DNA of 64,000 nt, taken from contig NZ_BCNO01000003.1 of NCBI RefSeq assembly GCF_001514535.1, forward strand, positions 61,344-125,343, read 5' to 3'. The notes beneath the pieces were generated by a model. That model was not told the origin of the DNA and did no database searches. It saw nothing but the letters and a program-made list of their open reading frames with translations. Each line of letters opens with the position of its first letter. The first letter of the stretch is position 1. The position numbers and the translations under genes are program-made. This DNA comes from Thermodesulfovibrio aggregans (GTDB lineage Bacteria; Nitrospirota; Thermodesulfovibrionia; Thermodesulfovibrionales; Thermodesulfovibrionaceae). Positions 1 to 64,000 of this stretch are shown here, one piece after another.

Positions 1-248
1 TTTCCATCTTTCAGGATTATGTATCTCTTCCAGTATCCATTCCTACGGTAAACTCTCTCTGGGGTTCTTTCATATTTTTGAGCCCCTGTAAGTGCTGTTA
101 TCTCCTCTTGTAATGCTAATTCAATAAACTTTTTCTTCATTAACTTCATTTTTTGTTCAAATTCTTCCCAGAAAGATTCATTAAAATTACTGTTGAATTC
201 TTTCCATAAATCTGGTAATCTTAAATTAGTTAAAGGTTTTTCTTTCAT
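1..248 (-). CDS. IS256-family (mutator-type) transposase, N-terminal fragment cut by the window edge
   Basis: Translating the minus strand from the ATG at 248 gives about 82 open residues that run off the window. After a charged helical N-terminus (LRLPDLWKEF) comes ALTGAQKYERTPERVYRRNG followed by a Y-W-K-R stretch. This matches the conserved IS256-type N-terminus (GA-x-YER-x-x-x-R-x-x-x-RNGY) that precedes the DDE catalytic core. The core itself is outside the window. A purine-rich GGAGG lies just ahead of the start. Intactness cannot be judged from this part. Confidence 0.8.
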   Translation of the reverse strand, partial: MKEKPLTNLRLPDLWKEFNSNFNESFWEEFEQKMKLMKKKFIELALQEEITALTGAQKYERTPERVYRRNGYWKRYIILKDG

Positions 249-353
249 GGATGTATTCCTCCTTTCTTTGTTTGATTTTTGGTTAATTTAATGGAGGATA
301 CACCCTCTTTTATTGCTCTGTCAATTTTACACATAAAAAATTTTACACTACCC
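1..353 (-). mobile_element. IS256-family insertion sequence, one end (partial)
   Basis: Contains the first part of a transposase gene plus the terminal region next to it. Reading the minus strand, the outer end begins GGGTAGTGTAAAATT and holds two copies of GTGTAAAATT (339-348 and 323-332, 16 bp apart). AT-rich GTGTAAAA-type ends like this are typical of IS256-family elements and are probably transposase-binding sites. The boundary at about 353 is inferred from where the terminal motif starts inside the end of panE. The other end and any target-site duplication lie outside the window. Confidence 0.75.
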
Positions 354-1287
354 TAAATAAATTTTCTTTTGCCTTCATAAGATTTGTTATGGTCTCATTT
401 ACAGGTACCGGGACATTACATTCTTTTGCAAGTTTCACTATTGCACCATTTAATGCATCTATCTCTGTTTTTTTCCCCTGTTTTATATCATAATACATTG
501 AAGGAAAATGCTTTGCAGTTGGAGGTACAAGTCTTTCATAAAAATGCTGAAGATAATCTTTATAGTCATTCCAATTTAGCTTTATTTTCCTTATTTTTGC
601 AACATTGAAGATTTCTTCAACAATTTTATTCATTATTTTCCTTGTTTCCTCATGCTCTGCCAGTGTACCGTAACTGCATTCAAGAATTGCGCCCAGAGGA
701 TTTAATGCAGAATTATAAAGAATTTTATCCCACAGTATTGCATACACATCCTGAGATACCCTCGTTGGAAGTCCTGAATCATTGAAAATTTTTGCAATTT
801 CAATTAGTTTTTCTTCAGAGATTGCATTTTCAGGTTGTCCAATAATTATGTCATCGGCAATAACAGTTACCTCAGCAGTGCCAGGTTCAATAACTTTTGC
901 ACCAAAAATTACTCTTGACAGAATTACTTTTTCCTTTCCAAGAACAGAAGTTGCTGTCTCATAATTTCCATATCCATTTTGAGCAAGTAAAACTAAAGTA
1001 TCCTTTCCAACTACAGGTTTAATCTGATTAATAACTGATTCAGTATCATAAGCTTTTACTGAGACAATTATAAGGTCTAAGTTTTCTTTAATTTGTTCAG
1101 TACTTGCAAAAATGCCGTCAATCTGAGCTTCTTTTTGTCCAAAAAGTCCTCTTATTCTCAATTTTCTGTCTTTAAAATAATCAATATATTTTTGTTTTGT
1201 TAATCCAAAGACATTATTCCCATGCGATTTAAGGCATGTAGCAAAAACTGTTCCTAATGCGCCAAGCCCAACAATAAGTATTTTCAT
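343..1287 (-). CDS. panE: 2-dehydropantoate 2-reductase (ketopantoate reductase)
   Basis: NADPH-dependent reduction of ketopantoate to pantoate in pantothenate/CoA synthesis; cytosolic. The 314-residue protein opens with the Rossmann motif GLGALG (residues 7-12). The conserved ketopantoate-reductase C-terminal helical domain follows, with KILYNSALNPLGAI in the usual catalytic-lysine region and PSMYYDIKQGKKTEID near the end. It lies 12 bases behind mrcA on the same strand and is probably co-transcribed. Oddity: the last residues (R-V-V-stop) are read from the terminal sequence of the neighbouring IS element, so the natural C-terminus was replaced. Length is still normal for the family, so activity may survive. 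Paralogs with other 2-oxoacid specificity exist. Confidence 0.88.
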   Translation of the reverse strand: MKILIVGLGALGTVFATCLKSHGNNVFGLTKQKYIDYFKDRKLRIRGLFGQKEAQIDGIFASTEQIKENLDLIIVSVKAYDTESVINQIKPVVGKDTLVLLAQNGYGNYETATSVLGKEKVILSRVIFGAKVIEPGTAEVTVIADDIIIGQPENAISEEKLIEIAKIFNDSGLPTRVSQDVYAILWDKILYNSALNPLGAILECSYGTLAEHEETRKIMNKIVEEIFNVAKIRKIKLNWNDYKDYLQHFYERLVPPTAKHFPSMYYDIKQGKKTEIDALNGAIVKLAKECNVPVPVNETITNLMKAKENLFRVV

Positions 1288-1299
1288 TTTAAACTCCTC

Positions 1300-3507
1300 T
1301 TATCTTGGCATTATATTAATTGGTTGATTAGCAGAATCTTTCGATGATTCAGGATTTTTTGAACTTTCTTTAGATTCCTGAGCAGTTGATGGTGCAGTAA
1401 AATCCTGAACTTCTTTGTTAGCAAGAGCTTCTTTCATAAACTGAGCCCAAATAGGTGCTGACACCCTTCCACCTGCCTCTCCAGAGCCAAGACTTCTTCT
1501 CATATCATCATAACCAACCCAGACACCTGTAACAAGCTGCGGTGTATATCCTATGAACCAGGCATCTTTAAAATCATTGCTTGTTCCTGTTTTACCTGCC
1601 ACGGGTCTTCCAATGTTTGCTCTTGTTCCTGTTCCATAAGTGACAACATCTTTAAGCATATCTGTAATAGTATATGCAACTTCTGATGAAACTGCTTCCT
1701 GTAGTTCAGGCTCATTCTGAAGCAAAATTTTACCTGAGTTATCGGTTACATATTTTATTGCGATTGGCTTAATTCTTTTACCTCCATTAGCAAATACAGC
1801 AAAGGCTGAGGTTAACTCTAAAGGAGACACACTGAGACTACCAAGTGCCAGAGTCAAATCTGCAGGCATTTCTGAGTTAATACCAGCTCTTCTGGCAAGA
1901 TTAATTATTGAATCAACTCCAAGCATCTCAGCAAGTCTTACAGTGGGAACATTTCTTGAGAAAGCCAGCGCTCTTCTCAGGGTTATCTCTCCCCAGAATT
2001 CACCATCATAATTGGAAGGTGACCATTCTTTTAGTCCTGTTCTGTAGCTGATTGGCTCATCAAGGATGGTGTCTTCTGGCTTAAATCCCTTTTCTATGGC
2101 TGTGGCATAAACAAATGGTTTAAAGCTGCTTCCCGGTTGTCTGCGGGCATAGACTGCTCTGTTAAATTCTCCTCTCTGGAAACTGTATCCACCAACCATT
2201 GCTCTTATATATCCTGTTTGAGGCTCTACTGCAACCAGAGCTCCTTCTATCTCTGGCTCCTGCTCAAGGGAAAATTGAATTTCCTTTCCAATTGATTTGA
2301 TTTTTACCATTATTATATCGCCTGGCTGTAAAATATCTGTAAGACGAAAATTTTTTATAACTTTAGCTTTTCCTGAAGAATCAACAACTTTACTTGCCCA
2401 TAGAGCATCCTGCAAATTCAGTTTGCCCTTTATGCCTCTTGCCTTAACAATCGCCTGATTTGATGAAACCGATATAACAACTCCTTTTGCAATATCACCA
2501 ACTGCTGGGCTAAAGGCAGTTTTATCCTCTTTTTCTTCATTATTTTTTATAGAAACCTTACCAATTGGACCTCTCCAGCCAATTCTTTTATCCACATCTC
2601 TAAGGCCTTCCTGTAGAGCCCTCTGAGCGGCCCTTTGAGCATTGGGATCAAGGGTTGTATAAACTTTTAAATTACCTTTGTAAATTTTTTCAATATCAAA
2701 ATGTTCCTCAAGCTGTTTTCTTACATACTCAAGAAAATAGTTGTAATTTTCAGTTGAAATTCTCAATGAACTCAAATGAATGGGCTGTGAAGATGCTCTT
2801 TTTCTTTCCTGAGGAGTGATTAATTCTTCCTTTTCCATTCTTTCAAGCACTGTTTCCTGACGCTGTTTTGCTTTTACAAGATCATTGTATGGAGAATATG
2901 TATTTGGCGCTCTTATCAATCCTGCCAACAAGGCTGCTTCAGGCAATGTAATAGCATGAACTGATTTTCCGAAATATATTCTAGATGCCATCTCAACTCC
3001 ATAAGCTCCGTGTCCAAAATATACATTGTTTAGATAGAGTTCAAGTATTTTTTCTTTGCTTAGTTCCTTTTCAATTTTCATTGCAAGATAGGCTTCTTTC
3101 AGTTTTCTTGATACGGTTTTCTCTGGAGTAAGAAACATTATTTTTGCCAGCTGTTGGGTTATTGTACTTCCACCTTCTTTAATACTCATATGTAAAATAT
3201 CAGTAATTAATGCTCTTCCTATACCAATGTAGTCAATTCCTTTATGTTTCCAGAAGCGACTATCCTCAGTAGCAACTACTGCATCTATAAGATGTTTTGG
3301 AATTTGCTTTAGCGGAATATATATGCCTTTTTGAATTTTAAACTCTCCAATCAGAGTTCCATCCTCTGCGTAGACTTTGGTGCCCTGAGCAGGTTTTACC
3401 TTTTCAAAATCCTTTATTGATGGTATATCTCTAAATAAAGCAAATCCTGCACCTGCAAGAAATGCAAGCAGTATAATAACTGTAATTAAAATAAACTTAA
3501 TTTTCAT
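1300..3507 (-). CDS. mrcA: Penicillin-binding protein 1A (bifunctional transglycosylase/transpeptidase)
   Basis: Class A PBP that polymerises and cross-links peptidoglycan, anchored in the inner membrane. The 735-residue protein has an N-terminal membrane segment (about residues 5-25). The GT51 domain carries catalytic Glu81 in TEDSRFWKHKG, GGSTITQQLAK, and KILELYLNNVYFGHGAYG. An OB-like insert precedes the transpeptidase domain, which has S460-S-F-K463, a later SRN, and K639-T-G. The tail after about residue 705 is Ser/Glu/Lys-rich and looks disordered. It heads an operon with panE. The -10 TATAAT ends 7 bases before the ATG and no Shine-Dalgarno is visible, so the mRNA may be leaderless. 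Confidence 0.95.
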   Translation of the reverse strand: MKIKFILITVIILLAFLAGAGFALFRDIPSIKDFEKVKPAQGTKVYAEDGTLIGEFKIQKGIYIPLKQIPKHLIDAVVATEDSRFWKHKGIDYIGIGRALITDILHMSIKEGGSTITQQLAKIMFLTPEKTVSRKLKEAYLAMKIEKELSKEKILELYLNNVYFGHGAYGVEMASRIYFGKSVHAITLPEAALLAGLIRAPNTYSPYNDLVKAKQRQETVLERMEKEELITPQERKRASSQPIHLSSLRISTENYNYFLEYVRKQLEEHFDIEKIYKGNLKVYTTLDPNAQRAAQRALQEGLRDVDKRIGWRGPIGKVSIKNNEEKEDKTAFSPAVGDIAKGVVISVSSNQAIVKARGIKGKLNLQDALWASKVVDSSGKAKVIKNFRLTDILQPGDIIMVKIKSIGKEIQFSLEQEPEIEGALVAVEPQTGYIRAMVGGYSFQRGEFNRAVYARRQPGSSFKPFVYATAIEKGFKPEDTILDEPISYRTGLKEWSPSNYDGEFWGEITLRRALAFSRNVPTVRLAEMLGVDSIINLARRAGINSEMPADLTLALGSLSVSPLELTSAFAVFANGGKRIKPIAIKYVTDNSGKILLQNEPELQEAVSSEVAYTITDMLKDVVTYGTGTRANIGRPVAGKTGTSNDFKDAWFIGYTPQLVTGVWVGYDDMRRSLGSGEAGGRVSAPIWAQFMKEALANKEVQDFTAPSTAQESKESSKNPESSKDSANQPINIMPR

Positions 3508-3514
3508 AAAAATT

Positions 3515-3523
3515 ATTATAACA
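3515..3523 (-). promoter_or_regulatory. Extended -10 promoter of mrcA (leaderless)
   Basis: On the minus strand this reads TGTTATAAT, a full extended -10. Seven bases separate it from the mrcA ATG, which puts the expected transcription start at or within a base of the start codon. No clear -35 is visible, as is common with extended -10 promoters. Confidence 0.6.
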
Positions 3524-3559
3524 TTGACTTTGACATATTAAAAAGATATAAATTAAAAT
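3524..3559 (+). promoter_or_regulatory. Overlapping sigma-70 promoters for rubredoxin-rubrerythrin
   Basis: TTGACT (3524-3529), 17 bases, TATAAA (3547-3552) overlaps TTGACA (3530-3535), 18 bases, TAAAAT (3554-3559). Both point toward the rubredoxin gene at 3600. The region is shared with the divergent mrcA promoter. Confidence 0.6.
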
Positions 3560-3599
3560 AATTTTAAAATAATCATAATCTCAAAAAAAGGGGGAAGTC

Positions 3600-3761
3600 A
3601 TGAAAAAGTACAAATGCAGTGTATGTGGCTATGTTTATGATCCTGCTCAGGGTGATCCTGACAATGGAGTTGCTGCAGGAACAGCTTTTGAAGATTTGCC
3701 AGATAGCTGGGTATGTCCAATTTGCGGTGCCACAAAAGATATGTTTGAACCAGAGGAATAG
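3600..3761 (+). CDS. Rubredoxin
   Basis: Small cytosolic one-iron electron carrier of 53 residues. It has the two rubredoxin knuckles: [10 protein letters not shown] near residues 6-15, and [13 protein letters not shown] near 39-52. The usual [18 protein letters not shown] core lies between them. The length is standard. The ATG follows a strong GGGGGAAG ribosome-binding site. The next gene, 14 bases downstream, encodes a rubrerythrin-like diiron protein without its own rubredoxin domain, so this protein is likely its electron donor in peroxide or oxygen detoxification. Confidence 0.97.
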
Positions 3762-3775
3762 CTGAGGGGGATATT

Positions 3776-4261
3776 ATGAAATCCGTTGAAATTGCCTTAA
3801 AGATGGAAACTGATGCGGTAAAGTTTTATACTGAAGCTGCAGAAAAAGTTTCACATCCTGTAGGCAAAAAAATGTTTCTTACTGTAGCAGAAGATGAAAA
3901 AAATCACATCAAAATGTTAGAAGAGGTTCTTAAGGGTCTTGAACTTACGATAAGAGAGGCTCATCCTATCAAAACAGTGAAAACAATCTTTGAAGAAATG
4001 AAAGACAAAATGATGGATAGGGTAAAAGCACTGTCCGATGAGCTTGAGGCTTTCAGAATTGCTATGGATATGGAAAAGGAAGGGATTGAATTTTACAAGA
4101 AAGTTATAAACGAAGTTACAACAGAAAAGGAAAAAAAGCTTTTTGAAAGACTAATATATGAAGAGGAACAGCATCATAAAATATTTGCAGAAACTTACAA
4201 CTTCTTGAATGACACAGGAAATTGGTTTATGTGGAAAGAGTTTTCCATTGTGGAGGGATAA
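3776..4261 (+). CDS. Rubrerythrin-like ferritin-superfamily diiron protein
   Basis: 161 residues forming a four-helix bundle with a duplicated pattern. METDAVKFY with EDEKNH sits in the first half, and MEKEGIEFY with EEEQHH in the second. These Glu and ExxH positions are the expected diiron ligands of rubrerythrins. Rubrerythrins reduce H2O2 in anaerobes. The C-terminal rubredoxin domain of classical rubrerythrin is absent; the separate rubredoxin gene immediately upstream probably supplies it. The start follows GAGGGGG. A strong terminator lies just past the stop. Exact substrate is uncertain because the family also includes erythrin/ferritin-like members. Confidence 0.88.
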   Translation: MKSVEIALKMETDAVKFYTEAAEKVSHPVGKKMFLTVAEDEKNHIKMLEEVLKGLELTIREAHPIKTVKTIFEEMKDKMMDRVKALSDELEAFRIAMDMEKEGIEFYKKVINEVTTEKEKKLFERLIYEEEQHHKIFAETYNFLNDTGNWFMWKEFSIVEG

Positions 4262-4265
4262 ATTT

Positions 4266-4287
4266 GGGAGGGAATTCCCTCCCTTTT
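4266..4287 (+). terminator. Rho-independent terminator between convergent rubrerythrin and dapB
   Basis: Perfect 7-bp stem GGGAGGG/CCCTCCC around an AATT loop, followed by TTTT. It starts five bases after the rubrerythrin stop. The minus-strand reading is less T-rich, so it mainly serves the plus strand. Confidence 0.85.
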
Positions 4288-5089
4288 ATTTAATTCCAAG
4301 AACATCTCCCATATCATAAAGACCTGCCGTTTTTCCATAAAGCCAAAGCACAGCTCTCAAGGCACCCCTCGCAAAAGTATCTCTACTTGATGCTTTATGA
4401 GTTATTTCAACTCGTTCTCCCAATCCACCAAAAATCACTGTATGCTCTCCAACAATATCTCCTGCTCTTACTGTCTGAATTCCTATTTCCTTTTTTGTTC
4501 TCTCACCAATTATTCCCTTTCTTGCATATACAGCAACCTCATCAAAATTTCTTCCCAATGCCTCGGCAATTACTTTAGCCATTTTTATTGCTGTTCCACT
4601 TGGTGCATCCTTTTTCATTCTATGATGAGCCTCAACAATTTCAACATCGTATTCATCTCCAAGAACTTTTGCTACATCTTTAAGAATTTTGAATAAAAGG
4701 TTTACGCCAATGCTCATATTTGGCGAAAAAACTATAGGGATTTCTTTTGCTGCCTCTTGAATAACAGCAATTTGTTCATTGCTAAATCCTGTTGTTCCAA
4801 TAACTATTGATTTTTTATATTTTTTTACTACTTCAAGATGCTCTAGGGTTGCTTCTGGATTCGTAAAATGAATGACAACATCAGTATTATCAATGACTTT
4901 TTCAATATCATCAACTATTTTTACTCCCAATTCACCGATTCCTGCCACTACTCCAGCGTCTGAGCCTAATTTTGGATTATTTTTTGATTCCACTGCTCCA
5001 ACAAGCTTTATCTCTGAATAATCCTTACTGAGGGCAATAATCCTACTGCCCATTCTTCCTGCTGCGCCACATACTGCTATTTTTATCAT
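4286..5089 (-). CDS. dapB: 4-hydroxy-tetrahydrodipicolinate reductase
   Basis: NAD(P)H-dependent step of the diaminopimelate/lysine pathway; cytosolic. The 267-residue protein starts with the nucleotide-binding motif AVCGAAGRMG. It carries the family signature HHRMKKDAPSGTA, with the catalytic His pair and substrate-binding residues, and the typical end FARGALRAVLWLYGK. The ATG lies inside the 3' end of yacG in another frame, with a 47-base overlap. It is preceded by a strong GAGGAGGAAG site that lies within yacG. Confidence 0.95.
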   Translation of the reverse strand: MIKIAVCGAAGRMGSRIIALSKDYSEIKLVGAVESKNNPKLGSDAGVVAGIGELGVKIVDDIEKVIDNTDVVIHFTNPEATLEHLEVVKKYKKSIVIGTTGFSNEQIAVIQEAAKEIPIVFSPNMSIGVNLLFKILKDVAKVLGDEYDVEIVEAHHRMKKDAPSGTAIKMAKVIAEALGRNFDEVAVYARKGIIGERTKKEIGIQTVRAGDIVGEHTVIFGGLGERVEITHKASSRDTFARGALRAVLWLYGKTAGLYDMGDVLGIK

Positions 5090-5261
5090 CTTCTTCCTCC
5101 TCTATGTTTATTTTTTCATCAACTTCTTCAACTTTTATGGAATACTGTTCATGAAACCAATTCCAAAGGTCAATAATCTTACAACTTTTTGAACAAAATG
5201 GTCTCCATGGATTATTTTCAAGAGTTGTTTCTTTACCACATACTGGGCATTTAATTTTCAT
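5043..5261 (-). CDS. yacG: YacG-like zinc-binding protein (DNA gyrase inhibitor family)
   Basis: 72 residues with a four-Cys zinc site: CPVCGKETTLENNPWRPFCSKSCK. The RPFCSxxC-x-x-IDLWNW pattern is diagnostic of YacG. E. coli YacG binds GyrB and inhibits gyrase; the role here is inferred from the family. The C-terminal half is acidic (EEVDEKINIEEEEDD). It overlaps the start of dapB by 47 bases in a different frame. A TAAAAT hexamer ends five bases before the ATG and no ribosome-binding site is visible. Confidence 0.88.
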   Translation of the reverse strand: MKIKCPVCGKETTLENNPWRPFCSKSCKIIDLWNWFHEQYSIKVEEVDEKINIEEEEDDKNSSMWRSRKNGQ

Positions 5262-5266
5262 GTCTA

Positions 5267-5272
5267 ATTTTA
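5267..5272 (-). promoter_or_regulatory. Possible -10 of yacG-dapB, very close to the start codon
   Basis: Reads TAAAAT on the minus strand, five bases before the yacG ATG. The surrounding sequence is AT-rich, so this is weaker than the other leaderless candidates. Confidence 0.35.
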
Positions 5273-5290
5273 ATTATTCATACCATAAAG

Positions 5291-7072
5291 TTGCAACCCA
5301 ATATGATAAACTATAATATGACTTTTACAGATAGAGCAAAAACAGTTCTTGAAATAAGATATCTTTTAAAAAATGAAAAAGGTGAAGTTGTTGAAACGCC
5401 TGATGAGATGTTTCAAAGGGTTGCTAATTATGTTGCCTCTGCTGAAGAACTCTATGGAGAAAATCCCTCTGAGTGGTCAGAAAAGTTTTATGAACTCACA
5501 AGTTCTTTAAGATTTCTTCCCAACTCCCCTGCTTTAATGAATGCAGGAAAGCCAAAGGCTCAGCTTGCAGCATGCTTTGTCCTTCCTATAGATGACTCTA
5601 TTGAATCAATATTTAAAACATTAATGAATGCAGCTTTAATTCTTCAAAGTGGTGGTGGTACAGGATTTAATTTTTCCCGATTAAGACCAAAGGGAGATGT
5701 TGTTCGTTCAACAGGCGGGATTGCAAGCGGTCCTGTTTCATTTATGAAGATATTTGATAAGGCTTCAGACATAATCAAGCAGGGTGGTGCAAGAAGAGGT
5801 GCAAATATGGGTATTCTCAGAGTTGACCACCCTGATATTTTTGAGTTTATAAGAATTAAAAGAATAGAAACTCTCAGCAATTTCAATATATCTGTAGCTG
5901 TTACAGACTCTTTTATGGAAGCTCTATTCAGAGATGACTATTTTCCACTTGTAAATCCACGAAATGGTGAAGTAGTGAGAAAAGTAAAGGCAAAAGACAT
6001 ATTCAATGAAATTGTTGAGGCAGCATGGGAAACTGGAGACCCAGGAATAATTTTCATAGACACAATAAATAAACACAATCCAACTCCTCATATTGGTCAG
6101 ATTGAAAGCACAAATCCCTGTGGAGAGCAGCCTCTTTTACCTTATGAAGCCTGTATTCTTGGCTCACTTAATCTATCAAAGTATGTAAAGGATGGTAGCA
6201 TTGATTTTGAACTTTTAGGCAATGATATTAAGGTTGCGACAAGATTTCTTGATGATGCAATTGATGTTACCCATTATCCTGTGCCTGAGGTTGAAAAAAT
6301 GCATAAGGGAAACAGAAAAATAGGGCTTGGAATAATGGGCTGGGCAGACTGTCTTGTAGAACTGGGGATTCCCTATAATCATAAAAAAGCCTTTGTCCTT
6401 GCTGAAAAACTCATGCATTTCATAAGTGAAAAATCCCATGAAGCATCGCATGAGCTTGCTCAGAAAAGAGGTGTTTTTCCAAATTTCAAGGGTTCTGTAT
6501 GGGATAAAAAAGGAATACCTATGAGAAATGCCACCACAACAACAATTGCTCCAACAGGAACAATATCAATAATTGCTGACTGTTCAAGTGGAATTGAGCC
6601 TTACTTTTTACTTGCTTACAAACAGAGGATTCTTGATACAGAGTTTGAGATAGTAAACAGGTATCTTATAGAGATTGCTAAGAAAGAAGGCTTTTACAGT
6701 GAAGAGTTTATAGATAAACTAAGACAGAAGGGAACCCTGAGAGGAATAAATGGAATACCTTCAAGGATTAAAAGACTTTTTAAAACAGCCCTTGAAATCA
6801 CTCCTGAGCAACATATTGAGATGCAGGCAGTATTTCAGAAATACACAGACAATGCTGTATCAAAAACCATAAATCTTCCTCAAAGGACAAAAAAAGAGGA
6901 TGTTGAAAAAATATTTATTCTTGCCTATAAAAAAGGACTCAAGGGAATAACAATTTTCAGGTATGGCTCAAAAAGAGGAACACTTCTTAAGGTAAGCGAT
7001 GCCCATCTTGCTGAGTGCTGTGAAATTAAAGGAAGAGTTCCAAGAGTAACAAAGCTTCACGATGCTGTATGA
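5291..7072 (+). CDS. nrdJ: Adenosylcobalamin-dependent (class II) ribonucleotide reductase
   Basis: Makes deoxyribonucleotides without oxygen, using B12 as radical generator. 593 residues with the usual core: QSGGGTGFNFSRLRP, GGARRGANMG, the thiyl-radical loop NPCGEQPL (C277, E279), and TTTIAPTGTISIIADCSSG. A Cys near the N-terminus (AACFVLP) is the probable redox partner. The tail ends with vicinal cysteines AECCEIK and has no separate zinc-ribbon or CxxC extension, so this is a short form. The TTG at 5291 gives the longest frame. ATGs at 5303 and 5318 are equally possible; none has a good ribosome-binding site. The stop overlaps the ABC ATPase start (ATGA). Confidence 0.93.
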   Translation: MQPNMINYNMTFTDRAKTVLEIRYLLKNEKGEVVETPDEMFQRVANYVASAEELYGENPSEWSEKFYELTSSLRFLPNSPALMNAGKPKAQLAACFVLPIDDSIESIFKTLMNAALILQSGGGTGFNFSRLRPKGDVVRSTGGIASGPVSFMKIFDKASDIIKQGGARRGANMGILRVDHPDIFEFIRIKRIETLSNFNISVAVTDSFMEALFRDDYFPLVNPRNGEVVRKVKAKDIFNEIVEAAWETGDPGIIFIDTINKHNPTPHIGQIESTNPCGEQPLLPYEACILGSLNLSKYVKDGSIDFELLGNDIKVATRFLDDAIDVTHYPVPEVEKMHKGNRKIGLGIMGWADCLVELGIPYNHKKAFVLAEKLMHFISEKSHEASHELAQKRGVFPNFKGSVWDKKGIPMRNATTTTIAPTGTISIIADCSSGIEPYFLLAYKQRILDTEFEIVNRYLIEIAKKEGFYSEEFIDKLRQKGTLRGINGIPSRIKRLFKTALEITPEQHIEMQAVFQKYTDNAVSKTINLPQRTKKEDVEKIFILAYKKGLKGITIFRYGSKRGTLLKVSDAHLAECCEIKGRVPRVTKLHDAV

Positions 7073-7914
7073 TAAAGCTTGAGAATATCTCAAAGAGTTA
7101 TGGAAGTGTAAAAGCATTAGAGTCTCTGAGCTTTGAAATAAGGAGAGGTGAGATCTTTGGGCTTCTTGGCCCAAACGGAGCAGGAAAAACAACAACTGTT
7201 AAAATTCTTACAACACTCACAAAACCTGATAAAGGAGAATGTTTTATTGATGGAATTGATGTAGTAAACAACTCTTTTGAAATTAAAAAAATCATAGGAG
7301 TTGTTCCTCAGGAAAATAATCTTGAAAGAGAACTTACTGTTTATGAAAATCTTCTGATTTATGGAATGCTTCACAGAGTAAAAGAGATTCAGAAAAAAAT
7401 TGATAATATACTTGAAGTAATGGAACTTAAAGAAAAAAAACACTCTATTGTATCCACTCTTTCCGGAGGGCTTCAGCGCAGAACTTTGCTTGCAAGGGCA
7501 TTACTGCCTGAGCCAAAAGTCCTGTTTCTTGATGAGCCATCAATAGGGCTTGACCCCCATATAAGAAGAGAACTCTGGCAAATTATAAGAAGGATAAAGT
7601 CTGAAGGTAGAACAGTACTTCTTACAACCCACTATATTGAAGAAGCAGAGGCACTTTGTGACAGAGTGGGTATTCTGTCTCACGGAAAGTTAATTGCACT
7701 TGGAACACCTTCAGAGCTTAAAAAAGATGTTGGTGAGTATGTGGTTGAGTTCACAGATAAAGATGGAAGGCTACTTAGTGAGATATGCCATAGCAGGGAA
7801 GAGGCTTACGAGATTGCCAGAAAAAGAGCAGATGGAGTAATGATAAGAAAATCCAATCTTGAAGATGTCTTTGTAAAGCTAACCGGTGAAAGAATTAAGG
7901 AGATTAAGGAATAA
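7069..7914 (+). CDS. ABC-2 type transporter, ATP-binding protein
   Basis: Cytosolic ATPase of an exporter. 281 residues: Walker A GPNGAGKTTT near residue 38, signature LSGGLQRR near 130, Walker B VLFLDEPSIGLDP, then the H-loop TTHYIEEAEALCDR. The C-terminal extension (about residues 225-281) is typical of the DrrA/NatA/CcmA-like group. Translation is coupled to nrdJ by ATGA and to the permease two bases downstream. The cargo is unknown; drug, polyketide, sodium or polysaccharide export are all possible in this family. Confidence 0.92.
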   Translation: MIKLENISKSYGSVKALESLSFEIRRGEIFGLLGPNGAGKTTTVKILTTLTKPDKGECFIDGIDVVNNSFEIKKIIGVVPQENNLERELTVYENLLIYGMLHRVKEIQKKIDNILEVMELKEKKHSIVSTLSGGLQRRTLLARALLPEPKVLFLDEPSIGLDPHIRRELWQIIRRIKSEGRTVLLTTHYIEEAEALCDRVGILSHGKLIALGTPSELKKDVGEYVVEFTDKDGRLLSEICHSREEAYEIARKRADGVMIRKSNLEDVFVKLTGERIKEIKE

Positions 7915-7916
7915 AT

Positions 7917-8660
7917 ATGACAGGATGGTATCCAATTTTTCTTAAAGAGATGCTTCAGTTTAAGCGAAAGCTTCTTAGACTGGGATACATATTCTCAGCC
8001 ATGATGGCTCCAATTATTTATCTTGTTACATTCGGGCTCGGACTGGGAAGAACTGTAAGGCTGAGCGAAGGCACTGATTATTTAACATTTTTACTTCCAG
8101 GTCTTGTTGCAATGAGTTCAATGAATAACTCATACTCATGGGTCGCAAGCTCACTTAATCTGAGCAGGCTTTATTTTAAGACATTTCAGGTTTATATTCA
8201 GTCACCAATAAAGCCTTTTTCTATAATGATTGGAGAAGTTCTGGCTGGTATGGTAAAAGGGCTTTTTGCATCTCTGCTCATACTTATAGTTGGTTTTGTG
8301 GTGCCTTCAAAATTTTCCATAAATCTTATTTTTGTTATAACCCTCCTACTTAATTGTTTTATGTTTGCCAGTCTTGGGGTAATAACAGGAATGATAACAA
8401 AATCTCATGAAGACACTGCTACTTATTCCAACTTTTTTATAATGCCTATGGCTTTTTTCAGCGGAACATTTTTCTCAGTTGACCGAATACCAATGATTTT
8501 TAAACCGATAATTTATGTAATGCCACTTACACATACAAATATAGTTATAAGAAAAAATTGTCTTGATACTGAAGGAATTGTCTCTTTACTTGTAATCATA
8601 TTTTACTGCCTTTTCTTTTTTCTTGTTGGTTCAAATTTAATGAAAAAATACAGTGAGTAA
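7917..8660 (+). CDS. ABC-2 type transporter permease
   Basis: Inner-membrane partner of the ATPase directly upstream. 247 residues with six predicted hydrophobic spans. The ABC-2 features include the N-terminal amphipathic stretch WYPIFLKEMLQFKRK, the central YIQSPIKPFSIMIGEVLAG, and the later FFSGTFFSVDRIP before the last spans. It is similar in design to NodJ/DrrB-type permeases. The substrate is not evident from the sequence. Confidence 0.9.
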   Translation: MTGWYPIFLKEMLQFKRKLLRLGYIFSAMMAPIIYLVTFGLGLGRTVRLSEGTDYLTFLLPGLVAMSSMNNSYSWVASSLNLSRLYFKTFQVYIQSPIKPFSIMIGEVLAGMVKGLFASLLILIVGFVVPSKFSINLIFVITLLLNCFMFASLGVITGMITKSHEDTATYSNFFIMPMAFFSGTFFSVDRIPMIFKPIIYVMPLTHTNIVIRKNCLDTEGIVSLLVIIFYCLFFFLVGSNLMKKYSE

Positions 8661-8688
8661 ACAGTAGTCAATAGCCATGATTTTATTT

Positions 8689-8694
8689 TATACT
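8689..8694 (+). promoter_or_regulatory. -10 box of lytS-lytR (leaderless)
   Basis: TATACT ends seven bases before the lytS ATG, with no Shine-Dalgarno between. A weak TAGTCA at 8665-8670 (18-base spacing) is the best -35. The expected transcription start coincides with the start codon. Confidence 0.5.
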
Positions 8695-8701
8695 TTAACA
8701 A

Positions 8702-10405
8702 ATGGATATACTTGAATTAACTCTCATACTCTCCCAAAGGCTTAGTATTATAGCAACAGTAGCTTTTATCCTTTCAAGAATGCCTGCTCTGGGAAGAGTT
8801 CTTTCAAGAAAACCTTCAACTAAAGATAAATTAATTCTTACGATTGTATGTGGTGGTCTTGGGATACTTGGTACTTTCGGAGCAGTTGAGATTCACGGAG
8901 CACTTGCTAACTCAAGAGTTGTCGGAGTAATGGTTGGAGGTCTTCTTGGTGGACCCTTAGTAGGAGCTGGAGCAGGACTTATTGCAGGTGTTCACAGATA
9001 CTTTGTTGGTGGATTTACAGCTTTTTCATGTGGACTTTCAGCAGTTGTTGAAGGTTTTCTTGGTGGAGTTGTTTGCAGATACTGGAAAAAAGGATTAATT
9101 CCATGGCATGTGGCATGGTTAGCAGGTTTTGCTGGAGAGATAATTCAGATGCTTATTATTCTTACCTTTGCAAAGCCTTTTTCAGAAGCGGTAGAGCTTG
9201 TCAAAATTATCGCAATTCCAATGATTACTGTTAATTCCATGGGTGTTGCAATATTTATGCTTATAATAAAGTCTGCAGTAGAGCATCAGGAAAGAGTGGC
9301 TGCCATGCAGGCAAAGGCTACATTAAACATTACAAATCTTATTCTTCCTCATCTAAGGCAGGGGCTTAATGAAAACTCAGCACACAAAATTGCAAAAATT
9401 ATACTTGATACTCTTGGTGTTGCAGCTGTAGCAATTACAGACAGAAAAAAAATTCTTGCTCATGTTGGAATTGGGAGTGATCACCATCTTTGTGGGGCAC
9501 CTTTGCTTACAAAGGCAACACTGAATGCAATTAAAACAGGGGAAATCCAGATTGCCAATAAAAGAGAGGAAATTGGTTGTAGCAATCCCAAATGCAGATT
9601 AAGCTCTGCTGTAATTGTGCCTCTGAAAAGAAGAAAGGAGGTCATAGGCACTCTTAAACTTTATCATGAAAGGGAAAACAGCATTACTTCTGTTAACCTT
9701 GAGGTTGCCAGAGGTCTTGCCCACATATTTTCAACGCAACTTGAGATAGTTGAGCTTGACACGCTTGCAAGACTTAAAACAGAGGCAGAATTAAAATCAC
9801 TTCAGGCACAGATTCATCCCCATTTTATATTCAATGCCCTGAATACGATAATCTCTCTTATAAGAATTGAACCTGCAAAAGCAAGAGATTTACTCCTTAA
9901 TTTGGCAACATTTTTAAGATACAGCTTGAAAAAGGAAAAAGAAATACCATTAAGAGAAGAGCTTGCCTATGTGGAAGCTTATCTTTCCATTGAGCAGGCT
10001 CGCTACAGAGATAAGCTCACTGTTAATTACTACATAGAGCCAACAGTGGATCTTGATATATCTGTGCCCCCATTTACAATTCAGCCACTGGTGGAAAATG
10101 CTGTAAAACACGGATTAAAGCCAAAAATTGAAGGTGGTGAAATTTTAATAAAAATTCTTGACAAAGATGATAGTATCATAATTTCAGTTGAAGACAACGG
10201 TGTGGGAATAAGTAATTCTTTTCAGAGATTATCTGAAAAAGGCTCTGGACTGGGCTTATACCTTGTAAATGAAAGATTGAAAAGATTTTATGGAGAAGAA
10301 AGCACTCTTAACATACAAAGTTTTCCGGGCATCGGCACAGAGGTTACCTTTAAAATCCCTAAAAAATATGCTTTAAAAGATGTTGTTTTCAGCTATAGTA
10401 GTTGA
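8702..10405 (+). CDS. LytS/BtsS-type sensor histidine kinase
   Basis: Membrane sensor kinase of 567 residues. Residues 1-195 form the 5-6 span LytS-type sensor domain (GGLLGGPLVGAGAGLIAGVHRY). A GAF-like domain follows at about 215-350 with a Cys-rich patch (CGAP, GCSNPKC) that could bind a ligand or metal. The His_kinase core QIHPHFIFNALN (H372/H374) and an HATPase domain (VENAVKHG, DNGVGIS, GSGLGLYLVNERL) complete it. The response-regulator gene overlaps its 3' end by 26 bases. Pairs of this type in E. coli (BtsS/BtsR, YpdA/YpdB) sense pyruvate and induce CstA-family transporters. A cstA gene follows here, so pyruvate sensing is a reasonable inference. Confidence 0.9.
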   Translation: MDILELTLILSQRLSIIATVAFILSRMPALGRVLSRKPSTKDKLILTIVCGGLGILGTFGAVEIHGALANSRVVGVMVGGLLGGPLVGAGAGLIAGVHRYFVGGFTAFSCGLSAVVEGFLGGVVCRYWKKGLIPWHVAWLAGFAGEIIQMLIILTFAKPFSEAVELVKIIAIPMITVNSMGVAIFMLIIKSAVEHQERVAAMQAKATLNITNLILPHLRQGLNENSAHKIAKIILDTLGVAAVAITDRKKILAHVGIGSDHHLCGAPLLTKATLNAIKTGEIQIANKREEIGCSNPKCRLSSAVIVPLKRRKEVIGTLKLYHERENSITSVNLEVARGLAHIFSTQLEIVELDTLARLKTEAELKSLQAQIHPHFIFNALNTIISLIRIEPAKARDLLLNLATFLRYSLKKEKEIPLREELAYVEAYLSIEQARYRDKLTVNYYIEPTVDLDISVPPFTIQPLVENAVKHGLKPKIEGGEILIKILDKDDSIIISVEDNGVGISNSFQRLSEKGSGLGLYLVNERLKRFYGEESTLNIQSFPGIGTEVTFKIPKKYALKDVVFSYSS

Positions 10406-11153
10406 TGACGAACCCTATGCCAGGGAGGAATTGCTTTACATTCTTTCCCATTTTGATTCCTGCAGGGTAATAGGGCAGGCTGGTAATGCAAAGGATTGTA
10501 TATTTCTGTATTCAAAATTCAGACCTGATGTAGTCTTTCTTGATATTGAAATGCCTGATATGTCTGGAATTGAGGTGGCAAGACAGCTTGCAAAGTTTGA
10601 CAATCCCCCACTTATTGTTTTTGCAACCGCTTATGATGACTATGCAATTGAAGCCTTTGAGCTCGGAGCAGTTGATTACATTCTTAAACCCTTTGAAGAG
10701 AAAAGAATTGCTAAAACAATTATGCGAATAGAAAATCTCAAAAGAAATCAGGCTGAATGGAATGAAGCTGTTGGAAGACTTTCTCAGTTTCTTGAAAAGA
10801 AAAAGATTTTTAAAAAACTTCCTGTCCGGCAAAAAGCAGGTGTTATCAGTTTTGTTCCATTTATGGATATCTTATACTGCGAAGCAAGTGAAGGAGGAGT
10901 GAAAGTTATTACAGTAAAAGATGAATACTATTTTGATGGTACGCTTACAGAGCTTGAGACAAGACTTAAAGAAGAAGGTTTCATGAGGGTTCATAAAAGT
11001 TACATTGTAAATTTAAAAAGAATAGAAGCAGTGCTGCCATGGTTTAAAGGAACATACTGGATCGTGATTGAAGGTAAAAAAAATCAAATACCTGTGAGCA
11101 AATCAATTGTTAAAGAACTTAAAGAAGTTCTCGGGATAAAGTGTAGCAGTTAA
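10380..11153 (+). CDS. LytTR-family response regulator
   Basis: 257 residues: an N-terminal receiver with acidic pocket DDE, phospho-acceptor Asp55 (FLDIEMPDMSG), the T/K pair ATAYDDYAIEAF and LKPFEEKR, then a C-terminal LytTR DNA-binding domain from about residue 150 (YCEASEGGVKVIT, FMRVHKSYIVNLKRIEAVLPW). LytTR proteins bind short direct repeats spaced about two helical turns. Exactly such repeats lie right after this gene, ahead of cstA. It is the cognate partner of the overlapping LytS-type kinase. Confidence 0.93.
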   Translation: MLFSAIVVDDEPYAREELLYILSHFDSCRVIGQAGNAKDCIFLYSKFRPDVVFLDIEMPDMSGIEVARQLAKFDNPPLIVFATAYDDYAIEAFELGAVDYILKPFEEKRIAKTIMRIENLKRNQAEWNEAVGRLSQFLEKKKIFKKLPVRQKAGVISFVPFMDILYCEASEGGVKVITVKDEYYFDGTLTELETRLKEEGFMRVHKSYIVNLKRIEAVLPWFKGTYWIVIEGKKNQIPVSKSIVKELKEVLGIKCSS

Positions 11154-11204
11154 TTTCCATTCAATGCCCTCAGTTTCCACTCACATATAAAATTTTTCCA
11201 TTCA
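11154..11204 (+). promoter_or_regulatory. Three direct repeats, candidate LytTR operator of cstA
   Basis: TTTCCATTCA (11154-11163), TTTCCACTCA (11174-11183) and TTTCCATTCA (11195-11204), spaced 20 and 21 bp start to start, on one face of the helix. The inner CCAYTCA resembles the direct-repeat half-site described for E. coli YehT/BtsR (from memory: ACC-G/A-CT-C/T-A with about 13 bp between). The last repeat ends 11 bases before the -35 of the cstA promoter, a normal activator position. Confidence 0.65.
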
Positions 11205-11215
11205 TAGAGTTTTTA

Positions 11216-11244
11216 TTGTTCAAAGCTTCAATTCCTTATAGAAT
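11216..11244 (+). promoter_or_regulatory. cstA promoter
   Basis: TTGTTC (11216-11221), 17 bases, TAGAAT (11239-11244). The -35 is imperfect, consistent with activator dependence. A strong AAAAAGGAGG ribosome-binding site lies ahead of the ATG at 11280. Confidence 0.6.
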
Positions 11245-11279
11245 TATTATCAAAAACACAAAAAAGGAGGTGCCTTTTC

Positions 11280-13103
11280 ATGCATGCACTGGTGCTTGTA
11301 ATTATTGCAGCATGCGTATTTGTGCTTGCCTACAGGTTCTACAGTGCCTTTATTGCTGCAAAAGTTCTTGCCCTTGATGCGAATCGTCAGACTCCTGCAG
11401 TGAGACTTAATGATGGAAGAGACTATGTTCCAACAAATAAGTGGCTTATTTTCGGACATCATTTTGCAGCAATAGCTGGTGCTGGACCATTAATTGGACC
11501 TGTTCTGGCAGCACAATTTGGCTATCTGCCAGGGTTTTTGTGGATCCTGATAGGAGGTGTTCTTGCAGGTGCAGTTCATGATATGGTTGTTTTGTTTGCC
11601 TCTGTAAGGCATAATGGAAAATCTCTTGCAGAAGTTGCCAAAGCTCAGATAGGACCTGTTTCTTACTGGCTTGTTCTTGTAGCTACCCTGTTTTTATTAA
11701 TAATTGTTCTTGCCGGTGCTTCCATTGCCGTTGTTAATGCACTATTTAACAGTCCATGGGGTGCTTTTACTGTTGGAGTAACAATTCCAATTGCCATTTT
11801 TATCGGAGCCTATCTTAAGTGGCTAAGACCTGGAAAAATTGTTGAAGGAAGTATTATTGGTGTAGCTTTAATTATTCTTGCTGTTGTTCTCGGTCCGGTA
11901 ATTAAAGAGTCTGCTTTGGCACCATATTTTACTCTCAGCAAAAAGGAACTTTCAATTTTAATTCCTGTTTATGGATTCTTTGCTGCAGTGCTTCCTGTAT
12001 GGTTGCTTCTTGTTCCAAGAGACTATCTAAGTTCCTACATGAAATTCGGAACGATGTTTTTGCTTGCTATTGGCGTAATTCTTGTTAATCCAATAATTCA
12101 AATGCCTGCTACCACACAGTTTATCGCTGGTGGAGGACCTGTAATACCCGGTAAAGTCTGGCCCTTTATGTTTATTACAATTGCCTGCGGTGCTATTTCA
12201 GGTTTTCATTCTCTAGTGTCATCAGGAACAACACCAAAGATGGTGGAAAATGAAAAGGACATCAGAGTTATTGGCTATGGTGCAATGCTCACAGAGTCAT
12301 TTGTTGCATTGATGGCATTAATAGCTGCAACAGTGCTTCCAACAGCAGACTACTTTGCAATAAACAGCCCTCCAGCAGTTTTTCAGAAACTTGGCATGCA
12401 GGTTCAGGACCTTCCATTTCTTTCAGCACTCGTAGGTGAGGAACTTGCCGGTCGCCCAGGTGGAGCAGTTTCACTGGCAGTTGGAATGGCTGATATTTTC
12501 TCAAGAATTGGTGGATTAAGACATTTGATGAGTTACTGGTATCACTTTGCAATTATGTTTGAGGCTTTGTTCATTCTTACACTGATTGATGCTGGAACAA
12601 GAGTTGGAAGATATCTCATGCAGGAAATAGGCGGAGCAGTTTATCCAAAACTCAGGGACTATAAGTGGTGGCCCGGTGTAATTGCAACGAGTGCAATATT
12701 CACATTCTGCTGGGGATATCTTCTCTACACAGGAACAATCTCAACAATATGGCCACTGTTTGGAGTGAATAATCAACTTCTCGGTGGAATGGCACTGGCA
12801 ATAGCAACAACATTTCTTCTTAGAATGGGTAAAGCAAAATACATCTGGGTAACAATGATTCCAATGGCATTTTTACTTGTTACCACCATTGTTGCCGGTT
12901 ATCAAAATATTGTGAATAATTACCTGCCAAAGCATAATTATCTACTTGCTGTACTTTCTGCAGTAATGATTGTAATGGTCATATTAATTGTGGCAGACTC
13001 AGTAAGGGTTTGGATAGGTATCTTAAATGGCAAAATGCCGTTAATTAAAGAGACAGAAGAAACATCCATGAAAGAAGCTCCTACAAGATATCTATCTGAA
13101 TAA
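11280..13103 (+). CDS. cstA: CstA-family carbon starvation protein / probable pyruvate transporter
   Basis: Polytopic inner-membrane protein of 607 residues with about 16-18 hydrophobic spans. It has the family stretches DGRDYVPTNKWLIFGHHFAA, AGAGPLIGPVLAAQFGYLPG, GAVHDMVVLFASVRHNGKSL and ISGFHSLVSSGTTPKM. E. coli CstA and BtsT take up pyruvate, with earlier proposals of peptides. The preceding LytS/LytTR pair and operator-like repeats support pyruvate here. It is shorter than E. coli CstA (about 700 residues). It has its own promoter and a hairpin 3' of the stop. Confidence 0.93.
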   Translation: MHALVLVIIAACVFVLAYRFYSAFIAAKVLALDANRQTPAVRLNDGRDYVPTNKWLIFGHHFAAIAGAGPLIGPVLAAQFGYLPGFLWILIGGVLAGAVHDMVVLFASVRHNGKSLAEVAKAQIGPVSYWLVLVATLFLLIIVLAGASIAVVNALFNSPWGAFTVGVTIPIAIFIGAYLKWLRPGKIVEGSIIGVALIILAVVLGPVIKESALAPYFTLSKKELSILIPVYGFFAAVLPVWLLLVPRDYLSSYMKFGTMFLLAIGVILVNPIIQMPATTQFIAGGGPVIPGKVWPFMFITIACGAISGFHSLVSSGTTPKMVENEKDIRVIGYGAMLTESFVALMALIAATVLPTADYFAINSPPAVFQKLGMQVQDLPFLSALVGEELAGRPGGAVSLAVGMADIFSRIGGLRHLMSYWYHFAIMFEALFILTLIDAGTRVGRYLMQEIGGAVYPKLRDYKWWPGVIATSAIFTFCWGYLLYTGTISTIWPLFGVNNQLLGGMALAIATTFLLRMGKAKYIWVTMIPMAFLLVTTIVAGYQNIVNNYLPKHNYLLAVLSAVMIVMVILIVADSVRVWIGILNGKMPLIKETEETSMKEAPTRYLSE

Positions 13104-13112
13104 TCTCATGGA

Positions 13113-13152
13113 GAATCGGGTGCTGATTCATTCAGCCCCGATTCCAACTTTT
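13113..13152 (+). terminator. Hairpin after cstA
   Basis: GAATCGGG/CCCGATTC 8-bp stem continued, across a one-base bulge, by GCTGA/TCAGC, with a five-base loop. It is followed by CAACTTTTG, a short T-tract, so it is a plausible but imperfect intrinsic terminator. Confidence 0.6.
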
Positions 13153-13234
13153 GATAGAAAAAATATATTGAAAAATATCCCGACAATAGGTAAAATATTT
13201 GAGTTTCAACATAGGTTTATTTAAAAGGGGCGCG

Positions 13235-13825
13235 ATGGAAGAATTTCTTGAAATTGTTGACAAAGATGGCAGAATTCTCTCAATAGCTCCAAGAAGTATT
13301 ATACACGGCAATCCTTCTATGCTTCATAAAGTTATTCATGTTCTTGTTTTTAATTCAAAAAGTGAGTTACTCCTTCAAAAAAGAGCCTCTCATAAAGATG
13401 TTGCACCCGATAAATGGGATACCTCTGTTGGTGGACATATCATGCCCGGAGAAGACATTTTAACTGCAGCCAAAAGAGAGATGCTTGAAGAACTTGGCGT
13501 TGTGTCTGAAAATCTTAAATTTCTTTATACATATATTCATTCAAACGAATATGAAAGTGAACTTGTCTATACATACTGGACAGTTCATGAAGGACCTTTT
13601 AATTTCAATAAAAATGAAATTCAGGAAGTTGCGTTCTGGAGTATTGAAGAAATTCACAAATCTTTAAAATCTGACTTATTTAGTGATAATTTTAAGCACG
13701 AGTTCTTCAGATATATTTCAACCTACCCATTTATGCCTTTTAATTTTAACTATTCCATTCAGGAATTGGCAGGGTCTCCTTATTTATCCGGAGACCCGAT
13801 TTTTTTAAAGAATTTCTATCGCTGA
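13235..13825 (+). CDS. Nudix hydrolase
   Basis: About 196 residues. The Nudix box is [20 protein letters not shown] followed by ELGV, residues 66-89 from this start, with the full GX5EX7REUXEEXGU pattern. The set-up ([30 protein letters not shown]) resembles the YfcD/IPP-isomerase-like branch, so the substrate is a diphosphate that cannot be specified. The ATG at 13235 follows AAAAGGGG and is preferred over an upstream in-frame TTG at 13199. The last 18 or so codons run through a terminator hairpin and overlap the 3' end of convergent ndk by 21 bases, so the C-terminus may be a read-through tail. Confidence 0.85.
13772..13806 (+). terminator. Rho-independent terminator inside the Nudix 3' end
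   Basis: Perfect 8-bp stem GGGTCTCC/GGAGACCC, loop TTATTTATCC, then GATTTTTTT. It is a canonical plus-strand terminator placed before the reading frame ends. Confidence 0.85.
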
Positions 13826-14221
13826 GAAAAAGTAAGGAATTTCATAGGCTGCTGATTGAGGTGAATCAGAACCATGTACTGCATTTCTTTCAATGTTTTC
13901 AGCAAAGTCTTTTCTAATTGTACCTTCCTCTGCCTGAGCAGGATTTGTTGCTCCCATAATTTTTCTTACCCTTGCTATTGCATCATCGCCTTCAATCACC
14001 ATCACTACAACAGGTCCTTCAGACATGAAATCAGTAAGTGACTCATAAAAAGGTCTTTCTTTGTGAACAATGTAAAAGCCCTTTGCCTGCTCCTTTGTCA
14101 TCTTGATCTTCTTAAGAGCTGCAATTCTCAATCCTTGCTTTTCAAATCTTGAAATTATCTCTCCAATAAGATTTTTTTTAACCGCATCTGGCTTAATTAT
14201 TACAAGAGTTTTCTCCATCAT
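13805..14221 (-). CDS. ndk: Nucleoside diphosphate kinase
   Basis: Transfers the gamma phosphate of ATP to NDPs; cytosolic oligomer. 138 residues with the signature NAVHGSDS carrying the phospho-histidine (His116 counted from the first Met), [16 protein letters not shown] at the start and [18 protein letters not shown]. Two adjacent ATGs (14221 and 14218) are possible; the first overlaps the mdh stop by four bases. It is the last gene of the etfB-etfA-fabD-mdh-ndk run. Confidence 0.97.
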
Positions 14222-15156
14222 ATCTTACCCTCCTCTCTTAGAATTTGTATCATGCTTTTTACTTCTTCTGTAGAGTTTGCAAAAGCTGCTCTTTCCTCAT
14301 CAGTAAGCTCAACTTCAACTATTTTTTCAACTCCCTGTTTGCCAAGCACAACAGGGACTCCGTTGAATACATCTTTTACTCCATATTCTCCATCAAGATA
14401 AACAGAACAGGGTAGAAGTCTCTTTTCATCAAGAATTATTGCTTTAATCATCTCAAAGGTTGATTGAGCGGGTGCATAATAGGCAGAGCCTGTTTTAAGG
14501 AGAGAAACAATTTCAGCACCACCTTCACGAGTTCTCTGAACAAGGGCTTCAATTTTCTCCTGTGAAAGCCATTTTGAAAGGGGTATACCTTTTACAGTTG
14601 TAAATCTTACAAGTGGAACCATGTAAAGACCATGTCCGCCAAGAACAAGAGTTTCTATATCACGGGGAGAAACTCCGAGTTCCATTGAAATGAAAGTCTT
14701 AAACCTTGATGAATCAAGAATTCCTCCCATTCCAATAACTCTCTTTCTATCAACGCCTGATAGAGCAAGTGTTAAATAAGCCATTACATCCATAGGATTT
14801 GTAACAACTATATAAATTGCCTGAGGACATTGAGGGGCAAGTTTATTTACAATGCCTCCAACAATATCTGCATTAGCCATCAACAAATCCTTTCTTCTCA
14901 TGCCAGGTTTTCTTGCCAGGCCTGCAGTTATTACAACTATATCTGAGCCTGCAAGATCATCAAGGCTGTTTGTTCCTGTAATTGATGCTTCTATGCCCAA
15001 TACAGCGGTGTTTTGCAAAATATCAAGAGCTTTGCCCTGTGGCATACCTTCAACAATATCATAGAGAACAACATCAGCAAGCCCGCTGTTTACAGCAAAG
15101 AGTGCAAGGGTTGCACCGACATTTCCTGCTCCGACAATACCTACTTTTTTTCTCAT
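14218..15156 (-). CDS. mdh: Malate dehydrogenase
   Basis: NAD-dependent malate/oxaloacetate interconversion. 312 residues of the LDH-like type: Rossmann GAGNVGAT, acidic Asp ending strand 2 (VVLYDIVEG), catalytic-loop arginines in [24 protein letters not shown], and catalytic His in [13 protein letters not shown]. The MRRKDL loop indicates malate rather than lactate specificity. Overlaps fabD and ndk by four bases on either side, so it is tightly co-translated with them. Confidence 0.95.
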
Positions 15157-16070
15157 CCTGAAACCTCCTTTTTAACATTGTTCAAATCTTCTAAGTTTTC
15201 TATGTTGTAAATCTTTACTGAAGAATCAATCCTTCTTATAAGTCCTGAAAGAACTTTACCGGGTCCAATTTCTATAAATGTATTAACTCCCTTTGAAATC
15301 ATGTATTTTACACAATCCTGCCATCTTACAGGGCTATAGAGCTGCCTTACAAAAGCATTCAAAATAGCCTCTGCTTCCTTAACCTCTACTGCATCAACAT
15401 TGCTAACAATTGGTATTTTTGAGTCATTAAAATTAAAACTTCTCAAAAATTGCCCAAACTCCTGCGCCACCTCTTTCATAAGCATACAATGGGAAGGGAT
15501 ACTTACCTGAAGAGGAACGACCTTTTTAGCACCCTTTTGCTTTGCCAGCTCTGATGCTTTTCTAACACCCTCTGCCTCTCCAGATATTACAATCTGTCCT
15601 GGACAGTTTAAATTCGCAAGATCAACATAGAAATTTTTTATGCTCTCACAGATTTGTTTAAGAGTCTCTTCATCAAGTCCTAAAACAGCAGCCATTGCAC
15701 CCTTACCCTCTGGTTGAGCACTCTGCATAAGCTGTCCTCTTTTTCTTGTAATTCTAATAGCATCACTAAAAGAGAAAACCTCTCCACAAAGTGCTGCTGT
15801 GTACTCTCCAAGTGAGTGTCCTGCCACATAAGCCGGTGAAATCCCTGAAACTGAAAATTCTCTCAGCAATGCATAGGATACAGTAAGTATTGCTGGCTGG
15901 GTATTTTCTGTTTTATTTAATTCAGTTTGAGGTCCTTCAAAGCATAACTTTGCAAGATCAAAACCCAAAATCTCACTAGCTGTTTCAAATAAATCCTTTG
16001 CACATACGGATAAATCTTTAGCCATTCCAACATATTGTGAGCCCTGTCCTGGAAAAACAAAGGCAATCAT
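15153..16070 (-). CDS. fabD: Malonyl-CoA:ACP transacylase
   Basis: Loads malonyl groups onto acyl carrier protein for fatty acid synthesis. 305 residues with the FPGQGSQ motif near residue 6, nucleophile Ser86 in GHSLGEY, the Arg of the KRGQLMQ helix, and the catalytic His in IPSHCMLM. The terminal region has FIEIGPGKVLSGL. It is placed without other fab genes, between etfA and mdh, with four-base overlaps. Confidence 0.96.
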   Translation of the reverse strand: MIAFVFPGQGSQYVGMAKDLSVCAKDLFETASEILGFDLAKLCFEGPQTELNKTENTQPAILTVSYALLREFSVSGISPAYVAGHSLGEYTAALCGEVFSFSDAIRITRKRGQLMQSAQPEGKGAMAAVLGLDEETLKQICESIKNFYVDLANLNCPGQIVISGEAEGVRKASELAKQKGAKKVVPLQVSIPSHCMLMKEVAQEFGQFLRSFNFNDSKIPIVSNVDAVEVKEAEAILNAFVRQLYSPVRWQDCVKYMISKGVNTFIEIGPGKVLSGLIRRIDSSVKIYNIENLEDLNNVKKEVSG

Positions 16071-17278
16071 TCAGAAACTCCTTCCTTTAATTTTTTAATC
16101 ATAAGAGGAACAATTACCTTAACATCTCCCACAATTCCATAGGTTGCCACATTGAATATTGGAGCATTAGGGTCCTTATTTATTGCAACAATTATATCGC
16201 TGGATTGCATTCCCACAAGATGCTGAACTGCACCTGAAATTCCGCAGGCTATATAAAGCTTTGGGCATACTGTTTTACCTGTCTGTCCTACCTGATGGGC
16301 ATAAGGAATCCATCCTTCATCAACTGCTGCACGGGATGCTCCCACAGTGCCACCTAAGAGAGAGGCAAGTTCCCAGAGCATGCTGAAACCCTCAGGACCA
16401 CCAATTCCTCTGCCACCTGAAACAATAACCTTTGCATCCTGAAGATTTACCTTACAGAAGGATGTTTCTTCAACTCTTTCAAGAACTTTTACCTTTCCTG
16501 TTGGCTCAAGAGGTTCAATTTTTATTATCTCACCTTTCTTATCAGGATTATATTCACCTCTCTTCATTACACGGGGTCTTACTGTGGCAATCTGTGGCCT
16601 GCTTGTTGGAGAAACAATAGTTGCCATAATATTTCCTCCAAAAGCTGGACGAATCTGAAGAAGATTTCCTGTTTCCTTATCAATTTCAAGTCCTGTGCAG
16701 TCTGCTGTTAAACCAACCCTCAATCTTGCTGCAACTCTTGGAATAAATGAACGACCTATGGCAGTGGCACCGGCAAGAAGTATTTCAGGTTTGTGCTGAT
16801 TTATAAGCTTTACAAGAGTTCTGGCATATAATTCATCATCCAGGTAAGCATATTGAGAAGCATCAGCATAGTAAACTTTGTCTGCTCCCCATTTAATAAG
16901 CTCCTGAACTTCATCTGATGGTCCGAAAAGGACCGCAGAAAGTTCAGATTTAAGCTCCTCTGCAAGTTTTCTTCCTATCCCGAGTAATTCATAGGCAACA
17001 GAGGCAATTTTGCCCTGTGATTGTTCTGCAAATACCCATACTCCCTGAACCTTGAACTTTGAATCTTGCATATCTTCCATGGTTGCCTGTTTTGCTTCTT
17101 CTTTCCCTCTTTCATCAATTATTGCAGACTCGGGGCAGGATTCCACACAGGCACCACAGAGTGTACAGGCTTCTGTTATGAAAGCTTTGTATTCTTTGAT
17201 TATTATTGCACCAAAGGGGCATACATTTAGACAGGTACCACAACCTGTACATTTTTCTATATCAATTCTTATAAGCAT
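16067..17278 (-). CDS. etfA: Electron transfer flavoprotein alpha subunit with N-terminal ferredoxin domain
   Basis: 403 residues. Residues 1-60 form a two-cluster ferredoxin domain: CTGCGTCLNVCP (C10, C13, C16, C20) and CTLCGACVESCP (C38, C41, C44, C48). Residues from about 75 form the ETF alpha body, with the FAD-binding C-terminal domain (SGGRGIGGPEGFSML, GASRAAVDEGW, GQTGKTVCPKLYIACGISGA). ETFs with added FeS domains occur in anaerobes and may link acyl-CoA or lactate dehydrogenases to ferredoxin. Pairs with etfB, which it overlaps by 10 bases. Partner dehydrogenase not in the window. Confidence 0.94.
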   Translation of the reverse strand: MLIRIDIEKCTGCGTCLNVCPFGAIIIKEYKAFITEACTLCGACVESCPESAIIDERGKEEAKQATMEDMQDSKFKVQGVWVFAEQSQGKIASVAYELLGIGRKLAEELKSELSAVLFGPSDEVQELIKWGADKVYYADASQYAYLDDELYARTLVKLINQHKPEILLAGATAIGRSFIPRVAARLRVGLTADCTGLEIDKETGNLLQIRPAFGGNIMATIVSPTSRPQIATVRPRVMKRGEYNPDKKGEIIKIEPLEPTGKVKVLERVEETSFCKVNLQDAKVIVSGGRGIGGPEGFSMLWELASLLGGTVGASRAAVDEGWIPYAHQVGQTGKTVCPKLYIACGISGAVQHLVGMQSSDIIVAINKDPNAPIFNVATYGIVGDVKVIVPLMIKKLKEGVSE

Positions 17279-18051
17279 CCTAACCTCCTTAGCTCTTTAA
17301 GAAGTGTGTGAACCTGTTCATCAGGTGTGCCTTCAAGAATTCTTCTTTCTCCTCTTGGTGGAGGTGCAAATATGTTTTTAACCATTGTAGGAGAACCTTT
17401 AAGCCCGATTTTATCTTCTTCAGCTTCAATATCATCGGCATTCCATCTGGGAATTGTTGCTTTTTTAGCTGCCATTTTGCCTCTTATTGAAGGTGGACGG
17501 GGATTGTTTAATTCTTTCACTACAGTTATCAATGCTGGTAGACTAACCCATATTTTTTCATAACAGTCATCCATGAGTCTTTCAATGATCATCTCGGAAG
17601 ACTCTATTTTATCAATTTTTCTCACATAGGATACATGTGGAATCTCAAGAAATTCAGCCATTTCAGGTCCTACCTGGGCAGTATCTCCATCAATTGCCTG
17701 TTTTCCACATATTATCAGATCAAACCCTATCTTTCTTGCTGCACGGGAAAGAGTATAGGCAGTTGCCCATGTATCTGCTCCTGCAAATCGCCTGTCTGTA
17801 AGCAAAATCGCATCATCAACGCCCATTGAGATGGCTTCCCTGAGAACTTCCTCTGCCTGAGGTGGTCCCATTGTAATTGCTGTAACTTTACCACCTGTAG
17901 ATTCTTTAATCTGAAGGGCAGCTTCAACAGCGTGTAAATCGTAAGGATTCATAATACTTGGAACACCTTCTCTTATAAGAGTATTTGTTTTTGGATCAAT
18001 TCTTACTTCTGTAACATCTGGAACCTGTTTAATGCACACAATAATCCTCAT
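17269..18051 (-). CDS. etfB: Electron transfer flavoprotein beta subunit
   Basis: Partner of EtfA. 260 residues starting MRIIVCIKQVPD, with the AMP/FAD-binding pattern ITMGPPQAEEVLREAISMG and DLIICGKQAIDGDTAQVGP, and the beta-subunit signature ending in NPRPPSIRGKMAAKKA. The ATG at 18051 is chosen because GGAGGGG lies four bases ahead of it. An in-frame ATG four codons upstream lies within that site. First gene of its operon, with a good promoter about 55-85 bases upstream. Confidence 0.94.
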   Translation of the reverse strand: MRIIVCIKQVPDVTEVRIDPKTNTLIREGVPSIMNPYDLHAVEAALQIKESTGGKVTAITMGPPQAEEVLREAISMGVDDAILLTDRRFAGADTWATAYTLSRAARKIGFDLIICGKQAIDGDTAQVGPEMAEFLEIPHVSYVRKIDKIESSEMIIERLMDDCYEKIWVSLPALITVVKELNNPRPPSIRGKMAAKKATIPRWNADDIEAEEDKIGLKGSPTMVKNIFAPPPRGERRILEGTPDEQVHTLLKELRRLGCL

Positions 18052-18108
18052 TAGCCCCTCCAAAAAATTTTTGACAGAGAGACCTCTGCCTGAGCAACTT
18101 AAATTGAA

Positions 18109-18138
18109 ATTATACCTTACAAATTAAAAGTCTTTCAA
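18109..18138 (-). promoter_or_regulatory. Promoter of etfB-etfA-fabD-mdh-ndk
   Basis: On the minus strand TTGAAA, 18 bases, TATAAT. It gives a leader of about 50 bases that includes a small CAGAG/CTCTG hairpin before the etfB ribosome-binding site. Confidence 0.65.
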
Positions 18139-18139
18139 A

Positions 18140-18676
18140 TTAAACAGTTTTTTCATAAGTTTCGGGAAGCCCGAAAAAGGCTACGGCAAGCAATATCCAT
18201 CCTACAAAAATCCCAATAGCACCAAGACCAAAAACTATAACTCCGATGGCACCCCAGAACATAAAAGTTCCTGCAAGCTTGAAAAGATTTATTCCAGTAT
18301 AGTTATGGATAATGTTAAAACATTGACGGTAAAAATACATGCCAGCTATATTTAAAGCATAAACAATAAGAAATGTAAATACTAATCCAAAACCAGATGG
18401 CATACTGTGGTAAGAACCATTCTTCATCATTGGCAACATTGAAAATAATCCAAAAATAACGCCAAGAAGTATACCTGCCAAGCTAATCAGAAACCCTGTT
18501 AAAAATTTATTGAATATGTTCTTATCCGAAAATATCTGGGAAAGCTTATTCATAGCAATAAATAGCAAAACAATGCCTGCAATGCTCAACAACCAACCTA
18601 TCCACGGAATAAAACCAAGAATCACAAAAATAGAACCAAGCCCTCCTAAAATTTTTACATTACCTGTCTGTTCCAT
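18140..18676 (-). CDS. DUF996-family membrane protein
   Basis: 178 residues with about five hydrophobic segments and a glycine-rich start (GNVKILGGLGSIFVILGFIP) that matches DUF996 proteins, seen mostly in archaea and some thermophilic bacteria. No catalytic motif is visible and the function is unknown. The start follows TGGGGG, and a TATAAT about 30 bases upstream on the minus strand suggests its own promoter. Upstream of, but transcribed separately from, the ETF operon. Confidence 0.75.
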   Translation of the reverse strand: MEQTGNVKILGGLGSIFVILGFIPWIGWLLSIAGIVLLFIAMNKLSQIFSDKNIFNKFLTGFLISLAGILLGVIFGLFSMLPMMKNGSYHSMPSGFGLVFTFLIVYALNIAGMYFYRQCFNIIHNYTGINLFKLAGTFMFWGAIGVIVFGLGAIGIFVGWILLAVAFFGLPETYEKTV

Positions 18677-18786
18677 TTTTAACCCCCATTAAAAATTTTT
18701 TATAGATTATACACAATTTTTTACTAAATTACATCTCAAAAAACTCCCGATGATTATTGGTTTTTTAGCCAAAGCTCTTATCTTCA

Positions 18787-18795
18787 TGCTATAAT
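18787..18795 (+). promoter_or_regulatory. Extended -10 promoter of trpB (leaderless)
   Basis: TGCTATAAT ends seven bases before the trpB ATG. No Shine-Dalgarno lies between, and there is no room for a trp leader peptide or attenuator. No convincing -35. Confidence 0.65.
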
Positions 18796-18802
18796 ACTTT
18801 TC

Positions 18803-19987
18803 ATGGGTAAAAGGAAAGGATACTTTGGGGAATACGGAGGTTGCTTTGTCCCTGAAACTCTCATGCCAGCCCTTGAAGAACTTGAGAAAGCATTTTATAG
18901 AGCAAAGATTGATAAAAATTTTAATGAAGAATTTGAGTCACTACTTAAAGATTATGTTGGTCGGCCTACTCCTCTTTACTTTGCTCAGAGATTAACTGAA
19001 CATCTTGGTGGAGCAAAGATTTATCTTAAAAGAGAAGACCTTGCCCATACAGGTGCACATAAAATCAACAATGCTCTTGGTCAGGCATTACTTGCTAAAA
19101 GACTTATGAAAAAACAGAGAATTATAGCTGAAACAGGAGCAGGACAGCATGGTGTAGCCACTGCAACAGGTGCTGCTTTGGTAGGACTCAGCTGTGACAT
19201 ATATATGGGAACTGAAGACATAAGAAGACAAAAGCTCAATGTTTTCAGAATGAATCTACTCGGTGCAAATGTCATTTCTGTTGATACAGGCTCAAAAACC
19301 TTAAAAGATGCTATAAATGAAGCATTAAGAGACTGGACAACAAATGTTCGCACAACTCACTATGTATTGGGCACTGTATTTGGTCCACATCCTTATCCAC
19401 TTCTTGTAAGATATTTTCAAAGTATTATCGGTAGAGAGGCAAAAAAGCAGATAATACAAAAAGAGGGAAAACTTCCTCACTGTTTAATTGCCTGCGTTGG
19501 AGGCGGGAGTAACTCAATAGGTCTCTTCAGTGCGTTCTTAAAAGATAATGTAAAGATGATTGGTGTTGAGGCAGGAGGCAAAGGAATTCAAACAGGATTC
19601 CATGCAGCAAGATTTGCAGGTGGTGCAAAGGGAATTTTTCAGGGTTGTCTTAGCTATGTTCTTGAAGATGAGGATGGGAACATTCTTGAAACCCACTCTG
19701 TAAGTGCTGGACTTGATTATGCCTCTGTTGGACCTGAACATGCCTATCTAAGAGATACAGGCAGGGTAATCTATACTTATGCAACAGATGAGGAAGCTTT
19801 GGAAGCTTTTGAACTTTTAAGTAGACTTGAAGGTATTATTCCTGCCCTTGAGTCTGCTCATGCATTAGCTGAAGCAATAAAAATTGCACCTAAAATGTCA
19901 AAAGATTCAATCATTATCGTTAACCTCTCAGGAAGAGGAGACAAGGACGTTCAGGAAGTTGCAAGAATAAAAGGAATTTCTCTATGA
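18803..19987 (+). CDS. trpB: Tryptophan synthase beta chain
   Basis: PLP enzyme joining indole and serine. 394 residues beginning [20 protein letters not shown]. The PLP lysine is in [13 protein letters not shown], with the [13 protein letters not shown] loop and the phosphate-binding GGGSNSIG. This is the classical TrpB1 form. ATGA overlap with trpA. The homologous N-terminus confirms the ATG, although it lacks a ribosome-binding site. Confidence 0.98.
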
Positions 19988-20760
19988 AAGGTTTTGCTGT
20001 AAGAAAAAAACTTGAAGAGGTAAAAAAACAAGGTAAAAAAGCATTTATACCCTACATAATGGCAGGTGATCCATCACTTGAAGAGACTGCCAGAAGGCTA
20101 AAACTTTTAAGTGAAGCAGGAGCAGATCTCATTGAACTTGGAGTGCCTTTTACAGACCCCCTTGCTGATGGACCTACAATACAGAGAGCTGCAGAGAGAG
20201 CTCTTAAGTCTGGTACAACTTTGAGGAAAATACTTAATTTTCTTAACGAAATAAAAGAAGAAATAACAACACCCATAATTCTCATGACCTATCTAAATCC
20301 TGTTTTCTGCTATGGCATTGAAAAATTCTTTAAAGATGCAAAAGAAGCAAAGGTTGCAGGAGTTATTTTCCCTGATCTTACCGTGGAAGAATCAGAAAAA
20401 TATAGAACCTTTGCAGGAAAATATTGTATTGACACCATCTTTCTTGTAGCACCAACATCAACTTCTGAGAGAGTAAAAAAAATTGTGAAAGCTTCAACAG
20501 GTTTTGTTTACTATGTATCAATAACAGGAATAACAGGTTCCCAGCTCAAACTTGACAACACTTTCATGGAACACATAGATTTTGTAAAAAGTCTCGGTAA
20601 ACCTGTATGCGTTGGCTTTGGTGTAAGTAAACCAGAGGAAGCCTCTTATGTAGCTCAGTTTGCCGATGGAGTAATTGTAGGAAGCGCGATTGTAAAAGTG
20701 TTTCATGAAACCCCTGAAAAAGCCCTTAACTTTATCAAATCTTTAAGAGAGGCGATATAA
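19984..20760 (+). CDS. trpA: Tryptophan synthase alpha chain
   Basis: Cleaves indole-3-glycerol phosphate to indole for TrpB. 258-residue TIM barrel with catalytic Glu in [19 protein letters not shown], a second acidic residue in [11 protein letters not shown], and the phosphate site [10 protein letters not shown] / [10 protein letters not shown]. Translationally coupled to trpB and followed directly by accD with no spacing. Confidence 0.98.
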
Positions 20761-21690
20761 ATGGCATGGTTTAAAAGAAAAGAACCAAAAATAGAAAAAA
20801 AAGTAAAAATTCCTGAAGGACTATGGGTTAAATGTGAAAACTGCAAGGAAATAATATATCGCAAAGAACTTGAGAACAATCTTAAGGTTTGTCCAAAGTG
20901 TAAGTATCATTTCAGGATTTCAGCAAAAGAGAGAATCAATCTTATGACAGACAGTGGGAGTTTCGTTGAATTGGATGCTGAACTTAAAAGTATTGATCCA
21001 CTTGAGTTTAATGATACGATTTCATACAAAGAAAGACTTCTTGAAAATGAAAAAAAGACAGGTCTTAAAGAAGCAGCAATATATGGAGATGCAAAGATAA
21101 ATGGAAGAGATGTAGTAGTTGCTGTTCTTGATTTCTCCTTTATGGGTGGAAGCATGGGAACAGTTGTTGGAGAAAAAGTAACAAGAGCTGCGGAAAGAGC
21201 ATTGGAGCGCAGAGTTCCCCTAATTATTGTATCTGCATCTGGTGGTGCAAGAATGCAGGAAGGAATGTTTTCCCTTATGCAAATGGCGAAAACTTCTCAG
21301 GCAATTGGAAGGCTAAAGGAAGCAGGAATTCTATATATTTCTGTACTGGCAGATCCAACCTTTGGAGGAGTGACAGCCTCTTTTGCGATGCTTGGTGATA
21401 TAATTATTGCAGAACCTCGTAGTCTTATAGGTTTTGCAGGTCCAAGGGTAATTCAAGAGACAATAAAACAACAACTTCCAGAAGGATTTCAGAGAGCAGA
21501 ATTTTTACTGGAACACGGAATGATTGATATAGTTGTAGAGAGGAAAGAACTAAAAAATACTATTTACAGGCTAATCGAAATTATTATGCCAGAATCTGGT
21601 TCTGATAACTCCGAAACAAGTGATTCTTTGTCTCGAAATGGCAAAGAAAAAAGTTCCAAACCTCTAATCATCTCTCAATCTTCAGGATAG
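20761..21690 (+). CDS. accD: Acetyl-CoA carboxylase carboxyltransferase beta subunit
   Basis: Half of the carboxyltransferase that makes malonyl-CoA. 309 residues: an N-terminal four-Cys zinc ribbon (CENCKEIIYRKELEN..CPKC, residues 22-44), then the crotonase-fold carboxyltransferase (SASGGARMQEG, LADPTFGGVTASFAMLGD, GFAGPRVIQETI). The last 30 or so residues are Ser-rich and unconserved. Sits between trpA and folC, a common bacterial arrangement. Confidence 0.97.
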   Translation: MAWFKRKEPKIEKKVKIPEGLWVKCENCKEIIYRKELENNLKVCPKCKYHFRISAKERINLMTDSGSFVELDAELKSIDPLEFNDTISYKERLLENEKKTGLKEAAIYGDAKINGRDVVVAVLDFSFMGGSMGTVVGEKVTRAAERALERRVPLIIVSASGGARMQEGMFSLMQMAKTSQAIGRLKEAGILYISVLADPTFGGVTASFAMLGDIIIAEPRSLIGFAGPRVIQETIKQQLPEGFQRAEFLLEHGMIDIVVERKELKNTIYRLIEIIMPESGSDNSETSDSLSRNGKEKSSKPLIISQSSG

Positions 21691-21702
21691 GTTCCTGAAA
21701 AG

Positions 21703-23010
21703 ATGAAAAAACCAGAGTATAGAGAGTTAATAAATGAACTATATAGCAGAAGAACCAAAGGTATTAAATTGGGACTTGAAAGAGTCTTTTCAGTTTTGGA
21801 AAAACTTGACAACCCCCATAAAAGCTTTAAATCAATTCATATAGCTGGCACAAATGGAAAAGGCTCGGTTTCAAAGATAATTTATAATCTGTTAAGAAAT
21901 CATGGAGTAAATACAGGAGTTTTTACATCTCCTCATCTCACACGATTTACAGAGCGAATAGTTGTTAATGATTGCGAAATCTCTGAAGATGAAGTGATAG
22001 AATTAGTTAAAACAATAAAACCATTTGCAGATGAACTTACTTTTTTTGAATATGTTACTGTGATGGCTTTTGTTTTTTTTAGACAAAAAGGAGTTGACTA
22101 TGCAGTCATTGAAACAGGAATGGGTGGAAGACTTGATTCTACGAATGTAGTAACACCTGTTGTTTCAGTAATTACAAGTATTGGGCTTGATCATCAGGAA
22201 TTTCTTGGAAATGACATAAAATCCATTGCCAAAGAAAAGGCTGGAATTATAAAAAAGGGAGTTCCTGTTGTTTTATCAAAACAGGAAAAAGATGCTGAAG
22301 AGGTGATTTATGAAAAAGCCAGGGAGCTTGACTGTCCAGTTTTCACATATGGTAGAGATTTTTTTGCTCAACTTAAGGCAATGGATTTAAATGGAATTAC
22401 TTTTATTTTTAACTCTTCAGAGTTCGGTTCTCAGTCTTCAGAATTTTTTTTACCCCTTACAGGATTTCATCAACTTGAAAATGTAGCGGTGGCATTGAAA
22501 GCTTTTTTAACCGCTTACTCTGACTGGAAATTTAATTTAATAAAAGAAGGTCTTAAAAATGTCAAAATTCCAGGCAGACTTGAAGTTGTATCGAACCATC
22601 CTCTTGTAATTTTTGATATTGCCCATAATTCACATGCTGCAAAAAATCTTGTAAAATCACTAAAAACTCTAACAGACAAAAAACCTGTGGTTGTTTTTGG
22701 AATGATGCGAGATAAAGATATAGAGAGCTTTGTTAAATATTTTGAAAATTACGCTCATAAATTGATTTTTACAGTACCCCACTATGAAAGGGCATTAACA
22801 GTGAAGGAATTAGATATGAGAATTCCTCAAAATAGTTCGGGCATGATTAAAATAGATGAACCATTAGAGGCTTTCAAAGAAGGGCTCTCTTTTTGCGAAA
22901 AAAATGACAACCTATATCTTCTTTGTACAGGTTCAGCCTATCTTATTGGTGAACTAAAGGAGTATCTTGGAGATAAAACTTTGCATAGAAGTCTTGGAGA
23001 ATTAATATGA
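21703..23010 (+). CDS. folC: Folylpolyglutamate synthase / dihydrofolate synthase
   Basis: Mur-ligase-family ATPase adding glutamate to folates. 435 residues: P-loop GTNGKGSVSKI near residue 50, FTSPHLTRFTERI, ETGMGGRLDSTNVV, and the Mur C-terminal domain with FDIAHNSHAAKNL. Twelve bases behind accD and overlapping lptD by four bases (ATGA). Confidence 0.95.
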   Translation: MKKPEYRELINELYSRRTKGIKLGLERVFSVLEKLDNPHKSFKSIHIAGTNGKGSVSKIIYNLLRNHGVNTGVFTSPHLTRFTERIVVNDCEISEDEVIELVKTIKPFADELTFFEYVTVMAFVFFRQKGVDYAVIETGMGGRLDSTNVVTPVVSVITSIGLDHQEFLGNDIKSIAKEKAGIIKKGVPVVLSKQEKDAEEVIYEKARELDCPVFTYGRDFFAQLKAMDLNGITFIFNSSEFGSQSSEFFLPLTGFHQLENVAVALKAFLTAYSDWKFNLIKEGLKNVKIPGRLEVVSNHPLVIFDIAHNSHAAKNLVKSLKTLTDKKPVVVFGMMRDKDIESFVKYFENYAHKLIFTVPHYERALTVKELDMRIPQNSSGMIKIDEPLEAFKEGLSFCEKNDNLYLLCTGSAYLIGELKEYLGDKTLHRSLGELI

Positions 23011-25100
23011 GACATAAAACTATGACAACTGTCTTGTTAATTGCTCTAATTGTTATTTTAAAAGCATCTATTTCATCAGCTGTAGAGATAGTTTCCGAAA
23101 CTTTAGAACGATTTGAAAAAGAAAAAAAACTTATTGCAATCGGTGATGTTTATATGAGTGATGGGACATTTGATCTTAAGGCTCAGAAAGTGATTTATTA
23201 TGAAGATACGGCTGATATAGAGGCATTTGGAGATCTTTATTATGACGATGATGAGATTACTGTCTGGGCTGAAGAAGGAAAGTTTAATAGAGATAAAAAA
23301 ACAGGGTTTTTAAAAAATGCTCTTCTTCATATAAAAAAGCAGGATATGTGGATAAAAGCATCTGAGATTGAAAGATTAAATGAGATTAAATATAAAGCTA
23401 AAAAGGCAACTTTCTCCACCTGTGAGCCAGAGCCAGACAGTGCTCAACCGTGGTGTTTTACAGGTGAGTTTGTTGATCTTGTGGTTGATGATACATTAAC
23501 ATCCAAAATTACCACATTTAAAGTAAAAGATGTGCCTATTCTTTTTTCGCCTGTATTTTGGGGACCAGGAGGCACCACAAAAAAATCAGGATTTTTACCC
23601 TTTAAATTTGGAAACTCAAACACTCGCGGAATTCGTTTAAGTCCTGCCTATTATCTTGTAATAGATAGCAATAAAGATGCTACATTTTATATTGATTATT
23701 TTTCAAAGGTTGGCCTTGGCAAAGGAATTGAGTACAGATATATGGATTTTGATACAAAAGGAATGTGGTATGGATATCAGATTAAGGACAGAAAACTTAA
23801 TAAAAATTATATGGAGTTAAGGGGAATTCATCTTCAGAAATTTAAGGGAATTGACCTTCTTGCAGATATAAACTATGTCAATAAAAATGACTTTTACAGA
23901 GAGTATGGAGATGTTCGTTCAGCTTCGAGCACCTACCTTTTTAAAGAATACAGTAAGGACCTTTCAGCAAGATATGATAGATTTTTACAGTCTTCTGTAG
24001 AAGTTTCTCTACCGGGAGTTCAGTCAAGATTTTATTTACTCGGACAGGGATGGAAAGATTTAAAAGAAGGAGGTACAAGCCCACCGGTAAAAGCAGAGCT
24101 TGGATATGTTGTTTATCCGTACAGACTTGGACAATTCAATGTAAACTTTAATACCAATGTGGCTGAGTTTTATAAAGAAGACGGACTGAAAGGGCAGATA
24201 TTTGAAATAAATCCTCAAATAAGTTATAGCACAGGAGACAGCATTAAGCTATCACAAACTCTGGAATTAAAGGAAATATTTTACAATCTTGAAAAAACCG
24301 CTCCCTATGAAGATGTCTCTCATAGAGAAATGCTTCAATACAATGCAAAAGCCTTTATGAGATTTTATAAAAGAACAGCAAACTTCTCTCATCTAATTGA
24401 ACCATTTATGGAAGGAGTTTTAATTGGAGTAAGCGGTAAACCTCCTATTTTAACAAGTTCTGAAATAATTGATGACACAGCATTAATTAGAGCGGGAATT
24501 TACAATAAATTGAATTTCAGAAGTTTTACAACAGAAGCAAGAATTGCAGAAGTATATGACTTCAGGGCAAAAAATGAATGGGATAAACTATATCCTGTTT
24601 TGCTGGAGGCGAGGATATCATTCTGGAAAATTAACTTGGGATTTGATACATATCAAAATATATCAAAAAAAAGGATGGAAAGATTTAATAGCTACATAGG
24701 CTTTTCTCCAGATGAGACAACATCTCTGTCATTAAGTCAGAGATATACAAAATATGGCGCACTTTCTCCTGCCTATATCTGGTCTCCAACATTGAGAGAT
24801 CAGTACAATTCACAGGAAACAGAGGATGGCATAAAAACATATGCCATAACAGTAGCGAAAAAACTATCGGAAAGATGGTCTTTTACAGCAAATTTAAATT
24901 ACGATGCTAAAGGTGCTGGATTGAGAGACAGTTCATTAAATCTGAGATATGCTGAGAAATGCTGGGCAGCTAATGTTTCGATCACAAGAAGACCTGTGGA
25001 AATCGAGGGAAGGCAAACCTCTGAATTTAGCTTTCTTGTAATTTTTGAACTAAAAGGATTGGGACCAATAAGAGTTTATGAACGCAGTAGTAGTTCTTAA
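23007..25100 (+). CDS. lptD: LPS-assembly protein LptD (OstA/Imp)
   Basis: Outer-membrane beta-barrel that inserts lipopolysaccharide. 697 residues: a signal peptide (residues 1-25, ending SSAVE), an OstA-like N-terminal domain (LIAIGDVYMSDGTFDLKAQK), two cysteines in FSTCEPEPDSAQPWC, then a C-terminal barrel of alternating strands with aromatic ends. Its presence shows a Gram-negative envelope. Its 3' end overlaps truB by 23 bases. Confidence 0.93.
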   Translation: MRHKTMTTVLLIALIVILKASISSAVEIVSETLERFEKEKKLIAIGDVYMSDGTFDLKAQKVIYYEDTADIEAFGDLYYDDDEITVWAEEGKFNRDKKTGFLKNALLHIKKQDMWIKASEIERLNEIKYKAKKATFSTCEPEPDSAQPWCFTGEFVDLVVDDTLTSKITTFKVKDVPILFSPVFWGPGGTTKKSGFLPFKFGNSNTRGIRLSPAYYLVIDSNKDATFYIDYFSKVGLGKGIEYRYMDFDTKGMWYGYQIKDRKLNKNYMELRGIHLQKFKGIDLLADINYVNKNDFYREYGDVRSASSTYLFKEYSKDLSARYDRFLQSSVEVSLPGVQSRFYLLGQGWKDLKEGGTSPPVKAELGYVVYPYRLGQFNVNFNTNVAEFYKEDGLKGQIFEINPQISYSTGDSIKLSQTLELKEIFYNLEKTAPYEDVSHREMLQYNAKAFMRFYKRTANFSHLIEPFMEGVLIGVSGKPPILTSSEIIDDTALIRAGIYNKLNFRSFTTEARIAEVYDFRAKNEWDKLYPVLLEARISFWKINLGFDTYQNISKKRMERFNSYIGFSPDETTSLSLSQRYTKYGALSPAYIWSPTLRDQYNSQETEDGIKTYAITVAKKLSERWSFTANLNYDAKGAGLRDSSLNLRYAEKCWAANVSITRRPVEIEGRQTSEFSFLVIFELKGLGPIRVYERSSSS

Positions 25101-25977
25101 TAAAACAAAAGGAATTACAAGCCAGGATGCTGTTACAACTGTAAAAAGGATTTTGAAGGTTAAAAAAGCCGGACATGCTGGCACACTTGACCCCATGGCA
25201 ACAGGCATTCTGATTGTGTGTCTGAATGAAGCAACAAAAATTGCACCAATGCTTATGGAACTTGAAAAAGAATATGTTTTCAAAGCAAGATTTGGAATAG
25301 CAACAGATACCCATGATGCTGAGGGAAGAGTCATAAGAGAAGTTGATAGTTTTGAACTTAATAGAACTAAGTTAGAGGAAATACTAAAAAAATATACAGG
25401 TGAGATCATACAAACTCCACCAATGTATTCGGCAGTCAAATTAGAGGGACAACCTCTCTATAAGCTTGCAAGAAAGGGAATTGAAGTTGAAAGAAAACCA
25501 AAAAAAGTTTTTATTCATCTGTTTAACATTGAAGAGTTTAACCCACCTTTTGTTACATTTAGAGTAGTATGCAGTAAAGGAACATATGTAAGAGCATTAT
25601 GTCATGACATTGGTGAAGAACTGGGTATGGGTGCCCATATAGTAGAACTTGAAAGGACAAGGGTGGGAAAATTCACAGTGGAAAATTCAATTGATTCTGA
25701 AAGATTAAAAAAATTATATGAGAAAGGATTAGAAAATAAGCTCTCAGTTTCAGGCATCTTAAACATTGACAGTGCTTTATACTTTATCCCGTCTGTAACA
25801 ATAAATGATACACTGATTAGAAGATTTATTAACGGTAACTCTATTAAGATACCCTCAGGAATTGTTCCTGCAGGATGGGTGAAAGTAAAAGACAAAACAG
25901 GCAGAATACTTGGAATAGGTTTTGGTAATGGTGTGATCATAAAACCAGAAAGAATTATATGGGAGGAGGTATCATGA
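25078..25977 (+). CDS. truB: tRNA pseudouridine(55) synthase
   Basis: Makes pseudouridine 55 of the T-loop. 299 residues: N-terminal VVVLNKTKGITSQDAV, the catalytic Asp motif AGHAGTLDPMATGIL near residue 40, the YSAVKLEGQPLYKLAR segment and the C-terminal PUA-like domain (FINGNSIKIP..VKVKDKTGRILGIG). The start lies inside lptD, and the ATGA stop couples it to purB. Confidence 0.96.
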   Translation: MNAVVVLNKTKGITSQDAVTTVKRILKVKKAGHAGTLDPMATGILIVCLNEATKIAPMLMELEKEYVFKARFGIATDTHDAEGRVIREVDSFELNRTKLEEILKKYTGEIIQTPPMYSAVKLEGQPLYKLARKGIEVERKPKKVFIHLFNIEEFNPPFVTFRVVCSKGTYVRALCHDIGEELGMGAHIVELERTRVGKFTVENSIDSERLKKLYEKGLENKLSVSGILNIDSALYFIPSVTINDTLIRRFINGNSIKIPSGIVPAGWVKVKDKTGRILGIGFGNGVIIKPERIIWEEVS

Positions 25978-27266
25978 TAGAAAGATATACAAGAAAAGAG
26001 ATGGGTGATATATGGAGCATGGAAAACAAATTCAGAAAGTGGCTTGAGGTGGAGATTGCTGTCTGTGAAGCGTGGGCAGAGCTCGGAAAAATCCCACAGG
26101 ACGCATTAAAGGAAATAAAAGAAAAAGCAGACTTTGACCTGAAAAGAATTGATGAAATTGAAGCCACTGTTAAGCACGATGTAATAGCCTTTTTAACTGC
26201 TGTGGCTGAGAAGGTTGGACCTGTATCCCGTTATATTCACATGGGGCTTACATCTTCTGATGTGGTTGATACAGCTCTGGCTTTACAGATGAGAGAAGCT
26301 GCTAACCTAATTATGGAAGATTTGAAGAAAATAAAGGAATTATTCAGACAAAAGGCTTTTCAGTACAAAGATACAATATGTATGGGTCGCAGTCATGGAG
26401 TACATGCTGAGCCAACTTCATTCGGATTGAGATTTGCCCTCTGGTATGAAGAGGCAGGAAGGAACATTGAAAGGCTTGCATCTGCAATTGAAAGAATCTC
26501 TGTTGGAAAAATCTCAGGTGCTGTTGGAACATTTTCAAATATACCACCTGAGATTGAAGAGATTGCTCTCAAAAAACTTGGACTTAAGCCTGAACCTGTG
26601 GCAACTCAGGTTGTACAACGTGACAGACATGCTGAATTCTTAAGTGTTCTTGCATTGATTGCTGCAATGGTTGAAAAAGTTGCAGTTGAGATAAGGCATC
26701 TTCAAAGAACAGAAGTTCTTGAAGCTGAAGAACCTTTTACAGAGGGACAGAAAGGTTCATCTGCCATGCCCCATAAAAGAAATCCTGTAGGATGCGAAAA
26801 CCTGAGCGGACTTGCAAGACTTGTACGCAGCAATGCCTTTGCATCCTTTGAAAACATCGCCCTCTGGCATGACAGAGACATATCCCATTCATCAGTAGAA
26901 AGAGTAATAATTCCTGACAACTGCATTTTAGTTGATTATATGCTTAACAGGCTTTATGGGATAATAAAGGATTTAAGAGTTTATCCTGAAAGAATGCTTA
27001 AAAACATTGAACTTAGCTATGGACTTTATAATTCTCAAAGAGTGCTTCTTGCCCTCGTTGAAAAGGGACTTACCCGAGAGGAAGCATATAAAATAGTTCA
27101 ATCAAATGCAATGCAGAGCTGGAAAGAGGGAAAGCCTTTTATGGAACTTTTGCTTAAAGATGAAACTGTCAGGAAATATTTGAATGAAGATGAAATAAAG
27201 AGTATTTTTGATTTAAACTATTACACAAGAAACATAGACCACATTTACAGAAGAGTTTTTGAATAA
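25974..27266 (+). CDS. purB: Adenylosuccinate lyase
   Basis: Purine synthesis enzyme acting on SAICAR and adenylosuccinate. 430 residues from the ATG at 25974, chosen because GGGAGGAGGT precedes it; an in-frame TTG five codons earlier lies in front of that site. Signature motifs: TSSDVVDTALALQ, the catalytic His in GRSHGVHAEPTSFG, and the flexible loop GSSAMPHKRNPVGCEN. Length is typical of the short bacterial form. Confidence 0.96.
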   Translation: MIERYTRKEMGDIWSMENKFRKWLEVEIAVCEAWAELGKIPQDALKEIKEKADFDLKRIDEIEATVKHDVIAFLTAVAEKVGPVSRYIHMGLTSSDVVDTALALQMREAANLIMEDLKKIKELFRQKAFQYKDTICMGRSHGVHAEPTSFGLRFALWYEEAGRNIERLASAIERISVGKISGAVGTFSNIPPEIEEIALKKLGLKPEPVATQVVQRDRHAEFLSVLALIAAMVEKVAVEIRHLQRTEVLEAEEPFTEGQKGSSAMPHKRNPVGCENLSGLARLVRSNAFASFENIALWHDRDISHSSVERVIIPDNCILVDYMLNRLYGIIKDLRVYPERMLKNIELSYGLYNSQRVLLALVEKGLTREEAYKIVQSNAMQSWKEGKPFMELLLKDETVRKYLNEDEIKSIFDLNYYTRNIDHIYRRVFE

Positions 27267-27288
27267 AACTTAAAGAGGAGGGGCTCTT

Positions 27289-29385
27289 ATGAGTAGAGAC
27301 ATCACCAAGATTAGAAACATTGCAATTGTCGCTCATGCAGGTGCAGGCAACACAAAGCTTGCAGAGCAAATACTTTTTAAAACAGGGCAAATTGACAGAG
27401 TAACTACAGGAGAGACCACAGGCAAAGTAATTGATTATGAACCTGAAGAACTTGCCAGAAACATGACTCTCAGTTGCAAAGTAGCTTACTGCGATTATAA
27501 GGATTACAGAATTAACATTATAGATACACCGGGCTTTGTTAACTTTCTTGAAGATACAAAGAATGCTTTAAGAGTTGTTGATGGAGCAGTGGTAATTGTA
27601 AGTGCCATCTCTGGTGTTAAGGCTGAAACAGAAAGAATCTGGAAATACTGCGATGACTATGACCTTCCAAGAGTTGTCTTTGTAAACAAGCTTGACAAAG
27701 AAAATGCCTCTTTTGATAGAGCTGTTGCTGAGATTGAAAAAGTTTTCGGACAGGAAGCCATTCCTCTTACTTTGCCCATAGGAGAAGGTCCGGGACTTGA
27801 GGGAATTGTGGATTTAATTTCTCTAAAAGCATATATTCAGGATGGAAAATCAGTAAAAGAAGTTGAAATTCCCTCTGATTTAATGGGTAAAGTTGAAGAA
27901 TACAGAAAAAAATTCGTCGAAAAGATTGCAGAGCTTGATGATAGCCTTCTTGAAAAATATCTGGAAGGAGGAGAGCTTACTGAAGAAGAGTTAAGAAAGG
28001 GGTTACATGATGCTTCTTTAGCAAGAAGATTCATACCTGTGCTCGCAGGTTCAGCACTCCTGGGAGTTGGTGTGGAAGCTCTGCTTGATAGCATTATTTT
28101 AACCCTGCCAGATCCAAAGGAAAGAGCAAATATTTATCCAATCAAGGGAATTAATCCTAAAGATGGAACTGAAGTTACAAGAAAACCCTCTGAAGAGGAG
28201 CCACTTGCTGCCTATGTTTTTAAAACATCAGTAGACCCATTTGCAGGGAAAATATCATATATAAGAGTTTTTTCAGGTGTTCTCAAAGCTGATTCCACTG
28301 TGCTCAATCCAAACACAGGGACAAAAGAAAGAATTGGACAGATTTATTATGTGCTTGGTAAAAACCACACACCCTGCCAGAAAGCAGGACCTGGAGAGAT
28401 TGTGGCAACAGTAAAACTTAAGGATACCATTACAGGACATACACTGTGTGACGAAAATAATCCTATACAACTTCCAGAGGTAAGATTCTCTGAGCCAATC
28501 ATTTCCTATGCAATAGCACCAAAAACAAGGGGAGACGAAGAAAAGGTTAGTGCAGGACTTCATAAACTACTTGAGGAAGACCCTACTCTTAAATTCTCAA
28601 GGGATGAAGAGTCAAAAGATATGATTTTAAGTGGAATGGGTCAGGTTCACATAGAGGTTGCCCTTGAAAAACTAAAGAGAAAATTCGGAGTTGAAGTAAA
28701 TCTCATGGCACCAAAAGTTCCATACAGAGAGACTATAAAGGGAACTGCGAAAGCTCAAGGTAAGTATAAAAAGCAATCAGGTGGAAGAGGTCAGTATGGT
28801 GACTGCTGGATACAGATTGAGCCACTTCCAAGAGGTGGTGGATATGAATTTGTTGACAAAATAGTTGGTGGAGTAATACCTCAACAGTATCGTCCTGCTG
28901 TTGAAAAAGGAATTATTGAGACGATGAAAGAAGGAATTTTAGCATACTATCCCATAATTGACATAAAGGTAACACTCTATGATGGCTCCTATCATCCGGT
29001 AGATTCCTCTGAAATGGCATTCAAAATTGCTGGAGCTCTTGCTTTAAAGAAAGCTTTCATGGAGGCAAAACCAGTGCTACTTGAGCCAATTATGAAAGCT
29101 GAGATAATTGTTCCTGAGGAAACTCTTGGAACAATCATTGGAGACCTCAACTCCAGAAGAGGAAAAGTTCAGGGTGTGGAGCCTCAGGCAGGAGGAAATC
29201 AGAAAATTATTGCCCTTGTGCCAATGGCAGAGATGCTTACATATGCCAACCAGCTACACAGCATGACATCAGGAAGGGGAATTTATTCTATGGAGTTTTC
29301 CCATTATGAGGAGGTTCCATCTCATATAGCACAGAAAATAATTGAACAAAGACAGAAAGAGCGTCAGGCAAAGGCAGAGGAGTAA
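27289..29385 (+). CDS. Elongation factor G-like protein with an altered P-loop
   Basis: 698-residue EF-G paralog with all five EF-G domains in order: G domain (1-270), domain II, domain III, domain IV (GQYGDCWIQIEP) and domain V (MAEMLTYANQLHSMTSGRG). The G1 loop, normally AHAGAGKTT, reads AHAGAGNTKLAE, so the phosphate-binding Lys is Asn21 and the second Thr is Lys23. Switch I is also diverged (DYEPEELARNMTLS). DTPGF and NKLDKE are intact. GTP hydrolysis is therefore doubtful. Related EF-G2/FusA2 paralogs are non-canonical, and their roles (recycling, stress) are poorly known. Strong GAGGAGGGG precedes the ATG. Confidence 0.9.
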   Translation: MSRDITKIRNIAIVAHAGAGNTKLAEQILFKTGQIDRVTTGETTGKVIDYEPEELARNMTLSCKVAYCDYKDYRINIIDTPGFVNFLEDTKNALRVVDGAVVIVSAISGVKAETERIWKYCDDYDLPRVVFVNKLDKENASFDRAVAEIEKVFGQEAIPLTLPIGEGPGLEGIVDLISLKAYIQDGKSVKEVEIPSDLMGKVEEYRKKFVEKIAELDDSLLEKYLEGGELTEEELRKGLHDASLARRFIPVLAGSALLGVGVEALLDSIILTLPDPKERANIYPIKGINPKDGTEVTRKPSEEEPLAAYVFKTSVDPFAGKISYIRVFSGVLKADSTVLNPNTGTKERIGQIYYVLGKNHTPCQKAGPGEIVATVKLKDTITGHTLCDENNPIQLPEVRFSEPIISYAIAPKTRGDEEKVSAGLHKLLEEDPTLKFSRDEESKDMILSGMGQVHIEVALEKLKRKFGVEVNLMAPKVPYRETIKGTAKAQGKYKKQSGGRGQYGDCWIQIEPLPRGGGYEFVDKIVGGVIPQQYRPAVEKGIIETMKEGILAYYPIIDIKVTLYDGSYHPVDSSEMAFKIAGALALKKAFMEAKPVLLEPIMKAEIIVPEETLGTIIGDLNSRRGKVQGVEPQAGGNQKIIALVPMAEMLTYANQLHSMTSGRGIYSMEFSHYEEVPSHIAQKIIEQRQKERQAKAEE

Positions 29386-29386
29386 A

Positions 29387-29436
29387 GATAGAGATGTATT
29401 TCGCTTTCATAAAATTTGCTCAATACATTCTCTATC
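29387..29436. repeat. Imperfect inverted repeat ahead of argH
   Basis: GATAGAGATGTATT (29387-29400) faces AATACATTCTCTATC (29422-29436): 14 paired bases with one bulge around a 21-base loop. It begins one base after the stop of the EF-G-like gene. It could be an RNA hairpin ending that transcript, or a protein-binding site. There is no T-tract directly behind it. Confidence 0.6.
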
Positions 29437-29467
29437 AACGGTATTTAAGTAAAAAAAGGAAAAAACT

Positions 29468-30844
29468 ATGAAAAAACCTTGGGGTGGAAGGTTTAGGGAA
29501 GGTACAGCTAAGACACTGGAGAAATTTTCCCAATCTGTATCTTTTGATAGCAGACTCTGGAAGGAAGATATAGAAGGTAGCAGAGCACATGCCAGAATGC
29601 TACATAAACAGGGTATTATCAATGAAAAAGAACTCAAGCAGATTTTAAAAGGGCTTTCTGAGATAGAGAAGGAAATTAACGAAGGCAAGTTCCAATTCAA
29701 AGAAGAGCTTGAAGATGTTCACATGAACATTGAAAGAGCTCTGATTGAAAAGATCGGCTCTGCTGGTGCGAAACTTCATACTGCCCGTTCAAGGAATGAT
29801 CAGGTTGCCACTGACCTGAGATTTTATCTTAGAGCAAAGGTCCAGGAACTTATAGAACAGATAACAGAGCTTGAAAAAAACTTCCTCACCCTTGCTGAAA
29901 AAAATATTGATACAATAATGCCGGGATACACCCATTTACAGAAGGCTCAACCTGTGCTTCTTTCTCACCATCTTTTAGCCTACGCATGGATGTTTGAAAG
30001 AGACAGACAAAGACTCATTGAGACATTGAAAAGAATAAATCAGTGCCCTCTTGGTGCCTGTGCCATAGCAGGAACATCACTTCCAATTGATAGAGAATTC
30101 ACAGCAAAAGAACTTGGCTTTGATGGAGTAATACCAAACAGTATGGATGCTGTCTCAGATAGAGATTTTGTACTTGATGTTTTATACTGTGGTGCGGTGA
30201 TAATGATGCATCTAAGCAGATTGGCTGAAGAGATAGTACTATGGGCAACAGATGAGTTCAAGTTCATAGAACTGCCTGACAGATTTTCAACTGGCTCAAG
30301 CATGATGCCTCAGAAGAAAAATCCAGACCCCGCAGAACTTATAAGGGGTAAAACAGGAAGAGTTTATGGAAACTTGATTTCTTTGCTTACAACAATGAAA
30401 GGACTTCCTCTTACATACAATAGAGACATGCAGGAAGACAAAGAACCTGTGTTCGATACAGTTGATACAGTAAGCATGAGCCTTAAGATAATCAACGAGA
30501 TGCTTCCTGAAATCAAGTTCAACAACGAAGTAATGAGAGAAGCTTCCCAGAAGGGTTACACAACTGCCACAGACTTTGCAGAGTATCTTGTAAAAAAAGG
30601 GATTCCATTCAGAAATGCTCATGAAATTACAGGTAAAATTGTTCTTTACTGTATTGAAAAAGGGAAAAGTCTTGCAGACTTAAGTATAAAGGAGTTTAAG
30701 AAATTTTCCGATAAAATTGACAGAGATGTCTACGAGATATTGACACCAGAAGGCTCAATTGATGCAAAAATCTCCTATGGAAGCACTTCAAAAAAGAGTG
30801 TAAAGGAACAAATAAAATTGCTAAGGAAGAAATTGAAGGAATGA
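29468..30844 (+). CDS. argH: Argininosuccinate lyase
   Basis: Last step of arginine synthesis. 458 residues of the fumarase/aspartase superfamily: KPWGGRFREGT start, HTARSRNDQVATD, the catalytic GYTHLQKAQPVL, and the flexible loop GSSMMPQKKNPDPAEL. Preceded by AAAAAGGAAAA. The stop overlaps the downstream lipoprotein start by four bases. Confidence 0.97.
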   Translation: MKKPWGGRFREGTAKTLEKFSQSVSFDSRLWKEDIEGSRAHARMLHKQGIINEKELKQILKGLSEIEKEINEGKFQFKEELEDVHMNIERALIEKIGSAGAKLHTARSRNDQVATDLRFYLRAKVQELIEQITELEKNFLTLAEKNIDTIMPGYTHLQKAQPVLLSHHLLAYAWMFERDRQRLIETLKRINQCPLGACAIAGTSLPIDREFTAKELGFDGVIPNSMDAVSDRDFVLDVLYCGAVIMMHLSRLAEEIVLWATDEFKFIELPDRFSTGSSMMPQKKNPDPAELIRGKTGRVYGNLISLLTTMKGLPLTYNRDMQEDKEPVFDTVDTVSMSLKIINEMLPEIKFNNEVMREASQKGYTTATDFAEYLVKKGIPFRNAHEITGKIVLYCIEKGKSLADLSIKEFKKFSDKIDRDVYEILTPEGSIDAKISYGSTSKKSVKEQIKLLRKKLKE

Positions 30845-31800
30845 AATATATCAGAACATTGGTAAAATCTTTTATGCCAGCATATGTCTTAATTTGTCTT
30901 CTTATCTTACTATCTCTCACAGCCTGCGGAAGAAAGTTGGATCCTACACTTGAAGACTATCTTCAGCCAGAGCCTGTTAATGAATTAAATCTAACAGCTT
31001 ATTATGATAAAATCGTAATCTCATGGAGTTATCCTGAAAAAAATAGAGCCAAACTTAGCAGTTTCCTCATTGAAAGAGAAAATTCAGGACAGATTAAATC
31101 CCTGCATCTAAATCCTGAATTAAACTCTTTTGAAGACAGAGATTTTATATTTGGTCAAACATACCGATACAGAATATTTGCAATTAATAAAAAAGGAATT
31201 TACAGTAAGCCAATTGAAAACAGTATAACTCCCAAAAAACTCCCTGAAGTAAGTGAAATTCAGTATAAAATTACACAGGATGGTGTATTGCTTTCATGGA
31301 AGTCAGAAAATTCAGTAATGTATAACATCTATAAAATCGATGGACAAAAACAAAAAATTGGAACAACTGACAAGAAGTCACTTTTAGTCGAAGAAAATTT
31401 CAAAAATCAAGCTATTCAAGAATCCTTAACCTACCTTATTACTCCATACATCGCTGAGTCCAATATTTACATTGAAGGTGAAGGAAGTGAAATAAAAGTG
31501 CCTGTAGCAGAGTTTATTCCATCAAAACCTGAAGAAGTTTTCTGGACAGTTAATGAAAATGGTGTTTACATCTCATGGAGAGAAGTACCTGAAAAATGGA
31601 TTAAAGGTTATAAGGTTTATCGCAAAACAGCCAGTGATTCAGATTTTATCCTGATCGGAGATACAATGATTCCATTGTTTTTTGATGTAGAGTATAATAT
31701 TAATAACTTGAAATCACCTGTTTTTTATAGAATTTTATCAGCAGGTCCTTTAAAGGAAAGCGAACCTTTTGAAATAAAAGTGGAGGTGCAGAGTGGATAG
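30841..31800 (+). CDS. Lipoprotein with fibronectin type III-like domains
   Basis: 319 residues. A hydrophobic signal ends in the lipobox LTAC (Cys29), so the protein is predicted to be lipid-anchored. Two or three FnIII-like repeats follow: the pattern KIVISWSYPEKN, then GVLLSWKSE, then GVYISWREVPEKW, each preceding Tyr-rich strands (TYRYRIFAINKKG). Function unknown; an envelope adhesion or scaffolding role would fit. Coupled to argH (ATGA) and overlapping the GTG start of hypE by eight bases. Confidence 0.8.
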   Translation: MKYIRTLVKSFMPAYVLICLLILLSLTACGRKLDPTLEDYLQPEPVNELNLTAYYDKIVISWSYPEKNRAKLSSFLIERENSGQIKSLHLNPELNSFEDRDFIFGQTYRYRIFAINKKGIYSKPIENSITPKKLPEVSEIQYKITQDGVLLSWKSENSVMYNIYKIDGQKQKIGTTDKKSLLVEENFKNQAIQESLTYLITPYIAESNIYIEGEGSEIKVPVAEFIPSKPEEVFWTVNENGVYISWREVPEKWIKGYKVYRKTASDSDFILIGDTMIPLFFDVEYNINNLKSPVFYRILSAGPLKESEPFEIKVEVQSG

Positions 31801-32791
31801 AATTCTTCTTGGACATGGAAGTGGTGGAAAACTAATGCATGAACTTATAAAAAATTACATTGCACCTGTCTTTGAAATTCCTTCACTGATGGATTCAGCA
31901 GTAGTCTCCATTAATCATTCAAACAAATTAGCCATAACCACTGATTCCTACACTGTCTCTCCCATATTCTTTCCAGGTGGTAACATTGGAGAATTAGCAA
32001 TAAATGGTACTGTGAATGATCTTGCCGTTGTCGGTGCCATACCTCTTTATTTAACAGTAGGTTTTATTCTTGAGGAAGGGTTTCCAATATCTGACTTTGA
32101 AAAAATTTTGAAAAGTATTGCTGAATCAGCAAAAAAAGCAGAGGTAAAAATAGTTGCAGGAGATACAAAGGTTGTTGATAAAGGAAAGGGAGATGGAATT
32201 TTTATAAATACTTCAGGAGTTGGAGTTTTACCTGAAGGAGTTGAACTTTCGCCTCTTAAGATAGAAGTTGGTGATAAGGTTATAATAAGCGGATCTGTTG
32301 GCAATCATGGTATTGCTGTGATGAGTGAAAGAAATGGTTTTGTCTTTGAGCCTCCAGTTTTAAGTGACACAAGAGCTTTAAATGGTTTAATTTCAGAAAT
32401 ACTGAAAGAGTTTGCTCCCTATGTGAAAGTAATGCGTGATCCAACACGAGGTGGGGTGGCAACAACTCTAAAAGAGCTTGCCCTTGACTCGGGTAAAGAT
32501 ATTCTAATCTATGAAAATGCAATTCCTATTCATGATACAGTACGGGGAGCATGTGAACTACTGGGACTTGATCCTCTTTATGTTGCAAATGAAGGTATTT
32601 TTATTGCCATTGTAAAATCAGAAGTAGCAGAAGAGATGCTGCAACTTATGAAAAAACATCCCTTTGGCTTAGAATCTGCCATAATAGGTGAAGTAACGGG
32701 ACCAGGAGGCAAAGTATTACTTAAAACATATATTGGAGGCACAAGAATAGTTGATATGCTTCCAGGAGAGCAGTTACCGAGAATATGTTGA
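31793..32791 (+). CDS. hypE: Hydrogenase maturation protein HypE (carbamoyl dehydratase)
   Basis: Converts the carbamoyl group delivered by HypF into the cyanide ligand of [NiFe] hydrogenase. 332 residues with the PurM-like fold: LGHGSGGKLMHEL, TTDSYTVSPIFFPGG, NGTVNDLAVVGA, DPTRGGVATTLKELA, and the required C-terminal Cys in EQLPRIC. GTG start preceded by GGAGG. No other hyp or hydrogenase genes occur in the window, so the remaining machinery must be elsewhere. Confidence 0.96.
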   Translation: MDRILLGHGSGGKLMHELIKNYIAPVFEIPSLMDSAVVSINHSNKLAITTDSYTVSPIFFPGGNIGELAINGTVNDLAVVGAIPLYLTVGFILEEGFPISDFEKILKSIAESAKKAEVKIVAGDTKVVDKGKGDGIFINTSGVGVLPEGVELSPLKIEVGDKVIISGSVGNHGIAVMSERNGFVFEPPVLSDTRALNGLISEILKEFAPYVKVMRDPTRGGVATTLKELALDSGKDILIYENAIPIHDTVRGACELLGLDPLYVANEGIFIAIVKSEVAEEMLQLMKKHPFGLESAIIGEVTGPGGKVLLKTYIGGTRIVDMLPGEQLPRIC

Positions 32792-32811
32792 AATTTAAGG
32801 AGGGATTAAAA

Positions 32812-33765
32812 TTGTTCAAAAATTTTTTATTGTTTATTTTGTCAATAATTTTTTTTACTGTGTCAGCAGAGGCAGAGGAAAATAAATTTTTTGTTGACAA
32901 AGTTGTAGCTGTAGTTAACAGAGAAGTGATTACATGGAGCGAACTCTACAAATTTATGGAGTTCAATGCAAAGGATGAAATTAAAGCTCTAAATCCTGAT
33001 GAAAAATTTAAGTACTTCAAAGCCCATGAGGAAGAATTCCTTGAAAAACTAATTGATACAAAACTTCAGATTGAAGAAGCAGAAAAATATGGAATTTTTG
33101 TCTCTGATAGTGAGATAGAGGGAGCAATAAATGAAATAAAGAGAAAATACAACCTCACTGACGAAGGTTTCATGGAAACTCTTAAAAAAGAGGGTATGAG
33201 TCTTAGTGATTACAAAAAAATGCTCAAAGAACAGATAATAATCGGGAGAGCATTGAACTCACTTGTAAGAAGCAAAATTGTTGTTACCGATTCAGAAATC
33301 AATGGATACATCTCAGCTCATCCTGAGTTAGTTTGCGATGATGAAGGATACTATGTTAGTCAGATATTTATCAAAAAAAGAGAAAGTTCTGAGGAGTTAA
33401 AAGACAAAATAAATGAAGTGTATAAAAGACTTATTCAGGGTGAGTCTTTTAGCAAAGTTGCCTCTCAACTTAGTGAGGATATATCAGCTAAGTCTGGAGG
33501 AGCAATTGGGCTTTTGAAAAAGGGTGAAATTGCTAAAGAACTATCTAATCTTTTTTCAAAGATGAATGTAGGACAAATAAGTGAACCAATGATGACAGAC
33601 AGGGGAGTGTTTATATTTAAACTTGACGGAGTTTGTTTCAGAAAAGACTCAACAGAACTTATAAACTATGTTAAAGGCCTTTTAGAAGAGGAAAGATTCA
33701 AAAAAGAATATAAGCTCTGGACGAGAGGACTTCGTCAGAGAGCTTATATTGAAATTATGGATTAG
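32812..33765 (+). CDS. SurA/PpiC-type periplasmic peptidyl-prolyl isomerase
   Basis: Outer-membrane-protein chaperone. About 317 residues: a signal sequence (FLLFILSIIFFTVSAEA), a SurA-type N-terminal domain (VDKVVAVVNREVITWSEL), then one parvulin domain (YYVSQIFIKKRESSEE, FSKVASQLSEDISAKSGGAIG, ISEPMMTDRGVFIFKLDG). Only one parvulin domain, unlike E. coli SurA with two. I prefer the TTG at 32812, seven bases after AAGGAGGG. An in-frame ATG at 32785 overlapping hypE is the alternative. Confidence 0.87.
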   Translation: MFKNFLLFILSIIFFTVSAEAEENKFFVDKVVAVVNREVITWSELYKFMEFNAKDEIKALNPDEKFKYFKAHEEEFLEKLIDTKLQIEEAEKYGIFVSDSEIEGAINEIKRKYNLTDEGFMETLKKEGMSLSDYKKMLKEQIIIGRALNSLVRSKIVVTDSEINGYISAHPELVCDDEGYYVSQIFIKKRESSEELKDKINEVYKRLIQGESFSKVASQLSEDISAKSGGAIGLLKKGEIAKELSNLFSKMNVGQISEPMMTDRGVFIFKLDGVCFRKDSTELINYVKGLLEEERFKKEYKLWTRGLRQRAYIEIMD

Positions 33766-33768
33766 ACT

Positions 33769-34506
33769 ATGATGAAGAGACTACAAAAAATTCTTGCCGA
33801 ATTTGGGATTGCTTCCCGCAGAAAAGCAGAGGAATTAATTAAAGAAGGAAGGGTTACTGTAAATGGTCAAGTTGCTCAGCTTGGACAGAAAGCTGATCCT
33901 GAAAAAGACTATATCAAAGTTGATGGAAAACTTCTAATTAAACCAGAACCCAAAGTTTATTATGCCTTTCATAAACCAAGAAAGGTTATAACTTCACTTA
34001 TAGATCCTCAAGGAAGACCTACGATAAAAGATTTTCTTAAAGGAATAAAATTTCGGGTTTATCCTGTTGGTAGACTTGATTATGACTCTGAAGGACTGTT
34101 ACTTCTTACTAATGATGGGGAATTTGCTTACAAAATAATGCATCCGAGTGCCAAGATAGAGAAAACCTACTTGGTAAAAGTTGATGGAATAATAGAGCCT
34201 GAAACAATTGAAAAACTCAGAAAAGGTATAAAAATTGATGGTAAACTTGCTGTTCCTGTAAGTGTTCACTTTGTTAGAAAACTTAAAGCTAATTCATGGA
34301 TAAAAATAACTCTTCATGAAGGTAGAAAGCGTCAGATTCGTAAGATGTTACAAAGAGTTGGTCATCCTGTAATTAGACTCATAAGAATTTCTATTGATGG
34401 AGTCAAACTTGAAGGTCTTAAACCTGGCCAGTACCGAGTTTTGACAAAAGAAGAATTAGAGGAATTAAAAGAAAAAGCAGGATTAATCAAAAAATCTCGA
34501 AAATAA
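33769..34506 (+). CDS. RsuA/RluB-family rRNA pseudouridine synthase
   Basis: 245 residues: an N-terminal S4 RNA-binding domain (QKILAEFGIASRRKAEELIK), then the catalytic domain with the Asp motif VGRLDYDSEGLLLLTNDG and the C-terminal EGRKRQIRKMLQRVGHPV. The motif set fits the RluB/RluE/RsuA group; RluB (23S U2605) is most likely. Its last 20 bases overlap the 3' end of convergent ridA. Confidence 0.93.
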   Translation: MMKRLQKILAEFGIASRRKAEELIKEGRVTVNGQVAQLGQKADPEKDYIKVDGKLLIKPEPKVYYAFHKPRKVITSLIDPQGRPTIKDFLKGIKFRVYPVGRLDYDSEGLLLLTNDGEFAYKIMHPSAKIEKTYLVKVDGIIEPETIEKLRKGIKIDGKLAVPVSVHFVRKLKANSWIKITLHEGRKRQIRKMLQRVGHPVIRLIRISIDGVKLEGLKPGQYRVLTKEELEELKEKAGLIKKSRK

Positions 34507-34942
34507 AATCCATTTCAACCGAAGCATCAAGAGGAAGGCTACAGACACCTACTGCCACCCGACAGTGTTTTCCTCTTTCACCGAATATCTTTACTAAAAG
34601 TTCAGAGGCAGGATTAAGAACAATATGCTGCTCTGTAAAATTTTCTGATGAGGCTACATATCCTGTAATCTTTATACATTTCTTTACTCTTTCAAGACTT
34701 CCCAAATAATCTTTTACAATTGCCAGAGCATTTATAACAACTTGCAGTGCTTCATCTGATGCCTCTGCAACTGAAATATCTTTACCAACTTTCCCCTTTC
34801 TTATAAGCTTTCCATCCCTGAAAGGAAGAATTCCACTTAAGAATAAAAGATTTTCTGAAAGTTGAGCAACTGTATAGGCACCAACAGGTTTTATTGGCTG
34901 AGGAAGTACTATTCCACAATCTTTCAACTTTTCCTCAATCAT
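34487..34942 (-). CDS. RidA (YjgF/YER057c)-family protein
   Basis: 151 residues. It follows the enlarged RidA-like pattern (PIKPVGAYTVAQLSENLLFL..SGILPFRDGKL, VINALAIVKDYLGSLERVKKCIKITGYV, HCRVAVGVCSLPLDASVEMDFIFEI). The C-terminal RxxVGVxxLPLxxxVEMDFI matches the family, but the usual Arg105 position reads Cys/Arg-variant, so 2-iminoacid deaminase activity is not certain. Divergent from truD across 17 bases, and convergent with the pseudouridine synthase. Confidence 0.88.
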   Translation of the reverse strand: MIEEKLKDCGIVLPQPIKPVGAYTVAQLSENLLFLSGILPFRDGKLIRKGKVGKDISVAEASDEALQVVINALAIVKDYLGSLERVKKCIKITGYVASSENFTEQHIVLNPASELLVKIFGERGKHCRVAVGVCSLPLDASVEMDFIFEIF

Positions 34943-34944
34943 AG

Positions 34945-34953
34945 TGGTATAAT
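34945..34953 (+). promoter_or_regulatory. Extended -10 promoter of truD (leaderless)
   Basis: TGGTATAAT ends six bases before the truD ATG. The same 17-base gap must also hold the ridA start region: on the minus strand TAAAAT lies nine bases before the ridA ATG. Confidence 0.6.
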
Positions 34954-34959
34954 TTTAAC

Positions 34960-36135
34960 ATGTCCTACAAAGTTAAGACAAAACCTGAAGATTTTATAGT
35001 TAAAGAGATAAGTTCAATACCTTTGAGACAGAAGGGTCAATACAATGTTTTTCTTCTAAAAAAAACAGGATGGAATACTGTTGATTTACTAAAAAAAATT
35101 GCCCATAAATTGAAAATTCCATTTAACAACATCTCCTATGGAGGAAAAAAAGACAGACATGGCATTACAGAACAGTTCATAACAATAAAAAACTTTTATC
35201 GAAAAATTAATCTGAAGGAGGATCACTTTGAACTTATCCATCTGGGTTTTTCAGTTCAACCAATGACGCCTCAATTAATTGAGGGTAATGCATTTAAAAT
35301 AACCGTAAGAGCTCTCTCGGAAAAAATGATTGATTTAATCAAAAAGACTATAGAAAAAATTAAAATCCATGGATTCGTAAACTACTTTGATGACCAGCGT
35401 TTTGGAAGCTTTGATCCAAAACAAGGATTTATTGCTGAAAAAATACTTAAAGGTCATTACAATGGAGCGCTTAAAATATATCTTACTCACATATATCCTG
35501 AGGATAAAAAATTAGCAAAGGAGAGAAAAAGAAAGATCTTTGAAAACTGGGGTAACTGGAGTATCTGCCTCAGTTTAGCGAAGACAAAGTTTGAAAAGTT
35601 TACATTCAGCTATCTTATAGAAAATCCTAAAGATTATCTATTACCTTTACAGAAAATTACCAAAGAAGAAATGTCAATGTTTTTTTCAGCCTATCAAAGT
35701 TTCATATGGAATGAAACTGTAAAAAGACTTATTAAAAATCTGCTTCCCGATAAAAATTTACTCTATCATAAAGGGATTACAGGAGACTATATCTTTTTTG
35801 ATGAAATTGATAAACAAAATTTTGCATATCTTAAGACTCTGCAAATTCCTTTAGCCTCATCAAAAGCAAAAATCTCAGATGCTACCGTTGAGAGAATATA
35901 TAATGAAATTCTCAATGAAAGACAAATAAGACCTGCCCAGTTTAATCTTAAAAAGATAAGACAGGCATTCTTTAAATCAACTCAAAGGGCAGTCATTGTT
36001 ATTCCAAAAATAAACTATAAAATTGAAGATGATGAAATTTATCAGGGGAAAAAGAAACTTCTTCTTGAATTTGTTCTTCCAAGAGGCTCATACGCAACAA
36101 TGGTTATTAAGAGAATCTTTGCAAAAAATAAGTAG
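34960..36135 (+). CDS. truD: tRNA pseudouridine(13) synthase TruD
   Basis: 391 residues. Hallmarks are KTKPEDFIVKEI at the N-terminus and the catalytic loop ISYGGKKDRHGITEQFITI (Asp in KDR). GFVNYFDDQRFGSF and the C-terminal LEFVLPRGSYATMVIKRI are also family motifs. TruD is a distinct pseudouridine synthase family, patchy in bacteria outside the Proteobacteria. Starts with no Shine-Dalgarno behind an extended -10. Confidence 0.94.
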   Translation: MSYKVKTKPEDFIVKEISSIPLRQKGQYNVFLLKKTGWNTVDLLKKIAHKLKIPFNNISYGGKKDRHGITEQFITIKNFYRKINLKEDHFELIHLGFSVQPMTPQLIEGNAFKITVRALSEKMIDLIKKTIEKIKIHGFVNYFDDQRFGSFDPKQGFIAEKILKGHYNGALKIYLTHIYPEDKKLAKERKRKIFENWGNWSICLSLAKTKFEKFTFSYLIENPKDYLLPLQKITKEEMSMFFSAYQSFIWNETVKRLIKNLLPDKNLLYHKGITGDYIFFDEIDKQNFAYLKTLQIPLASSKAKISDATVERIYNEILNERQIRPAQFNLKKIRQAFFKSTQRAVIVIPKINYKIEDDEIYQGKKKLLLEFVLPRGSYATMVIKRIFAKNK

Positions 36136-36143
36136 GAGGTCCT

Positions 36144-36560
36144 ATGCCATATTTTGTTGTTCATGAACATCATGCAAAAAGACTTCATTTTGATCTAAGA
36201 CTTGAAAAAGATGGAGTTCTTAAATCATGGGCAATTCCTAAAGGTCCTTCGATGAATCCACAGGACAAACGTCTTGCAATTCAAGTCGAAGATCATGCGC
36301 TTGAGTACGGCAATTTTGAGGGTATCATACCTGAAGGACAGTATGGTGCAGGAGAGGTATATATCTGGGATAAGGGAAACTACACCACAGTAAAAGGCTC
36401 TCTTGAAGAGGGACAGTGGGAGATTTTTATGGAAGGTGAAATCTTAAAGGGAAATTTTGTTTTACTGAAACTTAAAGGAAAAGCTGATGAGTGGCTTTTT
36501 ATCAAGAAAAAAGACAAATATGCTGACTATAACTTTAAGCTGAAACTCAGATCTCCCTGA
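36144..36560 (+). CDS. Stand-alone LigD-type 3'-phosphoesterase domain protein
   Basis: 138 residues equal to the phosphoesterase (PE) module of bacterial DNA ligase D. It has the metal-binding HEHHAKRLHFDLRLE, then SWAIPKGPS, then VEDHALEYGNFEGIIPEGQY, and DEWLFIKKKDKYA at the end. The family removes 3'-phosphates and 3'-ribonucleotides at DNA ends. No ligase or polymerase domain is attached and no Ku gene is nearby, so it is a free-standing end-healing enzyme. AGGAGG precedes the ATG. Overlaps convergent hslO by 14 bases. Confidence 0.93.
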   Translation: MPYFVVHEHHAKRLHFDLRLEKDGVLKSWAIPKGPSMNPQDKRLAIQVEDHALEYGNFEGIIPEGQYGAGEVYIWDKGNYTTVKGSLEEGQWEIFMEGEILKGNFVLLKLKGKADEWLFIKKKDKYADYNFKLKLRSP

Positions 36561-37410
36561 ATAGAATCTGTAATTCATCAACTGTTACATTATATTTTTT
36601 CTTGCAGAAGTAACATTCAACCTCAACTGTTTCACCTTCTTCAATCATTTTTTGAATTTCCTCTTTACCGAGAGTAATAATTGCATTTATGACTCTTTCT
36701 TTTGAACATGGACAAAAGTATGAAACTGAACCTCTATGGAGAACTTCTATTGGAAGTCCTACAACTTCTTCAAGTATTTTAAGGCAATCCATTCCCTGAA
36801 GTATCATTGATGATGCCGGTTGAACAGTAGAAAGCTTTCTTTCCAGGAAATCAATTATCTCAGGCTTTGTATCTGGCATTGTCTGAATCATGAATCCACC
36901 GGCAGCTTTAACTGAGTTGTCTGTGTCCACATAAACTCCGAGAGATACTGCTGAAGGAATCTGTTCAGAAACATTGAGATAATAGGCAAGATCCTTAGCA
37001 ATTTCGCCTGTTTGAAGTTCCACACTACTTTGATAATACTCCTTTAAACCAAGATCTCTAATTACATTTAGAAAGCCTTTACCAATTGCTCTTCCAACAT
37101 CAATTTTCTCATTCTTCAATCCCATGTAAATATGAGGTCTTTTTACATATGCACGAACTCTATATAGAAAATCTGCTTCAGCTACAACCTCTTTAAGAGG
37201 TCCTTCCCCCTTTATCTGAATCATTACTCTTTGCCTATCTTTCAGTGTTGATGCAAGAAGAAGACTTCCAGCAATAACTCTTCCCATGGCAGCAGTTGCA
37301 GTAGGCCAGGTATCATGAATTTTTCTCGCATACTCAACTGTTTCTGTGCATACTGTTGCCACAACAAAAACATGCTCATCCTTTATTAATCCCTTTACAA
37401 CTTCATCCAT
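36547..37410 (-). CDS. hslO: Hsp33 redox-regulated chaperonin
   Basis: Holdase activated by oxidation. 287 residues with the Hsp33 fold (TWPTATAAMGRVIAGSLLLA, IQIKGEGPLKEVVAEAD, GGFMIQTMPDT) and the C-terminal zinc-binding redox switch FCPCS ... ECYFCKKKY (CxC plus CxxC). All four cysteines are present. Last gene of the greA-pyrK-pyrD-SAM hydrolase-hslO run, overlapping its neighbour by eight bases. Confidence 0.96.
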   Translation of the reverse strand: MDEVVKGLIKDEHVFVVATVCTETVEYARKIHDTWPTATAAMGRVIAGSLLLASTLKDRQRVMIQIKGEGPLKEVVAEADFLYRVRAYVKRPHIYMGLKNEKIDVGRAIGKGFLNVIRDLGLKEYYQSSVELQTGEIAKDLAYYLNVSEQIPSAVSLGVYVDTDNSVKAAGGFMIQTMPDTKPEIIDFLERKLSTVQPASSMILQGMDCLKILEEVVGLPIEVLHRGSVSYFCPCSKERVINAIITLGKEEIQKMIEEGETVEVECYFCKKKYNVTVDELQILFREI

Positions 37411-38185
37411 CTAAAAAAACCTCCACTGTTTGATTTTTCTCTAATTTTAAAGCGTTAACTGCATTCCCCATGTAAATAAATATCTCAATAAATCCATCAC
37501 TGTTTATCACTGCTGCAGGCTTATAAGGAGATTGAGAATAAAAACTTACTATTGGAAGTGTCATATCCTTTACTTTAACCTCTCTTACCTTTTTGTCTTT
37601 CGGTCTGATATTTGTTATTGCATTTCCGAATCTATCAATATAGATTATCTTGCCAATGATTCTGTCACTGAGTTCCTTAATCTCATAAAGAGTTTTGCAT
37701 AGTTTAATATCTTTAACTGGACTTCCAAATTCGCTTAAACCAATACCTTTTGAAAGCCATGCAGATACAGGTGCAAAAACATCTCTTCCCTGAAAAGTTG
37801 AAGTTTTTGCTATAAAATATCTTTTATTTTCAATGGAAACAGCATCAAAGGGCTCTTTAAGCACATAGCTTAAAATACCATTGTCTGGTGCAACAAAGTA
37901 GTGTCCCTGAGATTTAACTATTAGAGCTCTTCTCTGAGAACCAACTTCTGGATCAACAACTGCTACATGTATACTTCCTTTAGGAAAGTATTTAAAACTC
38001 TCATTCAGAACAAATGCGGCATCCTCAACTGCCTGAGGTTCAATTTCGTGTGTAATATCAACTATCTTTGCATCTGGATTAATACTTAGAATAACTCCCT
38101 TCATCTGAGCAACAAAAGAGTCTTTTAGACCGAAGTCTGTTAAAATTGTAATTATTTTACTGGATGAAACTTCCGATGAGTTCAT
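37403..38185 (-). CDS. SAM hydrolase / SAM hydroxide adenosyltransferase (DUF62)
   Basis: 260 residues: ILTDFGLKDSFVAQMKGVI with the conserved Asp, IVDITHEIEPQ, HVAVVDPEVGSQRRALIV and VAPDNGILSYV. This family shares the fluorinase/chlorinase fold and hydrolyses S-adenosylmethionine to adenosine and methionine using water. It overlaps pyrD by 29 bases. The physiological reason for SAM breakdown is not clear from the context. Confidence 0.93.
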   Translation of the reverse strand: MNSSEVSSSKIITILTDFGLKDSFVAQMKGVILSINPDAKIVDITHEIEPQAVEDAAFVLNESFKYFPKGSIHVAVVDPEVGSQRRALIVKSQGHYFVAPDNGILSYVLKEPFDAVSIENKRYFIAKTSTFQGRDVFAPVSAWLSKGIGLSEFGSPVKDIKLCKTLYEIKELSDRIIGKIIYIDRFGNAITNIRPKDKKVREVKVKDMTLPIVSFYSQSPYKPAAVINSDGFIEIFIYMGNAVNALKLEKNQTVEVFLDG

Positions 38186-39071
38186 TTATATCTTTTATGT
38201 TTTCTTCAATCAAAAACTGTTTAATTCCTTCAATTATCTCAACTGTTGCCCTCGGATTTATAAAGTTAGCTGTTCCAATCTGGATAGCTTTTGCTCCGAC
38301 GATTAAAAACTGTAAAGCATCCTCTGCACTTACAATACCTCCTATTCCAATGACAGGAATTTTTACAGCCTGTACGGTTTCCCAAACTGCTCTTAATGCT
38401 ATAGGCTTTATTGCAGGACCTGATAGACCTCCAGTAGGAGTTCCTAACATGCTTTTACGGGTTTTTATGTCAATAACCATCGCAGGAATCGTATTAATAA
38501 GAGAGACAGCATCTGCTCCTTCATCTTCGCAAATCTTTGCCATTAAGGCAATATCCGTAACCTGTGGAGAAAGTTTAACTATTAAAGTCTTTTTAGTGAC
38601 TGCCCTAACCTCTTTCACTGCCTTTCTAAGAAGTTCTGGCTCTAATCCCATTTTTCTCCATTCAGTTGTTTTATTAGGACATGATACATTCATCTCGAGA
38701 GCATGAACATCTTCTAAAGAATCAAGTAAATAGGCTATCTCAATATATTCATCAAGATTTTCACCGAAAAAGTTAACTATTATGTTTGTTTTATACTTTC
38801 TGAGAAATGGGAGTTTTTCATTCTTAAAAGCTTCAAAACCAATGTTCTGAAGCCCTATTGAATTTATCATTCCACATGCAGTTTCATAAATTCTTGGTGG
38901 AGGATTACCCTGCTTCGGTCTTAATGAAAGCCCTTTGACAACAACTCCACCTAAAAGATTAAGATCAACAAATTGTGAATACTCAAGACCATATCCAAAA
39001 GTGCCAGAAGCTGTCAGTACAGGATTTTTAAATGTAAGATTTCCTATTTTAACTTCTAAAGAAGGTATCAT
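38157..39071 (-). CDS. pyrD: Dihydroorotate dehydrogenase B, catalytic subunit
   Basis: FMN enzyme of pyrimidine synthesis. 304 residues, class 1B: NPVLTASGTFGYGLEY, the active-site Cys in MNVSCPNKT, KLSPQVTDI, INTIPAM, and the FMN phosphate site GIGGIVSAEDAL. It pairs with PyrK upstream, which makes the NAD-dependent heterotetramer. Four-base overlap with pyrK. Confidence 0.96.
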   Translation of the reverse strand: MIPSLEVKIGNLTFKNPVLTASGTFGYGLEYSQFVDLNLLGGVVVKGLSLRPKQGNPPPRIYETACGMINSIGLQNIGFEAFKNEKLPFLRKYKTNIIVNFFGENLDEYIEIAYLLDSLEDVHALEMNVSCPNKTTEWRKMGLEPELLRKAVKEVRAVTKKTLIVKLSPQVTDIALMAKICEDEGADAVSLINTIPAMVIDIKTRKSMLGTPTGGLSGPAIKPIALRAVWETVQAVKIPVIGIGGIVSAEDALQFLIVGAKAIQIGTANFINPRATVEIIEGIKQFLIEENIKDINELIGSFIQ

Positions 39072-39814
39072 AACAGAAGTTCCCTAATATCAAAAACAGG
39101 TCCATCAGTGCAGACTCTTTTAAACCCCTCTTTTGTCTCTATTACACAGCCAAGGCAAGCTCCTACTCCGCAAGCCATTCTCTCCTCTGTAGCTACATAG
39201 CACACCTGAGATTCTTTTACCACTTTTTTAAGTTCCTTAAGCATTACCATAGGTCCGCAAGCATAGATAGGTAAGGATAGATTTTTACATTTTTCTTTAA
39301 CTAACTCTGTAACAATACCCTTGTAAGTGTATGGGCATTCCATTTCAGTCGATATGTACATTTCTTTTGTAATTTCTCTCAATTCATCGTAAAAGAGTAT
39401 CTCCCTTTCTTCTCTCACTCCATAAAAGAGATAGGCTCTCTTTGGAAATCTTTTCATAAGATAATAGACTGAAGCAAGACCAATACCGCCTGCAATCACT
39501 ATAAAATCACCTTGGGGAAAGGGATACCATCTTCCAAAAGGACCTGACAAAGTTATGTAGTCGTCTTTTTTAAAGGTGCTGAGAATCCTTGTTCCCTTCC
39601 CTTTTACCCTGTACAAAAACTTTATTTCACCTGAAACATGGTCAAATATGCTAAAAGGTCTTGAAAGCAGAGGATCAAGTCTTTGATTTAGCTTTAAAAG
39701 GCAAAACTGTCCTGGTTTTGATTGAATCTCATCAGGAGATTCAACGCAAAGTAAATAGATATCCTTTGTTAGTTGTTCGTTTTTAATTATTTTTGCCCTA
39801 AATAGCTTATTCAA
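39068..39814 (-). CDS. pyrK: Dihydroorotate dehydrogenase B, electron transfer subunit
   Basis: 248 residues: ferredoxin-reductase-type FAD domain ([12 protein letters not shown] with the RPFS motif), NAD domain ([17 protein letters not shown]), and the C-terminal [2Fe-2S] cysteines [21 protein letters not shown]. Transfers electrons from PyrD flavin to NAD. Overlaps greA by eight bases. Confidence 0.95.
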
Positions 39815-40280
39815 AGCTTATTGATATGATTTCGTAGTTAATTACTCTTGCAGGAGCTTTTATTGTGACCTGATCACCAACTTCTTTACCTATAAGAGCT
39901 TTTCCTACTGGCGAAGTAATTGAAATTTTTCCATTTTTTACATCTGCCTCTTCAGGACCAACAAGATGAAACTCTTTTTCTTCTCCTGTATCAATGTCAA
40001 CAACTCTTACCTTTGCACCGAAAGCAACTTTATCCTGATTTATTTTTGCTGGATCAATCACATAAGCACGGGAAAGCTTTGCCTGAAGTTCCTGAATTCT
40101 TCCTTCAATAAATGATTGCTTTTCCCTTGCTGCATGATATTCTGCATTTTCTGATAAATCTCCATGAGCCCTTGCTTCTGCAATTGCCTTTATTATTGCA
40201 GGGCGCTCAACTTTTATAAGTCTATCAAGCTCTTCTTTCAGTTTTTCGTATCCTTCAGGTGTCATTGGAATTCTATCCAT
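39807..40280 (-). CDS. greA: Transcription elongation factor GreA
   Basis: Rescues backtracked RNA polymerase. 157 residues: an N-terminal coiled coil with the acidic tip [20 protein letters not shown], then a C-terminal FKBP-like domain ([38 protein letters not shown]). The ATG follows GGAGGCGAGGAG. It probably heads the pyrimidine/hslO run. Confidence 0.96.
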
Positions 40281-40375
40281 CTTTAGTCTCCTCGCCTCCT
40301 TTTTTCATCTCATGCATTATTTAATTTAGCAGAATTTTAGCTTTTCAGTAAAGTTATAATGACTTCTTATTAAAC

Positions 40376-42079
40376 TTACCATGATCCACCACCCCCACCT
40401 CCTCCACCACCTCCAGAAAATCCTCCACCTCCGCTACCACTTCCTGAAGACCGAGGCGCAGAGGAAAGTATTTGAGTTGCTTCACTTGTAAAGGTATTAA
40501 TAGCATAAGCAAAAGAAGAAGGGGAAAAGCTTCCTTTACCATAATACCAATTTGGTGGCTCTGTAAATAATCCTTCAAAGGCAGTTGCCCATTTTTCAGC
40601 TTCTCCAAAGGCAATTGCAAAGGGAAGGTTTCTCTCAAAAACCTCAGGTATTTTTTCAGGTGGGAAAAGCTTTTCTATAACACTTTTCTCAACTCTACTT
40701 ATAAACTCCTCATAACCTTTAAGATATTCCTTCATTTGAGTTCCTTTAGAAGTCTTTCTTGGCATGAATTGACCTACTATAAAAAGAGAAATGGCAGTAA
40801 CTATACCTGAGACCAAAAGAGGAAAGGGAGGAGTAACTTGCGATGCACCAAAAGCAATGCTGAGAAAGATTGTTAAGATGAATACGATGATAGCAAATAG
40901 GGCATATTTATTTTTAACGCTCATTGGATTTTCTGTAAAAAATCCCTTCCTTGTTAAACTTGAAAAAGCTGATTTTGTAATTCCAGGTATGAATCTGTAA
41001 AACTTCTTTTTAAGCTCAGATAGTTTACGCATCTTTCTTCCTTCAAAAATGGCATTAAGAATTTTAAGGTCAAAATCTTTTGACTGTATCTCACTATCTA
41101 AATCCTTAATCTTTTCAAAAATATAATCCCTTCTCTTACCCAAAAGAAATCCTTTCTCTTCAGTTTCTGTGATTTTTATATAACCTCTTCTTGCCAGATC
41201 TATAATCTCTGCTACAATATCTCGTGTATCTGTTTTTTCATCAATTAAAGTACCTGCCTCAAGAGGAGTCATATCCTCAGGCGGCTCATACTGAACCTGT
41301 ACTACTCCTCTTCCTCCAACATCTCTACCTTTTCTATACCATAGCCAATATAAAAATATAAAAAGTGATGGAATATAAACAGCCACATAAATCCATGGAT
41401 TTTTCCACCATGGAGGACCTGTCTGTATTGGTATAAGACCAGCAGGCCAGCCAACAGCTATGGTCATTCCTTCATGGGGAGAAAGAGATCTTGTAAGAAT
41501 AAAAGTTAGTTGATTTCCCTCTTTCCTGACTCTACAGTCCTTCCCTATACTGCCAAAGGCACCAGTATAGCAGGCATATTGAAGAGAGGGATTATCAAAG
41601 GGAAGATAAACTGTTGTAATTCCTGATTTAATTGGAACTGCCCATCCTGTTCCAATTGAATTCCAGTATAACTCGTCAATGTTGCCAAGACTGTAAAGGG
41701 CATATTTTACTTTATAACGAATAACATAATTCTGTATACCACTTACATAAGTTTTCGGATCACCTATCCGAATTCTGAGATTATTACCCCAACTAGAAAT
41801 ATTAATTACATAAGGATTGAATCTCTCATCAGTAACTGAAATTTCCTTAATTTCAATTTTATGCTTTTTACCACTTGGATCAATAAAATCTATAGGAATA
41901 TCCCTGTATATACCATGTTTATTTTCATAAGCAAAATCAACGGTTATTCTTTCGGTGATTTTAAGGTCTCCATTGGTCTCGACTTTTATATCTACATCAT
42001 AGTTATTTATTAACCAGCAATAGCCATTTGAAATGAAAAGGAAAAAAACAAATAGGCACAAAAAAATATTCTTTCTCAC
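40376..42079 (-). CDS. DUF2207-family membrane protein with Gly-rich tail
   Basis: 567 residues: a signal peptide (FLCLFVFFLFISNGYCW), a large extracytoplasmic DUF2207 beta domain (VETNGDLKITERITVDFAYENKHGIYRDIP), a membrane segment around residue 230, a cytoplasmic helical region (IIDLARRGYIKITE), two further membrane spans near 400, and a C-terminal glycine run ending GGGGSW. DUF2207 and LemA genes often occur together; the function is unknown. Ten bases behind lemA, same operon. Confidence 0.85.
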   Translation of the reverse strand: MRKNIFLCLFVFFLFISNGYCWLINNYDVDIKVETNGDLKITERITVDFAYENKHGIYRDIPIDFIDPSGKKHKIEIKEISVTDERFNPYVINISSWGNNLRIRIGDPKTYVSGIQNYVIRYKVKYALYSLGNIDELYWNSIGTGWAVPIKSGITTVYLPFDNPSLQYACYTGAFGSIGKDCRVRKEGNQLTFILTRSLSPHEGMTIAVGWPAGLIPIQTGPPWWKNPWIYVAVYIPSLFIFLYWLWYRKGRDVGGRGVVQVQYEPPEDMTPLEAGTLIDEKTDTRDIVAEIIDLARRGYIKITETEEKGFLLGKRRDYIFEKIKDLDSEIQSKDFDLKILNAIFEGRKMRKLSELKKKFYRFIPGITKSAFSSLTRKGFFTENPMSVKNKYALFAIIVFILTIFLSIAFGASQVTPPFPLLVSGIVTAISLFIVGQFMPRKTSKGTQMKEYLKGYEEFISRVEKSVIEKLFPPEKIPEVFERNLPFAIAFGEAEKWATAFEGLFTEPPNWYYGKGSFSPSSFAYAINTFTSEATQILSSAPRSSGSGSGGGGFSGGGGGGGGGGSW

Positions 42080-42088
42080 AACTTTACC

Positions 42089-42637
42089 TCAAAACTTTAC
42101 CTGAGGTACAGCTCTTTGCTCTTCCTCTGTCTCAAAGAATATCTTGGGAGAAAATCCTAAAGGTCCTGCAATTAAATTATTGGGGAATACTGAAATTGCC
42201 GTATTATAATCTCTTACTACTGCATTAAAATATCTTCTTGCCTGACTTATTGTCTCCTCAATGCGGGCAAGCTCATCTTGAAGTTTTTGGAAATTAGCAC
42301 TTGCCTTAAGATCAGGATAGTTTTCTGCTAAAGCAAATAACTGTCTAAGTGCTCTTGTGAGCATGTTTTCTGCTTCTATTTTTTCTTGAGGTGAAGTTGC
42401 TGATGTGGCAACATTTCTTAATTTTACAACTTCTTCAAGAGTCTTTCTCTCGTGCGAGGCATAGCCTTTTACAGTCTCTACAAGATTTGGAATAAGGTCA
42501 TGTCTTCTTTTTAGCTGTACATCAACATCAGCCCATGCTTGTTCAGTCAGAATACGTAGCTTAACTAAGCGATTGTAGATTAAGATTAACCATGCAATTA
42601 TTAATAAAACAATAAGCAAAGCAATAAGGTAAAACAT
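42089..42637 (-). CDS. lemA: LemA family protein
   Basis: 182 residues: one N-terminal membrane span (LIALLIVLLIIAWLILIYNRL), then the LemA helical domain (EQAWADVDVQLKRRHDLIPNLVETVKGYA, RRYFNAVVRDYNTAISVFPNNLIA). LemA proteins are small envelope proteins of unknown role. A strong GGGGAGG site precedes the ATG, with a clear promoter further upstream. Confidence 0.95.
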   Translation of the reverse strand: MFYLIALLIVLLIIAWLILIYNRLVKLRILTEQAWADVDVQLKRRHDLIPNLVETVKGYASHERKTLEEVVKLRNVATSATSPQEKIEAENMLTRALRQLFALAENYPDLKASANFQKLQDELARIEETISQARRYFNAVVRDYNTAISVFPNNLIAGPLGFSPKIFFETEEEQRAVPQVKF

Positions 42638-42667
42638 TCTGTCCTCCCCTGAATTTTTCTATAACAA

Positions 42668-42696
42668 ATATTACCTTGTAAAACAAAAACTGTCAA
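42668..42696 (-). promoter_or_regulatory. Sigma-70 promoter of lemA-DUF2207
   Basis: On the minus strand TTGACA, exactly 17 bases, TAATAT. It leaves a leader of about 25 bases containing the lemA ribosome-binding site. The best full consensus promoter in the window. Confidence 0.75.
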
Positions 42697-42721
42697 ATAA
42701 AATCTACATCCCTTACTTTCG

Positions 42722-43072
42722 TCACAGGATATTTTCTACAATAACCATTGCTACAGTGTAGTTTTTTTCATGGGAGAGGGATACAAGAATTCTTTTATTC
42801 ACTCCATTTATTTTTATCTCCGGTGAGCCGTCGGAGTTATTTTTTAATTCAATTTGTTTAAGGCTCAAACCTGAAGGTTTTTTAAGTGCTTTAATCACTG
42901 CTTCTTTTACAGCAAAACGAGCTGCCAGATGAGGGAAAGGATTTGAATGGCTGAAACTATAGGATATTTCTTCCTCAGTGAAAATCCTATTTAAAAATTT
43001 TTCTCCAAATTTTTCATAAATTTTTCTTATTCTTTCTACTGAAACAATATCAACTCCAACTCCTTCAATCAT
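42722..43072 (-). CDS. acpS: Holo-[acyl-carrier-protein] synthase
   Basis: Transfers phosphopantetheine from CoA to ACP. 116 residues with [12 protein letters not shown] (Mg-binding Asp) and [11 protein letters not shown] (Glu and Lys of the active site), ending [18 protein letters not shown]. Four-base overlap with dgt. Last gene of the long minus-strand run that starts at pgpA. Confidence 0.95.
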
Positions 43073-44088
43073 GGTACTGCCCAGCTTTTTGGTATGAATA
43101 TTTTTTCAAAAGTATAAAGTGCGTATCTGTCTGTCATTCCTGCAATAAAATCACATATTTTTCTGTGAAGTTCCTGTTCTGAAAGTCCTTGAGCATCAAT
43201 TATATGAGGATTTTCAAGATAGTAATTGTAAAGATTCTCAAGTATTTTTTTTGCCTTCTCAGACTCCTGTATAACTCGCTCATTGTAATAAACTTTTTCG
43301 AAGAGAAAATCTCTAAACTCATAAACCATTTCTTCCATCTCTGAAGACATGGAAATTCTTGTATAGTCTTCTCTTATTGTGGTAAAAATCACATCTCTCA
43401 CCATTCTATCAATTCGTGTTGAGTGTCTTTCTCCAAAAAACTTTAAAAACTTCTCTGGAATGTCCCTTTTTTTTATAATTCCTGCTCTCAATGCATCATC
43501 AATATCATGATTGAGATAGGCAATTATATCTCCTATTCTTACAATCTGACCTTCAAGAGTAGTTGGCTCATCACTTAAGATTTTTCCCTTACCCTTTGAA
43601 TGCTTGAGTATTCCATCTCTCACTTCAAATGTGAGATTAAGTCCTTCTCCATTTTTCTCAAGAACATCAACCACTCTTAAACTCTGCTCATAGTGCTCAA
43701 AACCTCCTGGATGAAGTTGTCTCAGTATTGCCTCGCCAGCATGCCCAAAAGGAGTATGTCCAAGATCATGTCCAAGGGCTATAGCTTCTGTAAGGTCTTC
43801 ATTCAGTCCTAATGCCCTTGCAATTGTTCTTGATATTTGAGAAACTTCAAGTACATGTGTTAGTCGGGTTCTGTAGTGATCACCCTGAGGAGAAAAGAAA
43901 ACTTGGGTTTTATGCTTTAATCTGCGAAAAGCCTTGCTGTGAATTATTCTATCTCTGTCACGCTGAAAAGGAGTTCTTATATCATCTTCCTGTTCAGGTC
44001 TAAGTCTTCCCTTTGTTTGAGAGCTTAAACAGGCTTTTGGATGGAGAACTTTGCTCTCTAACTCCTGATACTGCTGTCTAATATTCAT
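43069..44088 (-). CDS. dgt: Deoxyguanosinetriphosphate triphosphohydrolase-like HD protein
   Basis: 339 residues with HD-domain metal motifs: [25 protein letters not shown] and [15 protein letters not shown], plus [18 protein letters not shown]. Deoxynucleotide triphosphohydrolases of this type regulate or cleanse dNTP pools. The shorter dGTPase-like form, probably with broader substrate range than E. coli Dgt. Follows selA by four bases. Confidence 0.92.
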
Positions 44089-44092
44089 AGTT

Positions 44093-45481
44093 CTAATACT
44101 CAGAACTAAAAAAAACCTGTTCTAAAGCCTTTCCAAGCAGAGGTATCTCTCTTTCCTGAATTGTTCTTGCATCAAGAACAAAAGAGTCATCCTTTATTCT
44201 TCCAATGACTGGAGGTTGAGTGTATCTCAGCCTTTTTGCCAATTCTTCTGGTTGAGCTGTCTTGATTGCTACAACATAGGTTTTAACTCCTGCTTCAGGA
44301 AGAGAACCTCCTCCTGGCATTGATAAATCCTCTTTCAAATTTGCCTCAATCCCTTTGTTTTTAAGCATTTTCATTATTCTAACTGCCCTTTTTCTGATTT
44401 TTTCTGGAGGTTCAAGAATCATGCGAAGAGTGGGAATTTTTTCAATAGCTTCTTTTTCATCAAGATAAAGCATTAAAGTTGCCTCAAGAGCTGAAAGAGT
44501 GAGTTTGTCAACTCTTAAAGCACGCATTAGAGGATTTTTTGATATTTTTTCAACGAACATAGATTTACCGATTATAAATCCAGCCTGAGTTCCTCCAAGA
44601 AGTTTATCTCCACTAAAAGTAACAATATCTGGACCTTCATTTATTACTTCCTGAACTGAAGGTTCTTCATAAAATCCATACTTTTTTAAATCAATGAAAC
44701 ATCCGCTACCAAGGTCAACCATTACTGGAATGCCTTTGTTTTTTCCGAGTTCGCATAACCGTCTTATTGAGACCTCTTCTGTAAATCCAATGATTTTAAA
44801 ATTTGACCTATGAACCTTCATAAGAAGTGCGGTGTTTTCAGTTATTGCATTTTCATAATCACTTAAGCGAGTTTTGTTTGTTGTTCCAACTTCCTTTAAA
44901 ATCGCACCTGATTGAGCCATAACATCAGGAATTCTAAAAGAGCCACCTATCTCAACAAGTTCACCGCGCGAGACTATCACCTCTTTTCCATGAGCAAGTG
45001 TATTAAGAGTGAGAAAAACAGCAGCAGCATTGTTGTTTACTACAATAGCTGACTCTACATTCACGATTCTTTTAACTGCCTCAACAATGTGGGTATATCT
45101 CTTTCCTCTTTTACCTTTTTCAAGGTCATACTCAAGATTTGAGTAACTTTGAGCAATCTCGACCATATGTCTTATTGCTTCCTCTGGAAGTATTGCTCTA
45201 CCAAGATTGGTATGAATCACCACTCCTGTTGCGTTTATGACAGGTTTAAGAGAGTATCTTTTGCTTATCTGCCTTTTTATCTCTTCAACAATACTTTCTT
45301 CATCAATAACTGAAAACTTTTCATTTAAAAGTTTCAATCTTAATCTATCAAGAACTTTCCTTACGGATTCACGAACCTGAGAGTATGAGTATTCAGTAAT
45401 AAGGGCTTTTATCTTTTCATTCTTTAAAATCCTGTCAACTGACGGAATATTTCTCAAAAGATTGACTTTTTCCAGATCCAT
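44093..45481 (-). CDS. selA: L-seryl-tRNA(Sec) selenium transferase
   Basis: PLP enzyme that turns Ser-tRNA(Sec) into Sec-tRNA(Sec). 462 residues: [35 protein letters not shown], and the PLP lysine K293 in [15 protein letters not shown]. Implies that the organism inserts selenocysteine. selB, selC and selD are not in this window, and I saw no obvious selenoprotein here. Confidence 0.96.
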
Positions 45482-45494
45482 CTTATGTGTTCGT

Positions 45495-45806
45495 CTATTC
45501 TTTTAATTTCTCTTCAATCTTGGAAATCCTCAGATTCATCTCATTTATTGTAGATTTTAGATTTTCAAGATCCTGTCTTGTTGCCAGATTCATTCCCTGA
45601 ATTGCTTTCTCAATCATCTCTTTAAAGTTTTCCTTAAAGCTTTCTTTTGCCTCTTCAGATTTAGAAATAAATTCATTAACTATTTTTGCTGCCTCAGATT
45701 CACTCATCTTCCCTCTCTTTACAAGATCATTAAGAAAATCCTTAAGTACTTCTTGCATCCCCAGACAGGCAAAGATCATGTTTTTGAATATATCCTGCAA
45801 TGCCAT
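45495..45806 (-). CDS. Small helical protein, phasin-like
   Basis: 103 residues, almost entirely helical. It starts LQDIFKNMIFACLGMQEVLKDFL and ends in a heptad coiled coil (LENLKSTINEMNLRISKIEEKL). The layout resembles the PhaF/PhaI-like phasin family (COG3937 type), which can be found in bacteria without PHA. No catalytic residues. Lies between alaS and selA. Function uncertain. Confidence 0.65.
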   Translation of the reverse strand: MALQDIFKNMIFACLGMQEVLKDFLNDLVKRGKMSESEAAKIVNEFISKSEEAKESFKENFKEMIEKAIQGMNLATRQDLENLKSTINEMNLRISKIEEKLKE

Positions 45807-45822
45807 TCCTTACTCCTCCTTA

Positions 45823-48444
45823 TCACTTTTTTATAAGTTGATAAAATATCTCGACTGCTTTATCAATGCTTTCACCATCAGGGCATCCACCCTGAGCAGA
45901 ATCAGCTCTTCCTCCACCTTTGCCCCCAACAGCCTGAGTTATCTCTTTTAAAAGTTTTCCAGCATCATATGTATTTGTAGCATCTTTTGTAACTGAAAGA
46001 ACTAAAACTCCCTGTCCATCAGTTTTTGAGGCAAGTAAAATAACTGCTGGATGTAGTTTCTCTCTGATTTTGTCTGAAATTATTCTTAAAGATTTAATAT
46101 CAACACCTTCAAGTTTTACTGCCAGAGCTTTAACTCCATCTATCTCTTTAGCCTGCTTAATATAATCATCAATACTGAGGCTGAAAAGTTTTTCCTTCAG
46201 TGTTTCAACTTCCTGTTGCTTTAGTTTTAATTCATTGATGACTTTTTCTACTGCTTTAACCGGGTCTGCTGATTTAAGAATCTGAGAAATCTCTCTTATC
46301 TGCTCCCTTTGTCTGTTGGCATACTCAAAGGCATACATGCCTGTGAGAGCTTCTACTCTTCTTATTCCCGATGCAACAGAGCCTTCTGAGGTAATATAGA
46401 AACTTCCGATCTCACCGGTAGCTCTGCAGTGAGTACCGCCACAGAGTTCTTTACTGAATCCAAGAATTTTTACAACTCTTACAGTATCTTCATACTTATC
46501 TTCAAAGAGAGCTATAACTCCCTCATTTAGTGCCTCATCAAGGGATTTTATCTCTACTGTAACAGGCAGATTTTCAACTATTTTTTCGTTAACAATGGTC
46601 TCAATTTCCCGTATCTCATCTTCAGTTAAAGCTTCAAAATGTGTAAAGTCAAAACGAAGTCTGTCAGGTGCAACAAGACTGCCAGCCTGTTTTACATGTT
46701 CTCCAAGAACAGCTCTTAAAGCACTATGCAGAAGATGAGTGGCTGTATGATTTCTTGCAATTGCTTTTCTTCTTTCTATGTCAATTTTCGCAAAAACACT
46801 GTCACCTTCTTTTAAGTTTCCTTCAATTACTCTTACTTTATGACAATGAACTCCTGCTATTTTTTTTGTATCAAAGACCTCTGCTTTACCTGAATTTGAA
46901 ATTATTATTCCTGTGTCTCCTATCTGTCCACCAGATTCAGCATAAAAAGGAGTTTCATAGATAAAAATCTCTCCCTCTTCGTCTTTTTCGAGTGTTTTAA
47001 CAATTTTTTTATCTTTTACAATTGCATAAATAGTTGTTTGTACTTCGTAGTCAGTATAACCTGTGAATCTAAATTTTTCTGGAGCAAGCTCTAACTCTCT
47101 ATATACTTCATCCATTCCTACTTCCTGAGCTTTTAAGGCTGCCCTGGCACGCTCACGCTGTTTATTAAGCTCACGGTGAAAACCTATCTCATCAAGTTCC
47201 AACTCAGAGTCCCTTACCATTTCTCTTATCAAATCAATCGGTAAACCAAAGGTATCATATAGTCTAAAAATCTCTTCTCCGGGAAAGACATTTGAACCTG
47301 ATTTCTTAATATTGTTAACAGCTTCATCAAAGATCTGCTGAGCTCTCTCAAGAGTTTTGATAAATCTCTCTTCTTCTATTTTTATGACTTTTTCAATTCT
47401 TTTTCTTTCAGAGACAATTTCAGGATATACTGCCCCTAAGGTTTCACTAACAGGCTCAACAAATCTATAAAAAGTAACACCATCATACTCAAGTAGCTTA
47501 ATATGTCTTAGTGCCCTTCTTATGATTCTTCTTAAAACATAGCCTCTTCCTTCATTTGATGGGATAAGTCCTTCAGCTATCAAAAATGTGGAAGCTCTTA
47601 TGTGATCTGCAATAACTTTTATTGATATATCTGTTTTTCTTTCTTTACCATAGTTAACATTTAGTACTGAACAAATCTTTGAAATAATCGGCTCAAAGAG
47701 ATCTGTGTCAAAATTTGTTTTCTTCCCTTGCAAAACTGCTGTAATTCTCTCCAATCCCATACCTGTATCAATGCTTGGTTTTGGCAGAGGAGTCAGAGTT
47801 CCATCTTCATCTTTGTTGTATTGCATAAAAACAAGATTCCAGAGCTCAAGAAATCTATCACAGTCACATCCAACAGAGCAATCTGCTCTACCACATCCAA
47901 AATCTTGCCCTTGATCAATTATTATCTCTGAACAGGGTCCGCAAGGACCAGTGTCTCCCATCTGCCAGAAGTTATCCTTTTCACCAAGCCTAACTATTCT
48001 TTCCGTTGGAATTCCAATTTCTTTTTCCCAGATATGAGCAGCCTCATCATCTTCTCTGTAAACTGAAACCCAGAGTTTTTCCTTTGGAAGTTTGAAGTGT
48101 TCTGTTAAAAGTTTCCAGGCAAAAAATATTGCCTCTCTCTTAAAGTAATCACCGAAGGAGAAATTACCGAGCATCTCAAAAAAAGTATGATGTCTTGCAG
48201 TGAATCCAACATTTTCAAGGTCACTGTGCTTTCCACCTGCACGCATACATTTCTGACAGGTTGTAGCTCTACTGTAAGGCCTTTGTTCTTCTCCGAGGAA
48301 AACTTTTTTAAATTGAACCATTCCTGCATTTGTAAATAACAATGAAGGATCGTCCTTAGGAATCAGCGGAGAACTTTTCACAAGTTCATGACCGTTGTTG
48401 ACAAAGTAATCCAGAAAGAGACTCCTTATTTCAGAACTCTTCAT
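45823..48444 (-). CDS. alaS: Alanyl-tRNA synthetase
   Basis: 873 residues, full length: class II catalytic core (SPLIPKDDPSLLFTNAGMVQF, RATTCQKCMRAGGKHSDLENVG, HHTFFEMLGNFSFGDYFK), editing domain (HTATHLLHSALR and CGGTHCRATGEIG) and C-terminal DHHA1 domain with the Gly-rich GKGGGRADSAQGG. A Cys-rich segment (CGRADCSVGCDCDRF) near residue 185 is a probable zinc site. Confidence 0.98.
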   Translation of the reverse strand: MKSSEIRSLFLDYFVNNGHELVKSSPLIPKDDPSLLFTNAGMVQFKKVFLGEEQRPYSRATTCQKCMRAGGKHSDLENVGFTARHHTFFEMLGNFSFGDYFKREAIFFAWKLLTEHFKLPKEKLWVSVYREDDEAAHIWEKEIGIPTERIVRLGEKDNFWQMGDTGPCGPCSEIIIDQGQDFGCGRADCSVGCDCDRFLELWNLVFMQYNKDEDGTLTPLPKPSIDTGMGLERITAVLQGKKTNFDTDLFEPIISKICSVLNVNYGKERKTDISIKVIADHIRASTFLIAEGLIPSNEGRGYVLRRIIRRALRHIKLLEYDGVTFYRFVEPVSETLGAVYPEIVSERKRIEKVIKIEEERFIKTLERAQQIFDEAVNNIKKSGSNVFPGEEIFRLYDTFGLPIDLIREMVRDSELELDEIGFHRELNKQRERARAALKAQEVGMDEVYRELELAPEKFRFTGYTDYEVQTTIYAIVKDKKIVKTLEKDEEGEIFIYETPFYAESGGQIGDTGIIISNSGKAEVFDTKKIAGVHCHKVRVIEGNLKEGDSVFAKIDIERRKAIARNHTATHLLHSALRAVLGEHVKQAGSLVAPDRLRFDFTHFEALTEDEIREIETIVNEKIVENLPVTVEIKSLDEALNEGVIALFEDKYEDTVRVVKILGFSKELCGGTHCRATGEIGSFYITSEGSVASGIRRVEALTGMYAFEYANRQREQIREISQILKSADPVKAVEKVINELKLKQQEVETLKEKLFSLSIDDYIKQAKEIDGVKALAVKLEGVDIKSLRIISDKIREKLHPAVILLASKTDGQGVLVLSVTKDATNTYDAGKLLKEITQAVGGKGGGRADSAQGGCPDGESIDKAVEIFYQLIKK

Positions 48445-48447
48445 CTA

Positions 48448-48789
48448 TTACTCCTCACTTATTATTCTCTGTTCATTGCTAATTATATAAGTAAGCTTAC
48501 CATCAACAAAAATAAGCCTTGATTTCAAGAGTCCTAAAGATGAGGAATAAATCCATTCCTCTCTTGGCTTTCCTTTCTCAGGAGTAAGAACCCTTACAGA
48601 GGAAGGATTACCCCATGACAGTCTTACCTGTTCCTTTGTCATTCCAAGTGCTATTTCTCCCTTTGCAATTTTCTCCTGAATATCTGGTGGATAATTTTTA
48701 ATCTCATCATAAGTATATCTGACGCCCTGAGAGGCACATCCAAAAATAAATAATACAATAATTAAGGTGATTATAATTCTCATGCTCAA
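48448..48789 (-). CDS. Small BamE/SmpA-like lipoprotein
   Basis: 113 residues with a lipobox FGCAS (Cys18). The later IALGMTKEQVRLSWGNPSSV is the pattern seen at the start of the SmpA/BamE-type fold, followed by EEWIYSSSLGLLKSRLIFVDGKL. It may help outer-membrane assembly, but the family is broad and this is an inference. Between recX and alaS, overlapping recX by four bases. Confidence 0.72.
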   Translation of the reverse strand: MSMRIIITLIIVLFIFGCASQGVRYTYDEIKNYPPDIQEKIAKGEIALGMTKEQVRLSWGNPSSVRVLTPEKGKPREEWIYSSSLGLLKSRLIFVDGKLTYIISNEQRIISEE

Positions 48790-49271
48790 TCCTCCCTGAA
48801 AATTTTATCCTCAGGAGACTCAATGTCTCCTAAACTGTCATTTATACATTTATTTACAGTCTCCCATGAAAAGCCTCTTCTGAGAAGATATCCTGCTATT
48901 TTAGCCTTTTTTTTGTTAAATGAGTTATTTTTAATTAAATGAAGTTTTCTCTGAATCAGTTTTTTAGCTATGGCGAGTTCATCTATTTGAGGAATACTCT
49001 CAATCAATTCTTTGTCAATACCCTTTCTTACAAGATAGTTTTTTAACCCCATAGTTCCAAGAAATCTATCTTCTGCGAGTTTTTCCGCCTTCTGGATAAA
49101 TTTAGTGTCATCTATGAATCCATTTTGCTTTAGATATTTAACTACTTCATCAATCTCTGTGTCCGAAAATCCTTTTCTATGAAGTCTATTTCTTAACTCA
49201 GCCTCTGTTCTATCTTTTTTAGTGATTAACATTAATGCATATTTCAGTGTTTCACTGTTCTGCTTTTTCAC
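48786..49271 (-). CDS. recX: RecX regulatory protein
   Basis: Modulates RecA filaments. 161 residues made of three-helix RecX repeats: [26 protein letters not shown], then [34 protein letters not shown], then [16 protein letters not shown]. Directly follows recA with a 20-base overlap, the standard arrangement. Confidence 0.92.
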
Positions 49272-50277
49272 CTTCCATGACCTTTGGTTTCAATCCATAG
49301 GCATCCAGAACCTTGGAGTAAATTTCATTAAAAATCTCCGGATGAGTTTTTAGATACTCTTTAGCATTCTCTCTTCCTTGAGCAAATCTCGTTCCGTTGT
49401 AGTTATACCACGCACCCGATTTTTCTATAATTCCCTTTTCTACAGCAAGATCAAGAATCTCACCGGTTTTTGATATTCCCTCATTAAAGTAGATGTCAAA
49501 GTGAGCCTCTTTAAATGGGGGTGCCACCTTATTTTTTACAATCTTTACCCTTACTCTACCACCTGTTGTTTCCTGTCCTTCCTTCAATACATCTGTTTTT
49601 CTTATGTCTAATCTCATTGAAGCATAAAACTTAAGTGCTGTTCCTCCAGGTGTTGTCTCGGGATTTCCGAACATTACACCAATTTTCTGCCTCAGTTGAT
49701 TTATAAATATCACAACTGTATGCGACTTTGATATAGCTGCAGTGAGCTTTCTCAATGCCTGACTCATAAGCCTTGCCTGAAGACCTGGAAGACTGTCTCC
49801 CATTTCTCCCTCTATTTCTGCTTTTGGAACAAGTGCAGCCACTGAATCAATTACAATGATATCTACAGCTCCGCTTCTTACAAGTGTTTCTGTCACCTCT
49901 AAAGCCTGCTCACCTGTGTCAGGCTGGCTTATTAGTAAATTCTCAACATCAACTCCCAATTTTGAAGCATAATTAACATCAAGAGCATGCTCTGCATCTA
50001 TAAAAGCTGCAATACCACCAAGTTTCTGAGCTTCTGCAATGGCATGAAGAGCAAGAGTTGTTTTCCCTGATGATTCGGGACCAAATATTTCTATTACTCT
50101 TCCACGGGGATATCCTCCTACACCGGTTGCTATATCTAAAGAAATTGAACCTGTTGGAATTACACTTATTCCTTCTGCCTGTGCTTTTGTTCCAAGACGC
50201 ATTATAGCGCCTTTGCCAAAATTCCTCTCAATCTGGGATATGGCTACTTCCAATGCTTTTAATTTTTCCTTATTCAT
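49252..50277 (-). CDS. recA: Recombinase RecA
   Basis: Homologous recombination and SOS co-protease. 341 residues: Walker [29 protein letters not shown], Walker [13 protein letters not shown], loop L2 region [22 protein letters not shown]. Ribosome-binding site AGAGGTG. An extended -10 lies about 25 bases upstream; I see no obvious LexA-type palindrome there. Confidence 0.99.
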
Positions 50278-50302
50278 AAAACACCTCTTAAAGCTTTTAT
50301 TT

Positions 50303-50311
50303 ATTATACCA
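50303..50311 (-). promoter_or_regulatory. Extended -10 promoter of recA
   Basis: On the minus strand TGGTATAAT, in the 39-base gap between thpR and recA. It leaves a leader of about 20 bases with a ribosome-binding site, unlike the leaderless cases. Confidence 0.55.
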
Positions 50312-50316
50312 TTAAT

Positions 50317-50877
50317 TTATTTAAGCAAAGGAAACATCTCAAGAACCGAATAAATTGAGCCTTTTGGAGTTAATGTGCTTTTCATTAAAGCAAACTCTTT
50401 AACCTGAAACTCAAAATATCTGGGATGGTCAGAGAATTTTTTCGAAATTTTTTCAAAAAAGTACTTTCCATTCCTTTGATTCTTTACTCTTGCTAAAGTT
50501 ATATGAGGCTTAAACTCTCTTTCTTCTCTTTGAAAACCAAGGCAGGAAAGTTCCTCATCAATCCTTTTTGCTAATAGCTTGAGTGTATCTGAATTTTCTG
50601 TCCCTATCCATATAACCCTTGGTTTGACTCTGTCTGGAAAAACTCCAGGATGTGTAGTTTTTATTTTAAAATTAGAAAACTCACCTGCAACAACTCTTAA
50701 TACATTGATTAAATGGGGTATAACTTTTTCCTCAACCTCACCAAGAAATTTTAATGTAATATGAAAGTTTTCTTTCTGAACAACATTGATTCCTTCCATT
50801 GGTAGTTGAAATTTGGTAAGTTCTGCAAGAAACTCTCTAACTTCCATTGGAAGTTCTATTGCTAAAAAAAGACGCAT
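50317..50877 (-). CDS. thpR: RNA 2',3'-cyclic phosphodiesterase
   Basis: 186 residues of the 2H phosphoesterase superfamily with two HxTx motifs: HITLKFLGE near residue 44 and HITLARVK near 130. Opens RLFLAIELP, typical of LigT/ThpR. Opens 2',3'-cyclic RNA ends. Six bases after pgpA. No clear ribosome-binding site. Confidence 0.94.
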   Translation of the reverse strand: MRLFLAIELPMEVREFLAELTKFQLPMEGINVVQKENFHITLKFLGEVEEKVIPHLINVLRVVAGEFSNFKIKTTHPGVFPDRVKPRVIWIGTENSDTLKLLAKRIDEELSCLGFQREEREFKPHITLARVKNQRNGKYFFEKISKKFSDHPRYFEFQVKEFALMKSTLTPKGSIYSVLEMFPLLK

Positions 50878-50883
50878 AAAATA

Positions 50884-51330
50884 TCATACCAGAAGAAAGA
50901 TTCTTATTAAAAGATTGCTTATGAATCCTGCCAACAAATCATCAATCATAATACCTAATCCACCGCCAATTCTTTCAGCCTGCCTTATCGGAGGAGGTTT
51001 GATTATATCAAAAAATCTAAAAATCAAAAATCCTGCAAGCAAAATTTTCCAGTCCATTGGAAGAAAAATGACTGCTGTAAGACAACCTACAAACTCATCT
51101 ATAACTATCCAGTTAGGGTCTTTAACTTTATAATGTTTTGCCAACATTTCTGAAGAAACTATTCCTACAAACAAAGCAACTATGAGTATTGCCAATAAAA
51201 TCATATTGTCAGGTTTAAAAATCAATAAAAAAGTAATTACAAATGCAGAAGCCATTGTGCCTGGTGCAACAGGAAAATATCCAATAAAAAAAACAGTAGC
51301 AATAATCTTGGAAAGCATTAAAGTCTTCAC
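50884..51330 (-). CDS. pgpA: Phosphatidylglycerophosphatase A
   Basis: Makes phosphatidylglycerol from PGP. 148 residues with the PgpA pattern YFPVAPGTMASAF, DPNWIVIDEFVGCLTAV and FRFFDIIKPPPIRQAERIGGGLGIMIDDLLAG (acidic metal ligands), across four hydrophobic segments. A GTG start at 51330 gives 148 residues; an ATG at 51318 is the alternative. CATAAT ends six bases before the GTG on this strand. Confidence 0.93.
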   Translation of the reverse strand: MKTLMLSKIIATVFFIGYFPVAPGTMASAFVITFLLIFKPDNMILLAILIVALFVGIVSSEMLAKHYKVKDPNWIVIDEFVGCLTAVIFLPMDWKILLAGFLIFRFFDIIKPPPIRQAERIGGGLGIMIDDLLAGFISNLLIRIFLLV

Positions 51331-51336
51331 TGTTCT

Positions 51337-51342
51337 ATTATG
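51337..51342 (-). promoter_or_regulatory. Possible -10 of pgpA-recA run, adjacent to GTG start
   Basis: Reads CATAAT on the minus strand, six bases before the pgpA GTG. If the GTG is the true start the transcript would be leaderless. With the ATG at 51318 the leader would be about 12 bases. Confidence 0.35.
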
Positions 51343-51413
51343 CTTTGCAAAATTAGTTTAGTCAAGAATATGGACATAATTGAATTGTTCCTGAAAAATA
51401 GGTTACACTTCAT

Positions 51414-51419
51414 TATAAT
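51414..51419 (+). promoter_or_regulatory. -10 box of cheW
   Basis: TATAAT 21 bases before the cheW ATG, with GGGGGA as ribosome-binding site between. The -35 is weak. I see no sigma-28 (flagellar) consensus. Confidence 0.5.
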
Positions 51420-51440
51420 TTAAGATTTTAGGGGGACAAG

Positions 51441-51956
51441 ATGGATACAGCATTGGTAGTAAGTGAGAAAAAAACAGGTAAAGATTCAAAAATTCTTCAA
51501 CTTGTTACATTTACTCTTGGTGGAGAGGAGTACGCAGTTGACATTCTTAAGGTTCAAGAAATAAATAGAATGAAGGAAATAACAAGAGTTCCCAATGCTC
51601 CATACTATGTTGAAGGAGTCATAAATCTCCGTGGAAAAGTAATTCCCGTGGTTAGTCTTAGAAAAAAATTCGGTCTTCCCGAGGAAGAGGAAACTTCAAA
51701 ACAGAGAATTATGATTATGGATATTCAGGGTATTACTATTGGACTTATAGTGGACTCTGTTTCTGAAGTTTTAAGAATATCCACTGATATAGTAGAACCA
51801 CCACCTCCAATGACCTATTCTGTGAGCTCAGAATTTATTTGGGGGATTGCAAAACTTGAAGACAGACTTATTATACTTCTTGATATGGATAGACTTATTG
51901 GCAAAGAAGAAAGCGCAGGAATGGTCGAAGCTGCCGAAAAAGTGGCTATTGAATAA
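51441..51956 (+). CDS. cheW: CheW chemotaxis coupling protein
   Basis: Adapter between chemoreceptors and CheA. 171 residues: QLVTFTLGGEEYAVDILKVQEINRM, then VPNAPYYVEGVINLRGKVIPVVSLRKKF, then LIVDSVSEVLRI and LIILLDMDRL. Stands alone with no other che genes in the window. Its stop overlaps the 3' end of a convergent gene by 11 bases. Confidence 0.96.
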   Translation: MDTALVVSEKKTGKDSKILQLVTFTLGGEEYAVDILKVQEINRMKEITRVPNAPYYVEGVINLRGKVIPVVSLRKKFGLPEEEETSKQRIMIMDIQGITIGLIVDSVSEVLRISTDIVEPPPPMTYSVSSEFIWGIAKLEDRLIILLDMDRLIGKEESAGMVEAAEKVAIE

Positions 51957-52374
51957 TAGAGTTCCAATATTTTTTTCGGTGCTGTCTTCCTCCTCTCCAG
52001 CGGGGCTTCATGTTTTCATCACGAAACAAGTAAATTTTACCTGTTGATATATTGTGAATTGCCCTTGCAATTAAGAAAAGTTCTCCTTTTTTTGAAAAAA
52101 ACTTTGAACCATGGACTACTACTTCATCTCCCATATTTAAATTTATTTTTTCCTGTTCAATATACCATCCAGGCGCTGTAATAACATGATAAATTCTGTC
52201 ATTCTTTACAATGCCAATAACTACAGGTCCATGGTTTCTCTGGATAACTTCAGCAATTTTTCCCTTAATGGCAATTTCTGTGTTTGGGTCATAACTTTCC
52301 TCAAATTCTTGAGACCATGAAGAAGTAGTCAGGGTTATTAAAAAAATCATTATGAATACACTCCATTTCATCAT
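51946..52374 (-). CDS. Secreted OB-fold-like protein, unknown function
   Basis: About 143 residues: signal peptide (MKWSVFIMIFLITLTTSSWSQ), then a beta-rich domain EIAIKGKIAEVIQRNHGPVV, YHVITAPGWYIEQEKINLNMGDEVVVHGSKFF, KGELFLIARAI, reminiscent of OB-type small periplasmic domains, and a basic C-terminus (KPRWRGGRQHRKKY). The ATG at 52374 follows AAGGATT. A longer frame to 52419 would have to translate a hairpin and is rejected. Follows the two Spy/ZraP-like genes on the same strand and may serve the same envelope stress response (inference). Confidence 0.65.
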   Translation of the reverse strand: MMKWSVFIMIFLITLTTSSWSQEFEESYDPNTEIAIKGKIAEVIQRNHGPVVIGIVKNDRIYHVITAPGWYIEQEKINLNMGDEVVVHGSKFFSKKGELFLIARAIHNISTGKIYLFRDENMKPRWRGGRQHRKKYWNSIIQ

Positions 52375-52387
52375 TTTAATCCTTAAG

Positions 52388-52414
52388 AAGGGGGCTTGAG
52401 CCCCCTTAATTTTT
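52388..52414 (+). terminator. Strong hairpin between two minus-strand genes
   Basis: Perfect 8-bp stem AAGGGGGC/GCCCCCTT around TTGA, followed on the plus strand by AATTTTT. On the minus strand it lies directly after the ZraP-like gene and before the OB-fold-like gene but has no T-tract in that direction. It may act as an mRNA stabiliser or partial terminator there. Confidence 0.6.
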
Positions 52415-52763
52415 ACCATCCACAGATTCTTCTGATGTTTAATCCTTTTTTACCACCCGGAGCATAGGGAAGCCCCATTTCATAAGCCTTCTTGTGCATT
52501 TCAACTCTTAAGTTTGCTCTTTCCTGTTCTTTCTGTTTAATAGCATTCCAGTCTGGATTTGGTTGTGCCCACAGGGTAAGAAGTTCACCTCTCAGTTGTA
52601 GATCTTTCTGGTAAAGTGGCTGAACTTCTTTACAGTACTGCTGTGCCTTGGCTGGATCAACTCCTATCGGATACTGTGGACCCATTCCTTTCTGAGCAAA
52701 AGAAACACCGGCAAATACTGTTAATGCAGCTATCAATGTAAACACTGTTAAAAACTTTTTCAT
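52413..52763 (-). CDS. Spy/CpxP/ZraP-like periplasmic protein, second copy
   Basis: 116 residues: cleavable signal (FLTVFTLIAALTVFAGVSFAQ), then an LTXXQ/ZraP-like helical hairpin: VDPAKAQQYCKEVQPLYQK, LQLRGELLTLWAQPNPDWNAI, KQKEQERANLRVEMHKKAYE. Family members bind metals or act as periplasmic chaperones under envelope stress. Clearly a paralog of the gene upstream (shared AQPNPDWNAI and LRVEMxKKA). Good AAGGAGGT ribosome-binding site. Confidence 0.82.
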   Translation of the reverse strand: MKKFLTVFTLIAALTVFAGVSFAQKGMGPQYPIGVDPAKAQQYCKEVQPLYQKDLQLRGELLTLWAQPNPDWNAIKQKEQERANLRVEMHKKAYEMGLPYAPGGKKGLNIRRICGW

Positions 52764-52788
52764 TTCTCATACCTCCTTAAATAAAATT

Positions 52789-52815
52789 AATAAGAGAGGC
52801 AAAGCCCCTCTTATT
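52789..52815 (-). terminator. Terminator after first ZraP-like gene
   Basis: Starts right after the stop. 12-bp stem with one mismatch (AATAAGAGGGGC/GCCTCTCTTATT) and a three-base loop, followed on the minus strand by TTAATTTTATTT. It could reduce rather than block transcription into the second copy. Confidence 0.65.
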
Positions 52816-53199
52816 TTACCAGCATCTTCCACAATTTCCAAAGCCGTGCATTCTGCCAAATCCATGACCATATCCAAAGCCGTATTCCTGTGCCTTTTTC
52901 TGCATTTCTACTCTAAGTTGTGTCAGTTCCTGTTCTTTCTTTGTGATTGCATTCCAGTCTGGATTGGGCTGTGCATAAAGCTGTGCAAGCTCTCCTCTTA
53001 TCTGAAGCATCTTCTGTCTGAGTGAGGCTGTGTCAGTGTAAAATTTTTGAGCTTTTTCAGGGTCAACACTACCATAACCAGGACAGTTGTAACCGTATCC
53101 ACCATAACCAGGTCCTGCACCTTTCCATGCATAAGATGTTGCACCAATCAAAGCAACTGCAAAAAGAGCAACCAGAGCTATTATAAATGTTTTCTTCAT
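52816..53199 (-). CDS. Spy/CpxP/ZraP-like periplasmic protein, first copy
   Basis: 127 residues: signal peptide (FIIALVALFAVALIGATSYA), a Gly/Tyr-rich stretch (GPGYGGYGYNCPGYG), then the helical core QKFYTDTASLRQKMLQIRGE, LAQLYAQPNPDWNAITKKEQ, ELTQLRVEMQKKAQE, and a Gly/His/Cys tail (YGHGFGRMHGFGNCGRCW) suited to metal binding. Similar to ZraP zinc-resistance proteins. Strong AAAAGGAGG site. Upstream region carries a sigma-54-like element and tandem palindromes. Confidence 0.83.
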   Translation of the reverse strand: MKKTFIIALVALFAVALIGATSYAWKGAGPGYGGYGYNCPGYGSVDPEKAQKFYTDTASLRQKMLQIRGELAQLYAQPNPDWNAITKKEQELTQLRVEMQKKAQEYGFGYGHGFGRMHGFGNCGRCW

Positions 53200-53238
53200 C
53201 CTCCTTCACCTCCTTTTCTGTTTTTTATTTACTTAAAT

Positions 53239-53254
53239 ATCAATTTATATGCCA
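53239..53254 (-). promoter_or_regulatory. Sigma-54-like element upstream of ZraP-like genes
   Basis: On the minus strand TGGCATATAAATTGAT. The -24 TGGCA and the spacing to -12 fit the RpoN pattern (TGGCAyr-N4-TTGCw), but the -12 reads TTGAT, not TTGCT, so the match is imperfect. The same bases include TATAAA, which could serve a sigma-70 promoter instead. Confidence 0.35.
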
Positions 53255-53319
53255 GAACTGAAATATATTGATTTTATTAGATTTTATAGGGAATGGTTGA
53301 TAAATATTGTCTTTAGTTA

Positions 53320-53353
53320 TGCAAAATTTGCATTAATTTTTGCAAAATTTGCA
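53320..53353. repeat. Tandem 13-bp palindromes upstream of ZraP-like genes
   Basis: TGCAAAATTTGCA occurs at 53320-53332 and 53341-53353, each palindromic around a central base and 21 bp apart, two helical turns. One copy lies inside the last codons of rsmA, the other just after its stop. They sit 80-115 bp upstream of the sigma-54-like element, where enhancer-binding activators usually bind. Chance repetition cannot be excluded. Confidence 0.55.
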
Positions 53354-54103
53354 AAGTTCATTAGTAATATAAGCAAAATCCTCTATTGAAAGTTCTTCTG
53401 CTCTTTTCATGGGATTTATGCCGATTTTAGTTAAAAATTCTTTAGGCTCATCAATAACTGATTTTAAAGAGTTGGCTATCATTTTTCTTCGCTGACCAAA
53501 GGCTGATTTAACAATTTTAAAAAACATTTTTTCATCAGCTACTTTTACAGCTGGATGGAGTCTTCTGTCCATCTTTATCACTGCCGATTCAACCTCTGGT
53601 GGAGGACTGAAAAATTTCGGAGGAATATAAAACTTTATTTCAGGTACTGTCCAGTATTGAACAATAATACTCAGAGCAGAGTATTCTTTTGAACCTGGCT
53701 TTGCAACAATTCTTTGAGCAACCTCTTTCTGAATCGTTAAAGTCATTGAAACAAGATTCTGAGCTTCAATTAACCTAAAAATTATAGGCTTTGTAATGTA
53801 ATAGGGGATATTTGCCACTACTTTGAAGTTTCCAATTTCTTCGTAATGGAACTTCAACGCATTTTGATTTATGAGTTTTAAATTTTCCCTTTGAGCAAAT
53901 CTCTCCTTTAAAATTTTAAAAAGAGCAGGATCAATCTCAATTGCTATAACCTCTTTTGCATGCTGAATCAAGAACTCTGTTAAGTCTCCCATCCCTGCTC
54001 CAATTTCAACAACTCTATCATGGAAGGTTATTTCTGATGCTTTAATAATTCGTTGAAGAATTTCAGGATTTCTTAAAAAATGTTGCCCGAGTTTTTTACC
54101 CAT
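53333..54103 (-). CDS. rsmA: 16S rRNA (adenine1518/1519-N6) dimethyltransferase
   Basis: KsgA. 256 residues: GQHFLRNPEILQRI, SAM-binding VVEIGAGMGDLTEFL, IEIDPALFKIL, catalytic NIPYYITKPIIFRL, and FFSPPPEVESAVI. Overlaps the upstream lipoprotein by eight bases. Confidence 0.96.
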   Translation of the reverse strand: MGKKLGQHFLRNPEILQRIIKASEITFHDRVVEIGAGMGDLTEFLIQHAKEVIAIEIDPALFKILKERFAQRENLKLINQNALKFHYEEIGNFKVVANIPYYITKPIIFRLIEAQNLVSMTLTIQKEVAQRIVAKPGSKEYSALSIIVQYWTVPEIKFYIPPKFFSPPPEVESAVIKMDRRLHPAVKVADEKMFFKIVKSAFGQRRKMIANSLKSVIDEPKEFLTKIGINPMKRAEELSIEDFAYITNELCKFCKN

Positions 54104-54734
54104 TTAGAAGTTTTAATTTCTCTATACTAATTTTTAAAGTTCTGTCCTTGTAGTAAACAACAATTTTAGAAGGCATTAAAAGAGAAGTTCTGTCGTCAGC
54201 TTGAATTTTTTTAAAATCATCATAAATTATTAAAATTTTCTGATTTTCAAAAACAAAAGACTGGCTTAATGGCATGAATCCATTTTTATCCAAAAAAACT
54301 GTTCTTTCATCACTCTTTTCTTTTAAAATAAATTTTTCTCCCTCTTCTTTAATCTCAAACTCACCAATCCACCACATAAAGCCTTTTCTTATACCAGTTA
54401 AAATTTGCTTTGCCCTGTCATTTTCAATTAATAAATTTGATGAGACTTCCTCATCCTTTTGGTAAACCTCACCAACAGGAAAGCCCATGTAGTAAACACG
54501 AAGAAGTGTTTCATCTTTGTTAATTTTAAGGAAAGCATCACCATTAAGCTGTTTTCCTTTGCTTTCATAATCAATAACCAGAGAACCTTCTATACCCTGA
54601 TAGTTTTGCATTTTCCTTATGAAATCCTGCACATCTTCAGCATAAAACTCTTTTATAACTTCAACTCTTTTTTCTGCACAACCGTAAATAAGAAAAATAA
54701 ACAAACTAACTGCAAATAATCTCAAGAAGTTCAT
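54096..54734 (-). CDS. LolA/LolB-like lipoprotein
   Basis: 212 residues. Signal with lipobox IYGCA (Cys19), then a predicted half-barrel of beta strands (IEGSLVIDYESKGKQLNGDAFLKINKDETLLRVYYMGFPVGEVYQ, MPSKIVVYYKDRTLKISIEKLKL), the pattern of LolB/DUF4292-type outer-membrane lipoproteins. Role probably in lipid or lipoprotein transport at the outer membrane; inferred. Between radA and rsmA, overlapping both. Confidence 0.7.
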   Translation of the reverse strand: MNFLRLFAVSLFIFLIYGCAEKRVEVIKEFYAEDVQDFIRKMQNYQGIEGSLVIDYESKGKQLNGDAFLKINKDETLLRVYYMGFPVGEVYQKDEEVSSNLLIENDRAKQILTGIRKGFMWWIGEFEIKEEGEKFILKEKSDERTVFLDKNGFMPLSQSFVFENQKILIIYDDFKKIQADDRTSLLMPSKIVVYYKDRTLKISIEKLKLLNG

Positions 54735-56064
54735 TTATTGAGCTCACTCCTTTTATGTTTAAGTTATAGTTTTCCTTAATCCTTTCAAAATTACCTTTAG
54801 GAATAATTGCCTGATTCATACCTATTCGGTATGCTTCTTTCAGTCTTAATTCAGGCTGGCTGATAGCACGTACTTCACCACTTAATCCGACTTCACCAAA
54901 AATTACAGTTCTCTCTGGTAAAGGTATATCTCTAAATGAGGAAACTATTGCTGAAATTACAGCTAAATCTGAAGCAGGTTCTGTAATTTTAAGTCCTCCC
55001 ACAACATTTACAAATATATCTGCACCTGCGAGATTTACTCTGCCTCGCTTCTCAAGCACAGCAATCAAAAGATTTACCCTATTATAATCAACTCCAATAA
55101 AGTTTCTTCTTGGCATACCAAATTGGGTGGGCGCAACAAGTGCCTGTATCTCAGTTAGAATCGCCCTTGTTCCTTCAATGGTTGCTGTAATAGCTGAGCC
55201 ACTAGAGGCTCCATGCTCAGAGAGAAAAATTAAGGAAGGATTCTCAACCTCTGTAAGCCCCTGAGAAGTCATCTCAAATACGCCTATTTCATTTGTAGGT
55301 CCAAAACGATTTTTTACGCTTCTTAAGATTCTGTATGCATACCCTCTATCGCCTTCAAAATAAAGAACTGTATCAACAAGATGCTCAAGCACACGGGGTC
55401 CTGCAATTGCTCCTTCTTTTGTTACATGACCTATAAGAAAAACGGCAGTTCCAGTTGTCTTTGCAAAATTCATAAGCTTTGTAGCAGTCTCTCTAATTTG
55501 AGTTACAGAGCCTGGTGCTGAAACTGCCTCTTCTGTATAGACTGTTTGAATTGAATCAACAATTAATACGACTGGCTGAATCTCCTTTGCACATTCAAGA
55601 ATTCTCTCAACAAGAGTTTCACTTAGAAGTAAAATTTCATCTGAAGCTATTCCAAGTCTTTCCGCTCTTAACTTTATTTGAGTTAGAGATTCTTCCCCTG
55701 AAACATAAAGGACCTTACCATAATTTATTGATAGATTATAAGATGTTTGCAGTAGCAATGTTGATTTTCCAATTCCAGGGTCTCCTCCAATAAGAATAAG
55801 AGAGCCTTTGACAACTCCACCACCAAGAACCCTGTCAAGCTCAGCAATTCCAGTTGAAAACCTATCTGATAAAGTAACTTCAATTAAACTTATGGAGACA
55901 GGTTGAACGATTTCTGATAAAACTTTTTTTTCAGCCTTTGTTTCCTCTACAGTTTCCTCAACAAAGCTATTCCAGGCACCACAGTCAGGACATCGGCCAG
56001 TCCATTTGGGTGATATATATCCGCAACTCTGGCATTGAAAAACTCTCTTTAGCTTTACCTTCAT
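54706..56064 (-). CDS. radA: DNA repair protein RadA (Sms)
   Basis: 452 residues: N-terminal zinc finger CQSCGYISPKWTGRCPDCGA, RecA-like ATPase (GGDPGIGKSTLLLQ, VLIVDSIQTVYTEE), the RadA-specific KNRFGPTNEIGVFEM, and a C-terminal Lon-protease-like domain (GVDYNRVNLLIAVLEKRG, ADLAVISAIVSSF). RadA helps branch migration in recombination. 22 bases from lctP, same strand. Confidence 0.97.
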   Translation of the reverse strand: MKVKLKRVFQCQSCGYISPKWTGRCPDCGAWNSFVEETVEETKAEKKVLSEIVQPVSISLIEVTLSDRFSTGIAELDRVLGGGVVKGSLILIGGDPGIGKSTLLLQTSYNLSINYGKVLYVSGEESLTQIKLRAERLGIASDEILLLSETLVERILECAKEIQPVVLIVDSIQTVYTEEAVSAPGSVTQIRETATKLMNFAKTTGTAVFLIGHVTKEGAIAGPRVLEHLVDTVLYFEGDRGYAYRILRSVKNRFGPTNEIGVFEMTSQGLTEVENPSLIFLSEHGASSGSAITATIEGTRAILTEIQALVAPTQFGMPRRNFIGVDYNRVNLLIAVLEKRGRVNLAGADIFVNVVGGLKITEPASDLAVISAIVSSFRDIPLPERTVIFGEVGLSGEVRAISQPELRLKEAYRIGMNQAIIPKGNFERIKENYNLNIKGVSSINELLEIICS

Positions 56065-56086
56065 CCATTAATGATAATTTATTTTG

Positions 56087-57664
56087 CTATAAATAAACAA
56101 TTATCATAACCATCAAACCTGTTATAGCACACATGAGTAAAACAGGAACTAAAACGGCTTTTATAAACTGTGCTTCCTCTTTTCCTCCAACACCAATTGT
56201 AGCAGCAGCATTTGTAATCTTGGAAGGAGTTATTGCAGAAGCTATTCCGCCACCAACTGCATGGGCTGCATAGATCCACATAAAGGCATTTGCTCCAACT
56301 GTTGAAAGAGTTGCTTCCCATTGAATTTTTGCAAAAAGAACATTTGATGCTGTCTCACTTCCACCAACAAATGCTCCAAACAAACCAAGAAATGGGGCAA
56401 TAAATGGATAGGCAGGTCCGAAAACATTAGCAAGAGTTATTCCGATAATTCTGTCCATGTTGTACTGAGCAAAATACTGGGATGGAACAAGTTTTCCATT
56501 TACAACCTCCATTGCAGACCATGCCATAATAAATGCAACAGCAAAGAAGAGAGAGTATGCAAGAAATGGTCCCCAGATTCTTGTTATCCAGAGTTTGAAA
56601 ACATTTTTTAGTTGTTTGCCTGTTGGCTTTAGTATAAATATTGAAATAAAGGAAACAACCATAATCCAGAACCAGACATTTCCAAGAATGTTAAGGTCTT
56701 CTTTTTTATCGGCAATAACTCTGATTACTTCTGTTTGTCCAAGCATGTTTTCCAGATTCATTTTTATTGATGGAATATTTACGATGAGAGATATTATTAC
56801 AAGCAAAATAAAAGGCAGGCAGGCTTTAAAAATTTCTTTATTAAAAGGGATTGTTGCTTTATTGTTATGTTTTTTATAAATAAAATAAACTGTTATCATT
56901 GTTAATAATCCTGATATAATTCCTATTATCTCTACGGGAAGAATTCTGAATCCAGCGATTACTAAAGCAGAACCTGATAGAACAAGTCCTGAAATAAGGG
57001 CTGCTTTCCAGTTTTTCTTTATAGCTTCTTTACCACCCACAACTTTTAACATTAAAAAGGCAAAAATTATGGATATAACAGGTAAAAGAACTGTTACTTT
57101 AAAAGTATAATCCCATATAAATTCATTAAGAGAATCAATGCCTGGAGGCTTGATACCAAATGCCATTGCTACTTTTGAAGGCAGTGTTAAAGGAATCGTA
57201 AATAGAGCGAACGAAGTAAGAGGATCATAACAGAGTATGCTTACACCAATGGCTGCAATGGGAGAAAAACCCAGCAATAGAAAAATTGGTGGAAACATCG
57301 CAGGAGTTACCATACCAAGAGATGTACTTAATGAACCAAATCCCATTCCGATAAAAAGAGTTTGCTCTTCTTTATTACTTGCAATTCCTTTTACATACTC
57401 AATAATTTTCTTTAATGCTCCTGTTTCTCTCATTAAAAATATCAAAAACATCGTAAAAACAACAGCGAGCGAGATACCAAATGCTTTAATAACTCCTGTT
57501 AATGTAGCTCCTAATACGACATTCAATGGAGTTTTAAAGTAGTAAACTGCTACAATTACTGCAAGAATCCATCCTATCACAGAAACGAAACTTCCTGAAC
57601 GATAAAAAACAAGCATACCTATTAAAACAACGAGAATTGGAAAAATAGATAATAAAAAGTCCAT
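56087..57664 (-). CDS. lctP: L-lactate permease family transporter
   Basis: 525 residues, about 12-14 membrane spans. Family pattern: IGMGFGSLSTSLGMVTPAMF, ILCYDPLTSFALFTIPLTLP, AFIMAWSAMEVVNG, GAFVGGSETASNVLFAKIQ, HAVGGGIASAITPSKITNAAAT. Proton-coupled uptake of lactate or glycolate. The start has GGGAGGTAGG. Divergent from an NrpR-type regulator across 108 bases, which suggests control by it. Fits a lactate-using anaerobe. Confidence 0.93.
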   Translation of the reverse strand: MDFLLSIFPILVVLIGMLVFYRSGSFVSVIGWILAVIVAVYYFKTPLNVVLGATLTGVIKAFGISLAVVFTMFLIFLMRETGALKKIIEYVKGIASNKEEQTLFIGMGFGSLSTSLGMVTPAMFPPIFLLLGFSPIAAIGVSILCYDPLTSFALFTIPLTLPSKVAMAFGIKPPGIDSLNEFIWDYTFKVTVLLPVISIIFAFLMLKVVGGKEAIKKNWKAALISGLVLSGSALVIAGFRILPVEIIGIISGLLTMITVYFIYKKHNNKATIPFNKEIFKACLPFILLVIISLIVNIPSIKMNLENMLGQTEVIRVIADKKEDLNILGNVWFWIMVVSFISIFILKPTGKQLKNVFKLWITRIWGPFLAYSLFFAVAFIMAWSAMEVVNGKLVPSQYFAQYNMDRIIGITLANVFGPAYPFIAPFLGLFGAFVGGSETASNVLFAKIQWEATLSTVGANAFMWIYAAHAVGGGIASAITPSKITNAAATIGVGGKEEAQFIKAVLVPVLLMCAITGLMVMIIVYL

Positions 57665-57734
57665 GCCTACCTCCCGTTCTATAATTAAAAAAAGTTTAAT
57701 ATTTTAAATAATTTTTCACTATAAAAATCAATCG

Positions 57735-57755
57735 TGGTATAATTTTTAAGTATAC
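57735..57755 (+). promoter_or_regulatory. Extended -10 and overlapping imperfect palindrome, nrpR promoter
   Basis: TGGTATAAT (57735-57743) overlaps a 19-bp imperfect palindrome at 57737-57755, GTATAA...GTATAC, which covers the -10 and the expected start point. It is a reasonable site for autorepression. It does not match the archaeal NrpR operator GGAA-N6-TTCC. Confidence 0.4.
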
Positions 57756-57772
57756 AAAAAACAGGAGGATTT

Positions 57773-58753
57773 ATGAATCGCACCCTATTAGCTATTTTAA
57801 AAATTCTTGCAAAGGAAAATAAGATAATTGGTTCAAAAGAAATTGCAAAAAAATTAAAAATGTACGGCGTAAATTTGTCAGAAAGAACTGTTAGATATCA
57901 CCTAAAAATTCTTGATGAAAGAGGACTTACAAAAGTTTTTGGAAAAGAAGGCAGAATTATAACTGAAAAAGGCAGACAGGAACTTGAGTCTGCAAGTACA
58001 GTTGAGAAAGTCGGATTTATAATAAACAAAATTGAAACTCTGAGTTATCTCTCTGATTTTGATATAGATTCCTGTAAAGGTAAAATTATTGTAAATCTTA
58101 GCTATATTCCAAAAAACAAGCTCAAAAAAGCTTTCCAAGCGATGGAGTATGTTTTTAACTCTCCATTTGTAATGAGCAACAAGATCCTTTTTATTGAAGA
58201 AGACAATAACAATATTGTTGTCCCTGATAATCATGTTTGTTTAGGAACAGTATGTAGTGTCGCTTTAAATGCTATTTTATTAAAACATGGAATACCTGTT
58301 ATTTCAAGATTTGGAGGTGTTCTTGAGATAAGAGATGGACAGCCTTACAGATTTAATGCTCTTATAAGCTACGATGGAACATCACTTGATCCCTTAGAAA
58401 TATTCATAAGAGGTAAAATGACCGATGTTTCAGGGGCTATCAAAAACGGCTACGGAAGAGTTCTTGCAAGCTTTAGAGAGATTCCAACAGTTTGTTTAGA
58501 GAAAGTTAAAGAGATTTACTCAGAAATGCAGAAAAAAGGATTCCAGGGGATTCTCATGTTTGGGCAACCAAATCAGCCTCTACTTGATATTCCTGTTGGA
58601 ATAGATCGGATTGGTATTATAGTTGTAGGAGGATTAAACCCTGTTGCTGCAATTGAAGAGACCGGAATTAAAACATATACTTCAGCCATTTCCACTCTTT
58701 ATGATTATCAAGCAATGGTTGATTTTAAAGAAATTAGTGACAACTTGAAATAA
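57773..58753 (+). CDS. NrpR-family (DUF128) winged-helix transcriptional regulator
   Basis: 326 residues: an RNase R-type winged helix at 1-70 (ILAKENKIIGSKEIAKKL, GVNLSERTVRYHLKILDERGL), then a single NrpR/DUF128 effector domain (VCLGTVCSVALNAILLKHGIP, SRFGGVLEIRDG, LISYDGTSLDPLEIFI, IIVVGGLNPVAAIEETGI). In methanogens NrpR represses nitrogen genes and responds to 2-oxoglutarate, often with two DUF128 domains. The role in this bacterium is unknown. Location divergent from lctP suggests control of carboxylate uptake. The stop shares a base with the next start (TAATG). Confidence 0.88.
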   Translation: MNRTLLAILKILAKENKIIGSKEIAKKLKMYGVNLSERTVRYHLKILDERGLTKVFGKEGRIITEKGRQELESASTVEKVGFIINKIETLSYLSDFDIDSCKGKIIVNLSYIPKNKLKKAFQAMEYVFNSPFVMSNKILFIEEDNNNIVVPDNHVCLGTVCSVALNAILLKHGIPVISRFGGVLEIRDGQPYRFNALISYDGTSLDPLEIFIRGKMTDVSGAIKNGYGRVLASFREIPTVCLEKVKEIYSEMQKKGFQGILMFGQPNQPLLDIPVGIDRIGIIVVGGLNPVAAIEETGIKTYTSAISTLYDYQAMVDFKEISDNLK

Positions 58754-61365
58754 TGCAAATAATAACCACTCATCTTAACGCTGATTTTGATGCTCTTGCA
58801 TCCTGTATGGCGGCAAAAAAGCTTTATCCAGAGGCAGTTGTTGTTCTACCAGGCTCAATGGAAAAGAAAGTTAAACTTTTTTTTGAAAGTTTTAAACCAT
58901 TTGAAGTAAAAAAATTAAAAGAAATTGATTTAGATGAAGTAAAAACTTTGATAATTGTTGATACAAGAAGTAGACAAAGAATTGGAGAAGTCGCTCAATT
59001 ATTGAAAAAACCAATAAAAGTTCATCTCTATGATCATCATCCTAAAGGAGAAGACGATATAAAGGCAGACTTTGAAATAACAGAGCAAATTGGTGCACTA
59101 GCATCACTTTTTACAGAAATTTTTCGTAAAAAAAATATTACAATAACTCCTCTTGAAGCCACTCTCATGTGCCTCGGGATTTATGAGGAAACTGGATATC
59201 TTCTTTTTCCATCAACTACTGAAAGAGACGTTCTTGCTGTTGCATATTTGCTTAAAAAAGGTGCAAATTTAAATATAGTATCTCAATTTCTCAAAGAAGA
59301 ACTTTCCCGACAAGAAGTATCTCTACTTAATGAACTTCTCAATTCCTTGCAGGAACATTTAATCAATGGAATAAGAATTAACATCGGGCATGCTGTAAAA
59401 GAAGAACCTCAGGATATATCTCACATTGCCCATAAAGTAATGGATATAGTTGATACAGATGCTCTTTTTCTACTCATTGAAATGGAAGATAAAATTCTAA
59501 TAATTGGAAGAAGTAATACTCCGCAGGTAGATGTAGGTCTTATTTTAAGTGAATTTGGAGGAGGCGGACACTGGGCAGCAGGCAGTGCAACTTTAAAAGA
59601 ACAGCCTGTAAATTTATTGATTGATGAACTTGTCAAAGTAATAAAACAAAACATAAAACCTGAAAAAGTTGCCAGAGATCTAATGACAACTCCTGTAATT
59701 TCCATACAATGGGATAAACCAATAAAAGAAGTGGAAAAAATAATGACAAAATATGGTATCAATGCTATGCCTGTAATTAAAGACAATAAATACATTGGAA
59801 TAATAACAAGAGGTGTTGTTGAAAAAGCAATCTTTCATGGACTTAAACAATCAAGAGTTGGAGATTTTGCCACAACAGATGCTTATACTGCAGAAGAGGA
59901 CACTCCAATATGGGAAATAGAAAAAAATATGGTTGAACTTAATCAGAGATTTGTTCCAATTTTGAAAGATGATGAGGTTGTTGGAGTTATTACCAGAACT
60001 GATATACTGCGCAATTTATATGAAGAACTAATCAAAAAATTAAAGATTTCACAACCTGCGGAAACTGAGGAATCAAAAAAAAATGTAGCGAAATTAATAA
60101 AAGAGTTTTTCTCTCAGGAAATCTATGAAATTCTTATTACTGCTGGAAAGCTTGCTGAAGAAATGGGATATGGAGCTTATCTGGTAGGGGGGTCAGTAAG
60201 AGATCTTCTCATGAGAAGACCAAGCCCTGATATAGATATTGTAGTTGAAGGGGATGGTATAGCTTTTGCCAATGAACTTGCAAAAAAAATAGACGGTAAA
60301 GTAACCCCTCATCCAAGATTTGCCACTGCCAAAATTTTAAAAGAAATAAAGAAAAATGGTGAAATACAAAGTTTTCACATAGATATCGCAACTGCAAGAA
60401 CAGAATACTATGAATCACCAGCATCTCTACCAAAAGTTGAAACTTCCTCTATTAAAAAAGACTTATACAGAAGAGACTTTACGATAAATGCTCTTGCTGT
60501 CAAACTGAATTTAAAGGACTTTGGTTTGCTCATTGATTTCTTTGGCGGGCAAAGAGATATTAAGGAAAAAAAAATAAAAGTGCTTCATAACTTAAGTTTT
60601 GTGGAAGATCCTACAAGAGCTATAAGAGCTATAAGATTTTCAGAAAAGTTAGAATTTAAAATATCAAAACACACCGAAAACCTAATAAAGCTCGCAGTGA
60701 AAATGAATATCTTTGAAAAACTTAAAGGACCAAGACTATACGAAGAAATCATCTTACTTTTAAAGGAGACACTACCTCATCAATCAATAAAACGGCTTGC
60801 AGATTATGGTTTACTTAGAGTGTTTCATCCTTCATTAGATGAAAAAAAACTTTTATCAGATCTTGCAAAAGCCTATGAAACTGTTCAGGGGATTGAGATT
60901 CTTTTTTTGCGGGAAAAATATAGAAAAGAACTCATCTATTTAATGGTCATACTGTGGAATTTGAAAGAAAATGAAAGGCACGAGTTTCTTCAAAAAATAT
61001 GCGTACCTGAAAATATAAAAAAAGAAGTTATTGAAAACATCTCTTTAGCTGAGAAAGCTCTACAGAACTTACCCTCTGAAGAATTTCCTGCAGAAATATA
61101 TAAACTTTTAAATAACTTAAATTTAGAAACAATAATTTTGATGATGATCTATGCAAAGGAGCAGCAAAAGAAAGCTATTTCTCTTTATCTTACAAAACTG
61201 AAAGAAATAAAACCATTGTTAAGAGGGGAGGATTTGAAAAACCTCGGAATTCCACCAGGACCTGCCTATAAAAAAATTTTTGATGAAATATTAAAAGAAA
61301 AACTTCATGGCAGCCTCCTTTCAAAGGAAGAGGAAATAGAGTTTGCAAAAAAATTTGTAAAATGA
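58753..61365 (+). CDS. DHH-CBS-tRNA nucleotidyltransferase (probable A-adding enzyme)
   Basis: 870 residues. DHH phosphoesterase at 1-140 (THLNADFDALASCMAA, VDTRSRQRIGE, LYDHHPKGEDD), DHHA1 at about 150-300 (FGGGGHWAAGSAT), two CBS domains at 312-430 (VARDLMTTPVISIQ, VGVITRTDILRNLYE), then a class II nucleotidyltransferase head (GAYLVGGSVRDLLMRR, SPDIDIVVEGDG, RRDFTINALAVKL) with helical tail. This architecture is known from A-adding enzymes in bacteria such as Aquifex that split CCA addition between two proteins. Partner CC-adding enzyme not in the window. Confidence 0.9.
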   Translation: MQIITTHLNADFDALASCMAAKKLYPEAVVVLPGSMEKKVKLFFESFKPFEVKKLKEIDLDEVKTLIIVDTRSRQRIGEVAQLLKKPIKVHLYDHHPKGEDDIKADFEITEQIGALASLFTEIFRKKNITITPLEATLMCLGIYEETGYLLFPSTTERDVLAVAYLLKKGANLNIVSQFLKEELSRQEVSLLNELLNSLQEHLINGIRINIGHAVKEEPQDISHIAHKVMDIVDTDALFLLIEMEDKILIIGRSNTPQVDVGLILSEFGGGGHWAAGSATLKEQPVNLLIDELVKVIKQNIKPEKVARDLMTTPVISIQWDKPIKEVEKIMTKYGINAMPVIKDNKYIGIITRGVVEKAIFHGLKQSRVGDFATTDAYTAEEDTPIWEIEKNMVELNQRFVPILKDDEVVGVITRTDILRNLYEELIKKLKISQPAETEESKKNVAKLIKEFFSQEIYEILITAGKLAEEMGYGAYLVGGSVRDLLMRRPSPDIDIVVEGDGIAFANELAKKIDGKVTPHPRFATAKILKEIKKNGEIQSFHIDIATARTEYYESPASLPKVETSSIKKDLYRRDFTINALAVKLNLKDFGLLIDFFGGQRDIKEKKIKVLHNLSFVEDPTRAIRAIRFSEKLEFKISKHTENLIKLAVKMNIFEKLKGPRLYEEIILLLKETLPHQSIKRLADYGLLRVFHPSLDEKKLLSDLAKAYETVQGIEILFLREKYRKELIYLMVILWNLKENERHEFLQKICVPENIKKEVIENISLAEKALQNLPSEEFPAEIYKLLNNLNLETIILMMIYAKEQQKKAISLYLTKLKEIKPLLRGEDLKNLGIPPGPAYKKIFDEILKEKLHGSLLSKEEEIEFAKKFVK

Positions 61366-61379
61366 AAAAATTTATATGT

Positions 61380-61385
61380 TATTAT
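61380..61385 (+). promoter_or_regulatory. -10 box of the DUF3782 gene (leaderless)
   Basis: TATTAT ends seven bases before the ATG at 61393. The gap to the preceding stop is only 27 bases and has no ribosome-binding site. Confidence 0.4.
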
Positions 61386-61392
61386 TAAATTG

Positions 61393-62460
61393 ATGACATC
61401 AATTAGTCTTGAAGAAATAAAAAAGATAATTAAAACTGAATTGCCATCAATTCTAAAAACAGATCCCTCTTTTCGAAAATTTATTCTTCAGATAACAAAA
61501 TCCCATTATCCTCCGAAGAAAAAAACAGAAGACAGAATAGAGCAACTTTATCAACAGATTTTACAGATGCAAGAACAGTCTGAGAAAAGATGGCAGGAAT
61601 GGATAAAAAGATATGATCAAACTCAGGCTGAATGGAACAAAAAATGGGAAGAGTATGAAAAAAGATGGCAGGAGTGGAACAAAAAATGGGAGGAAAATGA
61701 AAAAAGATGGAAAGAAAACCAGCAAAAGTGGGAAGAATGGATAAAAAAATATGATCAAACTCAAGCTGAGTGGAACAAAAAATGGGAAGAGTATGAAAAA
61801 AGATGGAAAGAAAACCAGCAAAAGTGGGAAGAATGGATAAAAAGATATGATCAAACTCAGGCTGAGTGGAACAAAAAATGGGAAGAAAATGAGAAAAGAT
61901 GGAAAGAAAACCAGCAAAAATGGGAAGAATGGATAAAAAGATATGATCAAACTCAAGCTGAGTGGAACAAAAAATGGGAAGAAAACCAAAAAACAATAAA
62001 TGAAATCCTTAAAAGATTAGAAAAAATTGACAGAAGACATCTTTATACAATTGGCGCTCTTGGAGCCAGATGGGGACTTTACTCTGAAGAGTCTTTTCGT
62101 AATGGACTGAAAGCAATAATTGAAGACTCTTTCGGTGTGGAAGTTATGAGATATGTTGACTACGATCGCGATGGAGAAGTATTCGGGCATCCCGACCAGA
62201 TAGAACTTGACTTAATAATCAGAAATGGGATGGTAATTGCCTGTGAAATAAAATCCTCCATAAGCAAATCTGATATGTATTCCTTATGGAGAAAGAAAGA
62301 ATTTTATGAGAAAAAACATCAGAGAAAAGTTGATAGAGTTATTGTTATTTCGCCAATGGTTGATCCTCGTGCAAAACCTGTAGCAGAAAAACTTGGAATC
62401 GAAATTTACACTCATTCAGATGAATTCATAGAAAATGAACAAAAAAGCTTAAACGATTAG
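61393..62460 (+). CDS. Coiled-coil repeat protein with C-terminal DUF3782 (PD-(D/E)XK nuclease-like) domain
   Basis: 355 residues from the ATG. Residues 1-45 form a short helical domain. Residues about 55-200 are a charged Trp-rich coiled coil made of 32-residue repeats containing IKRYDQTQAEWNKKWEE. The C-terminal domain is DUF3782-like: IGALGARWGLYSEESFRNGL, then acidic ELDLIIRNGMVIACEIKSS, which fits the D-x(n)-E-x-K core of PD-(D/E)XK nucleases, and VDRVIVISPMVDP. Such proteins are common in thermophiles and cyanobacteria; function unproven. An in-frame TTG lies one codon upstream. Confidence 0.82.
   Translation: MTSISLEEIKKIIKTELPSILKTDPSFRKFILQITKSHYPPKKKTEDRIEQLYQQILQMQEQSEKRWQEWIKRYDQTQAEWNKKWEEYEKRWQEWNKKWEENEKRWKENQQKWEEWIKKYDQTQAEWNKKWEEYEKRWKENQQKWEEWIKRYDQTQAEWNKKWEENEKRWKENQQKWEEWIKRYDQTQAEWNKKWEENQKTINEILKRLEKIDRRHLYTIGALGARWGLYSEESFRNGLKAIIEDSFGVEVMRYVDYDRDGEVFGHPDQIELDLIIRNGMVIACEIKSSISKSDMYSLWRKKEFYEKKHQRKVDRVIVISPMVDPRAKPVAEKLGIEIYTHSDEFIENEQKSLND
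61600..61995 (+). repeat. 96-bp in-frame tandem repeats in the coiled-coil region
   Basis: The segment encoding W-I-K-R/K-Y-D-Q-T-Q-A-E-W begins at 61600, 61738, 61834 and 61930. The last three copies are exactly 96 bp apart; the first interval is 138 bp. Copies are nearly identical at DNA level, which indicates recent duplication or gene conversion, and copy number could vary between strains. Confidence 0.85.
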
Positions 62461-62543
62461 AATTTCATAAAATCATTTAATGCTTCATCTACGAACAACC
62501 CTTTTTAATAAATTTTCACTTTTTGTTAAAATACATACCATCT

Positions 62544-63374
62544 ATGATTACAGGAAAAACAAAAATAATAGGAATATTTGGGGATCCAGTTGAACATACC
62601 CTTTCTCCCATAATTCATAATGAAGCCTTTAAGTATCTCGGACTTGACTACTGTTATGTACCATTTCATGTGAAAAAGAAAGATTTAAAAAATGCTATCA
62701 TTGCAATCAAAGCCTTAAATATAAAGGGAGTAAATATCACAGTCCCACATAAAGAAGCAGTAATTCAATATCTTGATGAAATTTCAGATGAGGCTAAATA
62801 CATTGGAGCAGTTAACACAATTTTAAATAATGAAGGAATCCTGAAAGGTTTCAATACAGATGCACAGGGTTTTATTTTATCCCTTAAAGAAGAAAGTATA
62901 TTAATTAAAGAAAAAAACATTTTGATTCTTGGTGCTGGCGGTGCTGCAAAGGCTATTGTTTACGGAATATTAAAAGAGGGTGGTAAAGTTTACATTTACA
63001 ACAGAACCCTATCAAAGGCATTGGAAATAAAAGAAAAATTTGCTAATTTAGGATTTATAGAGGTCATACCACACATTGAGCAATCTATTAATGAAAAAGT
63101 TGATATCATAGTGAATGCTACTTCTCTTGGATTAAAAAAGGATGACCCTTTACCTATCAATCCAGCATTTCTATTGTCAAAGCATATTTACTATGATATT
63201 GTTTATCCTGAGACTCTTTTAATGAATGAAGCAAAAAAAATTGGATGTAAGGTTGTAGGAGGTATTGGAATGCTTCTGTGGCAGGCTGTAGAGGCTTTCA
63301 AAATTTGGACTGAAGTTGAACCTCCAGTTGACGTCATAAAAAAAACTCTAAATAAGGTATTGACAAAATATTAA
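62544..63374 (+). CDS. aroE: Shikimate dehydrogenase
   Basis: NADPH-dependent step of aromatic amino acid synthesis. 276 residues from the ATG at 62544: [40 protein letters not shown] (catalytic Lys), [20 protein letters not shown] (catalytic Asp), NADP motif [15 protein letters not shown], and [37 protein letters not shown] seven codons upstream is less likely. TAAAAT at 62527-62532 would give a leader of about five bases. Confidence 0.96.
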
Positions 63375-63399
63375 TTTTTTAGTATAAAACTAAGAAACA

Positions 63400-64000
63400 A
63401 TGCTTGGGATAGAAATAGAAACTTCCTCTATTAAAGTTGCCTATATAGGTAAAAAGTATGAACTTACTGAATGGGAAATTTTTGAAGTTCCAGAAGGAGC
63501 AATTGGACCTGAAGGCATAATTGATTTCGACAGTGTTATAAATACACTCCTCAAAATTCCTCCAAAATTTAATATGAAAAATCCAAAAGCAGCCTTTGCA
63601 ATCTCAGGCCCAGCCTATACAGCAGTAAGAGTAATTCAAGTTCCTTATATAGATAAAGAAGAAATTGCTTTGAATCTCCCTTTTGAACTTGACAAACATA
63701 TACCTTTTAATGTGAAGGAAGTATACTTCGACTTTCACATTCTGGAAAAATTAAAAAAAGAAAACTCAACAGAAGTCCTTGTAGCAGTTGCAACTAAGCA
63801 AATAATTAATGAATATGTTAACATTTTTGAAAAAGCAGGTATAATTCCTCAGGTGGTAGACGTGGGAGCTTTAGCTCTTTATAACGTCTATGAATTTAAT
63901 TACAAAGAGCCCGAGCCTACATTAATTGTAAATGTGGGAGAGAATTTCATTAACTTTGTCATCGCTCAAGATAATAAACCTCTCTACATAAGAGATAGCA
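63400..64000 (+). CDS. pilM: Type IV pilus assembly protein PilM (partial, runs off the window)
   Basis: About 200 residues visible. Actin/FtsA-like ATPase: start MLGIEIETSSIKVAYIGKKY (phosphate-1 motif), AIGPEGIIDFDSVINTLL, AAFAISGPAYTAVRVIQVPY, IALNLPFELDKHIPFNVKEVYFDFHI, EVLVAVATKQIINEYVNIFEKAG, then DVGALALYNVY and TLIVNVGENFINFVI. PilM is the cytoplasmic part of the PilMNOP alignment complex; pilN and others are expected next. TATAAA at 63383-63388 leaves a leader of roughly five bases with no ribosome-binding site. Confidence 0.92.
   Translation, partial: MLGIEIETSSIKVAYIGKKYELTEWEIFEVPEGAIGPEGIIDFDSVINTLLKIPPKFNMKNPKAAFAISGPAYTAVRVIQVPYIDKEEIALNLPFELDKHIPFNVKEVYFDFHILEKLKKENSTEVLVAVATKQIINEYVNIFEKAGIIPQVVDVGALALYNVYEFNYKEPEPTLIVNVGENFINFVIAQDNKPLYIRDS

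Follow-up and report, generated by a model that had tools for sequence, protein, structure and literature searches.

Three direct repeats located between lytR and cstA of Thermodesulfovibrio aggregans were identified as what is very probably the operator through which the neighbouring LytS-LytTR system acts on the cstA promoter. This reading is based on the phasing of the repeats, their conservation, their exclusive association with LytSR-linked cstA genes, the geometry and related half-site of the Escherichia coli btsT operator, and the sensor residues of LytS. Most likely, the repeats would constitute a BtsSR-like, pyruvate-responsive activator operator. Coordinates given without prefix refer to the window, i.e. 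the whole stretch of 64,000 nucleotides (64 kb) that was analysed.

The three predicted operator half-sites were located on the plus strand at 11154..11163 (TTTCCATTCA), 11174..11183 (TTTCCACTCA) and 11195..11204 (TTTCCATTCA). The first starts at the base next to the lytR stop codon (11151-11153), the second follows 20 bp past the first, and the third 21 bp past the second. The motif TTTCCAYTCA matched exactly at 11154, 11174 and 11195 and nowhere else in the window. The array is composed of 10-bp repeats with spacers of 10 and 11 bp, which lie within the ranges defining a LytTR operator (direct repeats of 8-11 bp, spacers of 10-13 bp). The probable cstA promoter (11216..11244, plus strand), TTGTTC (11216-11221)-N17-TAGAAT (11239-11244), begins 11 bp past the third repeat; its -35 hexamer is weak, agreeing with the consensus at three of six positions, and the promoter was missed by a generic promoter scan for this reason. 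Motif, 20/21 bp spacing, distance to the promoter and placement directly behind a LytS/LytTR pair and before cstA had all been given in a preliminary description of this DNA, and positions and gene neighbours were confirmed. Comparison of the repeat region to the Rfam families yielded no match.

All genes of the module are encoded on the plus strand. LytS (8702..10405) is a sensor kinase with the Pfam domains 5TM-5TMR_LYT, GAF, His_kinase and HATPase in the order expected for a BtsS-type kinase, the GAF matches being weak; its phospho-accepting histidine is residue 374, in the motif HPHF. The lytR gene (10380..11153) overlaps lytS by 26 bp and encodes a response regulator with a receiver domain, a LytTR DNA-binding domain and the conserved aspartate (D55), as in BtsS/BtsR-type systems. 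The cstA gene (11280..13103, ATG at 11280) encodes a CstA-family transporter, probably a pyruvate importer, which matched PF02554 over almost its full length (residues 3-539, 734 bits, Pfam CstA 1.5e-220). The NCBIfam equivalog cut-offs were not reached by LytR for BtsR (NF008677, 178.9 bits vs 246) and LytR (NF010684, 190 vs 375), nor by CstA for E. coli CstA, a pyruvate/proton symporter (NF011590, 612.5 bits vs 1188). An inverted repeat, GAATCGG...CCGATTC, was observed just past cstA at 13109-13150 as a possible terminator; it was absent from the listing of a simple scan. The genome carries dsrA above the curated cut-off; the host is thus a sulfate reducer by gene content, as the preliminary description had presumed.

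The significance of the array was assessed in the window and in the whole genome (2.0 Mb). Single near-matches to the repeat were found in the window at chance level (25 vs 21 expected), so the signal resides in the phased triple. Self-identity of the triple was 28/30, a value that no sequence attained among 2000 simulated by a first-order Markov model with matching composition and length (maximum 26). Genome-wide, the exact pair pattern was present solely at the lytR-cstA locus. With up to three mismatches allowed, the next best hit was a pair with one mismatch at C1:1118108; it lies inside the coding sequence of purH and was rejected as a chance occurrence. No such operator adjoins the second CstA paralogue (C1:1203375) or the second LytTR pair of the genome (C1:279.6k). 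In the latter pair (C1:278509-281790), the histidine kinase is devoid of the 5TMR_LYT sensor domain, and a gene resembling those of solute-binding proteins adjoins on the opposite strand.

Conservation was examined in 16 congeners, nine of which possess both lytR and this cstA and seven neither. Three phased half-sites were found after lytR in all nine, with a spacing of 20+21 bp in seven and 21+21 bp in two. Absence of the repeats from relatives keeping lytS-lytR-cstA had been named beforehand as grounds against an operator; the repeats were conserved in every congener with these genes. In an alignment of the nine regions, the invariant columns clustered in the half-sites and the promoter, and the spacers were variable. 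The bases TTTC of half-site 1 were nearly invariant, and TTGTTC-N17-TAGAAT was conserved among the closest congeners. Degenerate copies of site 3 were seen in G001 and G012, and of site 2 in G002 and G009.

Several peculiarities of single congeners were recorded. In G009 (L072), lytS, lytR and cstA have decayed together by deletions, a frameshift and stop codons, and the three half-sites are still readable. A MITE-like element of approximately 220 bp with the ends GGCTGTTCAAT...TTGAACAGTC separates the cstA promoter from the ribosome-binding site in G002 and G005 (L068:4401-4635 and L044:2475-2568 / L070:12-146), with operator and promoter intact. In G002, the region C1:1505000-1546000 is repeated perfectly at 1556203-1597203 (at least 41 kb, offset 51,203 bp), resulting in two identical lytS-lytR-cstA copies; either a tandem duplication of recent date or an artefact of the assembly would account for this.

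For comparison across phyla, GTDB genomes were scanned with the LytR alignment. The 80 loci returned, most of them ordered lytS-lytR-cstA, belonged to Bacillota (Desulfofundulus, Moorella, Ammonifex, Thermoanaerobacter, Negativicutes), Gammaproteobacteria (Aeromonas, Shewanella, Photobacterium), Alphaproteobacteria (Pseudovibrio) and one Deferribacteraceae MAG; none of the loci retrieved was from Desulfobacterota. The regions upstream of cstA were scored without a motif: for every combination of two spacings between 12 and 30 bp, the highest three-way self-similarity was taken, with averaging by genus. Over 28 genera of Nitrospirota, Bacillota, Proteobacteria and one Deferribacterota, the spacing 20+21 ranked highest among 361 pairs (z 6.9; next 3.5; shuffle maximum 4.0), and it was first or tied first in 12 of these genera. 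After removal of Thermodesulfovibrio, z was 6.8. The loci are homologous and the spacing tests therefore not fully independent, a dependence that genus averaging and controls lessen and do not remove. As one control, the regions upstream of 19 related cstA genes without adjoining lytSR (18 from further genomes of the order, the remaining one being the paralogue of the own genome) gave a z of 0.7 for 20+21, ranking 74th; the CstA genes of other Nitrospirota families mostly have neither LytSR nor operator. As another, 73 regions upstream of lytS at the same loci gave a z of 0.05. When the 21-spaced pair was located first and offsets were scored afterwards, the extra site appeared as a single sharp peak at exactly -20, both in the combined Nitrospirota and Bacillota (z 4.1) and in the combined Proteobacteria and Deferribacterota (z 5.2).

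The half-site word varies by group, approximately TTTC(C/T)(A/G)TTCA versus (A/G)CC(G/A)CT(C/T)A, with a shared core. The Bacillota loci (Desulfofundulus, Moorella, Ammonifex, Negativicutes) resemble the Thermodesulfovibrio locus in gene order and in a three-site 20/21 (or 21/21) operator; their half-sites read TTTC(C/T)(A/G)TT(C/G)A and are degenerate in several of them. Only degenerate triples were found in several genera (Ammonifex, Lucifera, some MAGs). No experimental description of the Bacillota LytSR-cstA loci was found in the literature. Two further arrangements were seen: btsT-like promoters of Photobacterium (L137, L139) and Veronia (L127) carry four to six phased BtsR-like half-sites instead of three, and LytSR pairs of Sporomusa and Pelosinus that are close to the pair of the window (L095, L096, L098, L099, L101, L102) have no cstA within the flank.

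Among the known systems closest to the one described here is E. coli BtsS/BtsR-btsT (YehU/YehT-yjiY), which likewise combines a LytS with a 5TMR_LYT domain, a LytTR regulator and a CstA-family target. LytR and LytS of Thermodesulfovibrio are 35-37% identical to the E. coli proteins. The btsT gene is unlinked to btsSR, whereas cstA lies directly downstream of lytSR in Thermodesulfovibrio. The oligonucleotide used as YehT (BtsR) site of yjiY (btsT) (PMC4847170) was located ahead of btsT in the E. coli collection, reading GCCGCTCA-N12-ACCGCTTA-N13-ACCACTCA, i.e. at +0, +20 and +41. The similar repeat that the preliminary description had ascribed to BtsSR thus turned out to be a related word in three copies with the same 20/21 spacing. 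The E. coli half-site (A/G)CCGCTCA differs from TTTCCATTCA of Thermodesulfovibrio, and CC(A/G)(C/T)T(C/T)A is common to both. No statement of three BtsR sites was found in the literature searched, which did not extend to the original BtsR-binding paper. Judged by sequence, the three-site form is widespread, E. coli included, and not peculiar to the Thermodesulfovibrio locus.

Further LytTR systems were compared. B. subtilis LytST-pftAB and E. coli YpdAB-yhjX are also pyruvate systems of the LytS/LytTR type, with direct repeats at a spacing of 21 bp. They differ in the target, which is PftAB or YhjX and not CstA, in the description of two boxes, and in the half-site (GGCATTTCAT for YpdB). The LytTR proteins RcoM and CoxC of CO oxidation employ three direct 8-bp repeats with spacers of 12-13 bp, equivalent to a periodicity of 20-21 bp (PMC11347149); these are, however, one-component CO sensors with the half-site TTCNNGCA.

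As LytTR sites are generally described as two repeats, just two of the three sites might be functional, the third being a relic or a weak accessory site. The degeneration of site 3 or site 2 in four congeners would agree with this. On the other side, the extra site at exactly -20 from the 21-spaced pair was recovered in two half-data sets, three sites are present across distant phyla, and efficient binding of CoxC requires all three repeats (PMC11347149). A two-site operator is accordingly regarded as doubtful, and the necessity of all three sites is favoured by a small degree.

The second alternative concerns the signal and leaves the operator itself in place: LytR would bind the repeats in response to another small carboxylate, the membrane state or carbon starvation, and CstA would import e.g. 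peptides. CstA proteins were initially characterised as peptide permeases and as proteins of carbon starvation (PMC3333781), a link of S. aureus LytSR with membrane potential has been described (PMC5626966), and the equivalog cut-offs for BtsR and CstA were not reached. Pyruvate is bound by E. coli BtsS via Arg72, Arg99, Cys110 and Ser113 (PMC10653868), and alignment placed R72, R99, C110 and S113 of the window LytS at identical residue numbers. In eight aligned LytS proteins, R72, R99 and C110 were invariant and S113 was frequent, so these residues mark the sensor family and support, but do not prove, pyruvate specificity. A different signal is further opposed by the pyruvate responsiveness of BtsS, YpdA and B. 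subtilis LytST alike, and by the pyruvate-specific fitness phenotypes of the D. vulgaris relatives. Such a signal is considered improbable, and pyruvate the likely signal of Thermodesulfovibrio LytS. A third alternative is that the repeats have no regulatory role and arose by chance or are left over from a repetitive element. The nearby MITE-like element of two congeners would fit this, yet it lies outside the three half-sites; the simulations, the cross-phylum conservation and the negative controls leave this a negligible prospect, and it was rejected on account of the conservation in relatives.

For the pyruvate-responsive operator, the following sequence of events is proposed. External pyruvate or a close analogue would activate LytS, and LytR would be phosphorylated on D55. 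LytTR domains would then sit on the same face of the DNA at all three half-sites, spaced by two helical turns. With a transcription start presumably about 7 bp past TAGAAT, the half-sites would be centred near -52, -73 and -93, the third being the one at about -52. Polymerase would be recruited to the promoter with its poor -35 hexamer, and the CstA-type pyruvate importer would be switched on. A poor -35 (3/6) is as expected of an activator-dependent promoter, and by analogy we infer activation rather than repression. The LytTR repressor CoxC is a counter-example, although its operator overlaps the -35 (PMC11347149).

The preliminary description had expected the module to be extended to a different phylum and metabolism. 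The extension to the phylum, Nitrospirota, was supported. The extension to sulfate reduction was not new: in Desulfovibrio vulgaris, a sulfate reducer of another phylum, a LytR-type regulator and a kinase (DVU0596/DVU0597) adjoin cstA (DVU0599). DVU0596 binds two cstA copies in DAP-chip (PMC3333781) and mutants of DVU0599 and DVU0596:0597 show pyruvate-specific fitness phenotypes (PMC10102598), so that a sulfate reducer with the module had been known before. The likeness to D. vulgaris was drawn from this published description, and the text consulted contains no operator sequence. New are the phylum and the evidence for a fixed 20/21 three-site operator as the general form for LytSR-controlled CstA transporters. 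On balance, we lean towards the asymmetric triple (20 then 21 bp, all direct, last site promoter-proximal) being a general and functionally required site of LytS/LytTR pyruvate systems that switch on CstA. It would have been kept across Nitrospirota, Bacillota, Alpha- and Gammaproteobacteria with drift in the half-site word, and the E. coli btsT operator would be one such triple and not a two-repeat box.

Concerning the origin of the module, the closest CstA (75-80%) and LytR (54-56%) outside Thermodesulfovibrio belong to Bacillota. In the CstA tree, seven Thermodesulfovibrio sequences were nested in Bacillota beside Ammonifex thiophilus (100/99), apart from 15 CstA proteins that belong to their order. 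The affinity of LytR to Desulfofundulus, Moorella and Ammonifex agrees with this placement. Taken together, tree and LytR affinity are most simply explained by horizontal transfer of the whole lytS-lytR-operator-cstA unit, probably from thermophilic Bacillota.

What is known of pyruvate sensing by LytS/LytTR systems comes mostly from Gammaproteobacteria, Bacillus and a single Desulfovibrio. With an operator that can be recognised by sequence in several phyla, the regulon could be predicted for thermophiles and other anaerobes without recourse to genetics. The triple with its fixed 20/21 spacing also raises the question of how many LytTR molecules load per promoter, and in which order.
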